The position numbers and the translations under genes are program-made. The notes under the pieces are model-generated. The model did no database searches, was not told where the DNA came from, and saw only the letters and a program-made list of their open reading frames with translations. From contig NZ_AWWI01000121.1 of NCBI RefSeq assembly GCF_002760615.1, forward strand, positions 186,001-250,000: a DNA stretch of 64,000 nt, given 5' to 3'. Shown here in pieces: positions 1 to 64,000 of the stretch (position 1 is the stretch's first letter; every line of letters starts with the position of its first letter). The DNA is from Puniceibacterium antarcticum (GTDB lineage: Bacteria; Pseudomonadota; Alphaproteobacteria; Rhodobacterales; Rhodobacteraceae).

Positions 1-1
1 C

Positions 2-409
2 ACCTCGGGCAAGATGACCGCGATGGAGGCGCTGATTTCCGTGCCCTCGCGCGGCATGCCGGTCAACGTGGCGGTTGATGGTCCGGTGCAATCCACCTGG
101 GAGCAGGGCAAAGAGATGTATTACACGCGCTACGGTCAGCTTGAGCTGTCCTGCGCGAATTGCCATGAGGACAATTATGGCAACTACATCCGCGCCGACC
201 ACCTGAGCCAGGGTCAGATCAACGGCTTTCCGGTGTACCGCCTCAAGAACACCAAGCTCAATCAAGTGCAGGACCGGTTTCAGGGCTGTATCCGCGACAC
301 CCGCGCTGAAACCTTCAGCGCCGGCAGCCCGGAATTTGTGGCGCTTGAGCTTTATGTCGCCTCGCGCGGCAACGGTCTTGGGGTCGAAGCCCCCTCAGTC
401 CGCAACTGA
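2..409 (+). CDS. soxA: SoxA, diheme/monoheme c-type cytochrome of thiosulfate oxidation (3' part)
   Basis: The open frame enters from the left edge, so only the C-terminal ~135 residues are present. It contains a c-type heme site CANCH near the middle. Further on, the FQGCIRDTRAE stretch matches the SoxA site where a cysteine ligates the heme and carries the persulfide. SoxA with SoxX attaches thiosulfate to the carrier SoxYZ in the periplasm. soxB follows 90 bp downstream. A strong hairpin with a T-run lies right after the stop, so soxB may be transcribed partly on its own. Identification is confident. The number of hemes cannot be judged from this fragment. Confidence 0.95.
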   Translation, partial: TSGKMTAMEALISVPSRGMPVNVAVDGPVQSTWEQGKEMYYTRYGQLELSCANCHEDNYGNYIRADHLSQGQINGFPVYRLKNTKLNQVQDRFQGCIRDTRAETFSAGSPEFVALELYVASRGNGLGVEAPSVRN

Positions 410-416
410 TCCAATC

Positions 417-447
417 CCCCGCGCGGCACGGCCTGCGCGGGGTTTTT
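417..447 (+). terminator. Rho-independent terminator or attenuator between soxA and soxB
   Basis: Arms CCCCGCGC (417-424) and GCGCGGGG (435-442) form an 8-bp GC stem followed by TTTTT. It starts 8 bp after the soxA stop, while soxB is co-directional. It therefore either ends the upstream sox transcript or reduces read-through into soxB. Confidence 0.75.
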
Positions 448-465
448 CACTGACAATCCATGCAT

Positions 466-477
466 ACATGCGCATGT
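466..477. promoter_or_regulatory. Palindrome upstream of soxB, candidate operator
   Basis: ACATGCGCATGT is a perfect 12-bp palindrome lying 22 bp before the soxB start and just after the soxA terminator. A related CACAT-N6-ATGTG repeat lies before the next sox-derived frame. The ArsR-family repressor SoxR controls sox genes in relatives, so it is a plausible binder. That link is inference. Confidence 0.45.
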
Positions 478-499
478 GTAATTTTCGGAAGGGTCCGCA

Positions 500-2197
500 A
501 TGATCTCTCGTCGCGACTTCATGCAGGTTTCCATGGCCGCCTCGGCTTTGGTCGGGGGCAGCGGGTTCGGCAACTGGTCGCGCCTTGCCGCGCAGCAGCG
601 GCTGACGCAGGACCAGCTGTTGCAGTTCGACACCTTCGGGAATGTGTCGCTGATCCACATCACCGACATCCATGCCCAGCTGAAACCGATCTATTTCCGC
701 GAACCCGAGGTGAATATCGGCGTCGGTGACAACCGGGGAAAGGTGCCGCATGTGACCGGCGCGGATTTCCGCAGGCTTTACGGCATCGACGATGGCGCGC
801 CCTCGGCCTATGCGCTGACCTATAATGACTTCTCGGCGCTCGCGGCGGAATATGGCCGCGTTGGCGGGTTGGACCGGGTGGCAACCGTGGTGAATGCGAT
901 CCGCGCCGAACGACCCGATGCGATCCTGCTGGATGGCGGCGACACCTGGCACGGGTCCTACACCTGCTACCAGACGGCGGGGCAGGACATGGTCAATGTG
1001 ATGAACGGGCTGAAGCCGGACGCCATGACCTTTCACTGGGAATTCACCCTCGGCTCTGAGCGTGTGAACGAGATTGTCGCCGGGCTGCCCTTTGCCGCGC
1101 TCGGTCAGAACATTTTTGATGCCGAATGGGACGAACCGGCCGAAGCTTTCGCGCCTTACAAGTTCTTTGAACGCGGCGGGGTCAAGATTGCCGTGATCGG
1201 TCAGGCTTTTCCCTATATGCCCATCGCCAACCCCGGCTGGATGTTCCCCGAATACTCCTTTGGTATCCGTGACCAGCATATGCAGGAAATGGTGGACGAG
1301 GTCCGCGCACAGGGCGCCGGTCTGGTGGTTCTGCTGTCGCACAACGGCTTTGACGTCGATAAAAAGATGGCCAGTGTGGTGACGGGCATCGACGTGATCC
1401 TGTCCGGTCACACGCACGACGCGCTGCCCGAACCCGTGCTGGTGGGGCAGACGATCATCGTCGCCTCAGGCTCCAACGGTAAATTTGTGTCGCGCGTCGA
1501 TCTGGATGTGCGCGACGGGCGGATGATGGGATTCCGCCACAAGCTGATCCCGATCTTCTCGGACGTGATAACTCCCGACCCCACCATGACCGCGCTGATC
1601 GACGCACAGCGCGCCCCGTATGAGGCCGAGATGTCCGAGGTGATCGGCAAAGCCGGCAGCCTGCTCTACCGCCGTGGCAACTTCAACGGCTCTTGGGATG
1701 ACGTGATCTGTGACGCGCTGCTGTCCGAACGCGAGGCAGAGATTGCCCTGTCGCCCGGCGTGCGCTGGGGTCCGTCGATCCTGCCCGGTCAGGACATCAC
1801 GCGCGAGGATATCTGGAACATGACTTCCATGACCTATCCCAACGCTTACCGCACCGAAATGACGGGGGAATACCTCAAGGTGGTGATGGAGGATGTGGCC
1901 GACAACCTGTTCAACCCGGACCCGTTCTACCAGCAGGGCGGCGACATGGTGCGCGTGGGTGGCATCGGCTACCGCATCGACGTGACCAAACCACAGGGCG
2001 AACGGATCTCGGACATGACGCTGCTGTCCACCGGCGACGCGATCGACCCCGCCCGCAGCTATGTGGTGGCCGGCTGGGCAAGCGTCAATGAAGGCACCGA
2101 AGGCCCGCCGATCTGGGACGTGGTCGAAAGCCACATCCGCAAGCAGGGCACGGTGACACCTGCGGACAACACGAGTGTGACGGTGGTCGGGGCCTAG
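500..2197 (+). CDS. soxB: SoxB, thiosulfohydrolase of the Sox system
   Basis: This 565-residue protein has the metallophosphoesterase/5'-nucleotidase fold of SoxB. SoxB is the manganese enzyme that hydrolyses sulfate off the SoxYZ-bound intermediate in the periplasm. The N-terminus SRRDF plus a short hydrophobic stretch is a Tat signal. Metal-site motifs are DIHAQ (residues 56-60), LLDGGDTW (143-150) and later SHNGFD and SGHTH. The HWE triplet near residue 179 replaces the NHE of true nucleotidases, which is typical of SoxB. Length matches the family. The start is supported by GGAAGGG about 10 bp upstream. Its neighbours are soxA before and a soxC/D remnant after. Confidence 0.97.
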   Translation: MISRRDFMQVSMAASALVGGSGFGNWSRLAAQQRLTQDQLLQFDTFGNVSLIHITDIHAQLKPIYFREPEVNIGVGDNRGKVPHVTGADFRRLYGIDDGAPSAYALTYNDFSALAAEYGRVGGLDRVATVVNAIRAERPDAILLDGGDTWHGSYTCYQTAGQDMVNVMNGLKPDAMTFHWEFTLGSERVNEIVAGLPFAALGQNIFDAEWDEPAEAFAPYKFFERGGVKIAVIGQAFPYMPIANPGWMFPEYSFGIRDQHMQEMVDEVRAQGAGLVVLLSHNGFDVDKKMASVVTGIDVILSGHTHDALPEPVLVGQTIIVASGSNGKFVSRVDLDVRDGRMMGFRHKLIPIFSDVITPDPTMTALIDAQRAPYEAEMSEVIGKAGSLLYRRGNFNGSWDDVICDALLSEREAEIALSPGVRWGPSILPGQDITREDIWNMTSMTYPNAYRTEMTGEYLKVVMEDVADNLFNPDPFYQQGGDMVRVGGIGYRIDVTKPQGERISDMTLLSTGDAIDPARSYVVAGWASVNEGTEGPPIWDVVESHIRKQGTVTPADNTSVTVVGA

Positions 2198-2219
2198 GCC
2201 CCACCACCCGCCCGCATAC

Positions 2220-2258
2220 ATGAAAAATTTGGCATTTTCATTCACATAAGCGCATGTG
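2220..2258. promoter_or_regulatory. Two inverted repeats before the soxC/D remnant
   Basis: ATGAAAA (2220-2226) pairs with TTTTCAT (2235-2241). Next to it CACAT (2243-2247) pairs with ATGTG (2254-2258) around AAGCGC. The second repeat resembles the palindrome before soxB and suggests a shared regulator. GGGAGG at 2269-2274 is the ribosome binding site. Confidence 0.4.
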
Positions 2259-2280
2259 TTGATATGAAGGGAGGCAGGAC

Positions 2281-2601
2281 ATGACGTTCGATACCAATCC
2301 AAAACAGGCCTCGCGCCGGGCGTTCCTGAGGGGAACGCTTGCGGCGGGCGGCACACTGGCCGGGGCGGGGATGGTCCGCGCCGGCGATCCGCTGATCACC
2401 GAAGTGCAGACCTGGGCGCAGGGCTTTGGCTGTTCCAGCGCCATATCGGATCATGGCGGTGTCTGGGGCGCTGATGTTCTGGCGGCCTTTCTCGCCAACC
2501 CAATGGCCGCAGTGAGCGGCACCAGAATGGCCTTTGCCGGTCTGAAGAAAGACGCGGATATCGCCGGGATGGTCGGTTATCTGCGCAGCACCGCACCCTG
2601 A
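2281..2601 (+). CDS. Apparent in-frame soxC-soxD deletion remnant, 106 aa
   Basis: The first ~50 residues look like the start of SoxC, the molybdenum subunit of sulfur dehydrogenase. There is a Tat signal SRRAFLRG followed by GDPLITEVQTWAQGFG. The rest reads like the C-terminal half of a class I cytochrome c domain such as SoxD, with HGGVW, an FLANP segment and the methionine-ligand motif GTRMAFAGLKK. The molybdopterin domain and any CxxCH heme site are missing. The junction falls near residue 50, around 2430, and may lie in a shared GF dipeptide. A good ribosome binding site remains. Function is doubtful. The 3' part could come from another cytochrome such as soxE. I treat it as a degenerate gene still open in frame. 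Confidence 0.7.
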   Translation: MTFDTNPKQASRRAFLRGTLAAGGTLAGAGMVRAGDPLITEVQTWAQGFGCSSAISDHGGVWGADVLAAFLANPMAAVSGTRMAFAGLKKDADIAGMVGYLRSTAP

Positions 2602-2626
2602 GTGCGGACAGACAAGACGATCTGAA

Positions 2627-2656
2627 CCGGGGCGCCTGCGGGCGTCCCCGGCTTTG
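2627..2656 (+). terminator. Terminator after the sox cluster
   Basis: CCGGGG (2627-2632) pairs with CCCCGG (2646-2651), extended by CGC/GCG-type pairs, and is followed by CTTTGT. It closes the sox region, with the clpP promoter region beyond. Confidence 0.6.
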
Positions 2657-2804
2657 TGTCGGTGCTGTGGTCGCGGGGTGGTTGTCGGCTGAACCTCGTA
2701 ACCCTATTTGATGACGGACCCTTGCAGGCAGGAGTCACCAACACTAAGACTCTGGTAACCGCAAGACGCTAGACACTTTACACATCAGCAGCAGGCAGGC
2801 CGAC

Positions 2805-3434
2805 ATGAGAGACCCAGTAGAAACCTATATGAACCTTGTGCCCATGGTGGTTGAACAGACCAGCCGTGGCGAACGCGCCTATGACATCTTTTCGCGCCTG
2901 CTCAAGGAACGGATCATTTTCATCAACGGCCCGATCCACAGCGGGATGAGCCACTTGGTCGTGGCCCAGTTGCTGCACCTTGAGTCAGAGAATCCGTCCA
3001 AGGAAATCAGCCTGTATGTCAACTCGCCCGGGGGCGAGGTGACAGCGGGCCTCTCGATCTATGACACCATGCAGTACATCAAACCGAAGGTGTCTACACT
3101 GGTCTGTGGCATGGCCGCCTCAATGGGGTCGGTGATTGCGATCGGCGGCGAAAAGGGCATGCGTTTTGCCCTGCCGAATGCCGAAATCATGATTCACCAG
3201 CCCTCAGGCGGATCGCAGGGCATGGCCGAAGATATCCTGATTTCGGCCCGTCACATAGAAAAAACGCGCGAGCGGATGTATCAGCTTTACGTGAAGCATT
3301 CCGGTCAGACCCTCAAAGCGGTTCAAAAGGCGCTTGATCGCGATCTGTGGATGACGCCCGAAGAGGCCAAGGATTGGGGCCATATCGACGAGATCGTGAC
3401 AAGCCGCGAAGCCGTTGAAGAAGCAAAGTCTTAA
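2805..3434 (+). CDS. clpP: ClpP, ATP-dependent protease proteolytic subunit
   Basis: A 209-residue serine protease of the Clp family, which forms the double-ring chamber that degrades proteins fed by ClpX or ClpA. The catalytic serine is Ser106 in GMAASMGS. The histidine is His131 in MIHQPSGG and the aspartate is Asp180 in DRD. The start at 2805 has AGGCAGG upstream, and the N-terminus keeps the LVPMVVEQT stretch with the family's usual short propeptide. clpX follows 152 bp downstream on the same strand, the usual pairing. A hairpin separates the two genes, so partial termination with a second promoter for clpX is possible. Confidence 0.98.
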
Positions 3435-3448
3435 GATCGCATTAAGGT

Positions 3449-3480
3449 CTGCGGGCGATAACACCCGCCCGCAGCAAAAT
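3449..3480 (+). terminator. Hairpin between clpP and clpX
   Basis: CTGCGGGCG (3449-3457) pairs perfectly with CGCCCGCAG (3466-3474) and is followed by CAAAATTT. The T-run is weak, so this may be a partial terminator or an mRNA end stabiliser. Confidence 0.5.
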
Positions 3481-3586
3481 TTGCGATTGTAGAGCGGAAA
3501 TGCCTGTCTTAGACTGACGGGAACTTAGCGGCTGGCAGGGATTTCACCGTCGTGGAACGCTGCCGGGCGGTGAAGAAAGGTGCGAA

Positions 3587-4852
3587 ATGGCGACGAATTC
3601 TGGCGGTGACAGCAAGAACACCCTTTACTGTAGCTTCTGTGGCAAAAGCCAGCATGAGGTCCGCAAACTGATCGCCGGGCCGACCGTGTTCATCTGCGAC
3701 GAATGTGTCGAGCTGTGCATGGACATCATCCGGGAAGAGACCAAAGGCTCGGGCCTCAAGGCGGCTGACGGTGTTCCGACCCCGCGTGATATCTGCAATG
3801 TGCTCGACGATTACGTCATCGGTCAGCAGATGGCGAAACGCGTGTTGTCGGTTGCGGTGCACAATCACTACAAACGTCTGAACCACAGCCAAAAGACCAA
3901 CGATATCGAGCTGAGCAAATCCAACATCCTGCTGATCGGCCCCACCGGCTGCGGCAAGACGCTGCTTGCACAGACGCTGGCGCGCATCCTGGATGTGCCG
4001 TTCACAATGGCGGATGCAACCACACTGACCGAGGCTGGTTACGTGGGCGAGGATGTGGAAAACATCATCCTCAAGCTGCTGCAATCCTCGGAATACAATG
4101 TCGAACGCGCGCAGCGCGGCATCGTCTATATTGACGAGGTCGACAAGATCACCCGCAAATCCGAAAACCCCTCGATCACCCGCGACGTCTCGGGTGAGGG
4201 TGTGCAACAGGCCTTGCTCAAGCTGATGGAAGGCACGGTTGCCTCCGTTCCGCCGCAGGGCGGGCGCAAGCATCCGCAGCAGGAATTCCTGCAGGTCGAT
4301 ACGACCAACATCCTGTTCATCTGCGGCGGTGCCTTTGCGGGTCTGGATCGGATCATCTCGCAGCGCGGTAAGGGCTCTGCCATGGGCTTTGGTGCCGATG
4401 TGCGTGACGTCGAATCGCGCGGCGTGGGCGAGGTCTTCAAAGAGCTTGAACCAGAGGATCTGCTGAAATTCGGTCTGATCCCGGAATTCGTCGGCCGTCT
4501 GCCGGTTCTGGCGACGCTCGAAGATCTGGACGAAGACGCGCTGGTCACCATCCTGACCCAGCCGAAAAACGCCTTGGTCAAGCAATACCAGCGCCTGTTC
4601 GAAATGGAAGACACCGCGCTGACCTTCACCGACGACGCGCTGACGGCGATTGCGAAACGGGCCATTGCGCGCAAGACCGGTGCCCGTGGCCTGCGCTCGA
4701 TCCTCGAAGCGATCCTGCTCGAAACCATGTTCGAACTTCCCGGCATGGACGATGTGATCGAGGTTGTGGTGAACGAAGAGGCGGTGAATTCCGACGCCAG
4801 GCCTCTGATGATCTACGCCGACCAGAAGAAAGAGCCTGCAACAGCGGGCTGA
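3587..4852 (+). CDS. clpX: ClpX, unfoldase subunit of Clp protease
   Basis: This 421-residue AAA+ ATPase recognises, unfolds and threads substrates into ClpP. The N-terminal zinc domain has cysteines 15, 18, 37 and 40. Walker A is GPTGCGKT (118-125) and Walker B is VYIDEVD (180-186). The pore loop is GYVG (151-154), and the C-terminal AAA small domain carries the GARGLR sensor-2 motif. Length and motifs are complete. A strong terminator follows. The lon gene often found next in other proteobacteria is not here. Instead a RidA-like gene follows. Confidence 0.98.
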
Positions 4853-4872
4853 TCTTTCCTCATGGGACGACC

Positions 4873-4900
4873 AAAGGGCGGGGGAAACCCCGCCCTTTTT
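4873..4900 (+). terminator. Terminator of clpX
   Basis: AAAGGGCGGGG (4873-4883), loop GAAA, then CCCCGCCCTTT (4888-4898) running into more T. This is a canonical intrinsic terminator 20 bp after the clpX stop. Confidence 0.9.
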
Positions 4901-4988
4901 GCATCCGGGGCCTGCCGGATCATATTGACTTTGTCGCGGCCAGAGGATTGATCTGATCCGTCTTGGCCACCCCAGAAAGGACCTCCTC

Positions 4989-5357
4989 ATGACCATCAAA
5001 CGCATCCATTCCGGCAGTCCTTTCGAGGAAAAGATCGGCTATTGCCGCGCCGTTGTCGCCGGTGGCTTTGTGCATGTGGCCGGAACGGTGGGGCAGGGCG
5101 ACACGGTCGAAGAACAGTGCCGCACGGCGCTTGGCACCATCGGCTGGGCCCTGCGTCAGGCCGGGGCGGGCTTTTCTGATGCTGTCCGGGTGACCTATTA
5201 TCTGCCGCTCGCATCGGATTTCGAAAAATGCTGGCCGATCCTAGCGGAAACCTTCGGGGACAATCCGCCGGTCGCCACGATGATCGAATGCGGCTTGATC
5301 GATGCGAAATACCGCATCGAAATCGAACTGACCGCACTGGCACCTCAGACCCTTTGA
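4989..5357 (+). CDS. RidA/YjgF-family protein lacking the catalytic arginine
   Basis: The 122-residue protein has the compact RidA fold pattern: an N-terminal GGFVHVAGTVGQG strand-turn and C-terminal IEIELTAL. Classical RidA deaminates reactive enamine/imine intermediates using an arginine in a PARSxVEV-type motif. Here the aligned segment is PVATMIECG, so the arginine is replaced by alanine. This places it in one of the Rid subfamilies of uncertain function, and imine deaminase activity should not be assumed. A ribosome binding site GAAAGGA lies upstream. It stands alone between the clpX terminator and the NDUFA12 gene. Confidence 0.85.
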   Translation: MTIKRIHSGSPFEEKIGYCRAVVAGGFVHVAGTVGQGDTVEEQCRTALGTIGWALRQAGAGFSDAVRVTYYLPLASDFEKCWPILAETFGDNPPVATMIECGLIDAKYRIEIELTALAPQTL

Positions 5358-5473
5358 ATTGTAGGCGAAAATCCGGCTGTCCCGGGGGCTGAGGATGCAG
5401 CTGCGGCAAGGCCGCGCTGGACCTTGATCCCGGGATGGTTCATAGAGGGCACAGACCTTCAGAGGAGTCATCC

Positions 5474-5857
5474 ATGGGCATTCTCAGCACCCTTTTGCGC
5501 GCCGTGACATGGTGGAACGGCCAGACGCTCAACACCCAACTCTACACTTGGCGCAAAGGCCAGCGGGTGGGCGATGACTCGCAAGGGAACATCTTCTATC
5601 AGACCGCTGACGGCAAGCGGCGCTGGGTCATCTTCAACGGCGAAGCCGAAGCCACGCGGATCGGTCCGGAATGGCACGGCTGGCTGCATCACACCTATCA
5701 GGAACCCCCGACCGAACGGCCCATGGCCCACAAGGTCTGGGAAAAACCGCATCAGGAAAACCTCACGGGCACGGCGCAGGCCTATGCGCCTGCCGGGTCG
5801 ATCCGCCGCGTGACCCCGAAGGATCGAAGCGATTACGAGGCGTGGAGCCCGGAATAA
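5474..5857 (+). CDS. NDUFA12-family accessory subunit of NADH:ubiquinone oxidoreductase
   Basis: A 127-residue protein of the NDUFA12/B17.2 family, an accessory subunit of respiratory complex I kept in alphaproteobacteria and mitochondria. Recognisable features are [14 protein letters not shown] near the start, [17 protein letters not shown], the conserved [10 protein letters not shown] block and the C-terminal [15 protein letters not shown]. The start at 5474 is chosen because AGAGGAG lies 6 bp upstream, although the frame stays open further 5'. It is soluble and peripheral, without a membrane helix. The DUF2155 gene follows closely, a common arrangement in this family of bacteria. Confidence 0.93.
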
Positions 5858-5859
5858 CC

Positions 5860-5937
5860 ATGTCCACAAATCAGAGCCGCAGCAGCGCATCGGCGTCCCT
5901 GACCCCGGTGAGACCCTGCGAAAAGAGGGTTAAATGA
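5860..5937 (+). CDS. Possible 25-aa leader frame coupled to the DUF2155 gene
   Basis: An ATG two bases after the NDUFA12 stop opens a 25-codon frame rich in serine and arginine. Its TGA overlaps the ATG of the next gene (ATGA). The overlap suggests translational coupling. The ribosome binding site is poor and the frame could be chance. Confidence 0.18.
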   Translation: MSTNQSRSSASASLTPVRPCEKRVK

Positions 5938-6293
5938 TCCGTTTTGCAGTGCTTGTTATCTTGGCGATCACCACCTCTGCCTCCGCCCAGGAGGCCGTGA
6001 CCGACACAAATGGCGCAACCCTGCGCGCTCTGGACAAGCTCAGCGGCAAAGTCACCGACATGCAGCTGTCCAACGGTGAACATCAGGCTCTTGGGCGCAT
6101 TGATGTGGAACTGGACGATTGCCGCTACCCAGAGGATGACCCGGCAGGCGATGCCTATGCCTTTGTCACGATTCGCGAGACGGGCAAGCCGGATCCGATC
6201 TTTCGCGGCTGGATGGTCGCCTCGGCCCCGGCGCTGAACGCCATGGACCACCCGCGCTACGACGTCTGGGTCATGCGCTGCAGAACGTCCTGA
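5934..6293 (+). CDS. DUF2155 exported protein
   Basis: This 119-residue protein has a cleavable signal peptide (hydrophobic residues ~3-17, SASA-Q cleavage region). The mature part matches the DUF2155 pattern: LRALDKLSGKVTD, then FRGWMVASAPALNAMDHPRYDVWVMRC at the end. The family is periplasmic and of unknown function. It is often found next to NDUFA12 and aat in alphaproteobacteria, as here. Its 3' end overlaps the convergent aat gene by 37 bp. AAGAGGG lies ahead of the ATG. Confidence 0.88.
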   Translation: MIRFAVLVILAITTSASAQEAVTDTNGATLRALDKLSGKVTDMQLSNGEHQALGRIDVELDDCRYPEDDPAGDAYAFVTIRETGKPDPIFRGWMVASAPALNAMDHPRYDVWVMRCRTS

Positions 6294-6892
6294 GCGGACG
6301 CCGCCAGCGGCACCCCTGAAAAATCGGCTGTTTGTGCCACCGCCCGCTGCAGCCGGTTATGGTATTCGATCCGGCTGATTTCTACCGCGCCCAAAGACGC
6401 CAGATGCGGTGTCAGAAACTGCGTGTCAAACAGGGTGAACCCGGTGCGGTTCAGGTGATCCACCAGCCAGGTCAGCGCCAGCTTTGACGCATCGGTACGG
6501 CGCGAAAACATCGATTCGCCACAGAATGCCGCGCCGATGGTGACGCCGTAGACCCCGCCCGACAGAACCCCCTCCTGCCAGACCTCCAGCGAATGGGCGC
6601 GCCCAAGCGCAAAGAGGGTGGTGTAAAGCGCGCGAATCTCGGCATTGATCCAGGTCTCTGCACGGTCTGCGCAGGCGTCGATCACGCCGGTAAAATCCGT
6701 ATTGATGGTGACGCTATAGCCACCCCGCACCAGCCTGCGCGCCAGACTGCGCGAGACGTGAAAGCCATCCAGCGGAAACACGCCCCGCCGCTGCGGGTCA
6801 ACCCAAAAGATATCCGGGTCGTCGCGGCTTTCTGACATTGGAAAGATGCCGTTGCGATAGGCCTGCAACAACAGATCCGGCGAGACAGTCAC
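6257..6892 (-). CDS. aat: Leucyl/phenylalanyl-tRNA-protein transferase
   Basis: A 211-residue Aat enzyme, which attaches Leu or Phe to N-terminal Arg/Lys of proteins and so marks them for ClpAP. Motifs are YRNGIFPMSESRDDPDIFWVDPQRRG at the N-terminus, then FHVSRSLAR, GVYGVTIGAAFCGESMFSR and DTQFLTPHLASLGAVEI. The start is a GTG at 6892, fixed by family length. No clear ribosome binding site is visible because a double-hairpin repeat ends only ~12 bp upstream. It is downstream of accC on the same strand. The 3' end overlaps the DUF2155 gene. Confidence 0.95.
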   Translation of the reverse strand: MTVSPDLLLQAYRNGIFPMSESRDDPDIFWVDPQRRGVFPLDGFHVSRSLARRLVRGGYSVTINTDFTGVIDACADRAETWINAEIRALYTTLFALGRAHSLEVWQEGVLSGGVYGVTIGAAFCGESMFSRRTDASKLALTWLVDHLNRTGFTLFDTQFLTPHLASLGAVEISRIEYHNRLQRAVAQTADFSGVPLAASAQDVLQRMTQTS

Positions 6893-6903
6893 GACGCCGC
6901 GCC

Positions 6904-6952
6904 GCCAAAAGTTTTCAGAAAACTTTTGGCAAGACTTTTTCGAAAAGTCTTG
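6904..6952 (-). repeat. Double-hairpin spacer element, copy 1 (accC-aat)
   Basis: Two perfect palindromes sit side by side. Arms 6904-6916 (GCCAAAAGTTTTC) and 6918-6930 form the first. CAAGACTTTT..AAAAGTCTTG (6930-6952) forms the second. The same layout, with different but self-complementary stems, lies between the DUF2849 and cysI genes (54290-54340). It may act as an intercistronic terminator or processing site. Confidence 0.75.
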
Positions 6953-6977
6953 GGCGCAACCGCGCTCATGTCGCGCC

Positions 6978-8330
6978 TCAGCCCTGTTTCAGCGTCTGAT
7001 CCAGCCAGTGTTCCAGCCAGTGGATGTTGTAATTGCCGGAATGGATGTCAGGCTCTTCCAGCAAGGCATGAAACAGCGGAATTGTCGTATCCACACCATC
7101 GACGATCAACTCGCCCAGCGCCCGGTTCAGACGCGCCAGCGCCTCTGTCCGGTCGCGCCCGTGCACGATCAGCTTGCCGATCAGGCTGTCGTAGTAGGGC
7201 GGGATCTTGTAGCCGTCATACAGCGCGGAATCGATCCGTACGCCCAGACCGCCCGGCGCATGGTACTGCGTGATCCGCCCCGGAGAGGGCGAGAAATTCG
7301 GCAGCTTTTCGGCATTGATGCGCACTTCGATCGCATGGCCGTTGATCTTCAGATCCTCTTGCACAAAGGACATCGGCAGCCCTGCGGCCACGCGGATCTG
7401 TTCGCGCACCAGATCAACGCCAAAGATCGCTTCGGTGACCGGGTGTTCGACCTGCAGGCGGGTGTTCATCTCGATGAAATAGAACTCACCCTGTTCATAC
7501 AGGAACTCGACCGTGCCCGCGCCTGCATAGTTGATCTTGGCCACCGCATCGGCGCAGACCTTGCCGATCCGTGCGCGTTCTTCTTCGCTGATGCAGGGGC
7601 CGGGGGCCTCTTCCAGCACCTTCTGGTGCCGCCGCTGCAGCGAACAGTCGCGTTCGCCCAGATGCACCGCTCCGCCCTTGCCGTCGCCAAACAGCTGGAT
7701 CTCGATATGGCGCGGCGTGGTCAGATATTTTTCGATATAGACTTCGTCATTGCCAAAGGCGGCCTTCGCTTCCGAGCGGGCGGTCAGAAAGGCGCGCTCC
7801 ATCTCCGAATCATTCCGCGCAACCTGCATGCCGCGTCCGCCACCACCGGCTGTCGCCTTGATGATCACCGGATAGCCGATTTCGGCGCCCATGCTGCGGG
7901 CGCTGTCCAAGTCGGGTACAGCGCCGCCAGAGCCGGGAACGCAGGGCACACCCAGCGCCTTCATCGTCTCGATTGCGGTGATCTTGTCACCCATGACGCG
8001 GATATGTTCTGCGGTCGGCCCGATAAAGGTCAGCCCGTGGTCCTGGACGATCTGCACGAATTTCGCATTCTCGGACAGAAAGCCATAACCTGGGTGGATC
8101 GCCTGCGCGCCGGTGACTTCACAGGCTGAAATGATCGCTGGGATCGACAGGTAGCTGTCGGTCGACGAGGGCGGGCCGATGCAGATGGTTTCATCTGCCA
8201 TGCGCACATGCATTGCGTCGCTGTCGGCGGTCGAGTGCACAGCCACAGAGGCGATACCCATCTCGCGGCAGGCACGGATGACTCGCAGGGCGATTTCTCC
8301 GCGGTTGGCGATCAGAATCTTGTCAAACAT
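6978..8330 (-). CDS. accC: Acetyl-CoA carboxylase, biotin carboxylase subunit
   Basis: A 450-residue ATP-grasp enzyme that carboxylates biotin on AccB with bicarbonate and ATP, the first step of fatty acid synthesis. The N-terminus [20 protein letters not shown] is the standard biotin carboxylase start. The glycine-rich loop [12 protein letters not shown], the [11 protein letters not shown] block and [16 protein letters not shown] are all present. accB lies 10 bp upstream in the same operon. Length is normal for a stand-alone bacterial AccC, with no fusion to carrier or transferase domains. Confidence 0.98.
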
Positions 8331-8340
8331 TGCCTGTGCC

Positions 8341-8829
8341 TTATTCGAGGATCACGAGCGGGGCGCCGTATTCGACCGGGGCGCCATCCTCGATAAGGAT
8401 TCGCTTGACCGTGCCCGCGCGGGGCGCCGGGATGTGGTTCATCGTCTTCATCGCCTCGACGATCAGCAGCGTGTCGCCTTCGGACACCTGCTGGCCGACG
8501 CGGATGAAGGGCGGCGAGCCCGGCTCGCCTTGCATGTAGACCGTGCCAACCATGGGAGAGGTGACCGCGCCTGGATGGGATGCGGGATCTTCGGCCATTT
8601 CAGCCGCAGGGGCCGGTGCCGCTGGTGCCATTGGCGCGCCGTAGCCGGGCGCCGGGGGCGCAGCATAATTCTGGGCGGGGGCCGGCTGCATGCGGCTCAC
8701 CCGGACGTTCAGACTGTCGTCTTCGCCATAATCCCGTTTGACCTGCAATTCGGTCAGATCGTTTTCACGCAAAAGTTCTGCAAGTGCCTGAATAAAGGCC
8801 ACGTCAGAGTCATAAGTTTTCTTGGTCAT
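8341..8829 (-). CDS. accB: Biotin carboxyl carrier protein of acetyl-CoA carboxylase
   Basis: A 162-residue carrier. The N-terminal ~45 residues bind the carboxylase. A flexible Ala/Pro/Gly-rich linker spans about residues 48-80. The C-terminal biotinyl domain carries EAMKT, with Lys128 as the biotinylated residue. The domain also has the PMVGTVY start and [14 protein letters not shown] end expected of the barrel. GAGGA precedes the ATG. It is the first gene of accB-accC, and aat follows after a hairpin spacer. Confidence 0.97.
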
Positions 8830-9021
8830 GCCATCCTCGCCCGGTTCCTGTCGCGCGATGCCCTTGGGCTGCGCATGCGGTTGCCCGCTTATAGGACATC
8901 AGTCCGGGCATGAAAAGCGATGCTGTTGCGGCAGCCATTCTTGGCTCAGCGCCCGGCCCCGCTCACATGCTGTGGCGGGGGTCCGTGGCAGGGCAGGGGC
9001 GTTTCGCTCCAGGATCGGGCC

Positions 9022-9489
9022 TCAGGCGGTGATGCCCTCAATCTTTGCACCAGCGTCCTGCGCCATTTCGGAAAGCTGGCCATACCCCGACGATGACGGC
9101 GTTTGCGGCGCATCAGGGCGGGCTTCCTCAAACTGAACCTCGCTTTCCGTCTCTTCGGCGCCGGCGTCGCGGCGGACTTCATCCGCGTCTTTTTCGCGCT
9201 CTTCTGCGGTGTCCTGCAAAAGCGGGGCCTGCTGTTCCAACAGGGCGCTTATTTTCAGCTGCATGATAGACGGTGGCGCGACATGAGTCGCAGGGTCAGG
9301 CTGTCCACCGACGACCCGCCAGAACTGCGAGGGCGATTTTTCCTGCATCATGCCTGAGTCGCTGGACGATTGCTTTGAAACGGTGGGAACACGCGTTACA
9401 CTTTTGGTCTGGTCGCTGGTTCCGGGCAGGCCGAAGGGATGGCCCGTCGAAATGGGGGCGGCCCAGGGGGGAAGGACCGAGAAGTGCAT
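9022..9489 (-). CDS. Hypothetical hydrophilic protein, 155 aa
   Basis: I do not recognise a family. The frame is supported by a strong AAGGAG six bases before the ATG. The protein has no signal peptide or membrane helix. The first ~70 residues are Pro/Ser/Gly-rich and probably disordered. Residues ~75-125 are Glu/Asp/Arg-rich with heptad-like leucines (IMQLKISALLEQQAPLL), suggesting a short helix or coiled coil. The C-terminus is Ser/Ala-rich. It stands alone, with a ~470-bp spacer upstream. Codon choice is like its neighbours. Confidence 0.65.
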   Translation of the reverse strand: MHFSVLPPWAAPISTGHPFGLPGTSDQTKSVTRVPTVSKQSSSDSGMMQEKSPSQFWRVVGGQPDPATHVAPPSIMQLKISALLEQQAPLLQDTAEEREKDADEVRRDAGAEETESEVQFEEARPDAPQTPSSSGYGQLSEMAQDAGAKIEGITA

Positions 9490-9589
9490 ATGAAACTCCT
9501 TTTGGCTGACAGGGTAACAGAGGTTTACCTTATCACAAATTCTGCACCTATCTTTGCAAATAGCGCGGAAAATGGGGGGATTCGTTCAC

Positions 9590-9860
9590 ACTGGTTAACG
9601 TAACCACCTGTTTATAGTAACCAATTCCCCGTATCGCATGCTGGTTTTCCGGTTTTTGCGTTCCCGAGCAAGGCCCTGCGCCGCCGCTTCGCACCCCTCC
9701 TCCCCCTCGTCAGCGAGTACTTCGGCAGGTGCTGAAGACACGTCTCCGGTGGCCAACCTGCACACAAGCACCGCCCAGAACGCCTTTCCTTCCCTGCGGA
9801 AAGGCGCGCCCGGACCCCGGACCGGCAAACTCACAGAGTCCAGGCACTTGGTGCATGTCG
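9590..9860. other. Structured spacer of unknown role in a 472-bp gene-free stretch
   Basis: The spacer 9490-9961 holds no convincing gene. At its centre lie repeats of GTAACCA (9600-9606, 9617-9623) and a 9-bp hairpin CGCCTTTCC (9781-9789)/GGAAAGGCG (9798-9806). A CCGG-rich tract follows. A ~79-codon frame is open on the minus strand (9595-9834) with no ribosome binding site. The mix of structure and open frame could be a non-coding RNA or a leader. I cannot assign one. Confidence 0.3.
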
Positions 9861-9882
9861 GTTGAATTTCGAAGCCGTCATG

Positions 9883-9908
9883 GGAACCTCACACAGCTTT
9901 GTGACGTT
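9883..9908 (+). promoter_or_regulatory. EcfG-type general stress promoter for the PLDc_N/DUF1328 pair
   Basis: GGAAC at 9883-9887, a 17-bp spacer, then CGTT at 9905-9908. This is the alphaproteobacterial EcfG consensus. It lies 54 bp before the start of the downstream small membrane gene, and the EcfG gene itself is 1.6 kb away. Confidence 0.75.
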
Positions 9909-9961
9909 AATCTGCCAGAAATCCTGACCGACAGTGGCGGGATCAAACAAAGGAACGTCAC

Positions 9962-10153
9962 ATGCTGGAATATGCAGGGCTGGGCGGCCTGATTGTCCTC
10001 GGGCTGGACCTCTACGCGATCATCTCGATCTTCGGGTCCAACCGCAGCACCGGATCAAAGGTGCTCTGGACATTGCTCATCCTCGTCCTCCCGATCCTTG
10101 GCTTCATCATCTGGCTTCTGGCCGGGCCTCGGTCGGTCGGCAGCCGCGTCTGA
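9962..10153 (+). CDS. Small membrane protein with a PLDc_N domain, 63 aa
   Basis: Two hydrophobic helices (about residues 5-24 and 33-53) are joined by the short polar loop GSNRSTGSK. This matches the PLDc_N family, the membrane anchor seen at the start of cardiolipin synthases but also found as a free-standing small protein. No catalytic HKD motif is present, so it is not a phospholipase. AAAGGA lies ahead of the ATG. An EcfG-type promoter lies upstream and the DUF1328 gene 24 bp downstream, so an envelope role under general stress is likely. Confidence 0.85.
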   Translation: MLEYAGLGGLIVLGLDLYAIISIFGSNRSTGSKVLWTLLILVLPILGFIIWLLAGPRSVGSRV

Positions 10154-10177
10154 CCTTTCCAATCAGGAGTTGAACAC

Positions 10178-10342
10178 ATGCTCTACTGGGCTCTTATGTT
10201 CTTTATCGTCGCAATCATCGCTGGTGTCTTCGGCTTTGGCGGTATCGCCTCTGCTTCTGCCGGGATCGCACAGATCCTCTTTGTGATCTTCCTCGTACTG
10301 TTCGTGGTCGCGCTGATCATGCGGTTTGTCCGCAAGGTCTGA
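10178..10342 (+). CDS. DUF1328 small inner-membrane protein, 54 aa
   Basis: The sequence starts [16 protein letters not shown] and contains [18 protein letters not shown], the signature of DUF1328 (YtjA-like) proteins. Two transmembrane helices occupy almost its whole length and it ends in the basic FVRKV. Function is unknown. Family members are commonly stress-induced. AGGAG lies 8 bp upstream. It is the second gene of a pair driven by a candidate EcfG promoter, and a strong terminator follows. Confidence 0.9.
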
Positions 10343-10368
10343 CACCCGCGCCCTAAGTCAACACGTGC

Positions 10369-10406
10369 AAAAGCGCGCCACGGAATTCCGGGCGCGCTTT
10401 TCTTTT
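10369..10406 (+). terminator. Terminator after the DUF1328 gene
   Basis: AAAAGCGCGCC (10369-10379) pairs perfectly with GGCGCGCTTTT (10391-10401) and runs into TCTTTTT. It may serve phyR from the other side too, since that gene converges here. Confidence 0.85.
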
Positions 10407-10436
10407 TCCAGCGACGACGGTCGCTTCACCCGTGCC

Positions 10437-11237
10437 TCAGACCTTGAGCGTTTCTGTTGATGAAAAGAACATCGCCTGGGAAATTGCCGACCGCACCTGA
10501 TCTTCGGAATAGGGTTTCGAAATCAGGAAGGCCGGTTCAGGCCGCTCGCCGGTCAGCAGACGCTCGGGGAAGGCGGTGATAAAGATCACCGGACGATCGC
10601 CAAGCTGGGCGAGGATGTCACGCACCGCATCCACACCCGACGAATTGTCCGCCAGCTGGATATCGGCCAAGATCAGGTCCGGCGCTTCGGATGTGCCAAG
10701 CTTGACCGCACCCTCGCGGGTCCGTGCCACACCTGTAACCCGGTGGCCCAGATCGGCCACGATGCTTTCAAGGTCCATGGCGATGATCGCCTCGTCCTCG
10801 ATGATCAGAACCCGGCCGGAAATGCCGTCTGCCATTTCCTGGCGGGCAACATCCAGCAGCTTTTCGGCCTCGTCATCGCCGATCTGCATGATCTCGGCCA
10901 CCTCGTCGATGGTGAATTCTTCGATCGTATGCAACAAAAGCGCCTCTCGGCTGTTTGTCGTCAGACGCTGGAGATGTTTTTGGGCAGCCGCCCGGGGGCC
11001 TGCATCCTCGGCTTCCACGGGCGCACCTGTGGTGACCCAGATACCGTGGAACATCGCGAACAACCCGGCCTTGGGTGAAGACGCCTCCTCGATGATGCTG
11101 CGGTCGGCCAGAACCGCCTCCAGAGTGGCTGCCGCATAGTTGTCACCACTGCTCTGACTGCCCGTCAGAGCGCGCGCGTAACGCCGAAGGTACGGCAGAG
11201 CAGCGCCAACTTCGCTGCTGAGATCCACCTGTGTCAT
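10437..11237 (-). CDS. phyR: PhyR, anti-anti-sigma response regulator of the general stress response
   Basis: A 266-residue protein. Residues ~1-135 form a sigma-like domain (SL) resembling ECF regions 2 and 4. Residues ~141-260 form a receiver domain with acidic Glu147/Asp148, phospho-acceptor Asp192 (ADIQL) and Lys241 (SKPYS). The FITAFPERLL stretch is the FATGUY signature. On phosphorylation the SL domain binds NepR and frees EcfG. It is divergent from nepR-ecfG, the classical layout. The intergenic region carries an exact GGAAC-N16-CGTT promoter facing phyR, consistent with autoactivation. Confidence 0.97.
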   Translation of the reverse strand: MTQVDLSSEVGAALPYLRRYARALTGSQSSGDNYAAATLEAVLADRSIIEEASSPKAGLFAMFHGIWVTTGAPVEAEDAGPRAAAQKHLQRLTTNSREALLLHTIEEFTIDEVAEIMQIGDDEAEKLLDVARQEMADGISGRVLIIEDEAIIAMDLESIVADLGHRVTGVARTREGAVKLGTSEAPDLILADIQLADNSSGVDAVRDILAQLGDRPVIFITAFPERLLTGERPEPAFLISKPYSEDQVRSAISQAMFFSSTETLKV

Positions 11238-11264
11238 GTTTATTGTCCTTCTTGCACTTTTTCT

Positions 11265-11290
11265 GGAACCAAACGTCTGCAGCGCCAGTT
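11265..11290 (+). promoter_or_regulatory. EcfG-type promoter for nepR-ecfG, overlapping the phyR promoter
   Basis: GGAAC at 11265-11269 and GTT at 11288-11290 (N17 then AGTT). The match is weaker than the opposing one because the base before GTT is A. The two sets of boxes interleave, so both polymerases would compete for the same 32 bp. Confidence 0.55.
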
Positions 11291-11296
11291 AGTTCC
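11272..11296 (-). promoter_or_regulatory. EcfG-type promoter for phyR
   Basis: On the minus strand GGAAC (11296 to 11292), a 16-bp spacer and CGTT (11275 to 11272) match the EcfG consensus exactly. It lies ~35 bp before the phyR start and interlocks with an opposing promoter. Confidence 0.8.
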
Positions 11297-11400
11297 CGAG
11301 AAGAGCGCGGCAAAAGCGGTTTTTTGTCGTTTTCTCATGGCGCTGCGGCGCTGTCGACGGGTTGGGGTGCTGGGGCGCATCCAAAATACAAGGTAAGAGA

Positions 11401-11565
11401 ATGGCGCAGGATCGCAACAAGGCACAGCAGTCACAAGTAATCGATGAAAACCTCAAGCGGGTTTATCAGGACATGCTGGACGAAAAAGTTCCCGACAGAT
11501 TTCTGGATCTGCTCTCTCAGCTGAAAAATCAGCAGGGTGACGGAAATCATGGGGATACAAAATGA
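11401..11565 (+). CDS. nepR: NepR, anti-sigma factor of EcfG
   Basis: A 54-residue protein with the conserved NepR core IDENLKRVYQDMLDEKVPDRFLDLLSQL. These two helices hold EcfG until phosphorylated PhyR takes NepR away. The start at 11401 has AAGGTAAGAG upstream; the frame is open further 5' but without a better site. The TGA overlaps the ecfG start as ATGA, so translation is coupled and NepR and EcfG are made in step. Position between phyR and ecfG is diagnostic. Confidence 0.95.
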   Translation: MAQDRNKAQQSQVIDENLKRVYQDMLDEKVPDRFLDLLSQLKNQQGDGNHGDTK

Positions 11566-12119
11566 GCGGTGATCCCCGTGACGAGATCGTCGAACACCTT
11601 CCGGCGCTGCGTGCCTTTGCGCTCAGCCTGACGCGCAACGGCGCGCTGGCTGATGACATGGTGCAAGACAGCCTGGTGAAGGCCTGGACCAAGATCGACA
11701 GCTACCAGCCTGGCACCAACATGCGCGCCTGGCTGTTCACGATCCTGCGCAACACCTATTATTCCAACCGGCGCAAGGCCGGTCGCGAAGTCGCGGATGT
11801 CGACGGCGTCTACACCGCCTCGCTTTCCGAAAAGCCGGCTCATGACGGCCGCCTGCAGATGACCGATTTCCACGCGGCCTTTGCCAAACTCAACGATGAA
11901 CAGCGCGAGGCGCTTATTCTTGTCGGGGCCTCCGGCTTTTCCTACGAAGAGGCGGCCGGCATGTGCGGCGTCGCTGTCGGCACAATCAAAAGCCGCACCA
12001 ACCGCGCCCGTGCCCGCCTCGCTGAACTCATGCATCTCGACATGGGAGAGGCGCTGGAGATGACCGATGGTGCCACACTTGCGGTGATCTCAGGCAACAG
12101 AACAGCGTCGGTAGGTTAA
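11562..12119 (+). CDS. ecfG: EcfG, ECF sigma factor of the general stress response
   Basis: A 185-residue ECF sigma factor. Region 2 (about residues 12-75) includes [27 protein letters not shown] and the -10 recognition helix [18 protein letters not shown]. Region 4 (about 110-160) has [41 protein letters not shown]. It directs RNA polymerase to GGAAC-N16/17-CGTT promoters. At least five such matches lie within 31 kb here. It overlaps nepR by four bases and is followed after one base by the kinase gene. Confidence 0.96.
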
Positions 12120-12120
12120 C

Positions 12121-13848
12121 ATGATCGCAGCTGCAGGCCCCCGCCCGCTGCCCGGCGGGCTGGCGGCGCGCATCATCGGCTTTTTGTCGATCGCCCTCAT
12201 TCCCCTGGGGGTGGTCGCCTATATGCAGACCGCGCAGCTGAGCGAAGAAACCCGTGCCCGCACGCAGCTCAGCCTTGCCGCACTGACGGAATCCGCCGCC
12301 TCTGGCGAACGTCAGACCATCTTGCGCGCTCTGGGCGCCGCTCAGGCGCTCGGCTCTGCGGCGATCCTGTTTCCGGACGATGACGCGCAGTGTTCCGCCC
12401 TGTTCAAGGAATACGTGACCTCAAAGCCCGGCGTGTCCTTCGCTGGTATCCTGTCCGAGGATGGCATCCTGCGCTGCTCTTCGTCTGGAGAGGTCATCGA
12501 TATCTCGACTTCGCCGAATTTCCAGTTTATCGTCAACAATCCCCATTCGACCGTCCAGTTGAACGAGGCCCCCCGCATCAGCAAGACCGCGGTCCTGATG
12601 GTCGCCGAACCCTTTTATCGCAACGACACCCTCGCAGGTTATGTGGCGCTGTCGATCCCGGCGATCGGCCTGCGTGACAGCGCCTTGCCCGATCCCGACA
12701 GCGATATGGCCGAGTTGCTGACCTTCAACACCTCGGGGCAGGTGCTGTCCTCGCGCTCGCCCCGCGAACACACGGTTGAACTGCTGCCGGATGCGCTCGA
12801 CCTTGCCACCCTGTCGCAAACCACCGCGCAAAGCTTCAAGGCGCGCAGCGCCGATGGTCAGACCCGGATCTTTGCTGTCGCCCCACTGGTGCCCGGGCTG
12901 GTCTACGCGCTCAGCATCTGGCCACAGGACGGCAGCGCTGCCACGGCCGTTCAGGTCAACGATTTTGCCAAGCTGCTGCCGTTCCTCATGTGGGCGGCCA
13001 GCGTCATCGTGGCCTTTCTTGCCATCAACCGTCTGGTGATCCGCCATGTGCGCACGCTCAGCCAGCAGATGCGCAACTTCGCCCGCAACCGCCGTGTGCC
13101 TCAGGTCACGGCCGGCGATCAGATGGCGCTTGAATTGCGCGACATGGAGAGCGATTTCCTGCACATGGCCGACGCCATCCTGCAGGACGAGGCGCAGCTT
13201 GAAAACGCCCTGCGCGAAAAGACGATCCTGCTGAAAGAGGTGCATCATCGGGTCAAGAACAACCTGCAGCTGATTTCCTCGATCATGAACATGCAGATCC
13301 GCCAAAGCGATTCCTATGAGACCCAACAGGTTCTGCGCCGTCTCCAGGAACGCATCCGCGGCCTCGCCACGATCCACCGCAACCTCTACCAGACCGAAGA
13401 TCTGGGCCATGTGGATGCCGGGCGCCTGCTGGACGATCTGATCCATCAGATGTCTCTTGTGGCGGATCAAAGCCCGTCACGCGTCAAGCTTGAGACCAAT
13501 CTTGAGCATGTCGAACTTTACCCGGATCAGGCGGTCCCGCTGTCACTGCTGACCGCAGAGGCGCTGACCAATGCGGTGAAATACATCCGCCCCGATCCGA
13601 ATGGTGCCTCGCGTGTTTCGATCCGCTTCAACCGGGTGGGCGCAAACCGCGCAGTGATCGAGATTTCGAACACCTGCAGCGGAGAGGATTGTGAACCCTC
13701 AAACAGCACCGGGCTTGGCTCGCGTCTGATTCGTGCTTTTTCCACCCAGCTGGGCGGTGAACTTGAACAAGGCGCCATTGACGACATCTATACCGTGCGT
13801 GTCGAATTCACCCTGACCGATTTCATCCCCGAAGCGGGCGATTACTGA
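12121..13848 (+). CDS. Membrane sensor histidine kinase of the HisKA_2/HWE type, probable PhyR kinase
   Basis: A 575-residue kinase. The first membrane helix is at ~17-36, followed by a periplasmic sensor of roughly 240 residues. A second helix lies around 281-306, then a HAMP-like segment. The HisKA_2 dimerisation domain has the motif [12 protein letters not shown], with the phosphorylated histidine at about 376. The ATPase domain has an N-box (ALTNAVKY) and the C-terminal [10 protein letters not shown]. Kinases of this class next to nepR-ecfG usually phosphorylate PhyR (PhyK). It starts one base after ecfG. The signal it senses cannot be read from sequence. Cys96 and Cys119 in the sensor might form a redox-sensitive disulfide, which is speculative. 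Confidence 0.9.
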
Positions 13849-13875
13849 CCGCCCCCGCAAAGGAGCAGCCCCAAG

Positions 13876-14820
13876 ATGAGCGTTTCTCTGATAGATCTCC
13901 CCATGCCCCGCACAAACGCCGGTGAAATCCGCCGCGTTGGGGTCGAGGTGGAACTTGGTGGCCTGTCCGAGGAACGTGTGGCAGAGATCATGCAACAGGA
14001 CCTGGGCGGCGATATCGACACCCGCCCCGAACAGGGGAGTGTCCTGCGTGGCAGCAGCCTTGGCGACGTCGAAGTGTATCTCGACAGCCGCTATTTGGCT
14101 GATGCCGAAACCCAGCTGGAAAAGTGCATCCGCGAAATCGCCGCCGCCGTGGTGCCGGTCGAAATCGTGACAGCCCCGCTGCAGCCTTCCGACATTCCGA
14201 AGCTGGATGCCGTCCTGCAAAGCCTGCGCAGGGCAGGGGCCACCGGCACCAATGCCGGCATCTTTCTCGGCTTCGGCGTGCATTTCAATCCAGAGGTGAC
14301 GGGCACTGATCTCTCCGACGTCCTGCCGATCCTGACCGCCTTTGCGCTGTACGAGGATGCCTTGCGTGACGAGGCGCATATTGACCTGTCGCGCCGCGCG
14401 CTGCCCTTTGTCGATCCCTATCCGCGCGCGCTTGTGGATGCGCTGGCCCGGGGGGGCATCGCGGACATGACCGCGCTCATCGACCTTTACCTCAAAAAGG
14501 CACCGTCGCGGAACCACGCGCTCGATATGCTCGCTTTGTTCACCCATCTGGACCCGGATCGCGTGGGCAAGGTGATGGACCTCAAACCCATCGGCGCGCG
14601 CCCGACCTATCACTACCGTCTGCCCGATTGCCGCATGGACGAGGATGACTGGTCCCTCGCGCTGGAATGGAACCGCTGGGTGACGGTCGAAAAGATCGCG
14701 CAGAATGCCGCCCTCCTGGACCAGCTCAAAGACGGCTGGAAAAAGCACCGCGGCTCCTTCACCTCCCTGCGGGGGGACTGGACCAAGGCCTCAAGGACGA
14801 TGGTGCAGGCAGCTTTATGA
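13876..14820 (+). CDS. Amidoligase-family enzyme in the general stress operon
   Basis: The 314-residue protein fits the amidoligase family of glutamine-synthetase-like ligases. It opens with RRVGVEVELGGLS (the E-x-E metal/ATP signature) and has VEIVTAPLQPSDI and the TGTNAGIFLGFGVHFNPEV strand. Such enzymes are predicted to join amino or amine groups to carboxylates of peptides or small molecules. The substrate is unknown. It lies 27 bp after the kinase gene, and the next gene, a class I amidotransferase-like hydrolase, overlaps it by four bases. The two are a known predicted pair. Placement behind nepR-ecfG-kinase suggests stress-linked expression, which is inferred. Confidence 0.82.
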   Translation: MSVSLIDLPMPRTNAGEIRRVGVEVELGGLSEERVAEIMQQDLGGDIDTRPEQGSVLRGSSLGDVEVYLDSRYLADAETQLEKCIREIAAAVVPVEIVTAPLQPSDIPKLDAVLQSLRRAGATGTNAGIFLGFGVHFNPEVTGTDLSDVLPILTAFALYEDALRDEAHIDLSRRALPFVDPYPRALVDALARGGIADMTALIDLYLKKAPSRNHALDMLALFTHLDPDRVGKVMDLKPIGARPTYHYRLPDCRMDEDDWSLALEWNRWVTVEKIAQNAALLDQLKDGWKKHRGSFTSLRGDWTKASRTMVQAAL

Positions 14821-15578
14821 GCCTGCTCAGCAAGAAACATCGCCCCGTCATCGGTGTCACCGTCTCGCGCAAGTCAGGCTGGCGGATCTATCCGCTGATG
14901 AAGCTCAGCCTCTGGATCGCGGGCGCGCGCTCCGTGCGTTGGCAAAGCGGGTCGGAAAAGGTTGATCTGAACGCAGTTGATGGCGTCATCATCGGCGGCG
15001 GCGACGACATCGCCCCAACGCTTTATGGTGGCGAGTTGCGCATGGGCGTCCGCCTCGATCCCGACCGCGACGCGCTGGAAAAGGCCGTGCTTGAAGGCGC
15101 CTTCGAAAAACGCCTGCCGATCCTCGGGATCTGTCGCGGTTCGCAGATGCTCAACATTGTGCTCGGCGGAAATCTGCATCAGGACGCCTATCGCGTCTAC
15201 GATTCCAAACAATACAAGACGATACTGCCGCGCAAATGTGTGAATGTGACTCCTGACAGCCTGCTCTACCGCACCACGCGGCAGGCGCAGGTCTATGTCA
15301 ACGCGCTGCATTCTCAGGCCGTTGACCGTCTGGGCGATCAGCTACGTGTCGCTGCGCGCGACAGCGGTGGCATGATCCAGGCCATCGAACGCACCACAGA
15401 CCCCTTTGCCATGGGCGTGCAGTGGCATCCCGAACACCTGTTCTACCGCCGCGCCCACCGCCGCATCTTTGCGGCCCTTGCCCAGGCCGCCCGCGCCCAT
15501 GCGGCACAGGTCGGCCAGATCGCCGCGGCCGAGGAAGAGGCCAGCGTCGAAGCCGCGCTTTATGCCTCCGACGCCTGA
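14817..15578 (+). CDS. Class I glutamine-amidotransferase-like hydrolase (peptidase C26 type)
   Basis: A 253-residue protein of the gamma-glutamyl hydrolase type. Signatures are DGVIIGGGDDIAPTLYG, the nucleophile elbow GICRGSQMLNIVLGG with the catalytic cysteine, VNALHSQAVDRLG and GVQWHPEH with the catalytic histidine and glutamate. Relatives cleave gamma-glutamyl bonds, as in PuuD. Its ATG overlaps the amidoligase stop (ATGA), so the two are co-translated. The pair may make and break an amide-linked product. The Ala/Glu-rich tail after residue ~225 is probably disordered. It ends four bases from the convergent PRC-barrel gene. Confidence 0.87.
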   Translation: MSLLSKKHRPVIGVTVSRKSGWRIYPLMKLSLWIAGARSVRWQSGSEKVDLNAVDGVIIGGGDDIAPTLYGGELRMGVRLDPDRDALEKAVLEGAFEKRLPILGICRGSQMLNIVLGGNLHQDAYRVYDSKQYKTILPRKCVNVTPDSLLYRTTRQAQVYVNALHSQAVDRLGDQLRVAARDSGGMIQAIERTTDPFAMGVQWHPEHLFYRRAHRRIFAALAQAARAHAAQVGQIAAAEEEASVEAALYASDA

Positions 15579-15582
15579 GCGG

Positions 15583-16308
15583 TCAGACCGGGATCATGTA
15601 GTAATTGTGCACATCGTGATGCCAGTGCCGCTCCAGCCGGTCGATCTGATCTATCTGCGGCGCCTTCCCCAAGGCTTCGGCATTGGTGTCCAGCACCAGA
15701 TGCCCGCCGCCCGCGCGGTAGCGCAGCACCGAATAGGGCACCACCAGCAGCTTGCCGCTCAGAACCTTGCCATTGTCGATCACCAGATGGGTGATCCGCC
15801 CCGTTTCAGGGTCCAGCAGCAGATCGTCCAGCACGCCCAGTGCGCCGTCGCGGCCAAAGATATCCACCCCCAGCCAGCTTTTTGCCGTCTCGAACCGCTT
15901 CATCGCGGCCTCTGCGCGCGGGTCCCTGTCCGCGTCTTCGGCGTCCGTTTCGGCGTCGATCTCGGCGGCCAGCGCCAGCGGCGCATAGGTCCCGCCAAAC
16001 GGCCCCACAACCAGCGGCGGCAGATTGCTCAGGATCGGAAACAGCGGCTGATGCTCGCCCTCCCAGCGCGGCGCTTGTGCAAACTCCTCGGGCGTCGCCT
16101 TCAGCACCACCTCGGCGGTGTCCACAGTCATCTCCCCGACCAGAGAGGCCGCAACCAGCGCCTGCTGGCTGTCCAGCCAGCCGCCTGTATCCACCATCAG
16201 GTATTTCAGCGCGCCGTCCTGCGCATTGAACAAAAGGTCGGTGATGGGAAAGCGATCTTCGCCCATTCGGGCCTGATATCTGACAAGATCATCGAAACTT
16301 CTTAGCAT
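15583..16308 (-). CDS. PRC-barrel domain protein, 241 aa
   Basis: The protein has two PRC-barrel-like halves. About residues 15-75 contain FPITDLLFNAQDGALKYLMVDTG. About 140-200 contain SWLGVDIFGRDGALGVLDDLLLDPETGRITHLVIDNG. PRC barrels bind RNA or proteins, as in RimM and the photosynthetic H subunit. Free-standing cytoplasmic versions in alphaproteobacteria are often stress-induced. No membrane segment is seen. A GGAAC-N17-GTT promoter candidate faces it, back to back with one for a small membrane peptide. Its exact job is unknown. Confidence 0.8.
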   Translation of the reverse strand: MLRSFDDLVRYQARMGEDRFPITDLLFNAQDGALKYLMVDTGGWLDSQQALVAASLVGEMTVDTAEVVLKATPEEFAQAPRWEGEHQPLFPILSNLPPLVVGPFGGTYAPLALAAEIDAETDAEDADRDPRAEAAMKRFETAKSWLGVDIFGRDGALGVLDDLLLDPETGRITHLVIDNGKVLSGKLLVVPYSVLRYRAGGGHLVLDTNAEALGKAPQIDQIDRLERHWHHDVHNYYMIPV

Positions 16309-16330
16309 TGTGATGCCTCCTTACATCCCA

Positions 16331-16355
16331 AACCCGTGAACAGCCCACGGGTTCC
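16331..16355 (-). promoter_or_regulatory. EcfG-type promoter facing the PRC-barrel gene
   Basis: On the minus strand GGAAC (16355 to 16351), a 17-bp spacer and GTT (16333 to 16331), preceded by G rather than C. It lies ~23 bp before the PRC-barrel start codon. The match is moderate. Confidence 0.5.
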
Positions 16356-16381
16356 GGAACTTGCAAGGTTCCGCGCGCGTT
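16356..16381 (+). promoter_or_regulatory. EcfG-type promoter for the 41-aa membrane peptide
   Basis: GGAAC at 16356-16360, a 17-bp spacer and CGTT at 16378-16381. This matches the consensus fully and abuts the opposing promoter for the PRC-barrel gene. Confidence 0.72.
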
Positions 16382-16412
16382 GAACAGCCAAAGGCAACAT
16401 GAGGAAAGAGCT

Positions 16413-16538
16413 ATGACGACGGACATATTCCTTGCTGGATTGGCCGCTCTCACCCTGATTGCGGCTCTTATCGTGGCGCTTACCAGCCGGCGCGATGTGA
16501 ATGACATGAAGGATGAAGACAGATCCCGCATGGGCTAA
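16413..16538 (+). CDS. Small single-pass membrane peptide, 41 aa
   Basis: The peptide begins MTTDIFLAGLAALTLIAALIV, one membrane helix (about residues 5-23), and ends with a charged tail RRDVNDMKDEDRSRMG. GAGGAAAG lies 7 bp before the ATG. It has its own consensus EcfG promoter and a strong terminator just downstream. This makes a compact stress-controlled unit and argues that the frame is real despite its size. I do not recognise a named family. Confidence 0.7.
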   Translation: MTTDIFLAGLAALTLIAALIVALTSRRDVNDMKDEDRSRMG

Positions 16539-16591
16539 ACGCATTCACATGAAATCTATCTGAGCCGGCGCAAGCTTTGCGTCAGAAAAAG

Positions 16592-16620
16592 CGGCGGGAG
16601 AACACCCGCCGTTTTTTTTT
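16592..16620 (+). terminator. Terminator after the 41-aa membrane peptide gene
   Basis: CGGCGGG (16592-16598) pairs with CCCGCCG (16605-16611) and is followed by nine T. One of the strongest terminators in the window. Confidence 0.9.
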
Positions 16621-16720
16621 GTCCCGCCCCCTTCATGAAATCTGTGCAGGTCAGTGGCACCTTGGCATCATTGCGCTATAGGCTGAACCAAAGGCAATTC
16701 TGACAACAGGGGGCTGACAC

Positions 16721-18415
16721 ATGTCCAATCTCACACAGCGTATTGCACAGGCACGCGGCGACGAACCCGCCGATCTGGTCCTGCGCGGCGGTCAGATCTT
16801 TGATCTGATGACCGGCGAGATGCTGACCGGCGATGTCGCCATCTGCGGCGACACCATCGTCGGCATCTGCGACGGCTACGAAGGCACAGAGGTGATCGAC
16901 GTCACCGGGCTCACCCTTGTGCCCGGGTTCATCGACACGCATCTGCACATCGAATCCTCGCTTGTCACGCCGTTCGAATTCGACCGCTGCGTCGCGCCGC
17001 GTGGTGTCACCACCGCCATCTGCGACCCGCATGAGATTGCCAATGTCATCGGCGCCGACGGCATCCGCTATTTCCAATCCGCGAGCGAGCGCACCGTGAT
17101 GGACATCCGCGTCCAGCTCAGCTCTTGCGTGCCCTCGACCCATATGGAAACCGCCGGGGCCGAACTGCTGGCTGCGGATCTTGCCCCGCTGATGGGCCAC
17201 CCCTCGGCGATCGGTCTGGCCGAATTCATGAACTACCCCGGCGTGATCCACCGCGACCCACAGGCGATGGAAAAGCTGGCCTTGTTCGACGGCGGCCATA
17301 TCGACGGTCATTGCCCGTTGCTCTCGGGCCGTGACCTCAACGCCTATATCGCGGCAGGCATCCGCACCGAACACGAGGCAACCAGCGCCCCCGAAGCCCT
17401 CGAAAAACTGCGCAAGGGCATGCGGGTGCTGATCCGCGAGGGGTCCGTGTCTAAGGATCTGCACGCGCTCCAGCCGCTGCTCACCGAACGCACAGCGCCC
17501 TACATGTGCCTCTGCACCGATGACCGCAATCCGCTGGACATCGCAGAACATGGCCACCTTGATTACATGATCCGCACGCTGATCGCCCTTGGCACGCCAC
17601 CGCTCGCCGCCTATCGCGCCGCGTCTCTGTCCGCGGCTGAGGCGTTTGGCCTCAAGGATCGCGGCATGATCGCCCCGGGCAAGCGCGCCGATATCGTCGC
17701 CATCGACTCGCTGAGCGGCTGCAATGCGCAGCTGGTCCTGTGCGCGGGCAGGGTGGTCAATGACGCCGCCTTTGCCGCGCGCGACATCATCGACCCGGTG
17801 GGCCGCAATTCCGTCCGCGCGCCGCAGGTCAGTGCCATCGATTTCCGCGCCCGCGCCAACCGCAGCGCCACCGACGTGATCGGCATCCGCCCGGGCCAGA
17901 TCCTGACCGACCACCTGCACGAGGATATCCCGGTGCACGAAGGCGACAAACACCCCGATCCCACCCGCGATCTGGCGCGGATTTCGGTGATAGAACGCCA
18001 CGGCAAGAACGGCAATATCGCCACCGGGTTCGTGCGTGGTTTCGGCCTGCAATCGGGGGCCATCGCCTCGACCGTCTGTCACGATCACCACAACATCGCC
18101 TGCGTCGGTGTCGACTACGCCGACATGGCCCTCGCCGCCAATCGACTGAGCGAGATTGAGGGCGGCTTTGTCGTCGCCAAAGACGGCAAGATCCTCGCCG
18201 AACTCTCGCTGCCCGTCGCCGGGTTGATGAGCCTTGAACCGTTTGAGGTTGTGCGCGACGCCCTGACCGATCTGCGCGCCGCCGCGCGGTCTCTGGGTGT
18301 CACTTTGGAAGAGCCGTTCTTGCAACTCGCCTTCCTCGCCCTGCCGGTCATTCCCTCGCTCAAGATCACCGACCGGGGCATGGTCGATGTGCTGAAATTC
18401 GAGATTCTGTCGTGA
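16721..18415 (+). CDS. ade: Adenine deaminase
   Basis: A 564-residue amidohydrolase converting adenine to hypoxanthine in purine salvage. Motifs are [13 protein letters not shown] (metal-binding His-x-His), [35 protein letters not shown] and [16 protein letters not shown]. The C-terminal adenine-deaminase domain has [45 protein letters not shown] precedes the ATG. The gene stands alone, with a terminator before it and a tandem heptamer array starting 28 bp after its stop. Confidence 0.97.
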
Positions 18416-18443
18416 CCCGCTGACCCCTGCGCCATAGTCGCAG

Positions 18444-18506
18444 CCATACGCAAACCATACGATTTCCATACGCCTTCCATACGGTGATTTTGGTCTGATC
18501 AGGGCC
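18444..18506 (+). repeat. Four CCATACG heptamers on an 11-bp pitch plus GGTCTGATCA, copy A
   Basis: CCATACG occurs at 18444, 18455, 18466 and 18477, exactly 11 bp apart. A GGTCTGATCAGGGCC block follows at 18492-18506. A second copy with the same layout lies on the minus strand at 37202-37266. Both copies touch the 3' end of a gene (ade, MFS carrier). Confidence 0.85.
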
Positions 18507-18591
18507 AGAAAACCCCGGCAGGATTCCATGATTTTTTTGGGCTGCCGGGGGCGCTGTCATGACCCACTAAAATAATCGGATTTGACTTGTC

Positions 18592-18606
18592 TGAGTGAAT
18601 TGGTCA
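18592..18606 (+). promoter_or_regulatory. Candidate Iron-Rhodo-box (TGA-N9-TCA)
   Basis: TGA at 18592-18594 and TCA at 18604-18606 are separated by nine bases. This is the pattern of the iron-responsive box described in Rhodobacteraceae. It lies 70 bp before an imelysin gene. The motif is short, so chance is possible. Confidence 0.4.
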
Positions 18607-18639
18607 GGTTGCAGCCATCGCGATTCCGTCGCACAGCGG

Positions 18640-18661
18640 GTAAATTACCCGGTTATTTTAC
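18640..18661. promoter_or_regulatory. 22-bp near-palindrome before the imelysin gene
   Basis: The 22 bp at 18640-18661 begin GTAAA and end TTTAC, with central CCGG. Nine of eleven base pairs match. It ends 14 bp before the imelysin start, a position where a bound dimer would block initiation. The regulator is unknown. Confidence 0.45.
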
Positions 18662-18675
18662 GGAGAGGGTTCCAT

Positions 18676-19938
18676 ATGACACGCCTGTTTCTCGCCAGTC
18701 TGGCCACCACCGCCCTGACGGCCTGCCCGGCCTTGGCCGTTGAAAAGTCAGAAGTTATTGGCACCTACGCCGATATTGCCGCTGCAAAATACGCCGATAG
18801 CCTGACCACCGCACAGGCGCTGGACGCCGCGATCAAGGCGCTGATTGCCACACCGTCCGAACAGACCATGGCCGACGCCCGCACCGCCTGGATCGCCGCC
18901 CGCATCCCCTATATGCAGACCGAGGTTTACCGTTTCGGCAACCCGATCGTCGATGACTGGGAAGGCAAGGTAAACGCCTGGCCGCTGGACGAAGGTCTGA
19001 TCGACTATGTGGATGCAGCCTATGGCGGCGCGACGGATGAAAACGCCTACGCCGCGCTGAACGTCATTGCGAACCCCAGTTTTACCCTGTCTGGTCAGAC
19101 AGTTGACGCATCGGAAATTACCCCGGACCTGCTTGAAAATTCCCTGCAAGAGGCTGACGCGGTCGAGGCGAATGTCGCCACAGGCTATCATGCCATAGAG
19201 TTTCTGCTCTGGGGGCAGGATCTGAACGGCACCGACGCAGGTGCCGGCACACGGTCCTGGACCGACTATGCCGCTGGTGACGACTGCACCAATGCCAATT
19301 GCGACCGTCGCGGCGATTACTTGAACGCGGCGTCTGACCTGCTGCTATCAGACCTCGAATGGATGGTGGCACAATGGGCACCCGAAGGCGATGCACGCAC
19401 GGCCCTCACCTCCGACGAAAACGCCGGGCTGACGGCTATCCTGACCGGCATGGGATCCCTGTCTTACGGCGAACTGGCTGGCCAGCGGATGAAGCTGGGC
19501 GTGCTCCTCAACGACCCCGAGGAAGAGCATGACTGCTTCTCGGACAACACCCAGTGGAGCCATTATTACGACGCTCTGGGCATCCAGCAGGCCTATCTTG
19601 GCGAATACACCCGCCTCGATGGTACTAAAATCCACGGTGCGTCCCTGTCTGACCTCGTGGGGGAAGTGAACGCCCCGGCCGACGCCGAACTGCGCGATGA
19701 TCTGGACGCGACCATGGTCGAGATGACCCAGATCGTGGACGCGACCAAAGACGGCATGGCTTATGATATGATGCTGGCCCGCGGCAATGACACAGGCGAA
19801 GAGCTGGTGATGTCCGCGGTGGATGCCCTTGTGGTGCAGACCCGTGCGATTGAACGGGTTGTGACGGCACTTGATCTCGGCGGTATCACGCTCGAAGGAT
19901 CGGACAGTCTGGACGATCCCAACGCAGTCTTCCAGTAA
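18676..19938 (+). CDS. Imelysin-family periplasmic protein (IrpA-like)
   Basis: A 420-residue protein with a signal peptide (MTRLFLASLATTALTACPALA). The imelysin GxHxxE motif is intact as GYHAIE, with His172. Other family marks are ARTAWIAARIPYMQTEVYRFG and DNTQWSHYYDALGIQQAYLGEY. Imelysins are periplasmic or surface proteins tied to iron uptake. A Cys pair (DDCTNANCDRR) sits mid-protein. It heads a four-gene set with DUF1111, a second imelysin and DUF1513, behind candidate iron-responsive sites. The ATG at 18676 is preceded by GGAGAGGG; the frame is open further upstream. Confidence 0.92.
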   Translation: MTRLFLASLATTALTACPALAVEKSEVIGTYADIAAAKYADSLTTAQALDAAIKALIATPSEQTMADARTAWIAARIPYMQTEVYRFGNPIVDDWEGKVNAWPLDEGLIDYVDAAYGGATDENAYAALNVIANPSFTLSGQTVDASEITPDLLENSLQEADAVEANVATGYHAIEFLLWGQDLNGTDAGAGTRSWTDYAAGDDCTNANCDRRGDYLNAASDLLLSDLEWMVAQWAPEGDARTALTSDENAGLTAILTGMGSLSYGELAGQRMKLGVLLNDPEEEHDCFSDNTQWSHYYDALGIQQAYLGEYTRLDGTKIHGASLSDLVGEVNAPADAELRDDLDATMVEMTQIVDATKDGMAYDMMLARGNDTGEELVMSAVDALVVQTRAIERVVTALDLGGITLEGSDSLDDPNAVFQ

Positions 19939-20061
19939 ACTGCCCCAAAAGATGCAGCGGCGCGCCGGGTTGAACTTGGCGCGTGCGACCTGCATCTTGA
20001 CCACAAATTAAGCCCGGTCCGGCACCTGTCTGGGTAGGGCCCTTCCCATGGACGTTTCAGC

Positions 20062-21636
20062 ATGACTCCCCTTGCACGCCTGCAGCTCACGATGATCGCC
20101 GCCCTTCTTGTTTGCGCCGGTTTCGCGCCACCAGCACAGTCCGACAGCTCCATAGACCTCGCGCATCCGCATCTGGATGCCATCCCCCGCACCAAGGCCG
20201 AGATCGCACGCATCCGCGCCGCCACCAGCCCCACCGCGGATTTCACCACCGCTGAACCGTTCGAGGCGAATGGCGGTGGCGCCGCCACAGTGCGGGCGCG
20301 CGACACGGCAGATGCCTTTTCCCAGTCCTCGGGCAATATGGCCTTTGAGAAAGAACTGGATTTCAAGGTCGGCGATGGCCTGTTCCGCAAGCTCTGGGTG
20401 TCGTCCCCGTCGTCGACTCTTGTCTCTGACGGCCTCGGCCCGCTCTACAACGCCCGCTCCTGCCAGTCCTGCCATCTCAAGGATGGTCGCGGCCACCCGC
20501 CCGAGGGGCCGGATGATGACGCCGTGTCGATCTTCCTGCGCGTCTCTGTCCCCGCCGCCGATGACGAACCGATGAGCGAGATCGAAGCCTTCCTTGTCGG
20601 TATAGGCGAGGGTGGGCCGCGCACACGCCCCGATCCGACCTATGGCGGTCAGATGCAGGATTTCGCCATTCAGGGCCACAAGGCCGAATACCGGTTCGAC
20701 GTCTCCTATGCGGATGAACCCATCACCCTCTCTGGCGGCGAAACCGCCAGCCTGCGTGTGCCGACCTACAAGGCCGCTGACCTCGGCTATGGCCCGCTGG
20801 CCCCCGGCGCGATGCTCTCGCCACGGGTCGCCCCGCAAATGATCGGCCTCGGCCTGCTTGAGGCGATCCCGGCCGAGGATATCCTTGCCCTTGCCGACCC
20901 CAAGGATGCCAATGGCGATGGCATTTCGGGCCGTGCGCAAAAGGTCTGGTCGGCGCAATTCAACCGCCCGATGCTGGGCCGCTTTGGCTACAAGGCCGGC
21001 GCCCCGTCGATCCGCGAACAATCCGCCGGGGCCTTTGCTGGCGACATGGGCATTTCCACGCCCATCTTCCCCGCAGGTTACGGCGATTGCACAGCGGCAG
21101 AGGCTGACTGCCGCGCCGCGCCCAACGGCAACACCGGCAGCCCTGAGAACAGCGAAATCGGTGCTGATGGTCTGGACCTTGTCACCTATTACGCGCGCAA
21201 CCTCGCCGTGCCCGCGCGGCGTGATGTGGATGACCCGACGGTGCTGCAGGGCAAGCAGGTGTTCTACGAAACCGGCTGCACCTCCTGTCACCAGCCGAAA
21301 TTTGTCACCTCCCGGCTTGACGGTCAGCCCGAGCAGAGCTTTCAGCTGATCTGGCCCTATACAGACCTCTTGCTGCACGACATGGGCCCGGGCCTTGCCG
21401 ACAACCGCCCCGATGGTCTGGCCAGCGGCAGTGAATGGCGCACAGCGCCGCTTTGGGGCATCGGCATGACGCAAACCGTCAGCGGGCTGCAAACCTATCT
21501 GCACGATGGCCGCGCCCGCACTTTGCTCGAGGCCGTGTTGTGGCATGGCGGCGAAGCCGAGCCGCAGAAACAGGCCGTGATGGACATGCCGCCCACCGAT
21601 CGCGCCGCCCTGATCACCTATCTGGAGAGCCTGTGA
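20062..21636 (+). CDS. Di-heme oxidoreductase-type cytochrome (DUF1111)
   Basis: A 524-residue exported protein with two c-type heme sites, CQSCH (residues 134-138) and CTSCH (406-410). The first lies in RSCQSCHLKDGRGHPP and the second in GCTSCHQPKF, typical of the DUF1111 di-heme family, related in layout to bacterial cytochrome c peroxidases. A signal peptide covers about residues 1-22. It lies between two imelysin genes. Co-occurrence with imelysin and DUF1513 suggests redox handling of iron in the periplasm. The reaction itself is unproven. Confidence 0.9.
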   Translation: MTPLARLQLTMIAALLVCAGFAPPAQSDSSIDLAHPHLDAIPRTKAEIARIRAATSPTADFTTAEPFEANGGGAATVRARDTADAFSQSSGNMAFEKELDFKVGDGLFRKLWVSSPSSTLVSDGLGPLYNARSCQSCHLKDGRGHPPEGPDDDAVSIFLRVSVPAADDEPMSEIEAFLVGIGEGGPRTRPDPTYGGQMQDFAIQGHKAEYRFDVSYADEPITLSGGETASLRVPTYKAADLGYGPLAPGAMLSPRVAPQMIGLGLLEAIPAEDILALADPKDANGDGISGRAQKVWSAQFNRPMLGRFGYKAGAPSIREQSAGAFAGDMGISTPIFPAGYGDCTAAEADCRAAPNGNTGSPENSEIGADGLDLVTYYARNLAVPARRDVDDPTVLQGKQVFYETGCTSCHQPKFVTSRLDGQPEQSFQLIWPYTDLLLHDMGPGLADNRPDGLASGSEWRTAPLWGIGMTQTVSGLQTYLHDGRARTLLEAVLWHGGEAEPQKQAVMDMPPTDRAALITYLESL

Positions 21637-22622
21637 AACATTTTCCCGCCCTCATCGCCGCGCTGGCCCTGACCGCCAGCCCCGCCCTTGCTGATCTGGC
21701 TCATGCCGTCGATGATTACATCCTGCCGGGCTACGCCGCCTTTGCCGACACCACCGCCGCGCTCAGCGACGCTGCCGCCGACAGCTGCGAACCCGACACG
21801 CTCAAATCCGACTGGAACGCCGCCTTTGACGCCTGGATGGGCGTCAGCCATCTGCGTTTCGGCCCGGTCGAGGACGAGGGCCGTTCGGTCATCATCGCCT
21901 TCTGGCCAGATGCCAAGGGGATGACCCCCAAGGGCCTGTCCCGCCTGATCGCCGACGAAGACCCCATCGTGAAAGACCCCAAGGCGTTCAAGGATGTCTC
22001 GGTCGCCGCACGGGGCCTCTTTGCGCTGGAATTCCTGCTCTATGATGACCAGTTCGATGCAACCGCCCCCTATACCTGCGATCTGGTCCGCGCCGTGACC
22101 GCCGATCTGGCGGATATCGCGGGCAAAGTGTCGGACGCGTGGAAAGATGGATATGCAGAAACCCTGCGCACCGCTGGCGCGCCGGGCAACACCACCTACC
22201 TGACCAGGGAAGAGGGGCTTCAGGTCCTTTACACCAACCTCGTCGCCGGTCTGGAATTCACGGCCAACGAACGCCTTGGCCGCCCGCTTGGCACCTTTGA
22301 CAGCCCCCGCCCCAACCGGGCAGAGGCGCGCCGCTCCGAACGGTCCCTGCGCAACGTCACCCTGTCAATCAACGCCTTGCAGAACCTGACCGACACGCTG
22401 GTTGACGCGCCCCTGCCCGCAACCGACGCGGCGTTCGCCGCTGCGGCCAGCACGGCGGCAGAGCTGAACGATCCGACTTTCGACATGGTCAGCGATGTCA
22501 GCGACCGGCTCAAGGTCGAGATCCTGCAACAAAAGGTCAAGGCGGCCGAGGTTGCTGTCCTGTCCGAAGTCGGCCCCGCCCTTGGGGTGAGCAAAGGCTT
22601 CAACGCCGGGGACGGGGACTGA
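21633..22622 (+). CDS. Second imelysin-family protein, with altered GxHxxE motif
   Basis: The 329-residue protein starts at a GTG overlapping the DUF1111 stop (GTGA), so the two are translationally coupled. A signal peptide ends at SPALA. The imelysin motif reads GLFALE instead of GxHxxE, so the presumed metal-ligand histidine is replaced by phenylalanine. Other family features remain, such as AFDAWMGVSHLRFGP and FLLYDDQFD. Two cysteines (SCEPDT, YTCDL) could form a disulfide. It probably works with the DUF1111 cytochrome rather than as a simple duplicate of the first imelysin. Confidence 0.88.
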   Translation: MKHFPALIAALALTASPALADLAHAVDDYILPGYAAFADTTAALSDAAADSCEPDTLKSDWNAAFDAWMGVSHLRFGPVEDEGRSVIIAFWPDAKGMTPKGLSRLIADEDPIVKDPKAFKDVSVAARGLFALEFLLYDDQFDATAPYTCDLVRAVTADLADIAGKVSDAWKDGYAETLRTAGAPGNTTYLTREEGLQVLYTNLVAGLEFTANERLGRPLGTFDSPRPNRAEARRSERSLRNVTLSINALQNLTDTLVDAPLPATDAAFAAAASTAAELNDPTFDMVSDVSDRLKVEILQQKVKAAEVAVLSEVGPALGVSKGFNAGDGD

Positions 22623-22624
22623 TC

Positions 22625-23704
22625 ATGGCCACACGCCGCACCTTCCTCACCTCCCTGCTTGCCGCCTCTGCGCTGCCCACGCTCACATGGGCCGATGCGG
22701 GCAACCCCCGCTATCTGGCCGCCGCGCGTGAACCGGACGGCAGCTATGCGCTGTTCGGTCTGGGCACCTCGGGGCAGGACACATTCCGCGTCCCGCTGCC
22801 TGCACGTGGCCATGCCGCCGCCGGTCACCCGCACAAGCCGCTGGCCGTGGCCTTTGCCCGACGTCCCGGCACCTATGCGCTCGTTATCGACTGCGCGGAT
22901 GGCCATGTGCTTCACGAATTGTCCCTGCCAGAGGGTCGCCGTTTCAATGGCCATGGCGCCTTTTCCGCTGCCGGCGATGTGCTTTATACGTCCGAGATTG
23001 ATGCCGCCTCGGGGCAGGGTGTCATCGGCCTTTGGGATGCCACGCGCGCCTATCGGCGCACCGGCGAATGGGCGTCACAGGGCATCGGCCCGCATGAAAT
23101 CGCGCGCTTGCCGGGCAGTGATGATCTGGTCATTGCGAATGGCGGCATTCGCACCGCACTGGATGATGAGCGGACCAAGCTCAACCTCGACACCATGATG
23201 CCGAACCTCAGCTATTTCAGCGCCAGTGGGGAGCTGCTTGAACAGATCACCCTCGCGCCTGAACTGCACCAGAACTCGATCCGCCACCTTGCCCTGCAGT
23301 CCGACGGGCTGGTCGCCTTTGCCATGCAGACGCAGGAGGCGGGGGATGTTTTCACGCCTCTTTTAGGGCTGCACCGTCGCGGATCGGCCCCGATACTGGC
23401 CTCCGCCCCCGAACCGCAACAGATGCGGATGCAGGGCTATGCAGGCTCCATCGCCTTCAGCGGGAACGGCGCGCAGGTCGCCCTGACCTCGCCGCACGGG
23501 GGCGTGCTCAGCGTGTTCGACTCCAATGGAACGTTCCAGGAAATGATCAGCCGTGCAGATGTCTCGGGCGTTGGCCCGGCACAATCCGGCTTCATGACGA
23601 CGGACGGTCTGGGCGGGCTGTGCAGCGTCGCCGACGGTGCCTTGTCCCGCCTCAACACGGCACCGCGCGCTTGGGACAACCATTTGGTAACTCTGCCGGT
23701 CTAG
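22625..23704 (+). CDS. DUF1513 exported beta-propeller-like protein
   Basis: A 359-residue protein with a Tat-like leader (ATRRTFLTSLLAASALPTLTWA). The body has repeated blade-like segments typical of DUF1513, such as HGAFSAAGDVLYTSEID, GIGPHEIARLPGSDDLVIANGG and YAGSIAFSGNGAQVALTSPHGG. This suggests a WD40/YVTN-type beta-propeller in the periplasm. It starts two bases after the second imelysin, as the last gene of the iron-type cluster. The function of the family is unknown. Confidence 0.88.
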   Translation: MATRRTFLTSLLAASALPTLTWADAGNPRYLAAAREPDGSYALFGLGTSGQDTFRVPLPARGHAAAGHPHKPLAVAFARRPGTYALVIDCADGHVLHELSLPEGRRFNGHGAFSAAGDVLYTSEIDAASGQGVIGLWDATRAYRRTGEWASQGIGPHEIARLPGSDDLVIANGGIRTALDDERTKLNLDTMMPNLSYFSASGELLEQITLAPELHQNSIRHLALQSDGLVAFAMQTQEAGDVFTPLLGLHRRGSAPILASAPEPQQMRMQGYAGSIAFSGNGAQVALTSPHGGVLSVFDSNGTFQEMISRADVSGVGPAQSGFMTTDGLGGLCSVADGALSRLNTAPRAWDNHLVTLPV

Positions 23705-23816
23705 ACTCTGCGCAGGTTGATCCGCTGACTTTCGCCGCAATCACCGCAGATCAGCCCACCTGTTCCGCTCCCGCCGGATCCGCTATAGAGCGGCCAAACC
23801 GAACGGAGGGGCAGGG

Positions 23817-24320
23817 ATGAGCGATACACGGATACTGGCAGAGGTCGGCGCCTCGGCGTATCGGCGGGTGGTGGGCGTTGGCATGCTCTGGATCCTCGGC
23901 GTCATGCTGATCTACATCGCCGCGACAACGCCGCCGACTGTGGTCTGGCAAATCCTTCTGCTGGCAATGGGCACCTGCGCGCTCTGGCTGGGCTACGCAA
24001 TGATGCGCGCCACCACCGTCGCCATCGAACTGACCGAACACGAATTGCGCGACAGCACCGGCACGGTTCTGGCGCGCATCGCCGATGTGGAAAAGATTGA
24101 TCGCGGGGTCTTCGCGTTCAAACCCTCGAACGGCTTCACCCTGATTCTGAAACAGCCGCAATCGCGCTGCTGGCGCCCGGGCATGTGGTGGCGGTTGGGG
24201 CGGCGCGTTGCCGTGGGCGGCGTCACCCCCGGGCCGCTGACCCGTCCCATGGCCGATATGATCGCCGCCATGATCGCAGGCAATGGCCCGGTTCCGGGCG
24301 ATCTGACAAAATTCGACTAA
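23817..24320 (+). CDS. Hypothetical membrane protein, 167 aa
   Basis: Two transmembrane helices (about residues 20-37 and 42-63) are followed by a cytoplasmic domain of ~100 residues. That domain resembles a PH-like small beta domain: VAIELTEHELRDSTGTVLARIADVEKIDRGVFAFKPSNGFTLIL. The pattern of a short membrane anchor plus this domain is common in Rhodobacteraceae hypotheticals. GGAGGGG precedes the ATG. It is monocistronic, between the iron cluster and glutamate dehydrogenase. I cannot name a function. Confidence 0.75.
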   Translation: MSDTRILAEVGASAYRRVVGVGMLWILGVMLIYIAATTPPTVVWQILLLAMGTCALWLGYAMMRATTVAIELTEHELRDSTGTVLARIADVEKIDRGVFAFKPSNGFTLILKQPQSRCWRPGMWWRLGRRVAVGGVTPGPLTRPMADMIAAMIAGNGPVPGDLTKFD

Positions 24321-24549
24321 ACGCGGTCAAGGTCCCCTAAAAGCAGGCGATTTTAGTATATTCTGAAGGCTTTTCTGCGTCTTTTGCGACGGCACGCAGC
24401 GCTCAACTGTGTCTTGTGCAGGGCAGTCCGCTGCGGAGTGTCGCGCATAGGCAGAATGGGGGGCGTCATCCGGGATAGGTTGTCCTAGGGTGGGTGCACG
24501 AAAAACAGGCGAAACTGAGTCGCTGTCGCCGTCGCAAATGGAGAAGTCT

Positions 24550-25986
24550 ATGTCTGCCACCCCCATCCACGAGCCGAGCTTTCGCGAAAGTGTTGACCTC
24601 ATGTTCAACCGCGCCGTGGCGCTGATGGATCTCAGCCCTGGCCTTGAGGAAAAGATACGTGTCTGCAATGCCACCTACACGGTGCGCTTTGGCGTGCGGC
24701 TGCGCGGCGGCATCCAGACCTTCACCGGCTACCGGTCGGTGCATTCCGAACATATGGAACCGGTCAAGGGCGGCATCCGCTACGCTCCCAACGTGCATCA
24801 GGACGAGGTCGAGGCGCTCGCTGCGCTGATGACCTACAAATGTGCGCTGGTCGAAGCCCCCTTTGGCGGCTCAAAGGGCGGACTGCGGATCAACCCGCGC
24901 GACTATGATGAACACGAACTGGAACTGATCACCCGCCGCTTTACCTATGAATTGGTCAAGCGCGACCTGATCCACCCCTCTCAGAACGTTCCAGCGCCCG
25001 ATATGGGCACGGGTGAACGCGAAATGGCCTGGATCGCCGATCAGTACCGCCGCATGAACACCACAGACATCAACGCGGCCGCCTGTGTGACAGGCAAGCC
25101 GATCAATGCCGGCGGCATCCAGGGCCGGACAGAGGCGACGGGCCGGGGCGTGCAATACGCGCTGCACGAATTCTTTCGCCACCCAGAGGATATCGCGAAG
25201 GCCGGCCTGTCGGGCAAGCTCGACGGCAAGCGCGTCATCGTGCAGGGCCTTGGCAACGTGGGCTATCACGCGGCCAAGTTCCTGAGCGAGGAAGACGGCT
25301 GCCGCATCACCGCTGTGATCGAACGGGACGGCGCGGTGACCGACCCGAATGGCATCGATGTCGAGGATCTGCACCAGTGGATCGCCACAAACGGCGGCAT
25401 CACCGGCTATCCGCACGGTTCTGTCACGCCAAACGGTAACGCCGTTCTGGAAGAACCCTGCGACATCCTGATTCCCGCAGCGCTTGAGGGGGTCATCAAC
25501 CTCGGCAACGCGCACAAGATCCAGGCCCCGCTGATTGTCGAAGCCGCGAATGGCCCGATCACCGCCGGTGCCGACGATATCCTGCGCGAAAAGGGCACGA
25601 TCATCATTCCGGACATGTATGCAAATGCCGGGGGCGTAACCGTGTCCTATTTTGAGTGGGTCAAGAACCTCAGCCACATCCGCTTTGGCCGCATGCAGCG
25701 CCGCCAGGAGGAATCGCGTCACCAACTGGTGGTGGACGAGCTTGAACGGATCTCCGAATCCCTGGGCAAGACCTGGACGCTGAGCCCGGATTTCAAACAG
25801 AAATACCTGCGCGGCGCTGGCGAGCTTGAACTGGTCCGCTCCGGCCTCGATGACACGATGCGCATTGCCTACCAATCCATGCGCGAGGTCTGGCATGGGC
25901 GCGGGGACGTCAAGGATCTGCGCACGGCGGCCTACCTTGTTTCGATCGGCAAGGTTGCGGCCAGCTACCGCGCAAAGGGTCTGTGA
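24550..25986 (+). CDS. Glutamate dehydrogenase (Glu/Leu/Phe/Val dehydrogenase family)
   Basis: A 478-residue enzyme that interconverts glutamate and 2-oxoglutarate with ammonium. The substrate site KGGIRYAPNV..EALAALMTYKCALVEAPFGGSKGGL holds the catalytic lysine. PAPDMGTGEREMAW follows, and the Rossmann motif is VIVQGLGNVGYHAAKF. The start at 24550 is chosen because GGAGAAG precedes it; an ATG 12 bp upstream lacks a binding site. The long form with a C-terminal extension resembles NAD-linked enzymes, though coenzyme choice is not certain. It is transcribed alone. Confidence 0.93.
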   Translation: MSATPIHEPSFRESVDLMFNRAVALMDLSPGLEEKIRVCNATYTVRFGVRLRGGIQTFTGYRSVHSEHMEPVKGGIRYAPNVHQDEVEALAALMTYKCALVEAPFGGSKGGLRINPRDYDEHELELITRRFTYELVKRDLIHPSQNVPAPDMGTGEREMAWIADQYRRMNTTDINAAACVTGKPINAGGIQGRTEATGRGVQYALHEFFRHPEDIAKAGLSGKLDGKRVIVQGLGNVGYHAAKFLSEEDGCRITAVIERDGAVTDPNGIDVEDLHQWIATNGGITGYPHGSVTPNGNAVLEEPCDILIPAALEGVINLGNAHKIQAPLIVEAANGPITAGADDILREKGTIIIPDMYANAGGVTVSYFEWVKNLSHIRFGRMQRRQEESRHQLVVDELERISESLGKTWTLSPDFKQKYLRGAGELELVRSGLDDTMRIAYQSMREVWHGRGDVKDLRTAAYLVSIGKVAASYRAKGL

Positions 25987-26077
25987 CGAAAACACAGCGC
26001 GCACGCCTTGCAGCTTTTCTTTCTTCTCTTGATCGGGAAGAGTTGCTGCAAACGCGACAAAGCAAGGGGTGCGCTTC

Positions 26078-26668
26078 ATGCCGGGTGATCTCGACTTTTC
26101 CTGCCGCTGCGGCGCACTCCGGGGCGTATTGCACGATGTCACCCCACACGACGTCTGCCATCTGATTTGCTATTGCGCCGATTGCCGCGCCTTCGCTCAT
26201 CATATGAAGGTTGCGGACCAGCTCGAACCGGGCGGCGGCTCTCCGCTGGTTCAGGTGCTGCCTGCGCACATCAAGATCACGGCTGGGGTTGCGCAAATCG
26301 CCTGCCTGCGGCTGTCGCAAAAGGGGCTGTACCGCTGGTACGCGGCCTGTTGCGGCACGCCGCTGGCCAATACCGTAGGCACATCCAAAGTGCCGCTGGC
26401 GGGCCTGTGGCGGCCGCTGTTTGCGGATATCGCGCCCTTCGGACCTGTCGCTTGCCTCGGTTTTACCAAAATGGCGCTGCGTGAACCCGGAGCCCCGAAA
26501 AAGGATAAGGGACTGATCGGTATGCTTGGCGGGCTGCTGCGCCGTTCGACCAAGGCCTATCTCGCGGGCACGGCCCGCAGAAGCCCGTTCTTTGATGAAC
26601 AAGGCCGCCCCGTCGCCCAGCCCCATGTGCTGGACGCGACAGAACGCAGGGCCGCCTATGCCGGATGA
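26078..26668 (+). CDS. DUF6151 / GFA-like cysteine-rich protein, 196 aa
   Basis: The protein has a GFA-like cysteine arrangement: SCRCG near the start, then ICYCADCRAFAHH, then ACCGTPLANT. This resembles the zinc-binding fold of glutathione-dependent formaldehyde-activating enzymes, and I match it to DUF6151. The C-terminal part (LGFTKMALREPG onwards, Lys/Arg-rich) is outside the fold. AAGGGG lies 8 bp before the ATG at 26078, which I prefer to the GTG nine bases earlier. No partner gene is adjacent and the substrate is unknown. Confidence 0.75.
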   Translation: MPGDLDFSCRCGALRGVLHDVTPHDVCHLICYCADCRAFAHHMKVADQLEPGGGSPLVQVLPAHIKITAGVAQIACLRLSQKGLYRWYAACCGTPLANTVGTSKVPLAGLWRPLFADIAPFGPVACLGFTKMALREPGAPKKDKGLIGMLGGLLRRSTKAYLAGTARRSPFFDEQGRPVAQPHVLDATERRAAYAG

Positions 26669-26751
26669 TCCGCACGGCACAAGACGCGATCACACGGCAA
26701 TGTCATCAATCAGCGCACCGTCGCATGGGTGACAGTGCCCCGGGCAGGCAT

Positions 26752-26785
26752 TATCCTGTGACCATAATTCCGCAGACACAGGATA
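26752..26785. promoter_or_regulatory. Inverted repeat just before the 99-aa exported protein gene
   Basis: TATCCTGTG (26752-26760) and CACAGGATA (26777-26785) are perfect 9-bp arms around 16 bp, ending 8 bp before the ATG. They could be an operator or an RNA hairpin masking the weak ribosome site. Confidence 0.4.
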
Positions 26786-26793
26786 GCTTGCTT

Positions 26794-27093
26794 ATGAAAT
26801 TCACGATGCTGACCGCACTGGCGGCTTTGACCCTGACCGCCACGGGCGCACTGGCGCTGGATAAGACGGAATGCACTCTGCAGGCCGGACTGGTGATGCA
26901 GGCGGTTGGGGCGCGCAGCGCAGGTGCGGACAATGGTGCTGCGAAACAGCAGGTCGAAGCCAGCCTGAAAGGCCCCTCCCAGAAATACGCAGCGATTGTG
27001 CCTGCCGTGGTCGATTGGGTCTACACCCTGCCGCAGGACCAGCTGGGCGCTGGTGTGGGCGACAGCTGGGCGCAGGCTTGCCTCAAGCAATAA
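26794..27093 (+). CDS. Small exported protein, 99 aa
   Basis: A signal peptide (MKFTMLTALAALTLTATGALA) is followed by a mature ~78 residues with two cysteines, one near each end (KTECTL and ACLKQ), which could pair. The mature part looks alpha-helical. No family was recognised. The ribosome binding site is weak and overlaps a 9-bp inverted repeat, so expression may be regulated. A composite dispersed repeat lies downstream, before dnaG. Confidence 0.7.
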   Translation: MKFTMLTALAALTLTATGALALDKTECTLQAGLVMQAVGARSAGADNGAAKQQVEASLKGPSQKYAAIVPAVVDWVYTLPQDQLGAGVGDSWAQACLKQ

Positions 27094-27174
27094 GACTGAT
27101 CCAGCGGCGCGCGCGGCAGGCGTGACGCCCGGATTTGGGTGTCACAGGTTTTGAACACTTGTGATGCCTCCGGC

Positions 27175-27277
27175 GGGGATATTTAAGGGCAGATGAAGGC
27201 CGAAATGTTGGTGTGCTTCATCTGCCCGCAAATATCCCGGGGGAGGCCGCGCAACGCGCGGACGGGGGCAGAGCCCC
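27175..27277. repeat. Composite dispersed repeat before dnaG (inverted pair plus GC hairpins)
   Basis: The module at 27175-27197, ending GGGCAGATGAA, is inverted at 27217-27239, which begins TTCATCTGCCC. The pair would form a long stem with a ~19-base loop. Beyond it come CCGCGC/GCGCGG and GGGGGC..GCCCC hairpins. Related copies lie at 38511-38556 and 50288-50346. The spacer 27094-27340 holds nothing else I can identify. Confidence 0.75.
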
Positions 27278-27340
27278 TTGTCCATGCCAGCTTTGTTCGT
27301 GCCACTGGACTTTGGCACGGCCGCTTGGGATAATACGCGC

Positions 27341-29308
27341 ATGAGTCTGCCCCCTGGTTTCCTGGATGAATTGCGCACACGCACGAGCCTGTCTCAGGTC
27401 GTGGGGCGCAAAGTCATGTGGGACACGCATAAATCCAATCAGGGCAAGGGTGACATGTGGGCGCCGTGCCCCTTCCATCAGGAAAAAAGCGCGTCTTTCC
27501 ATGTGGATGACCGCAAGGGATTCTATTACTGCTTTGGCTGCCATGCCAAAGGGGATGCGATTTCCTTTGTGCGTGAGACCGAGAATGTCGAGTTCATGGA
27601 GGCGATAAAAATCCTCGCCGCCGAGGCGGGCATGCCTGTGCCGGAGCGGGATCCGCAAGCGCAGGTCAAGGCGGATCGTCGCACGCAGCTGGTAGAGGTC
27701 ATGGAAATGGCTGTCGCCTTCTATCGCTTGCAGTTGAAGACCGGCGCGGGCGGCGCGGCGCGGGCCTATCTGGACAAGCGTGGCCTGTCCGAAGCGACGC
27801 GGGAAAAGTTTGGTATCGGATTGGCGCCGGACGGTTGGCAGGCGCTCTGGGAGCATCTGCGTGGCAAGGGGGTCGCCGAAGAGCTGATCATGGCCGCGGG
27901 GCTGGGTAAGGCTTCGTCCAAGGGCGGCAAGCCTTATGATGTCTTTCGCAACCGCATCATGTTTCCGATTCGCGATGCGCGCGACCGCTGCATCGCCTTT
28001 GGTGGCCGGGCGATGGACCCGAGCGACACCGCCAAATACCTGAATTCGCCCGAGACAGAGCTCTTCGACAAAGGTCGCAACCTCTATAATCACGGCCCCG
28101 CCCGTGCGGCGGCGGGCAAAGGTCAGCCGCTGATCGTGGCCGAGGGCTATATGGATGTGATTGCCCTGGTCGAGGCCGGCTTTGGCGCGGCGGTGGCGCC
28201 TTTGGGCACGGCGGTGACGGAAATGCAGCTGCAGCTGCTGTGGCGGATATCTCAGGAACCGGTTGTAGCGCTGGATGGCGACACGGCGGGGGTGCGCGCC
28301 GCCTACCGGGTGATCGATCTGGCGCTGCCCTTGCTGGAGTCCGGAAAATCGCTGCGTTTTGCGCTTATGCCAGAGGGCAAGGATCCGGACGATCTGATCC
28401 GGGCCGAGGGGGCAGGGGGCGTGCGCAAGGTGTTGGATGCCGCCATACCCATGGTGCGGCTTCTGTGGCAGCGCGAGACGGAAGGGAAGGTTTTCGACAG
28501 TCCCGAACGCAAGGCCGCGCTGGACAAGGTGCTGCGCGAGAGGATCATGCAGATTAAGGATCCAAGTCTGCGCAGCCATTATGGCGAAGATATCAAGCAG
28601 TTGCGATGGGGCCTCTTCCGTCAGCGGCCAGCCAAGCGGACGTCTGGCGGCTGGGGCAAGACGGCCTGGAATGCACCAAAACCGCCAAGCGCCAGTGCCA
28701 AGGCCTCGCTTCTTGTTTCGGCTGGCGAACAGGCGCAGGAACAGCTGCGTGAGGCGGTGATCCTCGCGGCATTGCTCTCTACCCCTCAACTGGTTGATGA
28801 ATTCGAGCCGCAGCTTGAACTGATGCCCTGCAGTGATGCCGTGCACCGCGATTTGCGCGACTGTCTTCTGCGCTCTTTGGGGCAGGCCCCGGCAGAGGTG
28901 CGGCGCCTTGCTGAGGCAGCAATTGGTGGACAGGCCCTTGAAACCCTGTATTCGGCACGCCACGTTGCCATAACTCCCTGCGTACGAAATCCCGGTAATG
29001 CCGACCTGGCACGGATGACCGTGGCAGAGGAGCTGGCGAAGCTGGAGGCGCACCGCAGGCAGACCCTGGGTATTGCCGAAGGTGTTGAGGATCTGCAGGG
29101 GGATCTTGCGGATGAATCCGTCACATGGCGGCTGGGTCAGGCCGCAGAGGCGCGTTCTTCTGCGCAGCGGGCGCAGCAAGAAGACAGCGCGGATTATGTC
29201 ACAGCCGCGAATGGGGTGCAGTTGGATGCAGAAGAATTGCAGCGTAGTCGGACGCTGTTCGAATCATTAGATGCCACCCGTGGTGGCAAACCTAGGAAAT
29301 CTCACTAG
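27341..29308 (+). CDS. dnaG: DNA primase
   Basis: A 655-residue primase that lays RNA primers at the replication fork. The N-terminal zinc ribbon has CPFHQEKSASFHV and YYCFGCHAKGD. The central RNA polymerase/TOPRIM core includes FGGRAMDPSDTAKYLNSPET, the acidic EGYMDVIAL and VALDGDTAG. The C-terminal helicase-binding region after ~440 is more variable. The start at 27341 fits homologous length. rpoD follows 130 bp downstream on the same strand, the conserved dnaG-rpoD arrangement (part of the macromolecular synthesis operon, here without rpsU). Confidence 0.97.
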   Translation: MSLPPGFLDELRTRTSLSQVVGRKVMWDTHKSNQGKGDMWAPCPFHQEKSASFHVDDRKGFYYCFGCHAKGDAISFVRETENVEFMEAIKILAAEAGMPVPERDPQAQVKADRRTQLVEVMEMAVAFYRLQLKTGAGGAARAYLDKRGLSEATREKFGIGLAPDGWQALWEHLRGKGVAEELIMAAGLGKASSKGGKPYDVFRNRIMFPIRDARDRCIAFGGRAMDPSDTAKYLNSPETELFDKGRNLYNHGPARAAAGKGQPLIVAEGYMDVIALVEAGFGAAVAPLGTAVTEMQLQLLWRISQEPVVALDGDTAGVRAAYRVIDLALPLLESGKSLRFALMPEGKDPDDLIRAEGAGGVRKVLDAAIPMVRLLWQRETEGKVFDSPERKAALDKVLRERIMQIKDPSLRSHYGEDIKQLRWGLFRQRPAKRTSGGWGKTAWNAPKPPSASAKASLLVSAGEQAQEQLREAVILAALLSTPQLVDEFEPQLELMPCSDAVHRDLRDCLLRSLGQAPAEVRRLAEAAIGGQALETLYSARHVAITPCVRNPGNADLARMTVAEELAKLEAHRRQTLGIAEGVEDLQGDLADESVTWRLGQAAEARSSAQRAQQEDSADYVTAANGVQLDAEELQRSRTLFESLDATRGGKPRKSH

Positions 29309-29351
29309 ATTGGTGAGGAATAAGTAAACAAATCAGGGTAAACGGGTGTGC

Positions 29352-29390
29352 GAATCAGGATACCGCGCTATTGATTCGTTTTTACGAATC
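29352..29390. promoter_or_regulatory. Cluster of GANTC sites and a CGAATC hairpin before rpoD
   Basis: GAATC (29352), GATTC (29373) and GAATC (29386) fall within 39 bp. The last two form the inverted repeat GATTCG (29373-29378)/CGAATC (29385-29390). GANTC is the CcrM methylation site of alphaproteobacteria, so methylation-sensitive control of rpoD is possible but unproven. Confidence 0.4.
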
Positions 29391-29438
29391 ACTTCGCCGC
29401 ATCCGCGCCCCTTCACCCGCCCCTGACAGGAGCACCAT

Positions 29439-31424
<1,986 letters not shown>

Positions 31425-31447
31425 GCTTTTGAAATGTTGTAAGAAAG

Positions 31448-31475
31448 ACGGGTCCGCCAGCGCGGGCCCGTTTCA
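31448..31475 (+). terminator. Terminator after rpoD
   Basis: ACGGGTCCGC (31448-31457) pairs with GCGGGCCCGT (31462-31471), apart from one G-T wobble, and is followed by TTT. It overlaps the stop of the convergent DedA gene. Confidence 0.7.
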
Positions 31476-32042
31476 CGTTTTAGGAGTATCTGCGCGGAAA
31501 TAGCGCCAGACCGCGCTCAGCAGAAACAGCGCGAGGATCACAAGCGCAACCAGAAGGATGATCTCGGTTCTGGTGAAATGACCCAGTGTTTCGGTCATGA
31601 ATTCGCCCAGTTCCCGGCCCATCGACACCATCAGCAATCCCCAGACTCCGGCCGACATGATTGTCGCAATTGTATAGGTCTTGCCCCGGATGGAAGAGGC
31701 CGTTGCCAGCATGACTGGTGCCACGGTGCGTCCCCCCGGAATGAAACGGAAAACGCAGGCCAGCAAGAGCGGACGCGACAGCAGGGTCGCCGTGAACCGT
31801 TGCGACAGCGGATGGGACACGGCACGCAAAACACGGGGATGTTCGCGAAACCTGCGGGCCAGCCAGAAGGTTGCCGTGTCGGTTGCGATCGCTCCGGCTG
31901 TCGCCGCCAGCACAACGGGCCAGAAGCTCAGAAGCCCCTGAAAGGTCAGTACCCCGCCGGTTATCGCGACGGTATCGCCCTCCAGTGCGCAGCCGATGAA
32001 GACGGCAATCAGGCCATATTCTGTGATAAGGTGCTCAATCAT
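31473..32042 (-). CDS. DedA-family membrane protein
   Basis: A 189-residue integral membrane protein of the DedA/SNARE-associated family. It contains FIGCALEGDTVAITGGVL (membrane-embedded acidic residue) and CVFRFIPGGRTVAPVMLATAS, the conserved FxRFxPGxR motif. Four to five hydrophobic stretches are visible. DedA proteins are undecaprenyl-phosphate or lipid flippases linked to membrane homeostasis. The ATG at 32042 is chosen over the adjacent GTG at 32045. It converges on rpoD and shares its terminator region. Confidence 0.88.
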   Translation of the reverse strand: MIEHLITEYGLIAVFIGCALEGDTVAITGGVLTFQGLLSFWPVVLAATAGAIATDTATFWLARRFREHPRVLRAVSHPLSQRFTATLLSRPLLLACVFRFIPGGRTVAPVMLATASSIRGKTYTIATIMSAGVWGLLMVSMGRELGEFMTETLGHFTRTEIILLVALVILALFLLSAVWRYFRADTPKT

Positions 32043-32161
32043 CACGGCGAACCCTAGTTGCTGTGGCGCCGTGGTACAGGTCTGATCGACCCTTTCCGGC
32101 CAAAAGTCGCCTGTTCAGCCAGAGTGTCGGGCACGAAGCAGCCCCCGTGCCCGATTCCCGG

Positions 32162-32836
32162 TCAGTGTGTCGGCATTAGAAAAATTTCGCGCGTAGTGAC
32201 ACGCGGATCTGCCGTCAGCGCATGCATGACGGCATCGGCGACATCCTCGGGTTTCAGCTTGTCCGGTTTCGCTTCTTTAAAGAACGACGTGTCGACCATG
32301 CCTGGCGCAATCACCGTACAGCGACCGCCCCATTCCCGCATCTCTTCCGCCAGATTGCCAGCATAGCCATGCACGAACCATTTCGATGCGCCATAGACCG
32401 ATCCCTTGATATGGGTGCGCCCGGCGGCGGAACCGGTCATCAGCAGGTGTCCGGTGCTGTCCTTGAGGTACGGCATCGCCGCCTTGGCAGTCCAGAGAAC
32501 GCCGAGGATGTTGAGCTGAACCAGTGCCTGCCATTCCTCTGGGTCGCCCGCATCCGTGCCGGATGTGTTTAGCCCAGTTCCTGCATTGGCATAGACGGCG
32601 TCAATGCTGCCAAAGGATTCGGCTATGGCGGCCATCGCTTTTTGCTGGTCCTCAAGGCTGGTCGCGTCGCCGGGCAGGGCCATGGCGGCCTTTCCCAGCT
32701 CTTGGGCCAATGCGTCGATCTTGTCTTTGGAGCGGGCGAACAGGCCGACGTTCCAGCCCTTGGCCACAGCTGCGCGGGCGGTGGCGGCACCGATGCCGGA
32801 CGAGGCACCTGTGATGAAAAGCGTCTTGGCTGTCAT
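32162..32836 (-). CDS. Short-chain dehydrogenase/reductase
   Basis: A 224-residue classical SDR. The cofactor motif is TGASSGIG (residues ~9-16), NAG follows at ~85, and the catalytic Ser and YGASK motif lie in SAAGRTHIKGSVYGASK. After this comes PGMVDTSFF. The sequence resembles the YdfG group of NADP-dependent dehydrogenases acting on serine or 3-hydroxy acids, but the substrate is not determinable. AAGGAG lies 6 bp before the ATG. It is not in an obvious operon. Confidence 0.85.
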   Translation of the reverse strand: MTAKTLFITGASSGIGAATARAAVAKGWNVGLFARSKDKIDALAQELGKAAMALPGDATSLEDQQKAMAAIAESFGSIDAVYANAGTGLNTSGTDAGDPEEWQALVQLNILGVLWTAKAAMPYLKDSTGHLLMTGSAAGRTHIKGSVYGASKWFVHGYAGNLAEEMREWGGRCTVIAPGMVDTSFFKEAKPDKLKPEDVADAVMHALTADPRVTTREIFLMPTH

Positions 32837-32997
32837 ATGAGAACTCCTTGTTTCCTTGGAGGATCAACGCGCGAGTCCCGCCATCTGTTGCATCCGGGGG
32901 AAGTCTTCTTTTGAAGGCGCTGTTCTTCGTTTTGGCGGCACATGAAACCAATTGCCGAATGACAGCGTTACCTCCTCGAAACGCAAAGGAGAAAACG

Positions 32998-33255
32998 ATG
33001 ACACGCCTTTTCGCCACAACTGCAAGTTTGATATTTGTCGCCGCAGCAGCCTTTGCCGCGAGCGGGTCATCGTTTGAAAACGAACTGACCGTGATTGAAA
33101 TCGAGGTGCCTGCGACAAAACTTGCTGAATGTCGCGAAACTCTGTCACAGGTTGCCCAGATGCCCACGGTTTCGGACGATGGAACGCCGCTGCTGTTCGG
33201 CGTGGATGACGACTTGCCCTCTGTAATTTGCGTGGTGTCTGAGCAGTCAGCCTAA
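32998..33255 (+). CDS. Small exported protein, 85 aa
   Basis: A signal peptide (MTRLFATTASLIFVAAAAFAA) is followed by ~64 mature residues. Two cysteines (LAECRET, SVICVV) could form a disulfide. The mature chain is acidic. The start at 32998 has AAAGGAG seven bases ahead. No family recognised. It lies between the SDR and dienelactone hydrolase genes, and a short GGACCGTCC..GGACGGTCC hairpin follows its stop at 33259-33278. Confidence 0.65.
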   Translation: MTRLFATTASLIFVAAAAFAASGSSFENELTVIEIEVPATKLAECRETLSQVAQMPTVSDDGTPLLFGVDDDLPSVICVVSEQSA

Positions 33256-33301
33256 GGGACCGTCCTGCAGGGACGGTCCGGTTGGAACAAGGCGGCGCTT
33301 C

Positions 33302-34210
33302 TCACTCCATGAGGTGCTCGTTGAAAAACGCTATGGTGCGATCCCAAGCTAGATTTGCGGCTGCTTCATCATACCTTGGTGTGGAATCGTTGTGAAAGCC
33401 GTGGTTTACGCCCTCATATATATGCGCCGTATAGGTCTTTCCCGCTTCTTTTAGCGCGGCTTCATATGCGGGCCAGCCTTCATTGATTCGCTCATCTAGC
33501 CCGGCATACTGCAGCAGCAGCGGCGCTTGGATCCTCGGAACGTCTGATGCGGCGGCTTGACGGCCATAGAACGGCACAGACGCACCGAGTTCCGGATAGA
33601 CCACCGCCAGCGCATTGCACACACCGCCGCCATAACAGAAGCCGACGCAGCCTACTTTGCCTGTGGTGCCGTCATGGCCGGCCATGAATTCGTAAGCGGC
33701 GAAGAAGTCATTCATCAGCTTTTCGCCGTCGACCGTGCTTTGGAGATCACGCCCTTCGGCATCATTGCCCGGATACCCCCCGACAGAGGACAGGCCATCG
33801 GGTGCCAGCGCGATGAAGCCGGCCTTGGCAACCCGCCTCGCGACATCCTCAATATACGGGTTTAGCCCGCGGTTTTCGTGGACCACCACCACGGCAGGGA
33901 GGGGCCCCGCGGCATTTGCGGGCTTCACCAGATAGCCGCGCACTTCTCCATGGCCCTGCGGGGATGGGTAGGTGATATATTCCGGGGTAATGTCGGGATC
34001 GTTGAACGACACCTGTTCAGCAAGCGCATAGTTTGGCAGCATCATGTTCAGCAGGACTGCCGCAGTCAGGCCGCCAACGGCGTATTTTCCCGCGCGGTCC
34101 AGAAATTCCCGACGCGAGATCTGCCCATGGGCATAAAAGTCATAGAGCTCCAGAAGTTTCGGATCGAAGTCCTTGGCTGTCAGCCGCCGCTGTGGTGTCA
34201 TCTCGTTCAT
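33302..34210 (-). CDS. Dienelactone hydrolase-family protein, Tat-exported
   Basis: A 302-residue alpha/beta hydrolase. The N-terminal ~70 residues carry a twin-arginine stretch [16 protein letters not shown] and hydrophobic segment to ALA, so it is probably secreted by Tat. The hydrolase domain has [22 protein letters not shown], the nucleophile elbow GFCYGGG with cysteine, and the catalytic histidine in VNHGFHND. These are dienelactone hydrolase features. GGAGG lies five bases before the ATG at 34210. The natural ester or lactone substrate is unknown. It is divergent from the YjbQ gene. Confidence 0.9.
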
Positions 34211-34292
34211 GATCGCCTCCTCAGACTGGCGCTGCATCGTCATGACGCGGCGTCCCGGAGGAAAAGTTAGTTCGGGAAGGACAATTGCACAG

Positions 34293-34709
34293 ATGGCATG
34301 TCTGCAGACAAGCTTCACACTTTCGACAGAGGGGCCGGGGCTTTATGAATTTACCCGCGATGTGGCGGGATGGGTCAAGGGGACGGGTCTTCTAACGTTG
34401 TTCATCCGCCATACTTCGGCCAGTCTGCTGATTCAAGAAAATGCCGATCCCGAGGTAAAGAGCGATCTTAACGCTTTTTTTCATCGTCTGGTGCCACCGA
34501 CGACGGATCCCTCCATGGCCTATCTGGCCCATACCTATGAAGGGCCGGATGATATGCCAGCGCATATCAAGGCGGCGCTGCTGCCCGTGTCGCTGATGAT
34601 TCCGGTCAGTGATGGCGTGCTGGCCTTGGGCACGTGGCAGGGGATCTACCTGTTCGAACATCGCAGAGCGCCCCACATGCGTCAGGTTGTGGCGCATCTG
34701 AGCCGCTGA
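34293..34709 (+). CDS. YjbQ/UPF0047-family protein
   Basis: The 138-residue protein has the YjbQ fold marks [53 protein letters not shown] and the end [21 protein letters not shown]. Some members show weak thiamine-phosphate synthase activity. The true role is unsettled. The start at 34293 is set by homologous N-terminal length, and GGAAGGA lies further upstream. It is transcribed toward nrdR. Confidence 0.9.
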
Positions 34710-34875
34710 AGGCGGAGCAGGGGCGGCTTGCGCAGGTTTTGTAGGGTAAAGGCGCATCATCTGGGGCGTAAAAATTCCTGCTACCCAATTTATGGCCGCC
34801 CTCCTATAGTGGATGTGGATAACAGGGGATAACCCCATTCCAGAGGCAGATTTCAAAAATCGAGGGGGACGGCCC

Positions 34876-35343
34876 ATGCGGTGCCCGTTTTGCGGAAATA
34901 TTGACACGCAGGTGAAGGATTCACGTCCGGCCGAAGATCATGTGTCAATCCGGCGGCGACGTTTTTGTCCGGCCTGCGGGGGACGTTTCACGACCTATGA
35001 ACGGGTGCAGTTGCGCGATCTGGTGGTGATAAAGACCAATGGCCGCCGTGAAGATTTTGACCGTGACAAGCTGGAACGTTCTATTCGTATCGCTTTGCAG
35101 AAGCGTCCGATCGAGCCTGAGCGCATGGATCAGATGATCAGCGGCATCGTGCGACGGCTGGAAAGCATGGGCGAGACTGACATCCCGTCCAAACAGATCG
35201 GTGAGATCGTCATGGAATCTCTGGCGCGGATCGATACCGTGGCCTATGTGCGGTTTGCCAGTGTTTACAAGAACTTCCAGGCGGCAGATGATTTCGACAA
35301 GTTCGTGAGCGAACTGCGGCCCGAAACGCCCCCGACCAAGTGA
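34876..35343 (+). CDS. nrdR: NrdR, transcriptional repressor of ribonucleotide reductase genes
   Basis: A 155-residue regulator. The N-terminal zinc ribbon has MRCPFCGN and [14 protein letters not shown] (four cysteines). The ATP-cone domain follows at about residues 49-139 ([29 protein letters not shown]). NrdR senses ATP/dATP and represses nrd genes. AGGGGGAC precedes the ATG at 34876. ribD starts at a GTG overlapping its stop. The nrdR-ribD-ribE order is common in alphaproteobacteria. Confidence 0.97.
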
Positions 35344-36455
35344 GCGGGGCGGTGATGACCGGAGCGGAGCTGCGCCATATGGCCCATGCGCTGAGCCTGG
35401 GCCGTCGAGGGCTTGGGCTGTGTTGGCCGAACCCATCTGTCGGTTGCGTGATTGTCGCCGGAGATCGGATCGTCGGGCGGGGCTGGACCCAGCCCGGTGG
35501 CCGCCCGCATGCCGAGGTTGTGGCCTTGGGACAGGCTGGGGCGGCGGCGCGTGGGGCGACCGTCTATGTCACGCTGGAACCCTGTGCGCATCATGGCAGG
35601 ACACCCCCCTGTGCGCAGGCACTGATTGATGCGGGTGTTGCACGGGTTGTGGCGTCAGTGCAGGATCTGGACCCACGGGTTTCGGGAAAAGGCTTTGCCA
35701 TGCTGCGGGCGGCGGGCATCGAGGTTGTGACCGGTATGATGGCCGAAGCGGCGAGCGAGGATCACGCCGGGTTCTTTCTGCGCACCCGGCAGGGCCGTCC
35801 CTTTGTGACCCTGAAGCTTGCCAGCAGCTTTGACGGTCGCATTGCCACGGCCAGCGGGGAAAGCCGCTGGATCACCGGTCCTGCGGCGCGCCATCTGGTG
35901 CATGGGATCCGTGCGCGCCACGATGGGGTGATGGTGGGCGCGGGCACCGCGCGGAGCGATGATCCGGCGCTGACCGTACGCGGCTTTGGCGGCAGGGCGC
36001 AGCCGGTACGTGTGGTCGTGTCCCGCCTGATTGACCTGCCGCTTATGGGGCAACTGGCGCGCAGCGCAAAGGATGTGCCGGTCTGGATCTGTCATGGGCC
36101 GGATGCACCGAGTGAAATTCGAAAGGCCTGGGAAGGGCTTGGCGCCAAACTGATCCCCGCTGCGCTGCAGGGGCGGCAGGTGGATGCGGCGTCGGTTCTG
36201 CAGGGGCTGGGCAAGGCGGGGCTGACGCGGGTGTTCTGCGAAGGGGGCGGTACGCTGGCGGCGACCTTGCTGGCGGCGGATCTGGTGGATTCGCTGATCG
36301 GTTTCACCGCCGGTCTGGCCATTGGTGCTGAGGGTCGTCCGGGGGTTGGGGCCATGGGAATCGGTCGTCTGATCGAGGCGCCGCGCTTTGATCTGGTCGA
36401 GACCCGCTCCGTGGGAGCGGATGTCTTGCACCGCTGGCGGCGCCGGGCGGGATAA
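35340..36455 (+). CDS. ribD: RibD, bifunctional pyrimidine deaminase/reductase of riboflavin synthesis
   Basis: A ~371-residue fusion enzyme. The N-terminal deaminase has the zinc motifs PHAEVVAL and [12 protein letters not shown]. The C-terminal reductase begins at [16 protein letters not shown] and includes [14 protein letters not shown] and [14 protein letters not shown]. It carries out the second and third steps of riboflavin synthesis. The start is either the GTG at 35340 overlapping the nrdR stop or the ATG at 35355. I list the overlapping one because it implies coupling. ribE follows 158 bp later. I found no FMN riboswitch in that gap. Confidence 0.95.
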
Positions 36456-36613
36456 GCGGCCTTGCCATGCGCCTGATGGTTGCGTTGCTGATGCGAGCGC
36501 ACTATCCAATGCCCTGAAACCCCAGCGGATCGACCGAGACCGGCGACACTGGGGCCAGGTGCGGAACGGTGCACAGCCCCTGCGGGCTGGCCGGGAAAAG
36601 GGGCGCAAATCAA

Positions 36614-37201
36614 ATGTTTACCGGAATAATCACCGATATCGGAGAAGTCCGAGAGCTCGAACAGAGTGGCGATTTGCGTGCGCGGATCGTCACCGATTAC
36701 GACACGCAGAGCATTGATATCGGCGCGTCGATTTGTTGCAGCGGCGTGTGCCTGACGGCGGTGGCACTGGGCAGCGACTGGTTCGATGTGCAGATCAGCG
36801 CGGAGACTGTAAGCAAGACGAATATCGCTTCCTGGTCAGTGGGTTACAGGGTGAACCTCGAACGTGCTCTTAAGGTCGGGGACGAGCTGGGCGGCCATAT
36901 CGTGTCGGGCCATGTGGATGGTCAGGCTGAGGTGATTTCCGTGAAAGATGAAGGGGATAGCACCCGTGTTGTGCTGCGCGCCCCAAAGGCGCTTGCCCGG
37001 TTCATCGCCCCCAAGGGATCTGTTGCGCTCAACGGCACCTCGCTGACCGTGAACGAGGTTGATGGCTGCGATTTCGGCATCAATTTCATTCCTCATACCA
37101 AGGTCGCGACGACCTGGGGGGATGTGGAGGAAGGTGACCGCGTCAACCTTGAGATCGACACGCTGGCGCGCTACGTTGCCCGGTTGGCCGAGATGTCCTG
37201 A
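36614..37201 (+). CDS. ribE: Riboflavin synthase, alpha subunit
   Basis: A 195-residue trimer-forming enzyme that dismutates two lumazines to riboflavin. Two lumazine-binding repeats are visible. The first opens MFTGIITDIGEV and contains ICCSGVCLTAV. The second begins near LGGHIVSGHVDG and contains VALNGTSLTVNEV. The start is fixed by the conserved MFTGII. It is the last gene of nrdR-ribD-ribE. The heptamer repeat copy B begins right at its stop. Confidence 0.96.
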   Translation: MFTGIITDIGEVRELEQSGDLRARIVTDYDTQSIDIGASICCSGVCLTAVALGSDWFDVQISAETVSKTNIASWSVGYRVNLERALKVGDELGGHIVSGHVDGQAEVISVKDEGDSTRVVLRAPKALARFIAPKGSVALNGTSLTVNEVDGCDFGINFIPHTKVATTWGDVEEGDRVNLEIDTLARYVARLAEMS

Positions 37202-37266
37202 GGTCTGATCAGACCCCGAAAAACGGCATATGGACGGCGTATGGAAACCGTATGGTTTTCATATGG
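37202..37266 (-). repeat. Four heptamers on an 11-bp pitch plus GGTCTGATCAGACC, copy B
   Basis: Read on the minus strand, CCATATG, CCATACG, CCATACG and CCATATG end at 37260, 37249, 37238 and 37227, exactly 11 bp apart. The perfect palindrome GGTCTGATCAGACC (37202-37215) follows. The first heptamer overlaps the MFS stop codon. Same design as copy A after ade. Confidence 0.85.
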
Positions 37267-38437
37267 CTGTGCGTCGGGGCCTTTGTGCCCTTGCGGCGGC
37301 CGCCCGCAGGTGCAGGCCAAGACCCAGAAGATAGCAGACCAGCGTCACGGCCAGCCCGCCGGTGGCGCCAAAGGTCGTGAGCATCGCGAGCAGGATCGGT
37401 GTGCCCGCGAGGTTGCCGAGGTTGCCCATCTGCGCCACCGCGCCATTGGCGAGCGCGCGGTCGCGGGGCGTGGTGTTGAGCTGCGGGATGGCGGCAAAGC
37501 TGCCCGCCTGCACCAGCGCCAGCGTGGCGAAGAGTGTGACCACCGGCCAGATCGCGCCCGGCTGCGCAAGGATCAGGCAGACGGCTGCAGCAGAGAGGCC
37601 AAAGCCCAGCATCACCACCCGGATTGCTGGCATCAGTTTGAGCAGGGCCACAACCAGCGTCATCGACACCGCGATCGAGGTCAGGGGCAACACGCCGAGC
37701 AGCCATGACGGCGCGTCGGGGCCCAGCACCAGCGGCAGCACGGTCAGCAGCGCCACAAAGGTCAGCGTGTAGCAGAGCCAGCCAAGGGCGGCAGCGTTGA
37801 GATGAGGGTCGCGGTAGATCTGCAGGTGTTGTCTGAGCATCTCTTTGACCGACAGGGGCGTGTCCTTGACACGGTCGAGATGCGGCAGGGTGCGCCAGAG
37901 CACCCCGGCCATCAGCGCCATATAGGCGGCGTGCAGGGCAAAGAGCGCGCCGGGGCCATAGGCTGCAATCAGTGGCAGGCCGCCCCAGGCGGCGAGGGCA
38001 TAGGCGAGGCCGAAAAACGTGCTCCAGAGCGTCATGGCGAAAGGGCGCAGCCGGTCGGTTGCCAGTTCCGCGATAAAGGTCGGGGCGGCGACGACGATGA
38101 TCAGATGCGACAGGCCCTCGATCAGGCGGGAGGCGAGCAGGAGGGGAAAGGCGGGCAGGCTGGCCTGCAGCGCCGACATCAGTGCGCCCAGCACCAGCCC
38201 GGTCAGCAGCAGTCTGCGGTAGCCAAGCCGCGCGACGATCATGCCCGCCACAAGGCCGAGCACCATCCCGATGAAGCTGAGCAGCGAGACGGCGAAACCA
38301 AGGGCGGCGCCGGCCTCGGGGTAGGTGAGTTGCAGCGCCGGGAAGGCGACGGAGATCTTGGCGAACTGCCCGGCCGCGCCGAGCCCCGCAGCCCAGAGCA
38401 GCAGGATCATGGCAAGGGGCGGCAGCGGGCGTGTCAT
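37259..38437 (-). CDS. MFS transporter
   Basis: A 392-residue carrier with about 12 hydrophobic helices. The loop 2-3 motif resembles the MFS A-motif (GMIVARLGYRRLLLTGLVLG). A central cytoplasmic loop contains LPHLDRVKDTPLSVKEMLRQH. The ATG at 38437 has GGGAG seven bases upstream. The substrate cannot be told from sequence. It looks like CynX/NimT or sugar/multidrug-type small MFS carriers. A dispersed repeat lies in its upstream region and heptamer array B at its 3' end. Confidence 0.88.
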   Translation of the reverse strand: MTRPLPPLAMILLLWAAGLGAAGQFAKISVAFPALQLTYPEAGAALGFAVSLLSFIGMVLGLVAGMIVARLGYRRLLLTGLVLGALMSALQASLPAFPLLLASRLIEGLSHLIIVVAAPTFIAELATDRLRPFAMTLWSTFFGLAYALAAWGGLPLIAAYGPGALFALHAAYMALMAGVLWRTLPHLDRVKDTPLSVKEMLRQHLQIYRDPHLNAAALGWLCYTLTFVALLTVLPLVLGPDAPSWLLGVLPLTSIAVSMTLVVALLKLMPAIRVVMLGFGLSAAAVCLILAQPGAIWPVVTLFATLALVQAGSFAAIPQLNTTPRDRALANGAVAQMGNLGNLAGTPILLAMLTTFGATGGLAVTLVCYLLGLGLHLRAAAARAQRPRRTAI

Positions 38438-38510
38438 GTGCGGGCTCCCGGTGCATTTGGGACAGGTCTGGAGGATGGCCGAGGGGCGGCGCTGTGCCTT
38501 TGTGGCTGTG

Positions 38511-38556
38511 CCGGGGGCCAGCCCCCGGACCCCCGGGATATTTAAGGGCAGATGAA
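38511..38556 (-). repeat. Composite dispersed repeat between the CoxE and MFS genes
   Basis: CCGGGGGC (38511-38518) pairs with GCCCCCGG (38521-38528). The module at 38535-38556, ending GGGCAGATGAA, follows. Read on the minus strand it has the same order as the repeats at 27217-27277 and 50288-50346. Confidence 0.75.
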
Positions 38557-38606
38557 ACGGTGGTCCAGACGGAAAGGGGGCGCGCACCTATGGCGGAAAG
38601 TGCGGT

Positions 38607-39791
38607 TCAGCGCGTGAGGGATTTCATGCCGGTCTCAAGCCCTGAAAGGGTCATGGGGACCATCTGACCCTCGAAGATTTCGCGGATCATTGCGATGCTC
38701 TGGGTGTATTGCCAGTGTTTTTCCGGCATCGGGTTGATCCAGAGATTGCTGGGCCATTGCGCGCGGGCGCGTTCCAGCCAGACCTGTCCGGCCTCTTCGT
38801 TCCAGTGTTCATTGGCGCCGCCGCGATAGGCGATTTCGTAGGGCGACATGGAGGCATCGCCGATGAACAGGCATTTGTAATCAGACCCATAGGTGCGCAG
38901 GATTTCGGCGGTGGGAACCTGTGCATCCCAGCGGCGGCTGTTGTCCTTCCAGACGCCTTCGTAGAGGCAGTTGTGGAAGTAGAAATATTCCATGTGCTTG
39001 AATTCGGCGCGGGCGGCAGAGAACAGCTCTTCGACCACTTTCACATGCGGGTCCATCGAGCCGCCGACATCGAGAAACAGCAGCACCTTGACCGCATTGC
39101 GCCGCTCTGGCCGGGTCTGCACATCCAGATAGCCATGTTCGGCGGTGGCGCGGATGGTGCCGTCAAGATCCAGCTCTTCGGTGGCGCCGTCGCGGGCCCA
39201 TTTGCGCAGGCGTTTGAGGGCGACCTTGATGTTGCGGGTGCCCAGTTCGATGGAATCGTCGAAGTTGCGGAATTCGCGTTTGTCCCAGACCTTGACCGCG
39301 CGCTTGTGGCGCGATTCGTCCTGACCAATACGCACGCCTTCGGGGTTGTAGCCATAGGCGCCAAAGGGCGAGGTGCCGGCCGTGCCTACCCATTTGCTGC
39401 CCCCCTGATGGCGGCCCTGCTGTTCCTTGAGGCGGTCCTTGAGCGTTTCCATCAGCTTGTCGAAACCGCCAAGCGCCTCGATCTCGGCCTTTTCTTCGGC
39501 GCTCAGGTGTTTTTCGGCCATCTTGGCCAGCCAGTCGGCGGGGATGTCGACGGCGTCCATGACCGATTGCATCGGGATCTGGTCGAGGCCTTCGAAGCTG
39601 GCCGCAAAGGCGCGGTCAAAGCGGTCGATGTGGCGTTCGTCTTTGACCATCGCCGTGCGGGCGAGGTAATAGAATGCCTCGGCGTCATAGGTGGCAAGAC
39701 CGGCCTTCATGCCTTCGAGAAAGCTGAGGTATTCCCGCAAGGAGACCGGGACGGCGGCGTTGCGCAGGTTTTGGAAGAAGGGGACAAACAT
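38607..39791 (-). CDS. CoxE-type VWA domain protein
   Basis: A 394-residue protein of the CoxE family. The N-terminal half is helical (FFQNLRNAAVPVSLREYLSFLEGM). The C-terminal VWA-like domain begins at VKVLLFLDVGGSMDPH. The metal site reads DVGGS, a variant of the usual DxSxS. CoxE works with the MoxR ATPase CoxD in inserting the Cu-Mo site of CO dehydrogenase, and related pairs serve other metalloenzymes. The MoxR gene lies 2.1 kb upstream on the same strand, with four other genes between. No CO dehydrogenase subunit is present in the window. Confidence 0.88.
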   Translation of the reverse strand: MFVPFFQNLRNAAVPVSLREYLSFLEGMKAGLATYDAEAFYYLARTAMVKDERHIDRFDRAFAASFEGLDQIPMQSVMDAVDIPADWLAKMAEKHLSAEEKAEIEALGGFDKLMETLKDRLKEQQGRHQGGSKWVGTAGTSPFGAYGYNPEGVRIGQDESRHKRAVKVWDKREFRNFDDSIELGTRNIKVALKRLRKWARDGATEELDLDGTIRATAEHGYLDVQTRPERRNAVKVLLFLDVGGSMDPHVKVVEELFSAARAEFKHMEYFYFHNCLYEGVWKDNSRRWDAQVPTAEILRTYGSDYKCLFIGDASMSPYEIAYRGGANEHWNEEAGQVWLERARAQWPSNLWINPMPEKHWQYTQSIAMIREIFEGQMVPMTLSGLETGMKSLTR

Positions 39792-39801
39792 GCCCCGAGC
39801 C

Positions 39802-39969
39802 TTACAGCAAAATCTTGTCGAGGGCGACTGTCACGATCAGCCCGATCAGCGCAAAGAAGATGCCGAAGCCTGCGGCGTATTGCGCGATGTCGGCGGCATT
39901 GCCCTTGCGGTTGCGGGCCTTGAAGCCGCCTGTCAATGCGCCCAGAAGCGCTGCTGCGATCACGATCAT
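39802..39969 (-). CDS. Small membrane protein, 55 aa
   Basis: The peptide starts MIVIAAALLGALTGGF, followed by a basic loop KARNRKGNAAD and a second helix YAAGFGIFFALIGLIVTVALDKILL. So it is a two-helix hairpin with a positively charged loop. AGGAG lies eight bases before the ATG. It is ten bases upstream of the CoxE-type gene and probably in its transcript. Such short genes recur in this position in relatives as far as I recall. Function unknown. Confidence 0.75.
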   Translation of the reverse strand: MIVIAAALLGALTGGFKARNRKGNAADIAQYAAGFGIFFALIGLIVTVALDKILL

Positions 39970-40087
39970 GTCCGGCTCTCCTCGGGGCGGTGCGGCGGCG
40001 GGGCGGGCCCCGTCCGGGGCGCAGCCGTACCGCGCCCGGGGGGCAGAGTCCATGTGAGTTACGCGCGCCCGAGGGTCGCAGGGGATA

Positions 40088-40537
40088 TCAGCTGCGGGAG
40101 TATTTGATGAACGGGGTCTTGGTGCCGATGCGGTCATAAAGCTGGCGCGCGGTGGTGTTGAACTCCTGGGTGAGCCAGTAGACGTTCGCCGCGCCTGCGG
40201 TGTCGGCGACGCCATAGACGCTTTCGATCAGGGCGCGGCCGACGCCGGTGCCGCGGGTGTCGGGCGTGGCATAAAGGTCCTGCAGGTAGCAGACGTTTTC
40301 CACCGACCAGCCGTGGCGGTGAAACAGGTAATGGGCGAGGCCGACGAGTTTGCCGTCCTGTTCGGCGACAAGAGCGCTGTAATCCTGCGGGTCGGTGCCG
40401 ATCAGACGGTCGAAATAGGTGTCATACAGCGCGGCCGGGCGCGAGGTTTCGTAGAAGGTGAGGTAGGCGGTCCAGAGGGCGGCCCACTGGTCTTTGTCTT
40501 CGGGGCGCAGGGGGCGGATGGTGATGGGGGTGCTCAT
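40088..40537 (-). CDS. GNAT-family N-acetyltransferase
   Basis: A 149-residue single-domain acetyltransferase. The acetyl-CoA motif A is VCYLQDLYATPDTRGTGVGRALIESVYGVA, with the R-G-x-G-x-G/A pattern. The N-terminus ITIRPLRPEDKDQWAALWTAYLTFY is typical of the fold. The C-terminal strand ends YDRIGTKTPFIKYSR. The acceptor is unknown; the length and sequence resemble small-amine or amino-acid acetyltransferases. GAGG lies eight bases before the ATG. Confidence 0.9.
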   Translation of the reverse strand: MSTPITIRPLRPEDKDQWAALWTAYLTFYETSRPAALYDTYFDRLIGTDPQDYSALVAEQDGKLVGLAHYLFHRHGWSVENVCYLQDLYATPDTRGTGVGRALIESVYGVADTAGAANVYWLTQEFNTTARQLYDRIGTKTPFIKYSRS

Positions 40538-40646
40538 ATCTTTGTCCTCAATTCGTCATGCAAATGTTTTTGGTACAGACCTAGCGGGAGAGGGCGGGAG
40601 GCGCCAAGGGAATTTTTGATCAAATTGCGAGCCGTGGTGAAATATG

Positions 40647-40678
40647 AAGGGGCCAGCCACAGGTGTGACTGGCCCCTT
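40647..40678 (-). terminator. Long hairpin after the DUF892 gene
   Basis: AAGGGGCCAG (40647-40656) pairs with CTGGCCCCTT (40669-40678), with CACA/TGTG extending the stem inside. No clear T-run follows, so it may stabilise the mRNA end or stop transcription weakly. Confidence 0.5.
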
Positions 40679-40698
40679 GGCGTCGGGCGTTGGGCAGA

Positions 40699-41169
40699 TC
40701 AGGCGTTGACGGATTCGACGGCGATGCCGGTCAACTTGGCGTTTGCGGCCTTTTCCATGTCGAGGATCTGCGTCAGCAAATCGTGCGCTTCGGTGTGGCC
40801 CAGCTCTTTGGCCCATTCGCGCAGGGTGCCGTAGCGGGCGATCTCGTAATGTTCGACGGCCTGCGCGACCCCGATCAGGCAGGCCTGCAGCGCCTTGCCA
40901 CTGGCCTCTTCGATGATGCTTTCGCCTTCCTTGATCAGGCCTTCGATCGCATCACACTTTTCGCCCTCGGGCTTCTGGTCGATGGATTTGAAGACGGCCT
41001 TGAGGATCTTGATCTGCTCTTTGGTCTCTTCGAGGTGATCAGTAAAGGCGGCCTTCAGCTCTTTGCCGGTGGCGGCGCTGGCCATCTTTGGCAAGGCTTT
41101 CGAGATGGCCGTTTCGGCGTAATAAATGTCTTTGAGAGTGTGGTGAAACGCGTCCTGCATGGTTTTCAT
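40699..41169 (-). CDS. DUF892 (YciE/YciF-type) ferritin-like protein
   Basis: A 156-residue four-helix protein of the DUF892 family. Marks are FHHTLKDIYYAETAISKALPKMASAA, the helix HLEETKEQIKILKAVFKSI and HYEIARYGTLREWAKELGH, which carry Glu/His pairs for a di-iron centre. Members are induced by osmotic and general stress in many bacteria. A GGAAC-N17-GTT promoter candidate lies 40-64 bp before the start. This matches EcfG control from the locus at 10-14 kb. AAAGGTG precedes the ATG. Confidence 0.92.
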   Translation of the reverse strand: MKTMQDAFHHTLKDIYYAETAISKALPKMASAATGKELKAAFTDHLEETKEQIKILKAVFKSIDQKPEGEKCDAIEGLIKEGESIIEEASGKALQACLIGVAQAVEHYEIARYGTLREWAKELGHTEAHDLLTQILDMEKAANAKLTGIAVESVNA

Positions 41170-41208
41170 GGTAGCACCTTTCTAGTGCGTGAGGGACAGT
41201 GCAGGGCT

Positions 41209-41233
41209 AACCCGGATCGCGCATTCTTGTTCC
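41209..41233 (-). promoter_or_regulatory. EcfG-type promoter for the DUF892 gene
   Basis: On the minus strand GGAAC (41233 to 41229), 17 bp, then GTT (41211 to 41209), preceded by G. The target gene family is stress-induced elsewhere, which supports the match. Confidence 0.6.
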
Positions 41234-41364
41234 GGCGTGCGATTTCGTTGATCGGCGGGAAGGTGCCTGCTGCGGTGCAGCGTCTTTTCACGTCAGAACC
41301 CTGTGGGAACCTATCTGGAACCTTGCGACGCTGCATGTCTTGTCCCCACCGTTCACGCCGGGGG

Positions 41365-41859
41365 CTAAACCTCTGATTGCGGGGCGGTGCCCCCAAGTCG
41401 CGTGCGCGCGCCGCTGCGTGAGCCGGTGGCCGGAACAAGGGTTGCCGCCTTGCCAAGGCCATGGGGCGGCATGCCGGAATAGAGCGTTTCGTATTGGCCG
41501 GCGCGCACCAGATAGGTCTCGTGCCAGATGCCGACATCGGCGCGGCAGGTCTTCATCCGTTTGTTGAACGCCACCCACGCCGGGAAATGCGCGCTGTCGC
41601 GGGCATTTGCGTAAGCCTCAAGATGATCAAAGCTGCGCCAATACTGGATGATCGTGCCCAGACCGGCCTGAGAATGGCCGAGCAAGCCGGTTTCAGACGC
41701 TGGCCTGCTGTCCAGTTCGCGCAGCATCCGGGGCATGGCACGAACAGCGGGAAGCCATTTGGTGACCTTCCACGGCGTGTTGATGCGCAGGCCAATCAGA
41801 AAGACGACAAAATCGCCGTCTATCTGTGCGGTCATACGCTGGTCAAAGATCGTTGGCAT
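41365..41859 (-). CDS. DUF4188 protein
   Basis: A 164-residue protein with [59 protein letters not shown] and [32 protein letters not shown] match it to DUF4188, a ferredoxin-like (ABM-type) fold with no proven activity. Similar proteins are annotated as phenylacetaldoxime dehydratase-like or monooxygenase-like on fold grounds. The last ~15 residues look like an unconserved tail. It sits between DUF892 and the MoxR gene on the same strand. Confidence 0.85.
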
Positions 41860-41928
41860 CGGGCTGTCCCATCCATCCTGCTCGATCAGGATACGTTCGC
41901 CGGTGCCCTGCGGATCAGTGGGAACGGG

Positions 41929-42771
41929 TTACCGCCCCTGACACCGCGCCATGAAGGCCAGACGTTCGAACAGGTGCACGTCCTGTTCGTTTTTCAACAG
42001 CGCGCCGTGCAGTTTGGGCAGGGCGTTGGCGCCGTCGCGTTTGAGGTCTTCTGCGGTCAGGTCCTCGGCCAGCAGCAGCTTCAGCCAGTCGAGCACTTCG
42101 GAGGTCGAGGGCTTTTTCTTGAGACCGGGCTGGTCGCGCAGCTCGTAAAACTGGGTGAGGGCGGTGGTCAGCAGCGCGTCCTTGATGCCGGGGTGGTGGA
42201 CTTCGACGATCTTGCGCAGGGTCTCGGGTTCGGGAAAGCGGATGTAGTGAAAGAAACAGCGGCGCAGAAAGGCGTCGGGCAGTTCCTTTTCGTTGTTCGA
42301 GGTGATGATCACGATGGGGCGCTGGCGGGCGGCGATGGTTTCGCCGGTTTCGTAGACGTGGAACTCCATCCGGTCGAGTTCCTGCAACAGATCGTTGGGG
42401 AATTCGATATCGGCCTTGTCGACCTCGTCAATCAGCAGAACGACCTTTTCATCCGCCTCGAAGGCCTGCCAGAGCTTGCCCTTGCGGATGTAGTTGGAGA
42501 CGTCATTGACCCGCTCATCGCCCAGCTGGCTGTCGCGCAACCGGCTGACGGCGTCGTATTCATAAAGGCCCTGCTGGGCGCGGGTGGTGGATTTCACATT
42601 CCATTCGATCATGCGCAAACCAAGGGACTTTGCGACCTGACGTGCCAGTTCCGTTTTGCCTGTGCCGGGTTCGCCCTTGACCAGCAGGGGGCGTTCCAGG
42701 GTCACGGCGGCATTGACGGCCATGGTCAGGTCGCCGGTGGCGACATAGTCATCCGTTCCCTCGAATTTCAT
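41929..42771 (-). CDS. MoxR-family AAA ATPase (CoxD-like)
   Basis: A 280-residue AAA+ ATPase. Walker A is KGEPGTGKTELARQVA, Walker B is KVVLLIDEVDKAD, and ITSNNEKELPDAFLRRCFF holds sensor 1 and the arginine finger region. MoxR ATPases act with VWA partners to mature metalloenzymes. Here the partner is likely the CoxE-type gene at 38607-39791. The ATG at 42771 has AAGGAG ten bases upstream. It is divergent from dksA. Confidence 0.92.
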   Translation of the reverse strand: MKFEGTDDYVATGDLTMAVNAAVTLERPLLVKGEPGTGKTELARQVAKSLGLRMIEWNVKSTTRAQQGLYEYDAVSRLRDSQLGDERVNDVSNYIRKGKLWQAFEADEKVVLLIDEVDKADIEFPNDLLQELDRMEFHVYETGETIAARQRPIVIITSNNEKELPDAFLRRCFFHYIRFPEPETLRKIVEVHHPGIKDALLTTALTQFYELRDQPGLKKKPSTSEVLDWLKLLLAEDLTAEDLKRDGANALPKLHGALLKNEQDVHLFERLAFMARCQGR

Positions 42772-42938
42772 CACTGTGCGCTCCTTGTGCAGTGTCGTCA
42801 CATTGGCCCAGAAACCCCGCAACCCATTGCTATTGGCTAGTGACATATGGGGGGGCTTGGGTTAAGTGCTGCGTTAAGAAGTGCCAGATATCTGAGGACA
42901 TTACCATGACAGATGTGGGCGTTTATGAGGGGACCAAG

Positions 42939-43361
42939 ATGAAAGCAGAATCCTTTCTTCCCGACGACTACCGTCCGGCAGAAGACGAACCGTTCATGAA
43001 CGACCGTCAACTTGAATACTTCCGTCGCAAACTTTTGACGTGGAAGTCTGACCTGATGGCCGACAGTCGTGACACGATCGAGGGTCTTCAAGACGGCACC
43101 CGCAACATCCCCGATGTCACCGACCGCGCGTCCGAGGAAACCGACCGCGCGCTGGAGCTGCGCACCCGGGATCGTCAGCGCAAACTGGTGAGCAAGATCG
43201 ATGCGGCGCTGCGCCGGATCGACGACGGGGAATACGGATATTGTGAAGTGACCGGAGAGCCGATCAGCCTCAAGCGGCTGGATGCGCGCCCGATTGCGAC
43301 CATGAGCCTTGAGGCGCAGGAAAGTCACGAGCGGCGCGAGAAAGTGCACCGGGACGACTGA
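42939..43361 (+). CDS. dksA: DksA-type RNA polymerase-binding factor lacking zinc cysteines
   Basis: A 140-residue protein with the DksA N-terminus FLPDDYRPAEDEPFMNDRQLEYFRRKLLTWK and coiled coil containing the acidic tip. It binds the RNA polymerase secondary channel and works with ppGpp. The zinc-finger region reads GYCEVTGEPISLKRLDARPIATMSLEAQE, so only the first of the four usual cysteines remains, as known for Rhodobacter DksA. The start at 42939 (MKAESF) follows the usual alphaproteobacterial N-terminus and has GAGGGG upstream. An ATG 33 bp earlier at 42906 is the alternative. Confidence 0.93.
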   Translation: MKAESFLPDDYRPAEDEPFMNDRQLEYFRRKLLTWKSDLMADSRDTIEGLQDGTRNIPDVTDRASEETDRALELRTRDRQRKLVSKIDAALRRIDDGEYGYCEVTGEPISLKRLDARPIATMSLEAQESHERREKVHRDD

Positions 43362-43472
43362 ACGGCGTGTGAGCAAGCGACGAACGGGCTGGCTTTTTCA
43401 GCGCGCGAGACCAGAGATCAGAACGCCGGGGCAATGCTCCGGCGTTTGGCATTCGGGCAGGGGATTTCGGAA

Positions 43473-44636
43473 ATGGGTCTGCAGGGCAGTCAGATCACGG
43501 TGATCGGGGGCGGCATCGGCGGGCTGGCGGCGGCGTTGGCGCTGCGTCAGCGTGGCGCGGATGTGGTCGTGCTGGAACAGGCGGGCGAGATTTGTGAGGT
43601 CGGCGCCGGGTTGCAGGTGTCGCCCAACGGGCTGCGGGTGCTGGAGGCGCTGGGGCTGACGCTGGAGGGAGCTGTACGCGCCGGTGCGGTGAGCTTGCGT
43701 GATTACCGGGACGGTGCAGAGGTGCTGCGGCTGGATCTGGCGCGGCTTGACGGGGCGCAGGCCTATCACTTTGTGCATCGGGCTGATCTGATCGGGCTGC
43801 TGGCGGACGGGGCGCGGGCGGCGGGCGTGCGGATTCGGCTGTTGCAGCGGGTGAGCGGGGTGCGCATGGGGGCACAGCCCGTGGCGGTGATCGCCAATGG
43901 TGACAGCTGTCCGGCGGATCTGATCATCGGCGCGGATGGGGTGAAGTCTGTGGCGCGAGGCGTGCTGAACGGGCAGGCCCCGGCGCGGTTCACCGGTCAG
44001 GTGGCCTGGCGCGCGGTGGTGCCCAACACCTGCGACCATCCGCCAGAGGCGCGGGTGCATATGGGCCCCGGGCGGCATCTGGTGAGCTATCCGCTGCGGG
44101 GCGGGGATTTTGTGAACCTTGTCGCCGTCGAGGAGCGCCGCAGTTGGACCGAGGAAGGCTGGACCCACCGCGACGATGCCAAGAACCTGCGCCGCGCCTT
44201 TGCGCGCTTTGGCGGGGATGTGCCGGCGCTTCTGGCGGGGGTTAAGGCGCCGGGGCTGTGGGGGCTGTTCCGCCATCCGGTGGCCAAGCGCTGGCATGGC
44301 GAGGGTCTGGCGCTGCTGGGGGATGCGGCGCATCCAACGCTGCCGTTTCTGGCGCAGGGCGCGAACATGGCGCTGGAGGATGCCTGGGCGCTGGCCGCCT
44401 GTCTGGAGCGGGACGGTCTGGCAGAGGGGCTGGGGCGGTATCAGACGCTGCGCCGTCCGCGCGCGGTGCAGGTGATCAACGCGGCCACTGGCAATGCCTG
44501 GAAATATCATCTGAGCAATCCGCTGATCCGGGGGGCGGCGCATCTGGCGCTGCGCGCGGGTGGGCGGTTTGCGCCCGGGCGGATGGTGCATCAGTTCGAC
44601 TGGCTCTATGGCTATGACGTGACGCAGGCGGTGTGA
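43473..44636 (+). CDS. FAD-dependent aromatic-type monooxygenase
   Basis: A 387-residue group A flavoprotein monooxygenase. The FAD-binding motif is ITVIGGGIGGLAAALALRQRGADVVVLEQ. DLIIGADGVKS is the DG motif region. GDAAHPTLPFLAQGANMALEDAWALA is the GD motif. The order and length resemble salicylate or 6-hydroxynicotinate 3-monooxygenases. The substrate is not certain. Frame starts also exist 39 bp upstream; I chose the ATG closest to the flavin motif. xdhC follows 171 bp later, past a spacer where I see no gene. Confidence 0.9.
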   Translation: MGLQGSQITVIGGGIGGLAAALALRQRGADVVVLEQAGEICEVGAGLQVSPNGLRVLEALGLTLEGAVRAGAVSLRDYRDGAEVLRLDLARLDGAQAYHFVHRADLIGLLADGARAAGVRIRLLQRVSGVRMGAQPVAVIANGDSCPADLIIGADGVKSVARGVLNGQAPARFTGQVAWRAVVPNTCDHPPEARVHMGPGRHLVSYPLRGGDFVNLVAVEERRSWTEEGWTHRDDAKNLRRAFARFGGDVPALLAGVKAPGLWGLFRHPVAKRWHGEGLALLGDAAHPTLPFLAQGANMALEDAWALAACLERDGLAEGLGRYQTLRRPRAVQVINAATGNAWKYHLSNPLIRGAAHLALRAGGRFAPGRMVHQFDWLYGYDVTQAV

Positions 44637-44807
44637 TCCCTGCGCCGGGGGTGATCCCACGGAGCGCGTCTGCGGCGCGCGCTGGTGTCTGGTCTGCTTG
44701 ACGAACTTTACGCCCTGATTTCCGGGTGGTGCGGGCTGGGCCGTTGCACCAAGGGAGGGGGCGACACATCTGAAGGGCATGATAGACACCCGTTGGAGGG
44801 ATTGCAC

Positions 44808-45776
44808 ATGGACAGATTTGATACCGCACCGGAGACGGCACTGACCTGGCACCGGGCCGGAGTCGGCGCCGCGCTTGCCACGGTGATCGAAACCTGGGGA
44901 TCGGCGCCGCGTCGCGTCGGCGCGCAGCTGGCGATATCGGGGGCGGGCGAGATTGTCGGGTCGGTTTCCGGCGGTTGTGTCGAGGGCGCGGTGATTGTCG
45001 AAGCGCTTGAGGCGCTGGAAGACGGCGGCGTGCGCGAGCTGGAGTTTGGCGTCAGTGACGGCGATGCCTTTGCCGTGGGCCTTGCCTGTGGCGGCACGAT
45101 CCGCATTCTGGTGGAACCGGTGGGGGCTGTGTTGTCCGAGGCGATGCTGGCTGATCTGGTGGCGGCGCGGGCGGCGCGCAAGCCCGTCGCCTATGTGGCG
45201 GATCTGGAGACTGGCGCGCGGGTGCTGGTCACTGAGGGCTATCCCGAGCGGTTCCGCATGGACCGGTCGGGGTTCGAGGAGGGCACGCGCCGCTTTGTCG
45301 CCATTCACAACCCGCCCTTGCGGCTGATCGTGGTGGGGGCCGTGCATATCGCGCAGGCGCTGGTGCCGATGGCGCGGATCGCGGGCTATGATCCGGTGGT
45401 GATCGACCCGCGCGAGACCTTTGGCTCTGCCGCGCGCTTTCCGGGGGAACGGGTCGTGAACGACTGGCCGGATGAGGCGGTTGAGGCCGAGGGGCTGGAT
45501 TCGCGCACGGCGCTGGTGCTGCTGACCCATGATCCCAAGCTGGATGATCCGGCGCTGGAAAAGGCGCTGCGGTCGGGGTGTTTCTATATCGGGGCGCTGG
45601 GATCGAGCCGCACCCATGCCAAGCGCGTGGCGCGGCTGGAGGGGCTGGGGTTTTCTGAGGGGGAGATCGGGCGCATCCATGCGCCGGTTGGTCTGGATAT
45701 CGGGGCCTCTGGCCCGGCAGAGATTGCCGTGTCGGTGATTGCCGAGATGACGCGTGTGCTGAGGCGCGGCGCGTGA
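44808..45776 (+). CDS. XdhC/CoxF-family molybdo-enzyme maturation protein
   Basis: A 322-residue XdhC-family protein. The N-terminal domain has ALATVIETWGSAPRRVGAQLAI and GSVSGGCVEGAVIVEAL, the latter with the conserved cysteine. The C-terminal Rossmann domain includes LIVVGAVHIAQALVPMARIAGYDPVVIDPR and GALGSSRTHAKRVARL. XdhC binds molybdenum cofactor and helps its sulfuration and insertion into xanthine dehydrogenase-type enzymes. GGAGGG lies upstream of the ATG at 44808. The next gene overlaps by four bases. Confidence 0.92.
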   Translation: MDRFDTAPETALTWHRAGVGAALATVIETWGSAPRRVGAQLAISGAGEIVGSVSGGCVEGAVIVEALEALEDGGVRELEFGVSDGDAFAVGLACGGTIRILVEPVGAVLSEAMLADLVAARAARKPVAYVADLETGARVLVTEGYPERFRMDRSGFEEGTRRFVAIHNPPLRLIVVGAVHIAQALVPMARIAGYDPVVIDPRETFGSAARFPGERVVNDWPDEAVEAEGLDSRTALVLLTHDPKLDDPALEKALRSGCFYIGALGSSRTHAKRVARLEGLGFSEGEIGRIHAPVGLDIGASGPAEIAVSVIAEMTRVLRRGA

Positions 45777-46762
45777 TCTTTGGCAGCGTTCCTTTGAGTG
45801 AGGCCGAGGGCGCGGTGCTGGCGCATTCCGTGCCGCTGGACGGCGGGCGGCTGCGCAAGGGCAAGCTGCTGGCGGTGGCGGATATCGCGACGCTGGCCGC
45901 GGCGGGCGTGGACGAAGTGATTGTGGCGCGGCTGGAGGCGGGCGATGTGTCCGAGGATGCCGCTGCCGCGCGGCTGGCGCAGGCGCTGGTGCCGGATGCG
46001 GCGCGCGCGGGGCTGCGCATTAGCAAGGCCGCGACCGGGCGTGTGAACATCTTTGCCGAGTGTCTGGGGGTGGCCGAGGTCGAGGCCGCCAAGATCGATG
46101 CGATCAATGCCGTGCATCCGATGATCACCGTGGCGACGGTGCCCGAGTGGCAGCGCATGGCGCTGCGGGGCATGGTGGCGACGGTCAAGATCATCTCTTA
46201 CGCCGTGCCCGAGGTGGCGCTGGAACGTTCCTGCGTGCTGGGGCAGGACGGGTTGCGGATGCGCCCCGTGACCGTGCGCCGCGCGCAGCTGATCCAGACC
46301 TTTGTCGAATCGGATGACGGGGTGAAGGGGCAGAAAGCGATTGGCGACAGGCTTGAGCGGCTGGGGGGGGCGCTGGACGACATCTGCCTCGTGCGCCATG
46401 AGACCGCGCCGCTGGCCGCCGCGATTAACGCATCCGAGGCCGAGGCGATATTTATTCTGACCGCGTCTGCCACGTCGGATGTTGCGGATGTGGCACCGTC
46501 GGCGCTGCGTGCGGCGGGGGGGCGGGTGATCCATTACGGCATGCCGGTCGATCCGGGGAACTTGCTGTTTTACGGCGATCTGAACGGGGTGCCGGTGATC
46601 GGATTGCCGGGCTGTGCCCGTTCGCCCGCGCTGAACGGCGCGGATTGGGTGATGGAGCGGATGCTGTGCGGTGTCCCGGTCACGCCGCGCGATATTGCCG
46701 GGATGGGGGTCGGCGGGCTGCTGAAAGAGATCCCGACACGGCCACGCCCGCGTGAAGGCTGA
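45773..46762 (+). CDS. Molybdopterin-binding protein (MoeA/MoCF-like)
   Basis: A 329-residue protein starting at a GTG overlapping the xdhC stop (GTGA). It contains SEAEGAVLAHSVPLDGGRLRKGKLL near the N-terminus and a molybdopterin-binding fold later (EAIFILTASATSDVADVAP, HYGMPVDPGNLLFYGDLNGVPVIGLPGCARSPALNG). The latter resembles the MoCF/MoeA nucleotide-binding region. It likely modifies or delivers the cofactor with XdhC. No molybdo-hydroxylase subunit lies next to it. A bidirectional terminator follows. Confidence 0.88.
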   Translation: MIFGSVPLSEAEGAVLAHSVPLDGGRLRKGKLLAVADIATLAAAGVDEVIVARLEAGDVSEDAAAARLAQALVPDAARAGLRISKAATGRVNIFAECLGVAEVEAAKIDAINAVHPMITVATVPEWQRMALRGMVATVKIISYAVPEVALERSCVLGQDGLRMRPVTVRRAQLIQTFVESDDGVKGQKAIGDRLERLGGALDDICLVRHETAPLAAAINASEAEAIFILTASATSDVADVAPSALRAAGGRVIHYGMPVDPGNLLFYGDLNGVPVIGLPGCARSPALNGADWVMERMLCGVPVTPRDIAGMGVGGLLKEIPTRPRPREG

Positions 46763-46786
46763 CACGCTATCAGAACGTTCCAAAGA

Positions 46787-46826
46787 AAAGGCCGGGAGTA
46801 GGTGACTGCCCCCGGCCTTTGTTGTT
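46787..46826. terminator. Bidirectional terminator between molybdopterin and PQQ genes
   Basis: AAAGGCCGGG (46787-46796) and CCCGGCCTTT (46811-46820) form a perfect 10-bp stem with A's before and T's after. It serves both convergent genes. Confidence 0.85.
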
Positions 46827-46841
46827 TTCAAGCGCCAGAGC

Positions 46842-48980
46842 TTATTCCGGCAGGGCGTAGACCGCGACCTGATCACCCACGGCGGGTTTCAGGATCGAAT
46901 TGCCGCCGCCGATAAAGGCAACATACTGACGGCCCTGGTATTCATAGACCGCCGGGTTGGCGACCACGGGGGCCTCCATCTGGTCGGACCAAAGCTCTTC
47001 GCCGGTCTCAAGGCTGTAGGCGCGGGCCTTGGCATCCATCGTGGCACCGATGAAGACCAGACCGCCCTTGGTCACAGCCGGGCCGCCGATGGTGGGCGAA
47101 CCCATGCTTTCGGGCATGAAAAAGCCGTACATTTGCGACGAGCCAATGGGCTTGCGCCATTTGACGTCCCCGGTGTGCATGTCGAGCGCGACCAGTTCAC
47201 CGAAGGGCGGCTTCCAGCAGGGCATGCCCAGCCAGTTCTGCGCGTTGTTCAGCGACATGCCGTATTCTGCACCTTCCTGCGGATAAAGGCCGTTTTCATT
47301 GCCTGAACCACCGGTTTGCTCGTCGTAATTTTCGCGCGAGAACAGTTTGATATACTGCACGATGTGCGACGTGTTGACGATGGCGGTCTGGCTTTCGGGA
47401 TCAAACGCCACGCCGCCCCATTGCACGCCACCGGCTGAGTCCGGGTAGGCCAGCGTGCCTTCGCCCTTGGTGGTGGGGGGGGTATACAAGCCCTCATACC
47501 AGAGGTTGTCGAACAGTTTGCTGCAGGAGCCCATGCCGACAATATCGGCGATTGGCCAGATTTCGGGCTTTTCCGCCTGATCGAGCAGCGGCGCGGGAAT
47601 GGTCGGGAAGGGCTGTGTGGGGGCATAGTATTCGCCATCCACCGTGCCGTCACCGCCGGGAACCGGGCGTTCCTCGATCGGCCAGACGTCTTCGCCGGTT
47701 GCGCGGTTCACCACAAACAGGAAGCCCATCTTGGTCCCTTGCATCAGGGCCGGGATTTCCTGTCCGTCCACGGTGATGTCCATCAGGGTCGGGGCAGAGT
47801 TGATGTCGTAATCCCAGATGTCATGGTGCACCCACTGGCGCGACCAGACGACCTCGCCTGTGTCAAGATCCAGCGCGGTGGTCGAGGTGGCATAGGGGAT
47901 TTCCTCGGTCCGGTTGCCGCCCCAATAGTTGGGCGAGGGCGAGGAGACCGGCAGATAGACCATGTTCAGACCCTCATCCACCGACATATGGGTCCAGACG
48001 TTGGCGGTGCCGGTCTTCTGGCGGATCTCTTCGGGCAGGGTTTCAAACGCCCACTGAAGTTCGGCCGTTTGCGGATCGACGGAAAACACCGCACCGGGAG
48101 GGGCTTCGGCATAGGCCCAGTCCTTGCCCGCCCAGCCGAGGATGACGTGATTGCCGGTGATTGTCGGCGGCTGCAGGACCGAGAACGGGAAACGGTCGTT
48201 CACGGTGTTCCACTGGTTCACATCCAGCACGCCGTCCTTGCCGAAGCGGGTGCATTTTTCGCCGGTATCCGCGTCAACGGCAAAAAGCTGGGCATCCATC
48301 GTGCCGATATAGACAATCTTCTGGCAGGTCTCACCCGCGACCGGTTCGGGGTTTTCCCAATAGGACACGCCGCGGTTCTTGAGCGCGGGCTGGGTCAGCG
48401 CCTCAAGTGTGGAGTCGGTGTTGAAGGACCACTTTTCGTCGCCGGTGGCCGGATCCAGCGCGAGGATGCGATAGAACGGCGTGCCGATATAGAGCGTGTC
48501 ATTGGCAAAGACCGGTGTCGCGGACCAGACCGTGGCCGGCACATCGCCGGAGCCGTCAGAGACGTCGCCTGTGTGCACCTCCCACACCTTTTTCAGATCA
48601 GCGACATTGTCGGTGGTGATCTGGGCCAGGGGTGAATATTTCTGTGCGTTGAGCTGGCCATGAAAGCCGTCCCAGGTGGCGGTTTCGGGCACCAGCGGGA
48701 TGTCAGAGCGGGTCCGCGTCGTGGTGGCGAGGATCGGGTCAACTACGCCGGGGAAACGGTCCGGGGCTGCGGTGTCGGCCTCATCCGGCGCGGTTTCGTC
48801 TGCCGTTGCAGCCTCGTCTTGCGCGGGCTGGGGCGTCTCTGTGGTCTGCGGCGCGGTCTGCGCAGGCTCTGCGGCCTGAGATTCGGGCGTTGCCGTGTCC
48901 TGCGCAAGGGTGATGGTGGGGGCGACGATCAGGGTCGCGTTGAGGAGTACGGCCGTCAGGGCCGAGGAAGAACGGATCAT
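46842..48980 (-). CDS. PQQ-dependent dehydrogenase of the glucose/quinate type, without its membrane domain
   Basis: A 712-residue quinoprotein. A signal peptide (residues ~1-27) is followed by a low-complexity Ala/Glu/Thr/Pro linker (~28-75). Then comes an eight-bladed PQQ propeller, with NAQKYSPLAQITTDNV at the start, DWAYAEAPPGAVFSVD, WVHHDIWDYDINSAPTLMDI and GGPAVTKGGLVFIGATMDAKARAYSLETGEELW. These resemble membrane glucose/quinate dehydrogenases. The five N-terminal helices fused in E. coli Gcd are absent. They seem replaced by a separate upstream gene overlapping by four bases. The natural substrate (sugar, polyol or quinate) is not certain. Confidence 0.92.
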   Translation of the reverse strand: MIRSSSALTAVLLNATLIVAPTITLAQDTATPESQAAEPAQTAPQTTETPQPAQDEAATADETAPDEADTAAPDRFPGVVDPILATTTRTRSDIPLVPETATWDGFHGQLNAQKYSPLAQITTDNVADLKKVWEVHTGDVSDGSGDVPATVWSATPVFANDTLYIGTPFYRILALDPATGDEKWSFNTDSTLEALTQPALKNRGVSYWENPEPVAGETCQKIVYIGTMDAQLFAVDADTGEKCTRFGKDGVLDVNQWNTVNDRFPFSVLQPPTITGNHVILGWAGKDWAYAEAPPGAVFSVDPQTAELQWAFETLPEEIRQKTGTANVWTHMSVDEGLNMVYLPVSSPSPNYWGGNRTEEIPYATSTTALDLDTGEVVWSRQWVHHDIWDYDINSAPTLMDITVDGQEIPALMQGTKMGFLFVVNRATGEDVWPIEERPVPGGDGTVDGEYYAPTQPFPTIPAPLLDQAEKPEIWPIADIVGMGSCSKLFDNLWYEGLYTPPTTKGEGTLAYPDSAGGVQWGGVAFDPESQTAIVNTSHIVQYIKLFSRENYDEQTGGSGNENGLYPQEGAEYGMSLNNAQNWLGMPCWKPPFGELVALDMHTGDVKWRKPIGSSQMYGFFMPESMGSPTIGGPAVTKGGLVFIGATMDAKARAYSLETGEELWSDQMEAPVVANPAVYEYQGRQYVAFIGGGNSILKPAVGDQVAVYALPE

Positions 48981-49345
48981 GCGGGAACCCCCGTGGTTGT
49001 CTGCGATGTCTGGGCAATGTCAAAGGCCAGCCCGATGATCACCAGACCCATGGCGGCCATGAGCACCCATTCGTGCAGGAAATAGGCGGCCACGGCGGTC
49101 AGAACACCGCCCAGCCCCACCATAAAGCGCAGCACGCCGCGCCATGTGGTGTTGCGGCTGAGCTGGATCAGGATCGCGGCGATGGCGATCAGCAAACAGG
49201 CGACGACCACAAGCAAGGCGCCAGCGGTGCCGTTCACGCCGGTCAGCGGTGTGAGATAATTGTAAAGCGCAACGGCAAAGCCGCCGAGCGCACCGGCAAA
49301 GGTCACGATGGTGCGTGGCGTGCCGGTTGAAGAGGGGTGAGGCAT
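48977..49345 (-). CDS. Four-helix membrane protein, probable anchor of the PQQ dehydrogenase
   Basis: A 122-residue membrane protein with helices at about residues 13-31, 41-61, 72-90 and 93-110. AAGGAG lies eight bases before the ATG at 49345. Its TGA overlaps the ATG of the PQQ dehydrogenase (ATGA), so both are translated together. Membrane glucose dehydrogenases normally carry an N-terminal helical domain that reduces ubiquinone. This gene occupies that place as a separate subunit. Assignment as anchor is inference from position and topology. Confidence 0.75.
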   Translation of the reverse strand: MPHPSSTGTPRTIVTFAGALGGFAVALYNYLTPLTGVNGTAGALLVVVACLLIAIAAILIQLSRNTTWRGVLRFMVGLGGVLTAVAAYFLHEWVLMAAMGLVIIGLAFDIAQTSQTTTGVPA

Positions 49346-49508
49346 TGAGACTCTCCTTCCGTTCAAGTGTGACAGATCGACTCCCCAAGGGTGAGCGTAA
49401 CGCCGCTGACGGGGAATGTCAGGAACGGTATGTCCTTGCCGACACTGTTTATTTTTTGCAAGGGAGGGAACTTTTTGCGGTTTAGCTGCATGTGCATGGG
49501 GCAAAACA

Positions 49509-49536
49509 AAAGGGGCGCGCCGTGGCGCACCCCCCT
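49509..49536 (-). terminator. Terminator after infC
   Basis: On the minus strand GGGGGGTGCGCC pairs with GGCGCGCCCC (plus 49512-49521) and is followed by TTTTGTTTT. It closes infC. Confidence 0.75.
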
Positions 49537-49558
49537 GAAAAACCCGGACTGGATCAGA

Positions 49559-50104
49559 TTATTTGGACACCGGTCCGATCATCATGATCATCTGGCGGCC
49601 TTCCATCTTGGGCATGTTCTCGATCTTGCCCACTTCCTTCACATCCTCTGCGACCCGCTCAAGCAGCTCGCGCCCCAGATTCTGGTGCGCCATCTCACGG
49701 CCACGGAACCGCAGCGTGATCTTGCATTTGTCGCCATTCTCAAGAAACTTGAAGACCGAGCGCATCTTGACTTCATAGTCGTGGATGTCGGTGTTGGGCC
49801 GGAACTTGATTTCCTTGACCTCGATGATCTTCTGCTTCTTGCGCGCTTCGGCTTCGCGCTTTTGCTGTTCATATTTGAACTTGCCGAAATCCATGATCTT
49901 GCAGACCGGCGGGGCCGCATTGGGAGAAATCTCGACCAGATCAAGGCCGGCCTCTTCTGCCATTTCCATGGCACGGGCCGGGGTCACGACGCCCACGTTT
50001 TCGCCATCCGCGCCAATCAGGCGAATTTCATTCGAACGGATGCGATCGTTGATGCGGGGGCCGGTTTCGCGCGTTGGGGGCGCGTTATGGGGTCTGCGGG
50101 CTAT
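49559..50104 (-). CDS. infC: Translation initiation factor IF-3, ATA start
   Basis: Full IF-3 of 181 residues that checks start-codon pairing on the 30S subunit. The N-terminal domain reads [39 protein letters not shown], then a linker helix rich in Lys/Glu. The C-domain is [47 protein letters not shown]. The conserved N-domain extends far upstream of the first ATG or GTG in frame. The only start that fits is ATA at 50104, with AAAAGGA seven bases ahead. Rare start codons at infC allow IF-3 to repress its own synthesis. Confidence 0.93.
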
Positions 50105-50287
50105 GGTGTAATTCCTTTTGTGTCCTTCGCGTCAGGGGCGCAAGGTAATCGCCACAGACCTGCGTTTCAAGCGGCAAATCGGCGAAACCCCAAGGTTTCC
50201 ACCGCATCCGGCGCCAGTTTTGCGCCCAAAGAGGATGTGGCGCCCGATCCATCCCGGCAGGGCGGCTGCTGAATGAACAGCTCCGGG

Positions 50288-50346
50288 TTTCATCTGCCCA
50301 AAAATATCCTGGGGGACGGGCCGCAGGCCCGGGGGGCAAAGCCCCC
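50288..50346. repeat. Composite dispersed repeat in the infC-fpr gap
   Basis: The gap 50105-50462 holds no gene I can support. It contains TTTCATCTGCCC..ATATCC (50288-50309), hairpin GGGCC/GGCCC (50318-50330) and GGGGGC..GCCCCC (50331-50346). Beyond that come further GC-rich stems around CAGGGG and CCCCTGA to ~50430. It is the third site of the repeat seen at 27217 and 38511. Confidence 0.75.
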
Positions 50347-50462
50347 GACTCTATTGTCTGCCCCCTCAGGGGATGGCGGCAAAGCCCCCTGACACTGTTT
50401 GCCCGCCCTCTCAGGGGGCGGGGGCATAGCGGCCTTCGAAAATGCCGCAGGCGCAACAGATC

Positions 50463-51323
50463 TCAGTCCAGAAACGCCTTTTCGACCACGTAATGTTTGG
50501 GGTCGGAATTCGCACCTTCCTCAAGCCCGTAGCTTTCAAGGATTTCCTTGATCTCAAGGTTGAAGGCCAGGTTGCCGCAGACCATGGCGCGGTCGCTGTC
50601 CTGCGTCGGCTGGGGCACGCCCAGATCGCGAAACAGGCTGCCGTCGCGCATGAGGTCGGTGATCCGGCCCATCTTGGGGCTCTGTTCGCGGGTGGTGGTC
50701 GGGTAATAGCGCAGCTTGGCAAGGTTCTCGGGGCCGATCAGCTCGGACATCAGCTCGTCCGTCTGCAGCGATTCGATCAGTTTCGCGCCATAGGTCAGCT
50801 CCGCCAGTTCGCGGCAGGTGTGGGTGATGATGATCTCTTCGTAATCCTCATAGGTCTGCGGATCGCGCAGGAGCGAGGCGAAGGGCGCAAAACCGGTACC
50901 GGTGGCGAACAGCCAGAGCCGTTTGCCTGGCAGCAGGGCGTCATGCACCAGCGTGCCGACGGGTTTGGGGCGCAGGATGATGTCATCCCCCACCTGGATG
51001 TGCTGAAGGCGCGAGGTCAGCGGTCCGTCCTGCACCTTGATCGAATAGAATTCCAGCTCGTCATCCCAGGACGGCGAGGCGATGGAATAGGCGCGCAGCA
51101 GCGGTTTGCTCTTGCCCGTCTTTGCGTCCGCTTCGCCCATCAGGCCAATCATCACGAATTCGCCGGAGCGAAAGCGCATGCTGGCGGGACGCGTCATGCG
51201 GAAGGAAAACAGCCGGTCGCTCCAGTGCGTCACCTCGGTGACTTTCTGCGCATCCGGAAGGGTGGGGCGTTTTACGGCGGTGGCGTCTGTCACGGTCTGG
51301 CTCACGGGGCGGTGCTCGGTCAT
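50463..51323 (-). CDS. fpr: Ferredoxin-NADP+ reductase
   Basis: A 286-residue flavoprotein moving electrons between NADPH and ferredoxin or flavodoxin. The FAD motif is RAYSIASPSWDDELEFYSI and the NADP side has WLFATGTGFAPFASLLRDP. VCGNLAFNLEIKEILESYG and the end HYVVEKAFLD are typical of the bacterial Fpr subclass. It is 84 bp downstream of the DUF934 gene in the sulfate assimilation cluster, where it would supply electrons to the ferredoxin-type sulfite reductase CysI. The upstream ribosome binding site is weak. Confidence 0.93.
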   Translation of the reverse strand: MTEHRPVSQTVTDATAVKRPTLPDAQKVTEVTHWSDRLFSFRMTRPASMRFRSGEFVMIGLMGEADAKTGKSKPLLRAYSIASPSWDDELEFYSIKVQDGPLTSRLQHIQVGDDIILRPKPVGTLVHDALLPGKRLWLFATGTGFAPFASLLRDPQTYEDYEEIIITHTCRELAELTYGAKLIESLQTDELMSELIGPENLAKLRYYPTTTREQSPKMGRITDLMRDGSLFRDLGVPQPTQDSDRAMVCGNLAFNLEIKEILESYGLEEGANSDPKHYVVEKAFLD

Positions 51324-51407
51324 TTGTTTCACTTGCCGGACGCTTGGGTCCGGCACCTTCTTAACTTGGGGTGTCTGTCAGGGAAAGGCGTCACTTGGGC
51401 GCTGGTG

Positions 51408-51815
51408 TCAGCCGCGCAGCCGGTTCTGATAGTCATGGTCCTGCCAGTTGGCGCGGAACAGCCACTGATCCTCGGGCTGACGGGCGGCAAGGGCGTCGTC
51501 AATCTCGACCTCGTCAAAGCCCGACCGGCGCGCCATGGCGTATTGATCGGCGATCACATGGCCCTGAGCACGCAGGCGGCCGGTGTAGCCGCGCAGGCGC
51601 AGCAGCCGCGCGAGGGTAAAGCCGCGCCCGTCCGCGGAAGACGGAAAAGCGATGCGCAGCATGGGGGCGGCCAGAACCGCGCCGCTCAGCGCGGATTCCG
51701 GCGTGTCCGAGGGCATGTCGAGGGCTGCGGCATTGGTCTGTTCCGCATCAAGGGCGGCAAAGCCGCCGGTCCAGTCGTCGGGGGCAAAGCCTGTGTCGGT
51801 GACGATCACGCTCAT
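51408..51815 (-). CDS. DUF934 protein of the sulfite reductase cluster
   Basis: A 135-residue protein. The DUF934 signature is GRGFTLARLLRLRGYTGRLRAQGHVIADQYAMARRSGFDEVEI. The family is almost always next to cysI/cysH in proteobacteria. It is thought to aid sulfite reduction, but its biochemical role is unproven. AAGGAGAG lies six bases before the ATG at 51815, which overlaps the cysH stop (ATGA). There is no cofactor motif beyond the conserved arginines. Confidence 0.9.
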   Translation of the reverse strand: MSVIVTDTGFAPDDWTGGFAALDAEQTNAAALDMPSDTPESALSGAVLAAPMLRIAFPSSADGRGFTLARLLRLRGYTGRLRAQGHVIADQYAMARRSGFDEVEIDDALAARQPEDQWLFRANWQDHDYQNRLRG

Positions 51816-52603
51816 GCGCTCTCTCCTTTTCTGGCGGCCTGTCCATTGATGAAATGGATGCCGCATTCTTCCTTGTTCTGGCCGCGCCAGCGCCCGGCGC
51901 GCGCATCTTCGCCCGCGGCGACCTTGCTGGTGCAGGGCTGGCAGCCGATGGACGGATAGCCCTGTGCCACCAGCGGGTGCCGGGGCAGGCGGTTTTCGTC
52001 CATATAGGCGGTGATATCCTCGGGCGCCCAGTGGGCCATCGGGTTCACCTTGATGCGGCCTGTCGCCTCTTCGAGTTCAAAAAAATCGAGGCTGGCGCGG
52101 GTGCCGGACTGATAGCGTTTGCGCCCGGTGATCCAGCCATCGAACCCCTGCAGCGCGTTTTCCAGCGGCACGGTCTTGCGCAGGGCGCAGCAGGCATCGG
52201 TGTCGGAAAACCGCAGCGCGCCGTAGGGGTCGCGCTGTTTCAGCGTCTCTGCATCGGTCTTGAGAATGCGCACATCGCGCAGGCCCAGCCGTTCGGCCAT
52301 TTCGGCCTGATACTCCAGCGTTTCGGCAAACAGCAGGCGGGTGTCGATGAAGAGCACCGGCGTGTTGCGGTCCACCATGGCGACAAGGTGCAGCAGGGCA
52401 ACGGATTCCGCGCCAAAGCTTGACACCATGGCGATGCGCCCGGCCTCGGGGTCCTTGAGCGCGCCGCGCAGCACGTCCGTCGCGCCATGATGGCGATAAC
52501 GGGCGTTCAGCGCCGCGACGCGGGCACGCAGGGGGGCAAGATCCGCCACGCCGTCGCCTGAGAATTCGTCAGGCAAACGGAGGGCTGCGCGATCATGCAG
52601 CAT
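51812..52603 (-). CDS. cysH: Assimilatory APS/PAPS reductase (iron-sulfur type)
   Basis: A 263-residue enzyme reducing activated sulfate to sulfite. The nucleotide region is MVSSFGAESVALLHLVAMVD. The cysteine pairs DACCALRK and GCQPCTS form the [4Fe-4S] site of the CC-x(~80)-CxxC type. The catalytic cysteine is in EECGIHF. These cluster cysteines point to APS as substrate. Its ATG at 52603 lies within the end of cysI (overlap 11 bp), and its stop overlaps the DUF934 start, so the three are coupled. Confidence 0.94.
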   Translation of the reverse strand: MLHDRAALRLPDEFSGDGVADLAPLRARVAALNARYRHHGATDVLRGALKDPEAGRIAMVSSFGAESVALLHLVAMVDRNTPVLFIDTRLLFAETLEYQAEMAERLGLRDVRILKTDAETLKQRDPYGALRFSDTDACCALRKTVPLENALQGFDGWITGRKRYQSGTRASLDFFELEEATGRIKVNPMAHWAPEDITAYMDENRLPRHPLVAQGYPSIGCQPCTSKVAAGEDARAGRWRGQNKEECGIHFINGQAARKGESA

Positions 52604-54263
52604 TCCGCGCGGCCTCTTTTTCCGGATAAAGCGCGGCCTTGAAGGGGGCCATGCCCGTGCGGCGGAAGGTGTCGATGAAGGTCTCTTCGCGGCTTTCGCG
52701 GATGTCGAGATAGGTGTGCACGATGGTTTCCACCGCGCCCACGATTTCCTCTGCCGGAAAGCCGGGGCCGGTGCGCGCGCCAAGGGCTGCGGTTTCGGTG
52801 TGATCCCCGCCCAGCGTGATCTGGTAGTTTTCAACGCCCGCACGGTCGAGTCCGAGGATGCCGATATGGCCCACATGGTGATGGCCGCAGGCGTTGATGC
52901 AGCCCGAGATCTTGATCTTGAGATCGCCGATTTCGTGTTCAAGCTTGAGATCGTCAAAGCGCGTGGCGATTTCCTGTGCGATGGGGATGCTGCGGGCGGT
53001 GGCCAGCGCGCAGTAATCCATGCCCGGGCAGGCGATGATGTCCGAGATCAGGCCTATGTTGGCGGTGGCGAGGGTATGCTGCTGCAGGATCGCGTGGATC
53101 TGCGGCAGGTCGGATTTGTGCACATGGGGCAGGACGATGTTCTGCTCATGGCTGACCCGCAGCTCTCCATGACCGTAGTGTTCGGCCAGATCGGCCATGG
53201 CGCGCATCTGATCGGCAGAGGCGTCGCCGGGGGTGGCGCCGTGGGCCTTGAGGCTGATCTGTACGATGGCATGATCCGGATCGCGATGGGCGGTCAGGTT
53301 GGTGTCAGCCCAAGAGCGGAACACCGGATCCTTGGCATAGGCGGTGTCATAAGCATCAGTCGGCGCAGATTTCAGCACGGGCGAGGCGAACTGCGCGCGG
53401 AACTCGGCCAGCATCTGCTGATCGACACCGCCGAAGGCCGGGCGCAGCTCGGCAAAGCGCGCGTCGACAAGACGGCGGATTTCGTCGATGCCATGTTCAT
53501 GCACGGTGATCTTGATGCGCGCCTTGTACTTGTTGTCGCGCCGCCCGATCAGGTTCCAGACCGACACAATCGCTTCGAGATAGGGGAGCAGATCGGCCTC
53601 GGGCAAAAACTCGGTGATGACCTTGCCGATCATCGGCGTGCGCCCAAGGCCACCGCCCACCAGAACCTCGAATCCGCGTGCGCCATCCTGTTCGACCATG
53701 CGCAGGCCGATGTCATGGGCGCGGGTCACGGCGCGGTCATTGGGTGATCCGGTGATCGCGATCTTGAACTTGCGCGGCATGAACTGGAATTCCGGGTGGT
53801 CGGTGGACCACTGGCGGATCAGTTCGGCGACCGGGCGGGGGTCGGCGATTTCATCCGCGGCGGCGCCGGCGAAATGATCCGCCGTCACGTTGCGGATGGT
53901 GTTGCCCGAGGTCTGGATGGCGTGCATCTGCACCTCGGCGAGCGCGTCGAGCATGTCCGGCACATCGCCAAGGGTCGGCCAGTTGTACTGGATGTTCTGG
54001 CGGGTGGTGAAATGGCCATACCCCTTGTCCCAGCGTTCCGCGATATAGGCCAGCTGGCGCATCTGGGCGGAGGACAGCGTACCATAGGGCACGGCCACGC
54101 GCAGCATATAGGCGTGCAGCTGCAGATAGAGCCCGTTCATCAGGCGCAGGGGCTTGAATTCATCCTCGGTCAGGGAGCCGTCGATGCGGCGTTCGACCTG
54201 GGCGCGGAACTGGCGGTTGCGCGTCGCCACGAAGGCGGCGTCAAAATCGGAATAGCGGTACAT
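52593..54263 (-). CDS. cysI: Ferredoxin-type sulfite reductase
   Basis: A 556-residue nitrite/sulfite reductase with siroheme and a [4Fe-4S] cluster, reducing sulfite to sulfide with six electrons. Two ferrodoxin-like half domains are seen. The cluster cysteines are in ACPGMDYCALATARSIP and SGCINACGHHHVGHIGILG. AGGAG before the ATG at 54263 sets the start; the frame is open 30 bp further. It follows the DUF2849 gene after a double hairpin. cysG, upstream, makes its siroheme. Confidence 0.95.
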   Translation of the reverse strand: MYRYSDFDAAFVATRNRQFRAQVERRIDGSLTEDEFKPLRLMNGLYLQLHAYMLRVAVPYGTLSSAQMRQLAYIAERWDKGYGHFTTRQNIQYNWPTLGDVPDMLDALAEVQMHAIQTSGNTIRNVTADHFAGAAADEIADPRPVAELIRQWSTDHPEFQFMPRKFKIAITGSPNDRAVTRAHDIGLRMVEQDGARGFEVLVGGGLGRTPMIGKVITEFLPEADLLPYLEAIVSVWNLIGRRDNKYKARIKITVHEHGIDEIRRLVDARFAELRPAFGGVDQQMLAEFRAQFASPVLKSAPTDAYDTAYAKDPVFRSWADTNLTAHRDPDHAIVQISLKAHGATPGDASADQMRAMADLAEHYGHGELRVSHEQNIVLPHVHKSDLPQIHAILQQHTLATANIGLISDIIACPGMDYCALATARSIPIAQEIATRFDDLKLEHEIGDLKIKISGCINACGHHHVGHIGILGLDRAGVENYQITLGGDHTETAALGARTGPGFPAEEIVGAVETIVHTYLDIRESREETFIDTFRRTGMAPFKAALYPEKEAARNAA

Positions 54264-54289
54264 TCTGGTCTCCTGTCGGCGGGGCGGGA

Positions 54290-54340
54290 CCAATTCTTTT
54301 CAAGAAAAAGAATTGGCAAAAATCTTTCACAAGATTTTTG
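54290..54340 (-). repeat. Double-hairpin spacer element, copy 2 (DUF2849-cysI)
   Basis: CCAATTCTTTT (54290-54300) pairs with AAAAGAATTGG (54306-54316). Then CAAAAATCTT (54317-54326) pairs with AAGATTTTTG (54331-54340). Layout and TTGCCAA-like junction match copy 1 at 6904-6952, while the stem sequences differ. Confidence 0.75.
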
Positions 54341-54643
54341 TCACTGCCCTGCGGCCTGTTTGCCGTGGAAATGGTTCGAGGGGCCCTTGCGGCGGAAATC
54401 CTCGCGGAAATGCACCGGTTCGGGGCCATCCGGTGTGTCGATCACATCGGCAAGGTAGGCGCCGACCGCCTCTGCCACACGCGAGGAGGCGTCGAGCAGA
54501 CGGATCTGGGCGACGGCCTCATCGGTGATGACCTCGGCCTGTTTCAGCTCGCGTGTCCAGCTGTCATCTTCGGTGAGGTAGATCACATCGCCTTCAAGCA
54601 GGGCATTGGCGGTCACGACCTTGGGTTTGAAATCACGGGGCAT
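54341..54643 (-). CDS. DUF2849 protein of the sulfate assimilation cluster
   Basis: A 100-residue protein matching DUF2849, with TANALLEGDVIYLTEDDSWTRELKQAEVITDEAVAQIRLLDAS and EAVGAYLADVID. The family is small, soluble and regularly found between cysG and cysI in alphaproteobacteria. A helper role in sulfite reduction is inferred from this. Its ATG is directly joined to the cysG end (shared base 54643). A double hairpin begins right after its stop, possibly limiting read-through to cysI. Confidence 0.9.
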   Translation of the reverse strand: MPRDFKPKVVTANALLEGDVIYLTEDDSWTRELKQAEVITDEAVAQIRLLDASSRVAEAVGAYLADVIDTPDGPEPVHFREDFRRKGPSNHFHGKQAAGQ

Positions 54644-56037
54644 CAGGCAAACTCCTGCTGTTTGAGGCTGGTCAGGGCGGCCTGTGCGGCGCGCGGGGCA
54701 AGACCGTAAAGGGTCAGGGCGGGGCCACTCATCGCGGCCTCGGCCAGGTCTGCGGGCAGGGTGGCGAGCGTTGCGGCGATCACCTTTTGATCGGGACGAG
54801 AGGCGTTTTCGATCACCGTGACCGGGGTTGCCGGATCGGCGCCGTGCATGATCAGCCTGCCCTGAATAAAGCGCGCGGCTTTCTTACCCATGTAGATCGC
54901 GGCGACCTCTCCAGTGCGGGCCAGCGTCTTCCAGTCGTGATCGGCAAAGCCCGTCATGTCGTGTCCGGTGAGAAATCGCACCGAGGCGTTGCGCTGCCTC
55001 CGTGTCAGGCTCTGGCCGATTTCGGCGACGGCGGCAGAGGCGGCGGTGATGCCGGGCACGATATGCCAGGTGACACCGGCCTCTGTGCAGGCGTCGATTT
55101 CTTCGTCGAGACGACCAAATATGGTCGGGTCGCCAGATTTCAGCCGCACCACCTGCGCGCCCGCCTGTGCATGTTCGACGATCAGGGCGTTGATATGCTC
55201 TTGCGTCATCGAGGGGCCGAAGCCTTCTTTCCCGGCATCAACCATCACCGCCTCGCGGCGGGCGAGTTCGAGGATTTCGCCGCTGATCAGGCGGTCGTGG
55301 ATCACCACATCCGCCGTGTCCAGCGCCTTGCGGGCCTTGAGGGTCAGCAGTTCAGGATCACCGGGGCCTGCGCCGACAAAGGCCACATGACCTGGCTTTT
55401 CCTCGGCCATCAGGTGCTGGTCGAGCAGGCTGTTCAGGGTATCGCGCACCTGATCCTCGCCCTCTGTCAGGGCGCGCGGGCCAGCACCGAAATAGAAATC
55501 GGACCAGAAGTCGCGCCGCTTGCGGCCCATGGGCAGCGCGTCGGCCATCTTGCGAAAGCCCTTGCCGATGCGCGCGAGCGTGCCAAGGCTGGAGGGCAGG
55601 CGTTCTTCGAGATCGGCTTTGATGGCGCGGGCCAGCACGGGCGCCGCGCCTTCGGTGCCGATGGCGATGGTGACCGGGTCACGATCAACGATGGCGGGGG
55701 TGATGAACTGGCTGTCGGCAAGGTTGTCGACGATGTTGCACAGCGCGCCATCGGCGCGGGCGATGCGGGTGGTGCGCGCATCCTCGGCCGCGTCTTCGTC
55801 CGCGGCGTAGAACAGCACGGCGCAGGTGGCATCGCCCGGCTCCATCGCGCGGCGGATCAGCGTCAGGCGGCCCGTATCGGCCCATGTCGCGATCTCGGGC
55901 GCGGGGGTAGGCGCGAAGACGGTCAGGTGTGCTTCGGTCTTGAGCAGGAGGCGCAGTTTGGCCAAAGCCGCCTCACCGCCACCGGACAGCACGACGCGCC
56001 GACCGGCGAGGGCGACGAAGATCGGGAAATGTTGCAT
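54643..56037 (-). CDS. cysG: CysG, siroheme synthase (multifunctional)
   Basis: A 464-residue fusion. The N-terminal part (about residues 1-150) is the precorrin-2 dehydrogenase/ferrochelatase, with FPIFVALAGRRVVLSGGGEAALAKLRLLLKT. Residues ~215-455 are uroporphyrinogen III methyltransferase, with HVAFVGAGPGDPELLTLKARKALDTADVVIHDRLIS, VRLKSGDPTIFGRLDEE and TVIENASRPDQKV. It makes siroheme for CysI. It heads the operon cysG-DUF2849-cysI-cysH-DUF934-fpr and is divergent from an Lrp-type regulator. Confidence 0.96.
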   Translation of the reverse strand: MQHFPIFVALAGRRVVLSGGGEAALAKLRLLLKTEAHLTVFAPTPAPEIATWADTGRLTLIRRAMEPGDATCAVLFYAADEDAAEDARTTRIARADGALCNIVDNLADSQFITPAIVDRDPVTIAIGTEGAAPVLARAIKADLEERLPSSLGTLARIGKGFRKMADALPMGRKRRDFWSDFYFGAGPRALTEGEDQVRDTLNSLLDQHLMAEEKPGHVAFVGAGPGDPELLTLKARKALDTADVVIHDRLISGEILELARREAVMVDAGKEGFGPSMTQEHINALIVEHAQAGAQVVRLKSGDPTIFGRLDEEIDACTEAGVTWHIVPGITAASAAVAEIGQSLTRRQRNASVRFLTGHDMTGFADHDWKTLARTGEVAAIYMGKKAARFIQGRLIMHGADPATPVTVIENASRPDQKVIAATLATLPADLAEAAMSGPALTLYGLAPRAAQAALTSLKQQEFA

Positions 56038-56187
56038 CGGGCTACTCCGGGCTGTGGCTGCGATTGTACCCTGTATATAGAATTTTGTCCTGCTTTCTGG
56101 CTAGGGTATTGCGAAAACAAGGACATTTGTTCTAAGTGGACGCCATAGGCGGACATCTGGTTTCGTCGCGGGGCAAAAGGCGGAACT

Positions 56188-56646
56188 ATGGTTCGCATCG
56201 ACGACACAGACCGGAAAATCCTGATCGAGCTGCAGACGGATGCGAGCCGGTCCCTGGACGATATTGCCAAGGCGGTGGGGTCATCCAAGACGCCGGTCTG
56301 GAACCGAATCCGCAAATTGCGCGAGGCCGGGGTGATCGGCGCGCAGACCGTGGCGCTGGACGCTGAGGCGCTGGGATTCGAGGCGTGTTTCTTTGTGCTG
56401 ATCCGCACGTCCGAGCATGAGGCCGCCTGGCAGCAGGCGTTCCTGAAGGCGCTGAAGGAACGCCCCGAGGTTCAGGAGGCGCACCGGCTGGCGGGGGATA
56501 TCGATTATATCCTGAAGGTGCGGGTCAGGAATGCGCGCGCCTATGACGCCTTTTATCAGGCGCTGATTTCAGAGGTGCGGGTGCATAACGTGACCGCGCT
56601 GTTGTCGATGGAAGAGATCAAATCGACAACAGCGCTGCCTTTATAG
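56188..56646 (+). CDS. Lrp/AsnC-family regulator divergent from cysG
   Basis: A 152-residue regulator. The N-terminal helix-turn-helix is DDTDRKILIELQTDASRSLDDIAKAVGSSKTPVWNRIRKLREAGVI. The RAM ligand domain follows, with VQEAHRLAGDIDYILKVRVRNARAYDAFY. Its position, divergent from the siroheme/sulfite operon, suggests control of that operon. The spacer contains imperfect arms AGAATTTTGTCC and GGACATTTGTTCT that could be its site. Its 3' end overlaps uxuA by six bases. The effector (cysteine or another amino acid) is unknown. Confidence 0.9.
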   Translation: MVRIDDTDRKILIELQTDASRSLDDIAKAVGSSKTPVWNRIRKLREAGVIGAQTVALDAEALGFEACFFVLIRTSEHEAAWQQAFLKALKERPEVQEAHRLAGDIDYILKVRVRNARAYDAFYQALISEVRVHNVTALLSMEEIKSTTALPL

Positions 56647-57819
56647 CGGCATCTGTTCGAGCGCGCGGATGACGCCGCGCAGTTCGGCCAGCCCGCGCAT
56701 GCGCCCGATCAGCGGATAGCCCGGGAAATTGTCACGTTCCAGATCGGACAAAAGATCATGGCCGTGGTCCGGGCGCATGGGGATCTGGGCAAAGGGTTCA
56801 CCCTGATCGCGGCGGCGGGCCTCTTCGCGCAGCAGTACGCTGATCAGCGCGACCATGTCGGTGTCACCGTCCAGATGCGCCGCCTCTTCAAACGAGCCAT
56901 CCGGGTCCTTGTGCACATTGCGCAGATGGGCAAAGCGGATGCTGCGGGCGAACCGTTCTGCAATGGCTGGCACGTCATTGGCCGGGTTTGCGCCAAGCGA
57001 GCCTGAGCAGAGCGTGAGGCCATTGGCGGGGCTGTCCACGGCGGAGAGGATCCAGTCGATATCTTCGGCATTCGAGACGACGCGCGGCAGGCCAAGGATG
57101 TCGCGCGGCGGATCGTCCGGGTGGACGCAGAAGGCCATGCCCAGATCCTCGGCTGCGGGAATGACCTCTTGCAGAAAGCGTTTGTAATTGGCGCGCAGGG
57201 TGGCGCGGTCGATGCCGTTGTAACGTTCCAAAGCGTTGCGCAGACCGGCGATGTCATAGCGGTCAAAAGCGCCGGGCAGGCCGGCCATGATGGCCTGCAG
57301 CAGGGCGTCGCGGTCTGCCTCAGACGATTGCTGGAACCAGATCGCCGCCTTGTTGCGCACCTCTTGGGAATAATCCTCCTCGGCCCCGGTGCGGGCGAGC
57401 ATGTGGATTTCAAACGCCGCCATGCGCGCCTGATCAAAACGCAGGCAGGTGCCGCCACGCGCCAGAGGAGAGGTGAGGTCGGTGCGGGTCCAGTCGATCA
57501 GCGGCATGAAGTTGTAGCAGATCGTGGTGATGCCATTGGCAGCGAGATTGGCCATGGACTGGCGGTAATTGGCAAAAAGGGTTGCCAGATCGCCATCGCC
57601 ACGCTTGATCGCCTCGTGCACCGGCAGGCTTTCGGTCACGGTCCAGTCGAATCCGGCCCCGGTGATTTCCGCCTTGCGGGTGGCGATGGCATCTTTGGTC
57701 CAGACTTCGCCATAGGGCACCTCGTGCAGGGCGTGCACGAGGGCGGTGGCGCCGGTCTGGGCGATTTCGGGCAGGGTTATGGTGTCAAAAGGCCCGTACC
57801 AGCGCCAGCTTTCGATCAT
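56641..57819 (-). CDS. uxuA: Mannonate dehydratase
   Basis: A 392-residue UxuA that removes water from D-mannonate to give 2-keto-3-deoxygluconate in uronate breakdown. It begins ESWRWYGPFDTITLPEIAQTGATALVHALHEVPYGEVW. YNFMPLIDWTRTDL, FCVHPDDPPRDILGLPRVV, TLCSGSLGA and MRPDHGHDLL follow, all family marks including metal-binding Cys/His positions. Its ATG overlaps the uxuB stop (ATGA). It is the last gene of the uronate operon. Confidence 0.96.
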   Translation of the reverse strand: MIESWRWYGPFDTITLPEIAQTGATALVHALHEVPYGEVWTKDAIATRKAEITGAGFDWTVTESLPVHEAIKRGDGDLATLFANYRQSMANLAANGITTICYNFMPLIDWTRTDLTSPLARGGTCLRFDQARMAAFEIHMLARTGAEEDYSQEVRNKAAIWFQQSSEADRDALLQAIMAGLPGAFDRYDIAGLRNALERYNGIDRATLRANYKRFLQEVIPAAEDLGMAFCVHPDDPPRDILGLPRVVSNAEDIDWILSAVDSPANGLTLCSGSLGANPANDVPAIAERFARSIRFAHLRNVHKDPDGSFEEAAHLDGDTDMVALISVLLREEARRRDQGEPFAQIPMRPDHGHDLLSDLERDNFPGYPLIGRMRGLAELRGVIRALEQMPL

Positions 57820-59243
57820 TTCAGGACCTCTTGAACGGCGGCGCGTGCGCCTTGTGTCATCAGGGTGTGATAGGCTGCGGTCACGGGTGCCTTTATCTTG
57901 CCCGCGATTTGGTCGGGGAAGATGTTGCGCAGGGACAGCAGGGCGGCGACCTTGTCTTCGCCGGTATTGGCAGTGTCAGAGAGGCGTTTCAGAGTCTCGG
58001 CCAGCGGGTCGCGCACATCGATTGTCGCGCCCTTTTCGTCTACACCGCCGACATAGCGCATCCATGCCGCCACGGCGAGGCAGAGGCCCGGGCAGGGTGT
58101 CGTCGCGTCTTTCAGGGTGCCAAGCAGGCGCTGGGGCAGTTTCTGGCTGCCGTCTATGGCGATCTGCCAGGTCAGATGCCGGATCGCCGGATTTTTGTAC
58201 CGTTCCAGAAGGGCGTCGGCATAGGCGGTGAGGTCGGTGCCTTCTGGGGCGGTCAGGGTCGGGATGATTTCGGTCTGCCACAGGCGGCGGGCGAAATCGG
58301 CAAAGACCGGGTCGGCCACGGTGTCGGCGATGGTCTGATGGCCGGCGAGGTAACCGAGATAGGCAAGCGACGAATGGGTGCCGTTCAGCATCCGCAGCTT
58401 CATCAGTTCGAACGGGGCGACATCGCTGACCAGTTCGACACCGACAGCACCCAGATCGGGGCGCATGCCATCGACAAAGTCATCCTCGACCACCCATTGG
58501 CGGAAAGGTTCGTGGATAACGGGGGCTGCGTCATATGTGCCGGTCAGCGCGGACACCCGGTCCAGATCGGCGGGTTTGGTCGCTGGAACGATACGATCGA
58601 TCATCGTGGCAGGAAAGCGGCCCTCGGTCTCGATCCAGGCGGCCAGATCCGGATCTATGGCCTGGGCCAGATCCAGCACGGCCTTGCGCACGACGGCACC
58701 GTTGTGGGGCAGGTTGTCGCAGCTGAGAACTGTGAAGGGGCGCAGGCCTGCGGTGCGACGGGCCTGCAACGCGCGCACGAGGAAACCGGGTGCGCTGCGC
58801 GGCAGGGGGTTGGTCAGGTCATGTGCGATGTCAGGATGTTCGAGGTTGAGATCACCTGTCGCGGGATTGTGGCAATAGCCCTTTTCAGTGACGGTCAGGG
58901 TCACGATGCGGATTGCAGGATCTGCCATGGCGGCGACCAGCCCAGCGGGGTTCTCGGGCGCGACAATCATGTCGGTGATCACTTCGATCACCTGTGTGGT
59001 GTCACCATTGGGGCCGGTTTCCAGCGCGGTATAGGCATAGCCTTGTGGTGCGAGCGCATCGCGGGTGCCGGGGCTTTTCAGGCTGGCGGCCAGAATGCCC
59101 CAGTCGCCGCCAGATTTCGCCATGGATTCAGCGATATAGACGGCACCAAAGGCCCGAAAAAACGCGCCAAGGCCAAGGTGGACGATGCCGAGACCGGGCT
59201 GCGGCGCATCTGAGCGGGTGAGGGGGAGCAGATCAGCGGGCAA
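57816..59243 (-). CDS. uxuB: Fructuronate reductase / mannitol dehydrogenase family
   Basis: A 475-residue long-chain dehydrogenase of the mannitol dehydrogenase group. Marks are GLGIVHLGLGAFFRAFGAVYIAE (nucleotide site), TVTEKGYCHNPATGDL, FTVLSCDNLPHNGAVVR and the catalytic lysine region ELMKLRMLNGTHSSLAYLGYL. Next to uxuA it should reduce fructuronate to mannonate. The start is inferred as TTG at 59243 because GGAGG lies five bases before it and it overlaps the kduD stop region. No ATG or GTG gives the expected N-terminus. Confidence 0.93.
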   Translation of the reverse strand: MPADLLPLTRSDAPQPGLGIVHLGLGAFFRAFGAVYIAESMAKSGGDWGILAASLKSPGTRDALAPQGYAYTALETGPNGDTTQVIEVITDMIVAPENPAGLVAAMADPAIRIVTLTVTEKGYCHNPATGDLNLEHPDIAHDLTNPLPRSAPGFLVRALQARRTAGLRPFTVLSCDNLPHNGAVVRKAVLDLAQAIDPDLAAWIETEGRFPATMIDRIVPATKPADLDRVSALTGTYDAAPVIHEPFRQWVVEDDFVDGMRPDLGAVGVELVSDVAPFELMKLRMLNGTHSSLAYLGYLAGHQTIADTVADPVFADFARRLWQTEIIPTLTAPEGTDLTAYADALLERYKNPAIRHLTWQIAIDGSQKLPQRLLGTLKDATTPCPGLCLAVAAWMRYVGGVDEKGATIDVRDPLAETLKRLSDTANTGEDKVAALLSLRNIFPDQIAGKIKAPVTAAYHTLMTQGARAAVQEVLK

Positions 59244-59958
59244 GCCAGCCTCCGTCAACGTTGAGGACCGCGCCGTGGATGTAATCGGCGGCGGGCGAGG
59301 AGAGGAATACTGCGGTGCCGGCGATATCCTTGGCCTCGCCCCAGCGGCCTGCGGGGATGCGTTCGAGGATCGCCTTGTTGCGGTCAGGATCGGCACGCAG
59401 CGCTTCGGTGTTGTTGGTTTCGATATAGCCCGGCGCAATGGCGTTCACGTTGATGCCCTTGGCCGCCCATTCATTGGTCAGGATCTTGGTCAGACCGGCA
59501 ACGCCATGCTTTGAGGCGGTGTAGGAGGGCACGCGGATGCCGCCCTGAAACGACAGCAGGGAGGCGATGTTGACGATCTTGCCGGTGCCGCTGCGGGCGA
59601 GGATGGCCTTGGCAAAGGCCTGACAATTGAAGAACACCGCCTTGAGGTTCACATCCATCACATCGTCCCAGTCGGCTTCGGTGAAGTCGACCGAGTCATT
59701 GCGGCGGATGATGCCTGCGTTGTTCACCAGAATGTCGATGGGTTCGGCGGCGAAGGTGTCCTTGGCTACCATCGGGTCGGCGAAATCAAGGCGCAGTTCG
59801 CGGGCGTTTTCGATCATGCCAACAGTGTCCGCGCAGGAGGAGCGTCCCGCGCAGATGACCGTGGCACCAGCCTCGCCCATCGCGATGGCGATGGCCTGAC
59901 CGATGCCTGTATTGGCACCGGTCACGAGGGCGGTTTTACCTGAAAGCGAAAAGCTCAC
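59233..59958 (-). CDS. kduD: 2-deoxy-D-gluconate 3-dehydrogenase, SDR
   Basis: A 241-residue SDR. TGANTGIG cofactor loop, NNAG, the catalytic Ser in NIASLLSFQG and YTASK are in order. The residues around GGIRVPSYTASKHGVAGLTKIL are typical of KduD, which handles 2,5-diketo-3-deoxygluconate from unsaturated uronates. The ATG overlaps the kduI stop (59955-59958). Its 3' end overlaps the uxuB start. Context with kduI and kdgF supports pectin or alginate/ulvan-derived uronate use. Confidence 0.92.
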   Translation of the reverse strand: MSFSLSGKTALVTGANTGIGQAIAIAMGEAGATVICAGRSSCADTVGMIENARELRLDFADPMVAKDTFAAEPIDILVNNAGIIRRNDSVDFTEADWDDVMDVNLKAVFFNCQAFAKAILARSGTGKIVNIASLLSFQGGIRVPSYTASKHGVAGLTKILTNEWAAKGINVNAIAPGYIETNNTEALRADPDRNKAILERIPAGRWGEAKDIAGTAVFLSSPAADYIHGAVLNVDGGWLAR

Positions 59959-60779
59959 CGCAAGTCCCCCATCGGGATCATGTCCATGTCGGTGAAGTCG
60001 ATGTTGTCACCGGCCATGGCCCAGCAGAAGGTGTAGCTGCCTGTGCCGGCACCGGCGTGGATCGACCAGGGCGGGGAAATCACCACCTCTTCGTTCGCCA
60101 TGACGATGTGGCGGGTTTCCGAGGGCTGGCCCATGAAGTGGAAGACGCGCTGATCGGCGGTCATGTCGAAATAAAGATACGCCTCCATCCGGCGGTCATG
60201 CTGGTGGGCGGGCATGGTGTTCCAGACAGAGCCTTCGGCAAACTGGGTGTAGCCGATCAGGAGCTGGCAACTTTCGCAGACCTCGGGGTGGAGGAGCTGG
60301 ATGATCACACGTTCGTTGGCCTGTTCTTTCGATCCCAGTTCGACCCGGCGGGCATCTGCGATCTTGATCAGGCGGGTGGGGCAGGTGCGGTGCGCGGGGG
60401 CGGAGAGGACGTAGTAACGCCCCTTGCCCGAGAAGGTCACCGGACCGGCGCCCATGCCGACATAGAGCACTTCGCCGTTTTCGATGGTGTGGGTGTCGCC
60501 GCCGACCGTGATTTCGCCGGTTTCACCGATGTTCAGCACGCCGAGTTCGCGGCGTTCGAGAAAGGTCTTGGTGCCGGTTTCGGGGATGTGGTCCAGCGTC
60601 AGTGCGGCGCCATCGGGCACAACAGAGCCGACCAGCAGGCGGTCGTAATGGGAATAGATCAGCTTGATCTGACCGGGCTGGAACAGATCCCCCACATGGA
60701 AATGATCGCGCAGCCCCTGTGTGTCGAGCGTCTTGGCGGTGGCGGGGTCGATGGCGTAGCGGGTTTGTGCGTCGGTCAT
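59955..60779 (-). CDS. kduI: 5-dehydro-4-deoxy-D-glucuronate isomerase
   Basis: A 274-residue cupin enzyme isomerising 5-keto-4-deoxyuronate. Features are HFHVGDLFQPGQIKLIYSHYDRLLVGSVVP, ERRELGVLNIG, and the zinc site in MPAHQHDRRMEAYLYFDM and PPWSIHAGAGTGSYTFCWAMAGDN. The ATG at 60779 has GGAGAG-like spacing upstream. It lies between kdgF and kduD. With KdgF supplying its substrate, the two convert unsaturated galacturonate or glucuronate. Confidence 0.96.
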   Translation of the reverse strand: MTDAQTRYAIDPATAKTLDTQGLRDHFHVGDLFQPGQIKLIYSHYDRLLVGSVVPDGAALTLDHIPETGTKTFLERRELGVLNIGETGEITVGGDTHTIENGEVLYVGMGAGPVTFSGKGRYYVLSAPAHRTCPTRLIKIADARRVELGSKEQANERVIIQLLHPEVCESCQLLIGYTQFAEGSVWNTMPAHQHDRRMEAYLYFDMTADQRVFHFMGQPSETRHIVMANEEVVISPPWSIHAGAGTGSYTFCWAMAGDNIDFTDMDMIPMGDLR

Positions 60780-60816
60780 GGGGAGAGTCCTTTGGGTTGG
60801 TGTCGTCTTCGCGCGC

Positions 60817-61128
60817 TTACAGAAAGTCGTCGCGCCGCGGTGTGAAGGTGTCGATGAGCGTGCCGGGTTCAAGGCAGGTGCAGCCATGGCGTGCCTCGGA
60901 CGGGATGACAAAACTGTCGCCGGGGCCGACCTCGAAGGCTTCACCATCAAGGGTGAAGGTGAAACGCCCCGACTGAACATAGGTTGACTGGACATGCGGG
61001 TGGTTGTGCAGCTTGCCTTGGGCGTCTTTCTGAAACCGGAAGGCGACGACCATCAGCTGTTCGTTTTCGGACAGAACCTGACGGCGTACACCGGGGTCTG
61101 CATCGACTTCGGGGTATGTTTTCAGCAT
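60817..61128 (-). CDS. kdgF: KdgF-type cupin, unsaturated uronate ring-opening enzyme
   Basis: A 103-residue single cupin. The metal ligands are in HNHPHVQSTYVQSGRFTF and RHGCTC, and the glycine turn is EVGPGDSFVIP. KdgF opens the unsaturated 4,5-uronate ring to make the KduI substrate. Length and context match: kduI is 37 bp downstream and the TRAP permease gene 11 bp upstream. AGGGACAATAAG precedes the ATG. Confidence 0.9.
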   Translation of the reverse strand: MLKTYPEVDADPGVRRQVLSENEQLMVVAFRFQKDAQGKLHNHPHVQSTYVQSGRFTFTLDGEAFEVGPGDSFVIPSEARHGCTCLEPGTLIDTFTPRRDDFL

Positions 61129-61139
61129 CTTATTGTCCC

Positions 61140-62420
61140 TTAGTGAAAGAGCGCAGGCAGCCAGAGCGACAGCGCCGGGATGTAGGTGACGGCCATCAAC
61201 GTGGCAAAGGCCGCGCCGTAGAAGGGCCAGATCGACTTCATCGCTTCGGAAATCGGGATGCGGCCCACGGCGCAGCCGACAAAGAGCACGGCGCCGACGG
61301 GCGGTGTGCACAGGCCAATGCCGAGGTTGAGGATCAGGATCACGCCGAAGTGGACCGGGTCGATGCCGAAGGCGACCGCGACGGGCAGGAAGATCGGCGT
61401 GGTGATCACGATCAGCGGCGACATGTCCATGAAGGTGCCGAGGATCAGCAGCATCACGTTCATCAGCAGCAGGATCACGATGGGGTTGTCGGACACGCCC
61501 TGCAGGGCGCTGACCATCGCGGCGGGCACACGGGTGTAGGCCAGCAGCCAGCCGAAGGCGGCCGCGCAGCCGATGACCATGAGGACCATGGCTGTGGTGC
61601 GTACGGCGGCAAATGTCGCCTCGATGAAGTCGTGCCAGCTGAGCGTGCGGTAGACCAGCAGCGTGACCAGCAGCGCATAGACCACGGCGATGTTCGAGGA
61701 TTCCGAGGCGGTGAAGATGCCCGAGCGCACGCCGCCAAAGATGATCGCCACAAGGATCAGGCCGGGCACCGCCGAGAGGAAGATGTGGCCAAGGGCGCGC
61801 AGGCCGGGGAAGGGTTCAGTCGGGTAGCCGCGTTTGCGGGCGACGAAATAGGCGGCGGTCATCAGCGACAGGGCCAGAATCGCGCCGGGGATGATGCCGG
61901 CGGTGAAGAGATCGGCGATGGAAATCTTGCCGCCTGCCGAGATCGAATAGATGATCATGTTGTGGCTGGGCGGGATCAGCAGCGCGATGATCGAGCCGAC
62001 GACGGTGAGGTTTACAGCATAATCAACGCCGTAGCCGCGTTCCTTCATCTGCGGAACCATGAGGCCGCCCACAGCCGAGGCATCAGCGGCAGCCGAGCCG
62101 GACACGCCGCCGAACATGACGGAGGCCAGCACGTTGACCTGCCCCAGCCCGCCGCGCAGATGCCCGACCATGGCCCCGGCAAGGGCGACGAGCCGGCGGG
62201 CAATGTCGCCGCGCACCATGAGATCACCGGCGAAGATGAAGAAGGGGATCGCCATCAGCGCGAACACTGACACGCCCGAATTCAGCCGCTGGAACACCAC
62301 CACCGGGGGCAGACCCAGATAGACGATTGTCGCAAAGGACGACACGCCAAGGCAAAAGGCGACCGGTGTGCCGATCAGCAGAAGCACCACAAAGGTGCCG
62401 AAAAGTACCCAGAGTTCCAT
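61140..62420 (-). CDS. TRAP transporter large permease (DctM type)
   Basis: A 426-residue membrane protein with about 12 helices. DctM marks are GTPVAFCLGVSSFATIVYL, FVFFIFAGDLMVRGDIARRLVALAGAM region, GGVSGSAAADASAVGGLMVPQM and LGTFMDMSPLIVITTPIFLPVA. It forms the sodium-driven channel for a uronate or oligouronate. It follows dctQ by four bases and is followed by kdgF, so uptake and breakdown are one unit. Confidence 0.96.
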   Translation of the reverse strand: MELWVLFGTFVVLLLIGTPVAFCLGVSSFATIVYLGLPPVVVFQRLNSGVSVFALMAIPFFIFAGDLMVRGDIARRLVALAGAMVGHLRGGLGQVNVLASVMFGGVSGSAAADASAVGGLMVPQMKERGYGVDYAVNLTVVGSIIALLIPPSHNMIIYSISAGGKISIADLFTAGIIPGAILALSLMTAAYFVARKRGYPTEPFPGLRALGHIFLSAVPGLILVAIIFGGVRSGIFTASESSNIAVVYALLVTLLVYRTLSWHDFIEATFAAVRTTAMVLMVIGCAAAFGWLLAYTRVPAAMVSALQGVSDNPIVILLLMNVMLLILGTFMDMSPLIVITTPIFLPVAVAFGIDPVHFGVILILNLGIGLCTPPVGAVLFVGCAVGRIPISEAMKSIWPFYGAAFATLMAVTYIPALSLWLPALFH

Positions 62421-62424
62421 GTGT

Positions 62425-62937
62425 TCAGGCCTCTATGTCAGCGTCATCGCCAAAGCGGGCGGTGGGCAATCCGGCGGCGCGGCGCGCCACCCGTTCAATC
62501 GAAAACAGCACGACCAGAACGCCGCCGCCTACGATGGGAATGAAATCGAACGCCCCCGAAATGCCGAGCGAGGGCACCATGTTGCCAGAGGTCTTTTCCG
62601 CCAGCTCCCAGCCGAACCAGACCATGCCGGCGCCAAAGCCCGCGACCACCAGATCCGACACCGTGTGCAGGAACAGCTTGGCCTTTTCGGGCAGCACGTA
62701 GAGGAGGATGTCAAAGGAGAGGTGGTAACCTTCGCGGATGCCCACGGCGGCGCCCAGAAAGATGAACCAGCCCATGATCATGACCGAGGCGGGTTCGCTC
62801 CAGATCAGGGAAGAGTTGAGGAGATAGCGGAACACAACCTGCGCCGCGATGATCACAGTCATCAGGACAAGGCCGATCCCGGCGATCCAGAGGGCCAACC
62901 GCGCCAAAAGGCCGGTCGCCAGCGCGACGTTTTTCAT
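62425..62937 (-). CDS. TRAP transporter small permease (DctQ type)
   Basis: A 170-residue membrane protein with four helices (about 10-35, 45-66, 88-110, 128-150). The DctQ motif is IWSEPASVMIMGWFIFLGAAVGIREGYHLSFDIL. The C-terminus is basic and acidic cytoplasmic. It pairs with the large permease. A strong hairpin with a T-run lies upstream, between it and dctP, so the binding protein is probably made in excess. Confidence 0.95.
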   Translation of the reverse strand: MKNVALATGLLARLALWIAGIGLVLMTVIIAAQVVFRYLLNSSLIWSEPASVMIMGWFIFLGAAVGIREGYHLSFDILLYVLPEKAKLFLHTVSDLVVAGFGAGMVWFGWELAEKTSGNMVPSLGISGAFDFIPIVGGGVLVVLFSIERVARRAAGLPTARFGDDADIEA

Positions 62938-62966
62938 GGAGTCCGCTCAATCAAGGGAAAAAAGGT

Positions 62967-62993
62967 GCGGCCCGCGCGGGGGGCACGGGCCGC
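62967..62993 (-). terminator. Attenuator-type hairpin between dctP and dctQ
   Basis: GCGGCCCG (62967-62974) pairs with CGGGCCGC (62986-62993), and on the minus strand ACCTTTTTTCCC follows. It would end most transcripts after dctP and let some continue into dctQM and the catabolic genes. Confidence 0.7.
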
Positions 62994-63008
62994 GGTAGGG
63001 ATCAGAGG

Positions 63009-63992
63009 TTATTCAGTCGCCTGAATGCGCTCGACCATGCTCTTGAGTTTGTCGTCGGTGACGTACTTTTCATAGACCGGGACCATCGCTTCGATGAAGG
63101 GGGTCTTGTCGATGTCGGTCACGATCTCGACGCCGGCAGCGCGGATCTTGTCCTCGGATGCCTTTTCCTGGGCTTGCCAGAGATCACGCATGACGGGGGT
63201 CGAATCCTTGGCGGCCTGTTTCACCAGCGCCTGATCTTCGGGGCTGAGCTTGTCCCAGCTGATCTTGGACATCACCAGCACTTCGGGCACGATCAGGTGC
63301 TGATCGAGCGTGTAGTATTTGGCGACTTCGAAGTGACCCGAGGTGTCGTAGGAGGGCCAGTTGTTTTCGGCCCCGTCGATGACGCCGGTCTGGATCGAAG
63401 AGTAAACCTCGCCATAGGGCATCGGGGTGGCGTTGGCGCCCAGAGCCGAGACCATGTCGACGAACATGTCCGACTGCATCACGCGGAATTTCATGCCTGC
63501 CATGTCGGCCATCGACGTGATCGGCTTTTCCGAGTTGTAAAAGCTGCGCGAGCCGCCGTCGTAGAAGGTCAGGCCAACCAGATCGGCACCGGCAAAGGCG
63601 GCGAGGATTTCGTCACCAACCGGGCCGTCCATCACCGTGTGCATGTGATCGACCGAGCGGAAGATATAGGGCAGGGACGGAACCTGCGTTTCGGGCACGA
63701 TGTTGTTGAACGGTCCAAGCGAGACGCGGTTGAGGTCGATCACGCCGAACTGGGTCTGCTCGATCGTGTCTTTCTCTTCGCCCAGCTGTGCAGAGGCAAA
63801 GATTTCGATGCAGATGCGGCCATCCGAGCTGGTCTTGAGCGCTTCGCCCATGGCTTTGACCGCTTCGACGGTGGGGTAACCGTCGGGGTGTGTGTCGGAC
63901 GATTTCAGCGTGATTTCGCACTCTGCCCAGGCGGCGCCGGTCAGGGCGACGGTGGTCAGCAGGGTGCCGATCAGTGTCTTGGTCAGTGTCAT
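63009..63992 (-). CDS. TRAP transporter substrate-binding protein (DctP type)
   Basis: A 327-residue periplasmic receptor with signal peptide [23 protein letters not shown]. Marks are [48 protein letters not shown] and the ligand arginine motif [49 protein letters not shown]. The operon suggests a hexuronate or related sugar-acid ligand. It is the first gene of the unit, ending near the right edge of the window, so its promoter is largely outside. Confidence 0.95.
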
Positions 63993-64000
63993 CTTGGGTC

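Follow-up and report, generated by a model that had tools for sequence, protein, structure and literature searches.

The 106-amino acid open reading frame (ORF) that follows soxB in Puniceibacterium antarcticum appears, with a probability of about 0.92, to be the scar of a single deletion of approximately 2 kb between soxC and soxD, most likely a young pseudogene; the organism is left with a truncated Sox system. The N-terminal part of this ORF is the beginning of SoxC and the C-terminal part is the end of SoxD; both genes are present in full at the same place in the congeners. All coordinates without a prefix refer to the window, the 64,000-nucleotide stretch of contig NZ_AWWI01000121.1 that was analyzed.

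Composition of the fused open reading frame

According to the ORF list of the window, the fused ORF extends from ATG to TGA at 2281–2601 and is separated by 83 bp from soxB and by 203 bp from clpP (Table 1). A BLAST search against 60 relatives started with the whole ORF identifies two separate matches within the same genomes, about 2.1 kb apart (in the congeners G003 and G004). The first covers residues 1–56 and falls in a 427–440 aa frame, SoxC; the second covers residues 46–104 and falls in a 373–374 aa frame, SoxD. The SoxD-derived part starts at residue 48 or 49 and corresponds to the last approximately 58 residues of SoxD. Cytochromes c552 from PDB match residues 44–102 (E=1e-11), a stretch located C-terminal to the heme-binding motif, and the axial Met region is retained in the tail. 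The CxxCH heme motif is not found in the translation of 2281–2601, where only the part past the second heme motif survives, and Pfam detects no match to the molybdenum cofactor domain PF00174 in the 106 residues. The only Pfam match of the whole ORF is a sub-threshold one to the Tat signal; the isolated SoxC head scores 17.3 bits with the Tat signal profile TIGR01409 (cut-off 16.7). The original prediction read the first 50 or so residues as SoxC and the remainder as the end of a SoxD-type cytochrome, with the molybdenum domain and CxxCH gone. Separate comparison of the two halves bears out each of these points: they match two different proteins in the same relatives, and the similarity of the first half to SoxC is clear. 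The same SoxC-SoxD fusion was not found in the 60 relatives or in the genus.

Table 1. Features of the soxA–clpP region, in window coordinates
Feature	Position	Strand	Basis
soxA, 3' part (start upstream of the window; full ORF L003:9561-10409)	2–409	+	TIGR04484 SoxA, 163 bits (cut-off 110)
Palindrome TACATGCGCATGTG upstream of soxB, candidate regulator site	465–478	.	pattern scan
soxB, intact	500–2197	+	TIGR04486 SoxB, 848 bits (cut-off 550)
Former soxC leader with palindrome CACATaagcgcATGTG (2243–2258) and ribosome site AAGGGAGG (2267–2274)	2223–2280	+	1 mismatch in 58 nt vs G003; also aligned to three congeners
SoxC head (Tat signal and first 50 codons)	2281–2430	+	84% amino acid identity to SoxC residues 1–50 of Puniceibacterium confluentis; TIGR01409
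Probable deletion junction GGC TTT GGC, Gly-Phe codons common to soxC and soxD	2422–2430	+	both sides aligned to three congeners
SoxD tail (end of second cytochrome c domain and stop codon)	2431–2601	+	52–57% identity to congener SoxD tails; c552 match
clpP, gene after soxD in three congeners	2805–3434	+	ORF list; synteny

Gene order and the probable deletion junction

In three congeners, P. confluentis (L034), G003 (L122) and G004 (L123), the gene order is soxA-soxB-soxC-soxD-clpP-clpX. In the window, the order is soxB-ORF-clpP-clpX, so that the fused ORF stands in place of soxC and soxD. The window's SoxB protein shares 94% identity with its counterparts in P. confluentis and G004. Comparison with these sister genomes, where both full genes occupy the same place, together with the separate SoxC and SoxD matches, upholds the proposal of an in-frame deletion remnant downstream of soxB. 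The rest of the system is retained: soxA and soxB are intact, and soxX, soxY and soxZ are present upstream (L003:8168-8641, 8740-9159 and 9177-9506, respectively), and other sox clusters have homologs of each of these three in matching order. The window's ClpP protein shares 97.6% identity with its G003 counterpart and only 78–81% with its P. confluentis and G004 counterparts, and the adjoining ClpX is 98–99% identical across all compared congeners; the clpP alleles look, from these identities, as if they had been exchanged among congeners.

The window follows SoxC through GGGCTTTGGC up to 2430 and SoxD from TGTTCC (2431 on). At the junction, the soxC sequence is GGCTTyGGC, and soxD contains GGCTTC in two of the three congeners (G003 and G004). 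This alignment places the join at the Gly-Phe dipeptide that had been suggested near 2430; because the congeners are used in place of the true ancestor, the exact position within the junction interval is an estimate. The deleted length is 1,987 bp between homologous end points relative to G004; a manual count from match positions gives 1,969 bp relative to P. confluentis and 1,984 bp relative to G003. None of these lengths is divisible by three; the fusion is nevertheless in frame because soxC and soxD occupy different reading frames, and the codon phase of GGCTT does not differ between the two, so that a join at this point preserves the frame. Thus, a single deletion of about 1,970–1,990 bp would have removed most of soxC and soxD, which encode the subunits of sulfane dehydrogenase; its ends were probably joined at the short GGCTT match, yielding an in-frame fusion that would still carry the leader of soxC together with its start codon and Tat signal.

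The ribosome binding site and the palindrome upstream of the former soxC are both present and intact, as had been noted from the letters of the window. The palindromes upstream of soxB and soxC resemble each other and conform to ACAT-N4/6-ATGT. A pattern scan of related loci finds similar palindromes upstream of soxB in 36 and upstream of soxC in 7. These palindromes may be candidate sites of the ArsR-type regulator that is encoded upstream (L003:5889-6395).

soxCD in the genome and across the family

The genome (5.55 Mb, a draft of 189 contigs with a completeness of 100) was searched for further copies. A full-length SoxC query finds the remnant as the sole match. The PF00174 profile identifies two ORFs, MsrP and a 168-aa ORF without an NCBIfam match, and a second soxC was rejected on these grounds. 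Full SoxD is not found in the genome; the query matches other class I cytochromes, through the C-terminal domain, and the remnant, and there is one weak match to the N-terminal domain (E=9e-4). Only one true SoxB is encoded, and a second soxB is not found.

Loss of soxC is uncommon in the family, given that SoxB exceeds the cut-off in 134 genomes of a sample of 199 and that 129 of these also encode SoxC. The five exceptions are the P. antarcticum genome, G080, G089, G125 and G199. The latter four share with it SoxB over the cut-off without SoxC; the gene order in them differs, and a SoxC-SoxD fusion was not seen in any of the four. In G089 and G125 (L137:8416-8751 and L138:8291-8596), soxB is directly followed by a gene for a SoxE-like cytochrome and then by a SoxF-like ORF; in G199, other genes follow soxB; and in G080 (L136:5278-7791), only soxYZ and soxB are seen, with soxA, soxC and soxD not nearby. 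At the level of loci, soxC lies inside the locus in 83 of 84 sox loci (80 plus four congener stretches; G002/L037 is apparently included in both sets). The exception is a second cluster (L073) in Phaeobacter sp. 22II1-1F12B, where, as in the window, clpP lies downstream of soxB and soxCD is missing from the interval; unlike in the window, no soxCD remnant is detectable (L073:8698-8952), and soxCD is present in the other cluster of this strain (L095). Complete Sox systems have been reported to be more common than truncated ones in Rhodobacteraceae (PMC10451225), and among alphaproteobacterial type strains there are 146 complete and 8 incomplete systems (PMC9959259).

Age and constraint of the remnant

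A two-ratio codon model was applied to ten taxa on the soxB tree. For the tail, omega on the window branch does not differ from that on the remaining branches (0.137 vs 0.132), and an omega of 1 is rejected (p=0.005); for the head, the values are 0.159 and 0.101, and an omega of 1 is rejected only at p=0.048. Most of the changes in the head fall in codon position 3, which in the tail carries more changes than either other position. Of the 23 columns with at least 80% conservation in working SoxD, the tail departs from 4 (Y>C, K>S, K>R and A>G). Departure to the same extent is seen in 7 of 81 other rows, some of which are misaligned, so that these four columns hint at slight decay and leave the event undated. 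The codon model does not detectably show the remnant evolving as a dead gene, and its age therefore cannot be fixed more closely than "recent on this branch". Because substitution in both parts still resembles that of working genes, the remnant is, from its sequence, most likely a young pseudogene. The almost unaltered leader, with its single mismatch to G003, also speaks for youth. The window branch includes the time before the deletion, so the low omega fits a young deletion and a still-constrained ORF alike.

Alternative interpretations

The low omega could thus also reflect maintenance of the remnant by selection, with the fused ORF encoding a small Tat-exported protein that, for example, binds a Sox partner. 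The ORF is open and in frame, its leader and Tat signal are intact, and for head and tail alike the window branch has an omega under 1; however, the cofactor sites are missing, no other genome searched encodes such a fusion, and most substitutions on the branch can predate the deletion, so that a low omega is expected of a young pseudogene as well. Overall, selection for such a protein seems very unlikely. The more specific version, in which the fusion has been retained in a new role such as holding SoxYZ during the hand-over of sulfane sulfur, appears slightly more doubtful still.

It is highly improbable that the strain has full soxCD and that the contig was wrongly joined, even though the draft consists of 189 contigs and was judged from contigs alone. 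The join sits inside a 381 kb contig, the congeners show a shared stretch of just about 5 bases, which is not long enough for the usual assembler to make a join, and the deleted sequence would be expected on another contig, yet there is no further piece of soxC in the assembly. That the tail derives from a different cytochrome c, and not from soxD, is just as hard to accept. Although the tail is only 53–57% identical to congener SoxD, and other class I cytochromes match it too, the SoxD tails of the congeners differ from one another almost as much (58–73% identical), the other cytochromes of this genome match the tail less well (39–42%), and the position of the tail is precisely that of the soxD end ahead of clpP in the congeners. 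The deletion scar, most likely a young pseudogene, accordingly remains the preferred reading.

Predicted consequences for thiosulfate oxidation

Given that soxXYZAB is kept and soxCD is lost, P. antarcticum is, as far as its genes indicate, an organism with a truncated Sox system. The SoxCD reaction would be impossible for the scar, which contains neither the molybdenum domain nor a heme site; since leader, start codon and Tat signal all remain from soxC, its expression and export may nonetheless continue. In the Sox cycle, SoxXYZAB binds thiosulfate and releases one sulfate. Both steps are restated in PMC10451225. The retained soxXYZAB should therefore still split thiosulfate with the release of one sulfate, and without SoxCD the sulfane sulfur would remain on SoxY, from where it would probably pass to a cytoplasmic persulfide dioxygenase (PDO) or be lost as sulfide or elemental sulfur.

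The genome encodes two PDO homologs with an ETHE1/Blh-type metallo-beta-lactamase domain, which score 434 and 388 bits on the dioxygenase part of NF040641, below the cut-off that is set for the two-domain protein. One of these genes adjoins genes for Sulf_transp and DUF6691 proteins and for a sulfur transferase. The PDO-like genes are present also in congeners that have soxCD and are therefore an available bypass rather than an adaptation to the loss. For rDsr, one of the cytoplasmic oxidation routes, a search of the genome for DsrA yields sub-threshold matches only, with none over the cut-off, and a search for TsdA matches only SoxA itself. These gene assignments suggest that the two PDO homologs, together with the sulfur-transport-like genes, could finish the oxidation, bypassing SoxCD. 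Thus, the part of the original prediction that depended on the absence of soxCD elsewhere in the genome agrees with the genome searches; storage or export of sulfur, which it expected to follow, is one possibility and not the default reading, since the PDO homologs could provide a bypass.

Truncated Sox systems described previously (PMC10451225, PMC9959259) similarly keep the genes for SoxXA, SoxYZ and SoxB and lack SoxCD, which leaves sulfane sulfur on SoxY, but the loss in P. antarcticum has left a fresh scar, and complete systems dominate its family. A close parallel is the soxCD mutant of Cupriavidus pinatubonensis JMP134 (PMC9959259), in which the same gene set is lost and the rest of Sox is kept, in an organism that also has two PDO genes and YeeE/YedE-like transporters. 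In that mutant, the thiosulfate consumed was still oxidized to sulfate, at a lower rate, with PDO taking over; when PDO was missing as well, sulfide was released (PMC9959259). The Cupriavidus mutant is a laboratory deletion, whereas the present case is a natural event in a marine alphaproteobacterium known from genes alone.

The kind of gene loss described here is already known from truncated Sox systems; what is new is a case in which the scar is still visible. In a family dominated by complete systems, the change from a complete to a truncated Sox system can be seen as one step, in which the two end points and the point of joining are visible. The strain is in effect a natural soxCD deletion for which the congeners are matched controls, and the fate of sulfane sulfur should therefore be directly testable in a marine roseobacter-type bacterium.

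Follow-up and report, generated by a model that had tools for sequence, protein, structure and literature searches.

Directly behind the nepR, ecfG and kinase genes of the general stress response, the 64,000-nucleotide stretch of Puniceibacterium antarcticum DNA analysed here (the window) carries an amidoligase gene (AL) and a gene for a C26-type hydrolase (C26). What do these two enzymes do together, and does their position tie them to the stress response? We favour, with a probability of roughly 0.6, a self-contained reversible gamma-glutamyl amide system that has been placed under EcfG in the Rhodobacteraceae. Alphaproteobacterial general stress regulons are mostly lists of proteins with unclear roles, and two conserved enzymes wired to EcfG, whose joint chemistry can be predicted, would provide a direct, testable metabolic output. 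Conversely, the EcfG link would provide a defined inducing condition for the Amidoligase_2/C26 pair, a predicted family for which we found no physiological context in the literature searched.

The locus and its promoters

AL matches the Pfam family PF12224 (Amidoligase_2; 1.2e-48, 252 residues, 166.5 bits, against a cut-off of 22), with its residues 18-269 aligned to profile positions 2-244 of 245. C26 matches PF07722 (Peptidase_C26; 2.6e-46) and has an intact C106-H204-E206 triad that is invariant in 49 sequences. These matches bear out the identities proposed in an earlier, sequence-only reading of this DNA, which was also correct about the coordinates, the plus strand, the gene order, the ATGA overlap and the position after nepR-ecfG-kinase. 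As in the EcfG (PhyR-NepR-sigma EcfG) general stress response, the window has a complete phyR / nepR-ecfG-kinase locus with consensus promoters, and AL and C26 are next in line (Table 1).

Table 1. Genes and EcfG-type promoter sites around the AL-C26 pair, in window positions
Feature	Position	Strand	Basis
EcfG-type site, before small membrane-protein gene at 9962	9883		sequence match
PhyR anti-anti-sigma response regulator, divergent from nepR	10437..11237	-	profile match
Near-consensus EcfG promoter GGAAC-N17-AGTT (AGTT in place of CGTT), before nepR	11265..11290	+	sequence match
Consensus EcfG promoter GGAAC-N16-CGTT, before phyR	11272..11296	-	sequence match
NepR anti-sigma factor, PF18557	11401..11565	+	Pfam
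EcfG-type ECF sigma factor	11562..12119	+	profile match
HisKA_2 sensor histidine kinase, PhyK-like	12121..13848	+	Pfam
Amidoligase (AL), PF12224, 314 aa, glutamine-synthetase fold	13876..14820	+	Pfam
C26 / PuuD-SpuA-type gamma-glutamyl hydrolase, 253 aa	14817..15578 (ATG 14817, stop 15578)	+	Pfam
PRC-barrel protein gene, convergent with C26	15583..16308	-	Pfam
Near-consensus EcfG promoter GGAAC-N16-GGTT, before PRC-barrel gene	16331..16355	-	sequence match
EcfG-type site, before small ORF at 16414	16356	+	sequence match

The AL stop and the C26 start share ATGA, a 4-nt overlap, and the 27 nt between the kinase stop and the AL start contain AAAGGAG and no terminator-like site. AL and C26 share 54-70% amino-acid identity with their near relatives, and the differences fall mostly at codon position 3, a pattern from which both are judged to be genuine genes, constrained at the protein level. 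The C26-PRC-barrel order is shared with Salipiger and Palleronia.

Published EcfG promoters consist of GGAAC and a flexible -10 box, GGTT and TGTT included (PMC7083833, PMC6599016), and the motif used in this analysis is that published one. The promoter before nepR is predicted to drive nepR-ecfG-kinase-AL-C26. Three strict sites lie in 6.5 kb, against 0.12 expected at the genome-wide rate, which places AL and C26 within an EcfG island. Across the genome the motif shows no enrichment, its 101 sites comparing with 142 of the reversed pattern, and is informative only by its position upstream of genes. Two small open reading frames widen the stress island on either side, each preceded by a consensus EcfG promoter: one at 9962, encoding a 62-63 aa membrane protein (with its promoter, 9883-10153), and one of about 41 aa at 16414 (with its promoter, 16356-16539). 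The EcfG-type promoters of nepR and phyR overlap almost totally on opposite strands (11265-11296), so that transcription in the two directions may involve competition for a single site.

The bond probably made and broken

The predicted AL model (pLDDT 93.5) resembles glutamine synthetases, which occupy all of the top VIA-align rows (Z 13.2, 216 residues, rmsd 3.8); the same list also holds a 1-naphthylamine gamma-glutamylating enzyme. In Foldseek, YbdK and glutamine synthetase ranked first at an E of about 0.002, and no match fell below 0.001. The Pfam scan found no PF00120 (Gln-synt_C) match in AL, and comparison with the genome's own glutamine synthetases gave no significant profile similarity, hhalign aligning only a GxGxHxN stretch (E 0.18). 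The homology of AL to glutamine synthetase therefore rests on structure, and, given both the missing profile similarity and the Foldseek values, the glutamine synthetase substrate is not transferable to AL. Twelve AL residues are invariant: E24, E26, D70, E96, N138, R173, R212, D217, R242, H246, R248 and E272. The C26 model (pLDDT 93.5) lies nearest PuuD (6vtv, E 1.3e-20), Lin1909 and SpuA, and all amidotransferase subunits rank below PuuD and SpuA. Since another full-length C26 protein, as well as five Gln-synt_C proteins, is encoded elsewhere in the genome, AL-C26 is an additional system.

Further information on the bond comes from relatives in which the breaking enzyme has been exchanged. 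At five loci (L040, L104, L113, L119 and L121, from Roseibaca, Roseinatronobacter, Natronohydrobacter and a relative), AL has no adjacent C26, and no AL-type C26 was found in these genomes or records. All five carry an AIG2-like protein directly upstream of AL. The four copies scanned (L104, L113, L121, L040) exceed the cut-off for PF06094 (GGACT, the AIG2-like gamma-glutamylamine cyclotransferases), and the L119 copy, 69-76% identical to them, was assigned by homology. At the sister loci L101 and L102, from Pararhodobacter-like genomes, an AIG2-like gene lies on the other strand and C26 is retained, which looks like an intermediate state of the exchange. C26 and AIG2/GGACT family enzymes both cleave gamma-glutamyl bonds, so the exchange narrows the bond made by AL to one that is most likely gamma-glutamyl. 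Together with PuuD and SpuA as the nearest structures, the AIG2-like replacement makes a gamma-glutamyl amide the likeliest product. The AIG2-like proteins beside AL (L101, L102, L104, L113, L119, L121, L040) have an N-terminal hydrophobic segment.

The make-and-break interpretation already offered from the sequence alone thus stands as the likeliest. As an ATP-dependent ligase, AL would couple an amine to the side-chain carboxylate of a glutamyl group, and C26 would hydrolyse the resulting gamma-glutamyl amide and give the amine back. Under stress, the pair could reversibly mask or store an amine, such as a polyamine, an amino acid or a related metabolite; alternatively, the benefit could be a gamma-glutamyl compatible metabolite. 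Ligase and hydrolase acting at once would be a futile cycle unless they are separately controlled. We infer co-transcription, the gamma-glutamyl chemistry and its reversibility.

Ligase and hydrolase are closely tied to one another. Of 149 genomes, 21 encode an AL-type C26, and all 21 have AL (on a separate contig in G083); one further, weak match in G089 has less than half the score. The hydrolase is thus almost never found without the ligase, a co-occurrence near 1:1. Among 94 adjacent pairs, 89 overlap, 55 of them by exactly 4 nt, with start codons picked automatically. Such tight pairing and translational coupling are typical of a complex, and C26 also matches PF00117 (GATase). Both features would suit C26 as a glutaminase subunit whose freed ammonia is used by a complexed AL to amidate a carboxylate, as in MurT-GatD, where two genes likewise make up a unit that forms amides and one partner resembles class I amidotransferases, or in other class I amidotransferases. 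However, AL matches no Mur ligase model in the Pfam scan, and the structures nearest to C26 are the stand-alone hydrolases PuuD and SpuA. Moreover, the Roseibaca/Roseinatronobacter clade has lost the AL-type C26, while AL persists there beside an AIG2-like enzyme, and such an enzyme does not donate ammonia. A glutaminase role for C26 is therefore unlikely.

Less probable still is a macromolecular target (protein tag, peptidoglycan or surface polymer), to which the pair would ligate a peptide or amino acid and from which it would remove it. Iyer et al. are said to have proposed such a role in 2009 for members of the wider group of glutamine synthetase-like amidoligases, and a cell-wall proposal for phage versions is repeated elsewhere (PMC10580990). 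Yet there is no peptide substrate gene, the window pair has no cell-wall genes beside it, and the relatives of C26 work on small gamma-glutamyl compounds. A third partner gene was rejected, none being recurrent among 79 neighbours outside the family. Earlier suggestions of a cell-wall modification, or of a signal sensed by the kinase, found no support.

Probable recruitment into the EcfG regulon

The reversible gamma-glutamyl amide system that we favour also requires a link to EcfG, and this link recurs. Among the best 80 of at least 563 relatives, a set whose fractions describe near relatives only, EcfG lies inside the 10-kb flanks at 34 named loci (35 of 81 including the window), and in about 40% of relatives, after dereplication, the distance to phyR, nepR or ecfG is no more than ~10 kb. 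Linked loci occur in Roseivivax, Salipiger, Thalassococcus, Pseudooceanicola, Palleronia, Sulfitobacter algicola, Rhodophyticola, Maliponia, Roseovarius confluentis and others. Their geometries vary: AL may follow the kinase immediately or at a distance of 1.5-3 kb, may lie on the far side or be oppositely oriented, or may stand beside phyR. An AL tree of 121 rows requires 9 changes of linkage, against 33 for shuffled labels, and every one of the 13 members of the window's clade is stress-linked. PF12224 was found in 23 of 149 family genomes; PhyR exceeds its cut-off in 20 of these 23, against 43 of the 126 others (p=2e-6, uncorrected for descent), and is absent at that cut-off from the remaining three.

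The clearest signal comes from the promoters of relatives' AL genes. We searched 112 loci, after removal of near-identical copies, for the strict motif GGAAC-N16/17-CGTT at most 120 bp upstream of AL. It was present at 8 of 19 loci that are linked and not directly behind the kinase, at 6 of 48 unlinked family loci, at 1 of 19 loci directly behind the kinase and at none of 26 outside or divergent loci, while 359 permutations of the two boxes gave about 0.1 loci on average and 3 at most. Read-through and an own promoter therefore appear complementary, which we regard as the strongest evidence for functional EcfG wiring: control would be exerted by read-through from nepR-ecfG-kinase in the window genome and by an own EcfG promoter in other species. 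The true sites all start at -33 to -49; for those at -33/-34, transcription would be expected to start near the start codon, so leaderless AL messages are likely. In Palleronia and Rhodophyticola, where the motif stands at -33 to -40, the predicted start is likewise at or close to the ATG. Stress control of AL is not universal, since 42 of the 48 unlinked family copies have no strict site within 120 bp and three AL genomes lack a PhyR above the cut-off. The sequence-only reading had named the lack of genomic co-occurrence beyond this strain as evidence against its proposal; the EcfG link passes that test, since it recurs in other strains.

Outside the Rhodobacteraceae, the AL-C26 pair is present at 21 of 23 alphaproteobacterial loci, and no stress genes lie within about 8 kb of AL at any of the 23. 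The pair would thus be an old, portable unit that already existed when the general stress regulon of one bacterial family captured it. To describe it as built into the stress operon, as had been done, is too strong for a pair so widespread without such linkage; recruited is the better word. In the congener G067, only a few bases separate the sequence that matches window positions 10437-13852 from the one that matches 16323 onward (82% identity); the stress operon is whole, and the block 13853-16322 with AL, C26 and the PRC gene is cleanly missing. Because Salipiger shares the AL-C26-PRC order, a deletion in G067 seems likelier than an insertion in the window genome, and the pair is dispensable in the G067 lineage.

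This clean absence, like the lack of linkage in the rest of the class, is what favours regarding the pair as a chance member of a stress-gene island, which read-through would transcribe and which would have no stress role, but the own EcfG promoters where AL is not directly behind the kinase and the recurrent linkage in varied geometries, with so few changes on the AL tree, make this improbable. We return, then, to a gamma-glutamyl amide system recruited by EcfG. A broader proposal, that EcfG switches on the synthesis and turnover of a gamma-glutamyl amide new as a stress metabolite, with the chemistry kept through the C26/AIG2-like exchange and repeated EcfG rewiring, is more tentative, and we would put it at slightly under even odds.

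In a metagenome-assembled genome labelled Oceanospirillaceae (L108), an EcfG-like promoter accompanies an AL-C26 pair of the Rhodobacteraceae type. This genome groups within the Rhodobacteraceae on the tree, is probably misbinned and was set aside as evidence outside the class.

Relation to known systems

The pair had been put forward as the best candidate for an undescribed system; it is not undescribed as such, being already known as a kind (Pfam PF12224). Iyer et al. in 2009 reportedly described Amidoligase_2 genes whose neighbours encode, in proteobacteria, a glutamine-amidotransferase-like thiol peptidase or, in Firmicutes, an AIG2-family cyclotransferase. The window pair comprises the same two families in the same arrangement, and the AIG2 alternative is seen in its relatives; it differs in its link to the EcfG regulon and in that the C26/AIG2-like exchange takes place inside one bacterial family. 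PuuA/PuuD and SpuI/SpuA likewise combine a glutamine synthetase-fold ligase for a gamma-glutamyl amine with a C26 hydrolase that cleaves a gamma-glutamyl amide, and PuuD and SpuA are nearest in fold to the window C26. In contrast to these systems, AL is not a Gln-synt_C protein and there is no oxidase or dehydrogenase step: no PuuB oxidase or PuuC dehydrogenase stands beside the window pair, whose neighbours are stress genes and the PRC-barrel protein.

Three aspects are new here: the wiring to EcfG, the way in which read-through and an own promoter complement each other, and the exchange of one breaking enzyme for another inside a single family. In the literature searched, we found no published EcfG regulon containing an amidoligase, and no earlier report of the EcfG wiring of the pair or of the within-family partner exchange. 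The repeated wiring of AL-C26 to the stress switch points to a branch of the stress response that acts through small molecules and has so far been uncharacterised. A role in anti-phage defence was rejected, as neither AL nor C26 matched the known defence protein models of PADLOC.

Among the neighbours of the pair, one protein cluster of PotA-like ABC ATPases comprises 14 loci, although it may only pool ABC ATPases. At one locus outside the family (L150:9280-11987), a sortase gene stands next to the AL-C26 pair, together with another large gene, and VWA-domain proteins are also among the outside-family neighbours; sortase and VWA neighbours are reminiscent of the marine proteobacterial dedicated sortase system.
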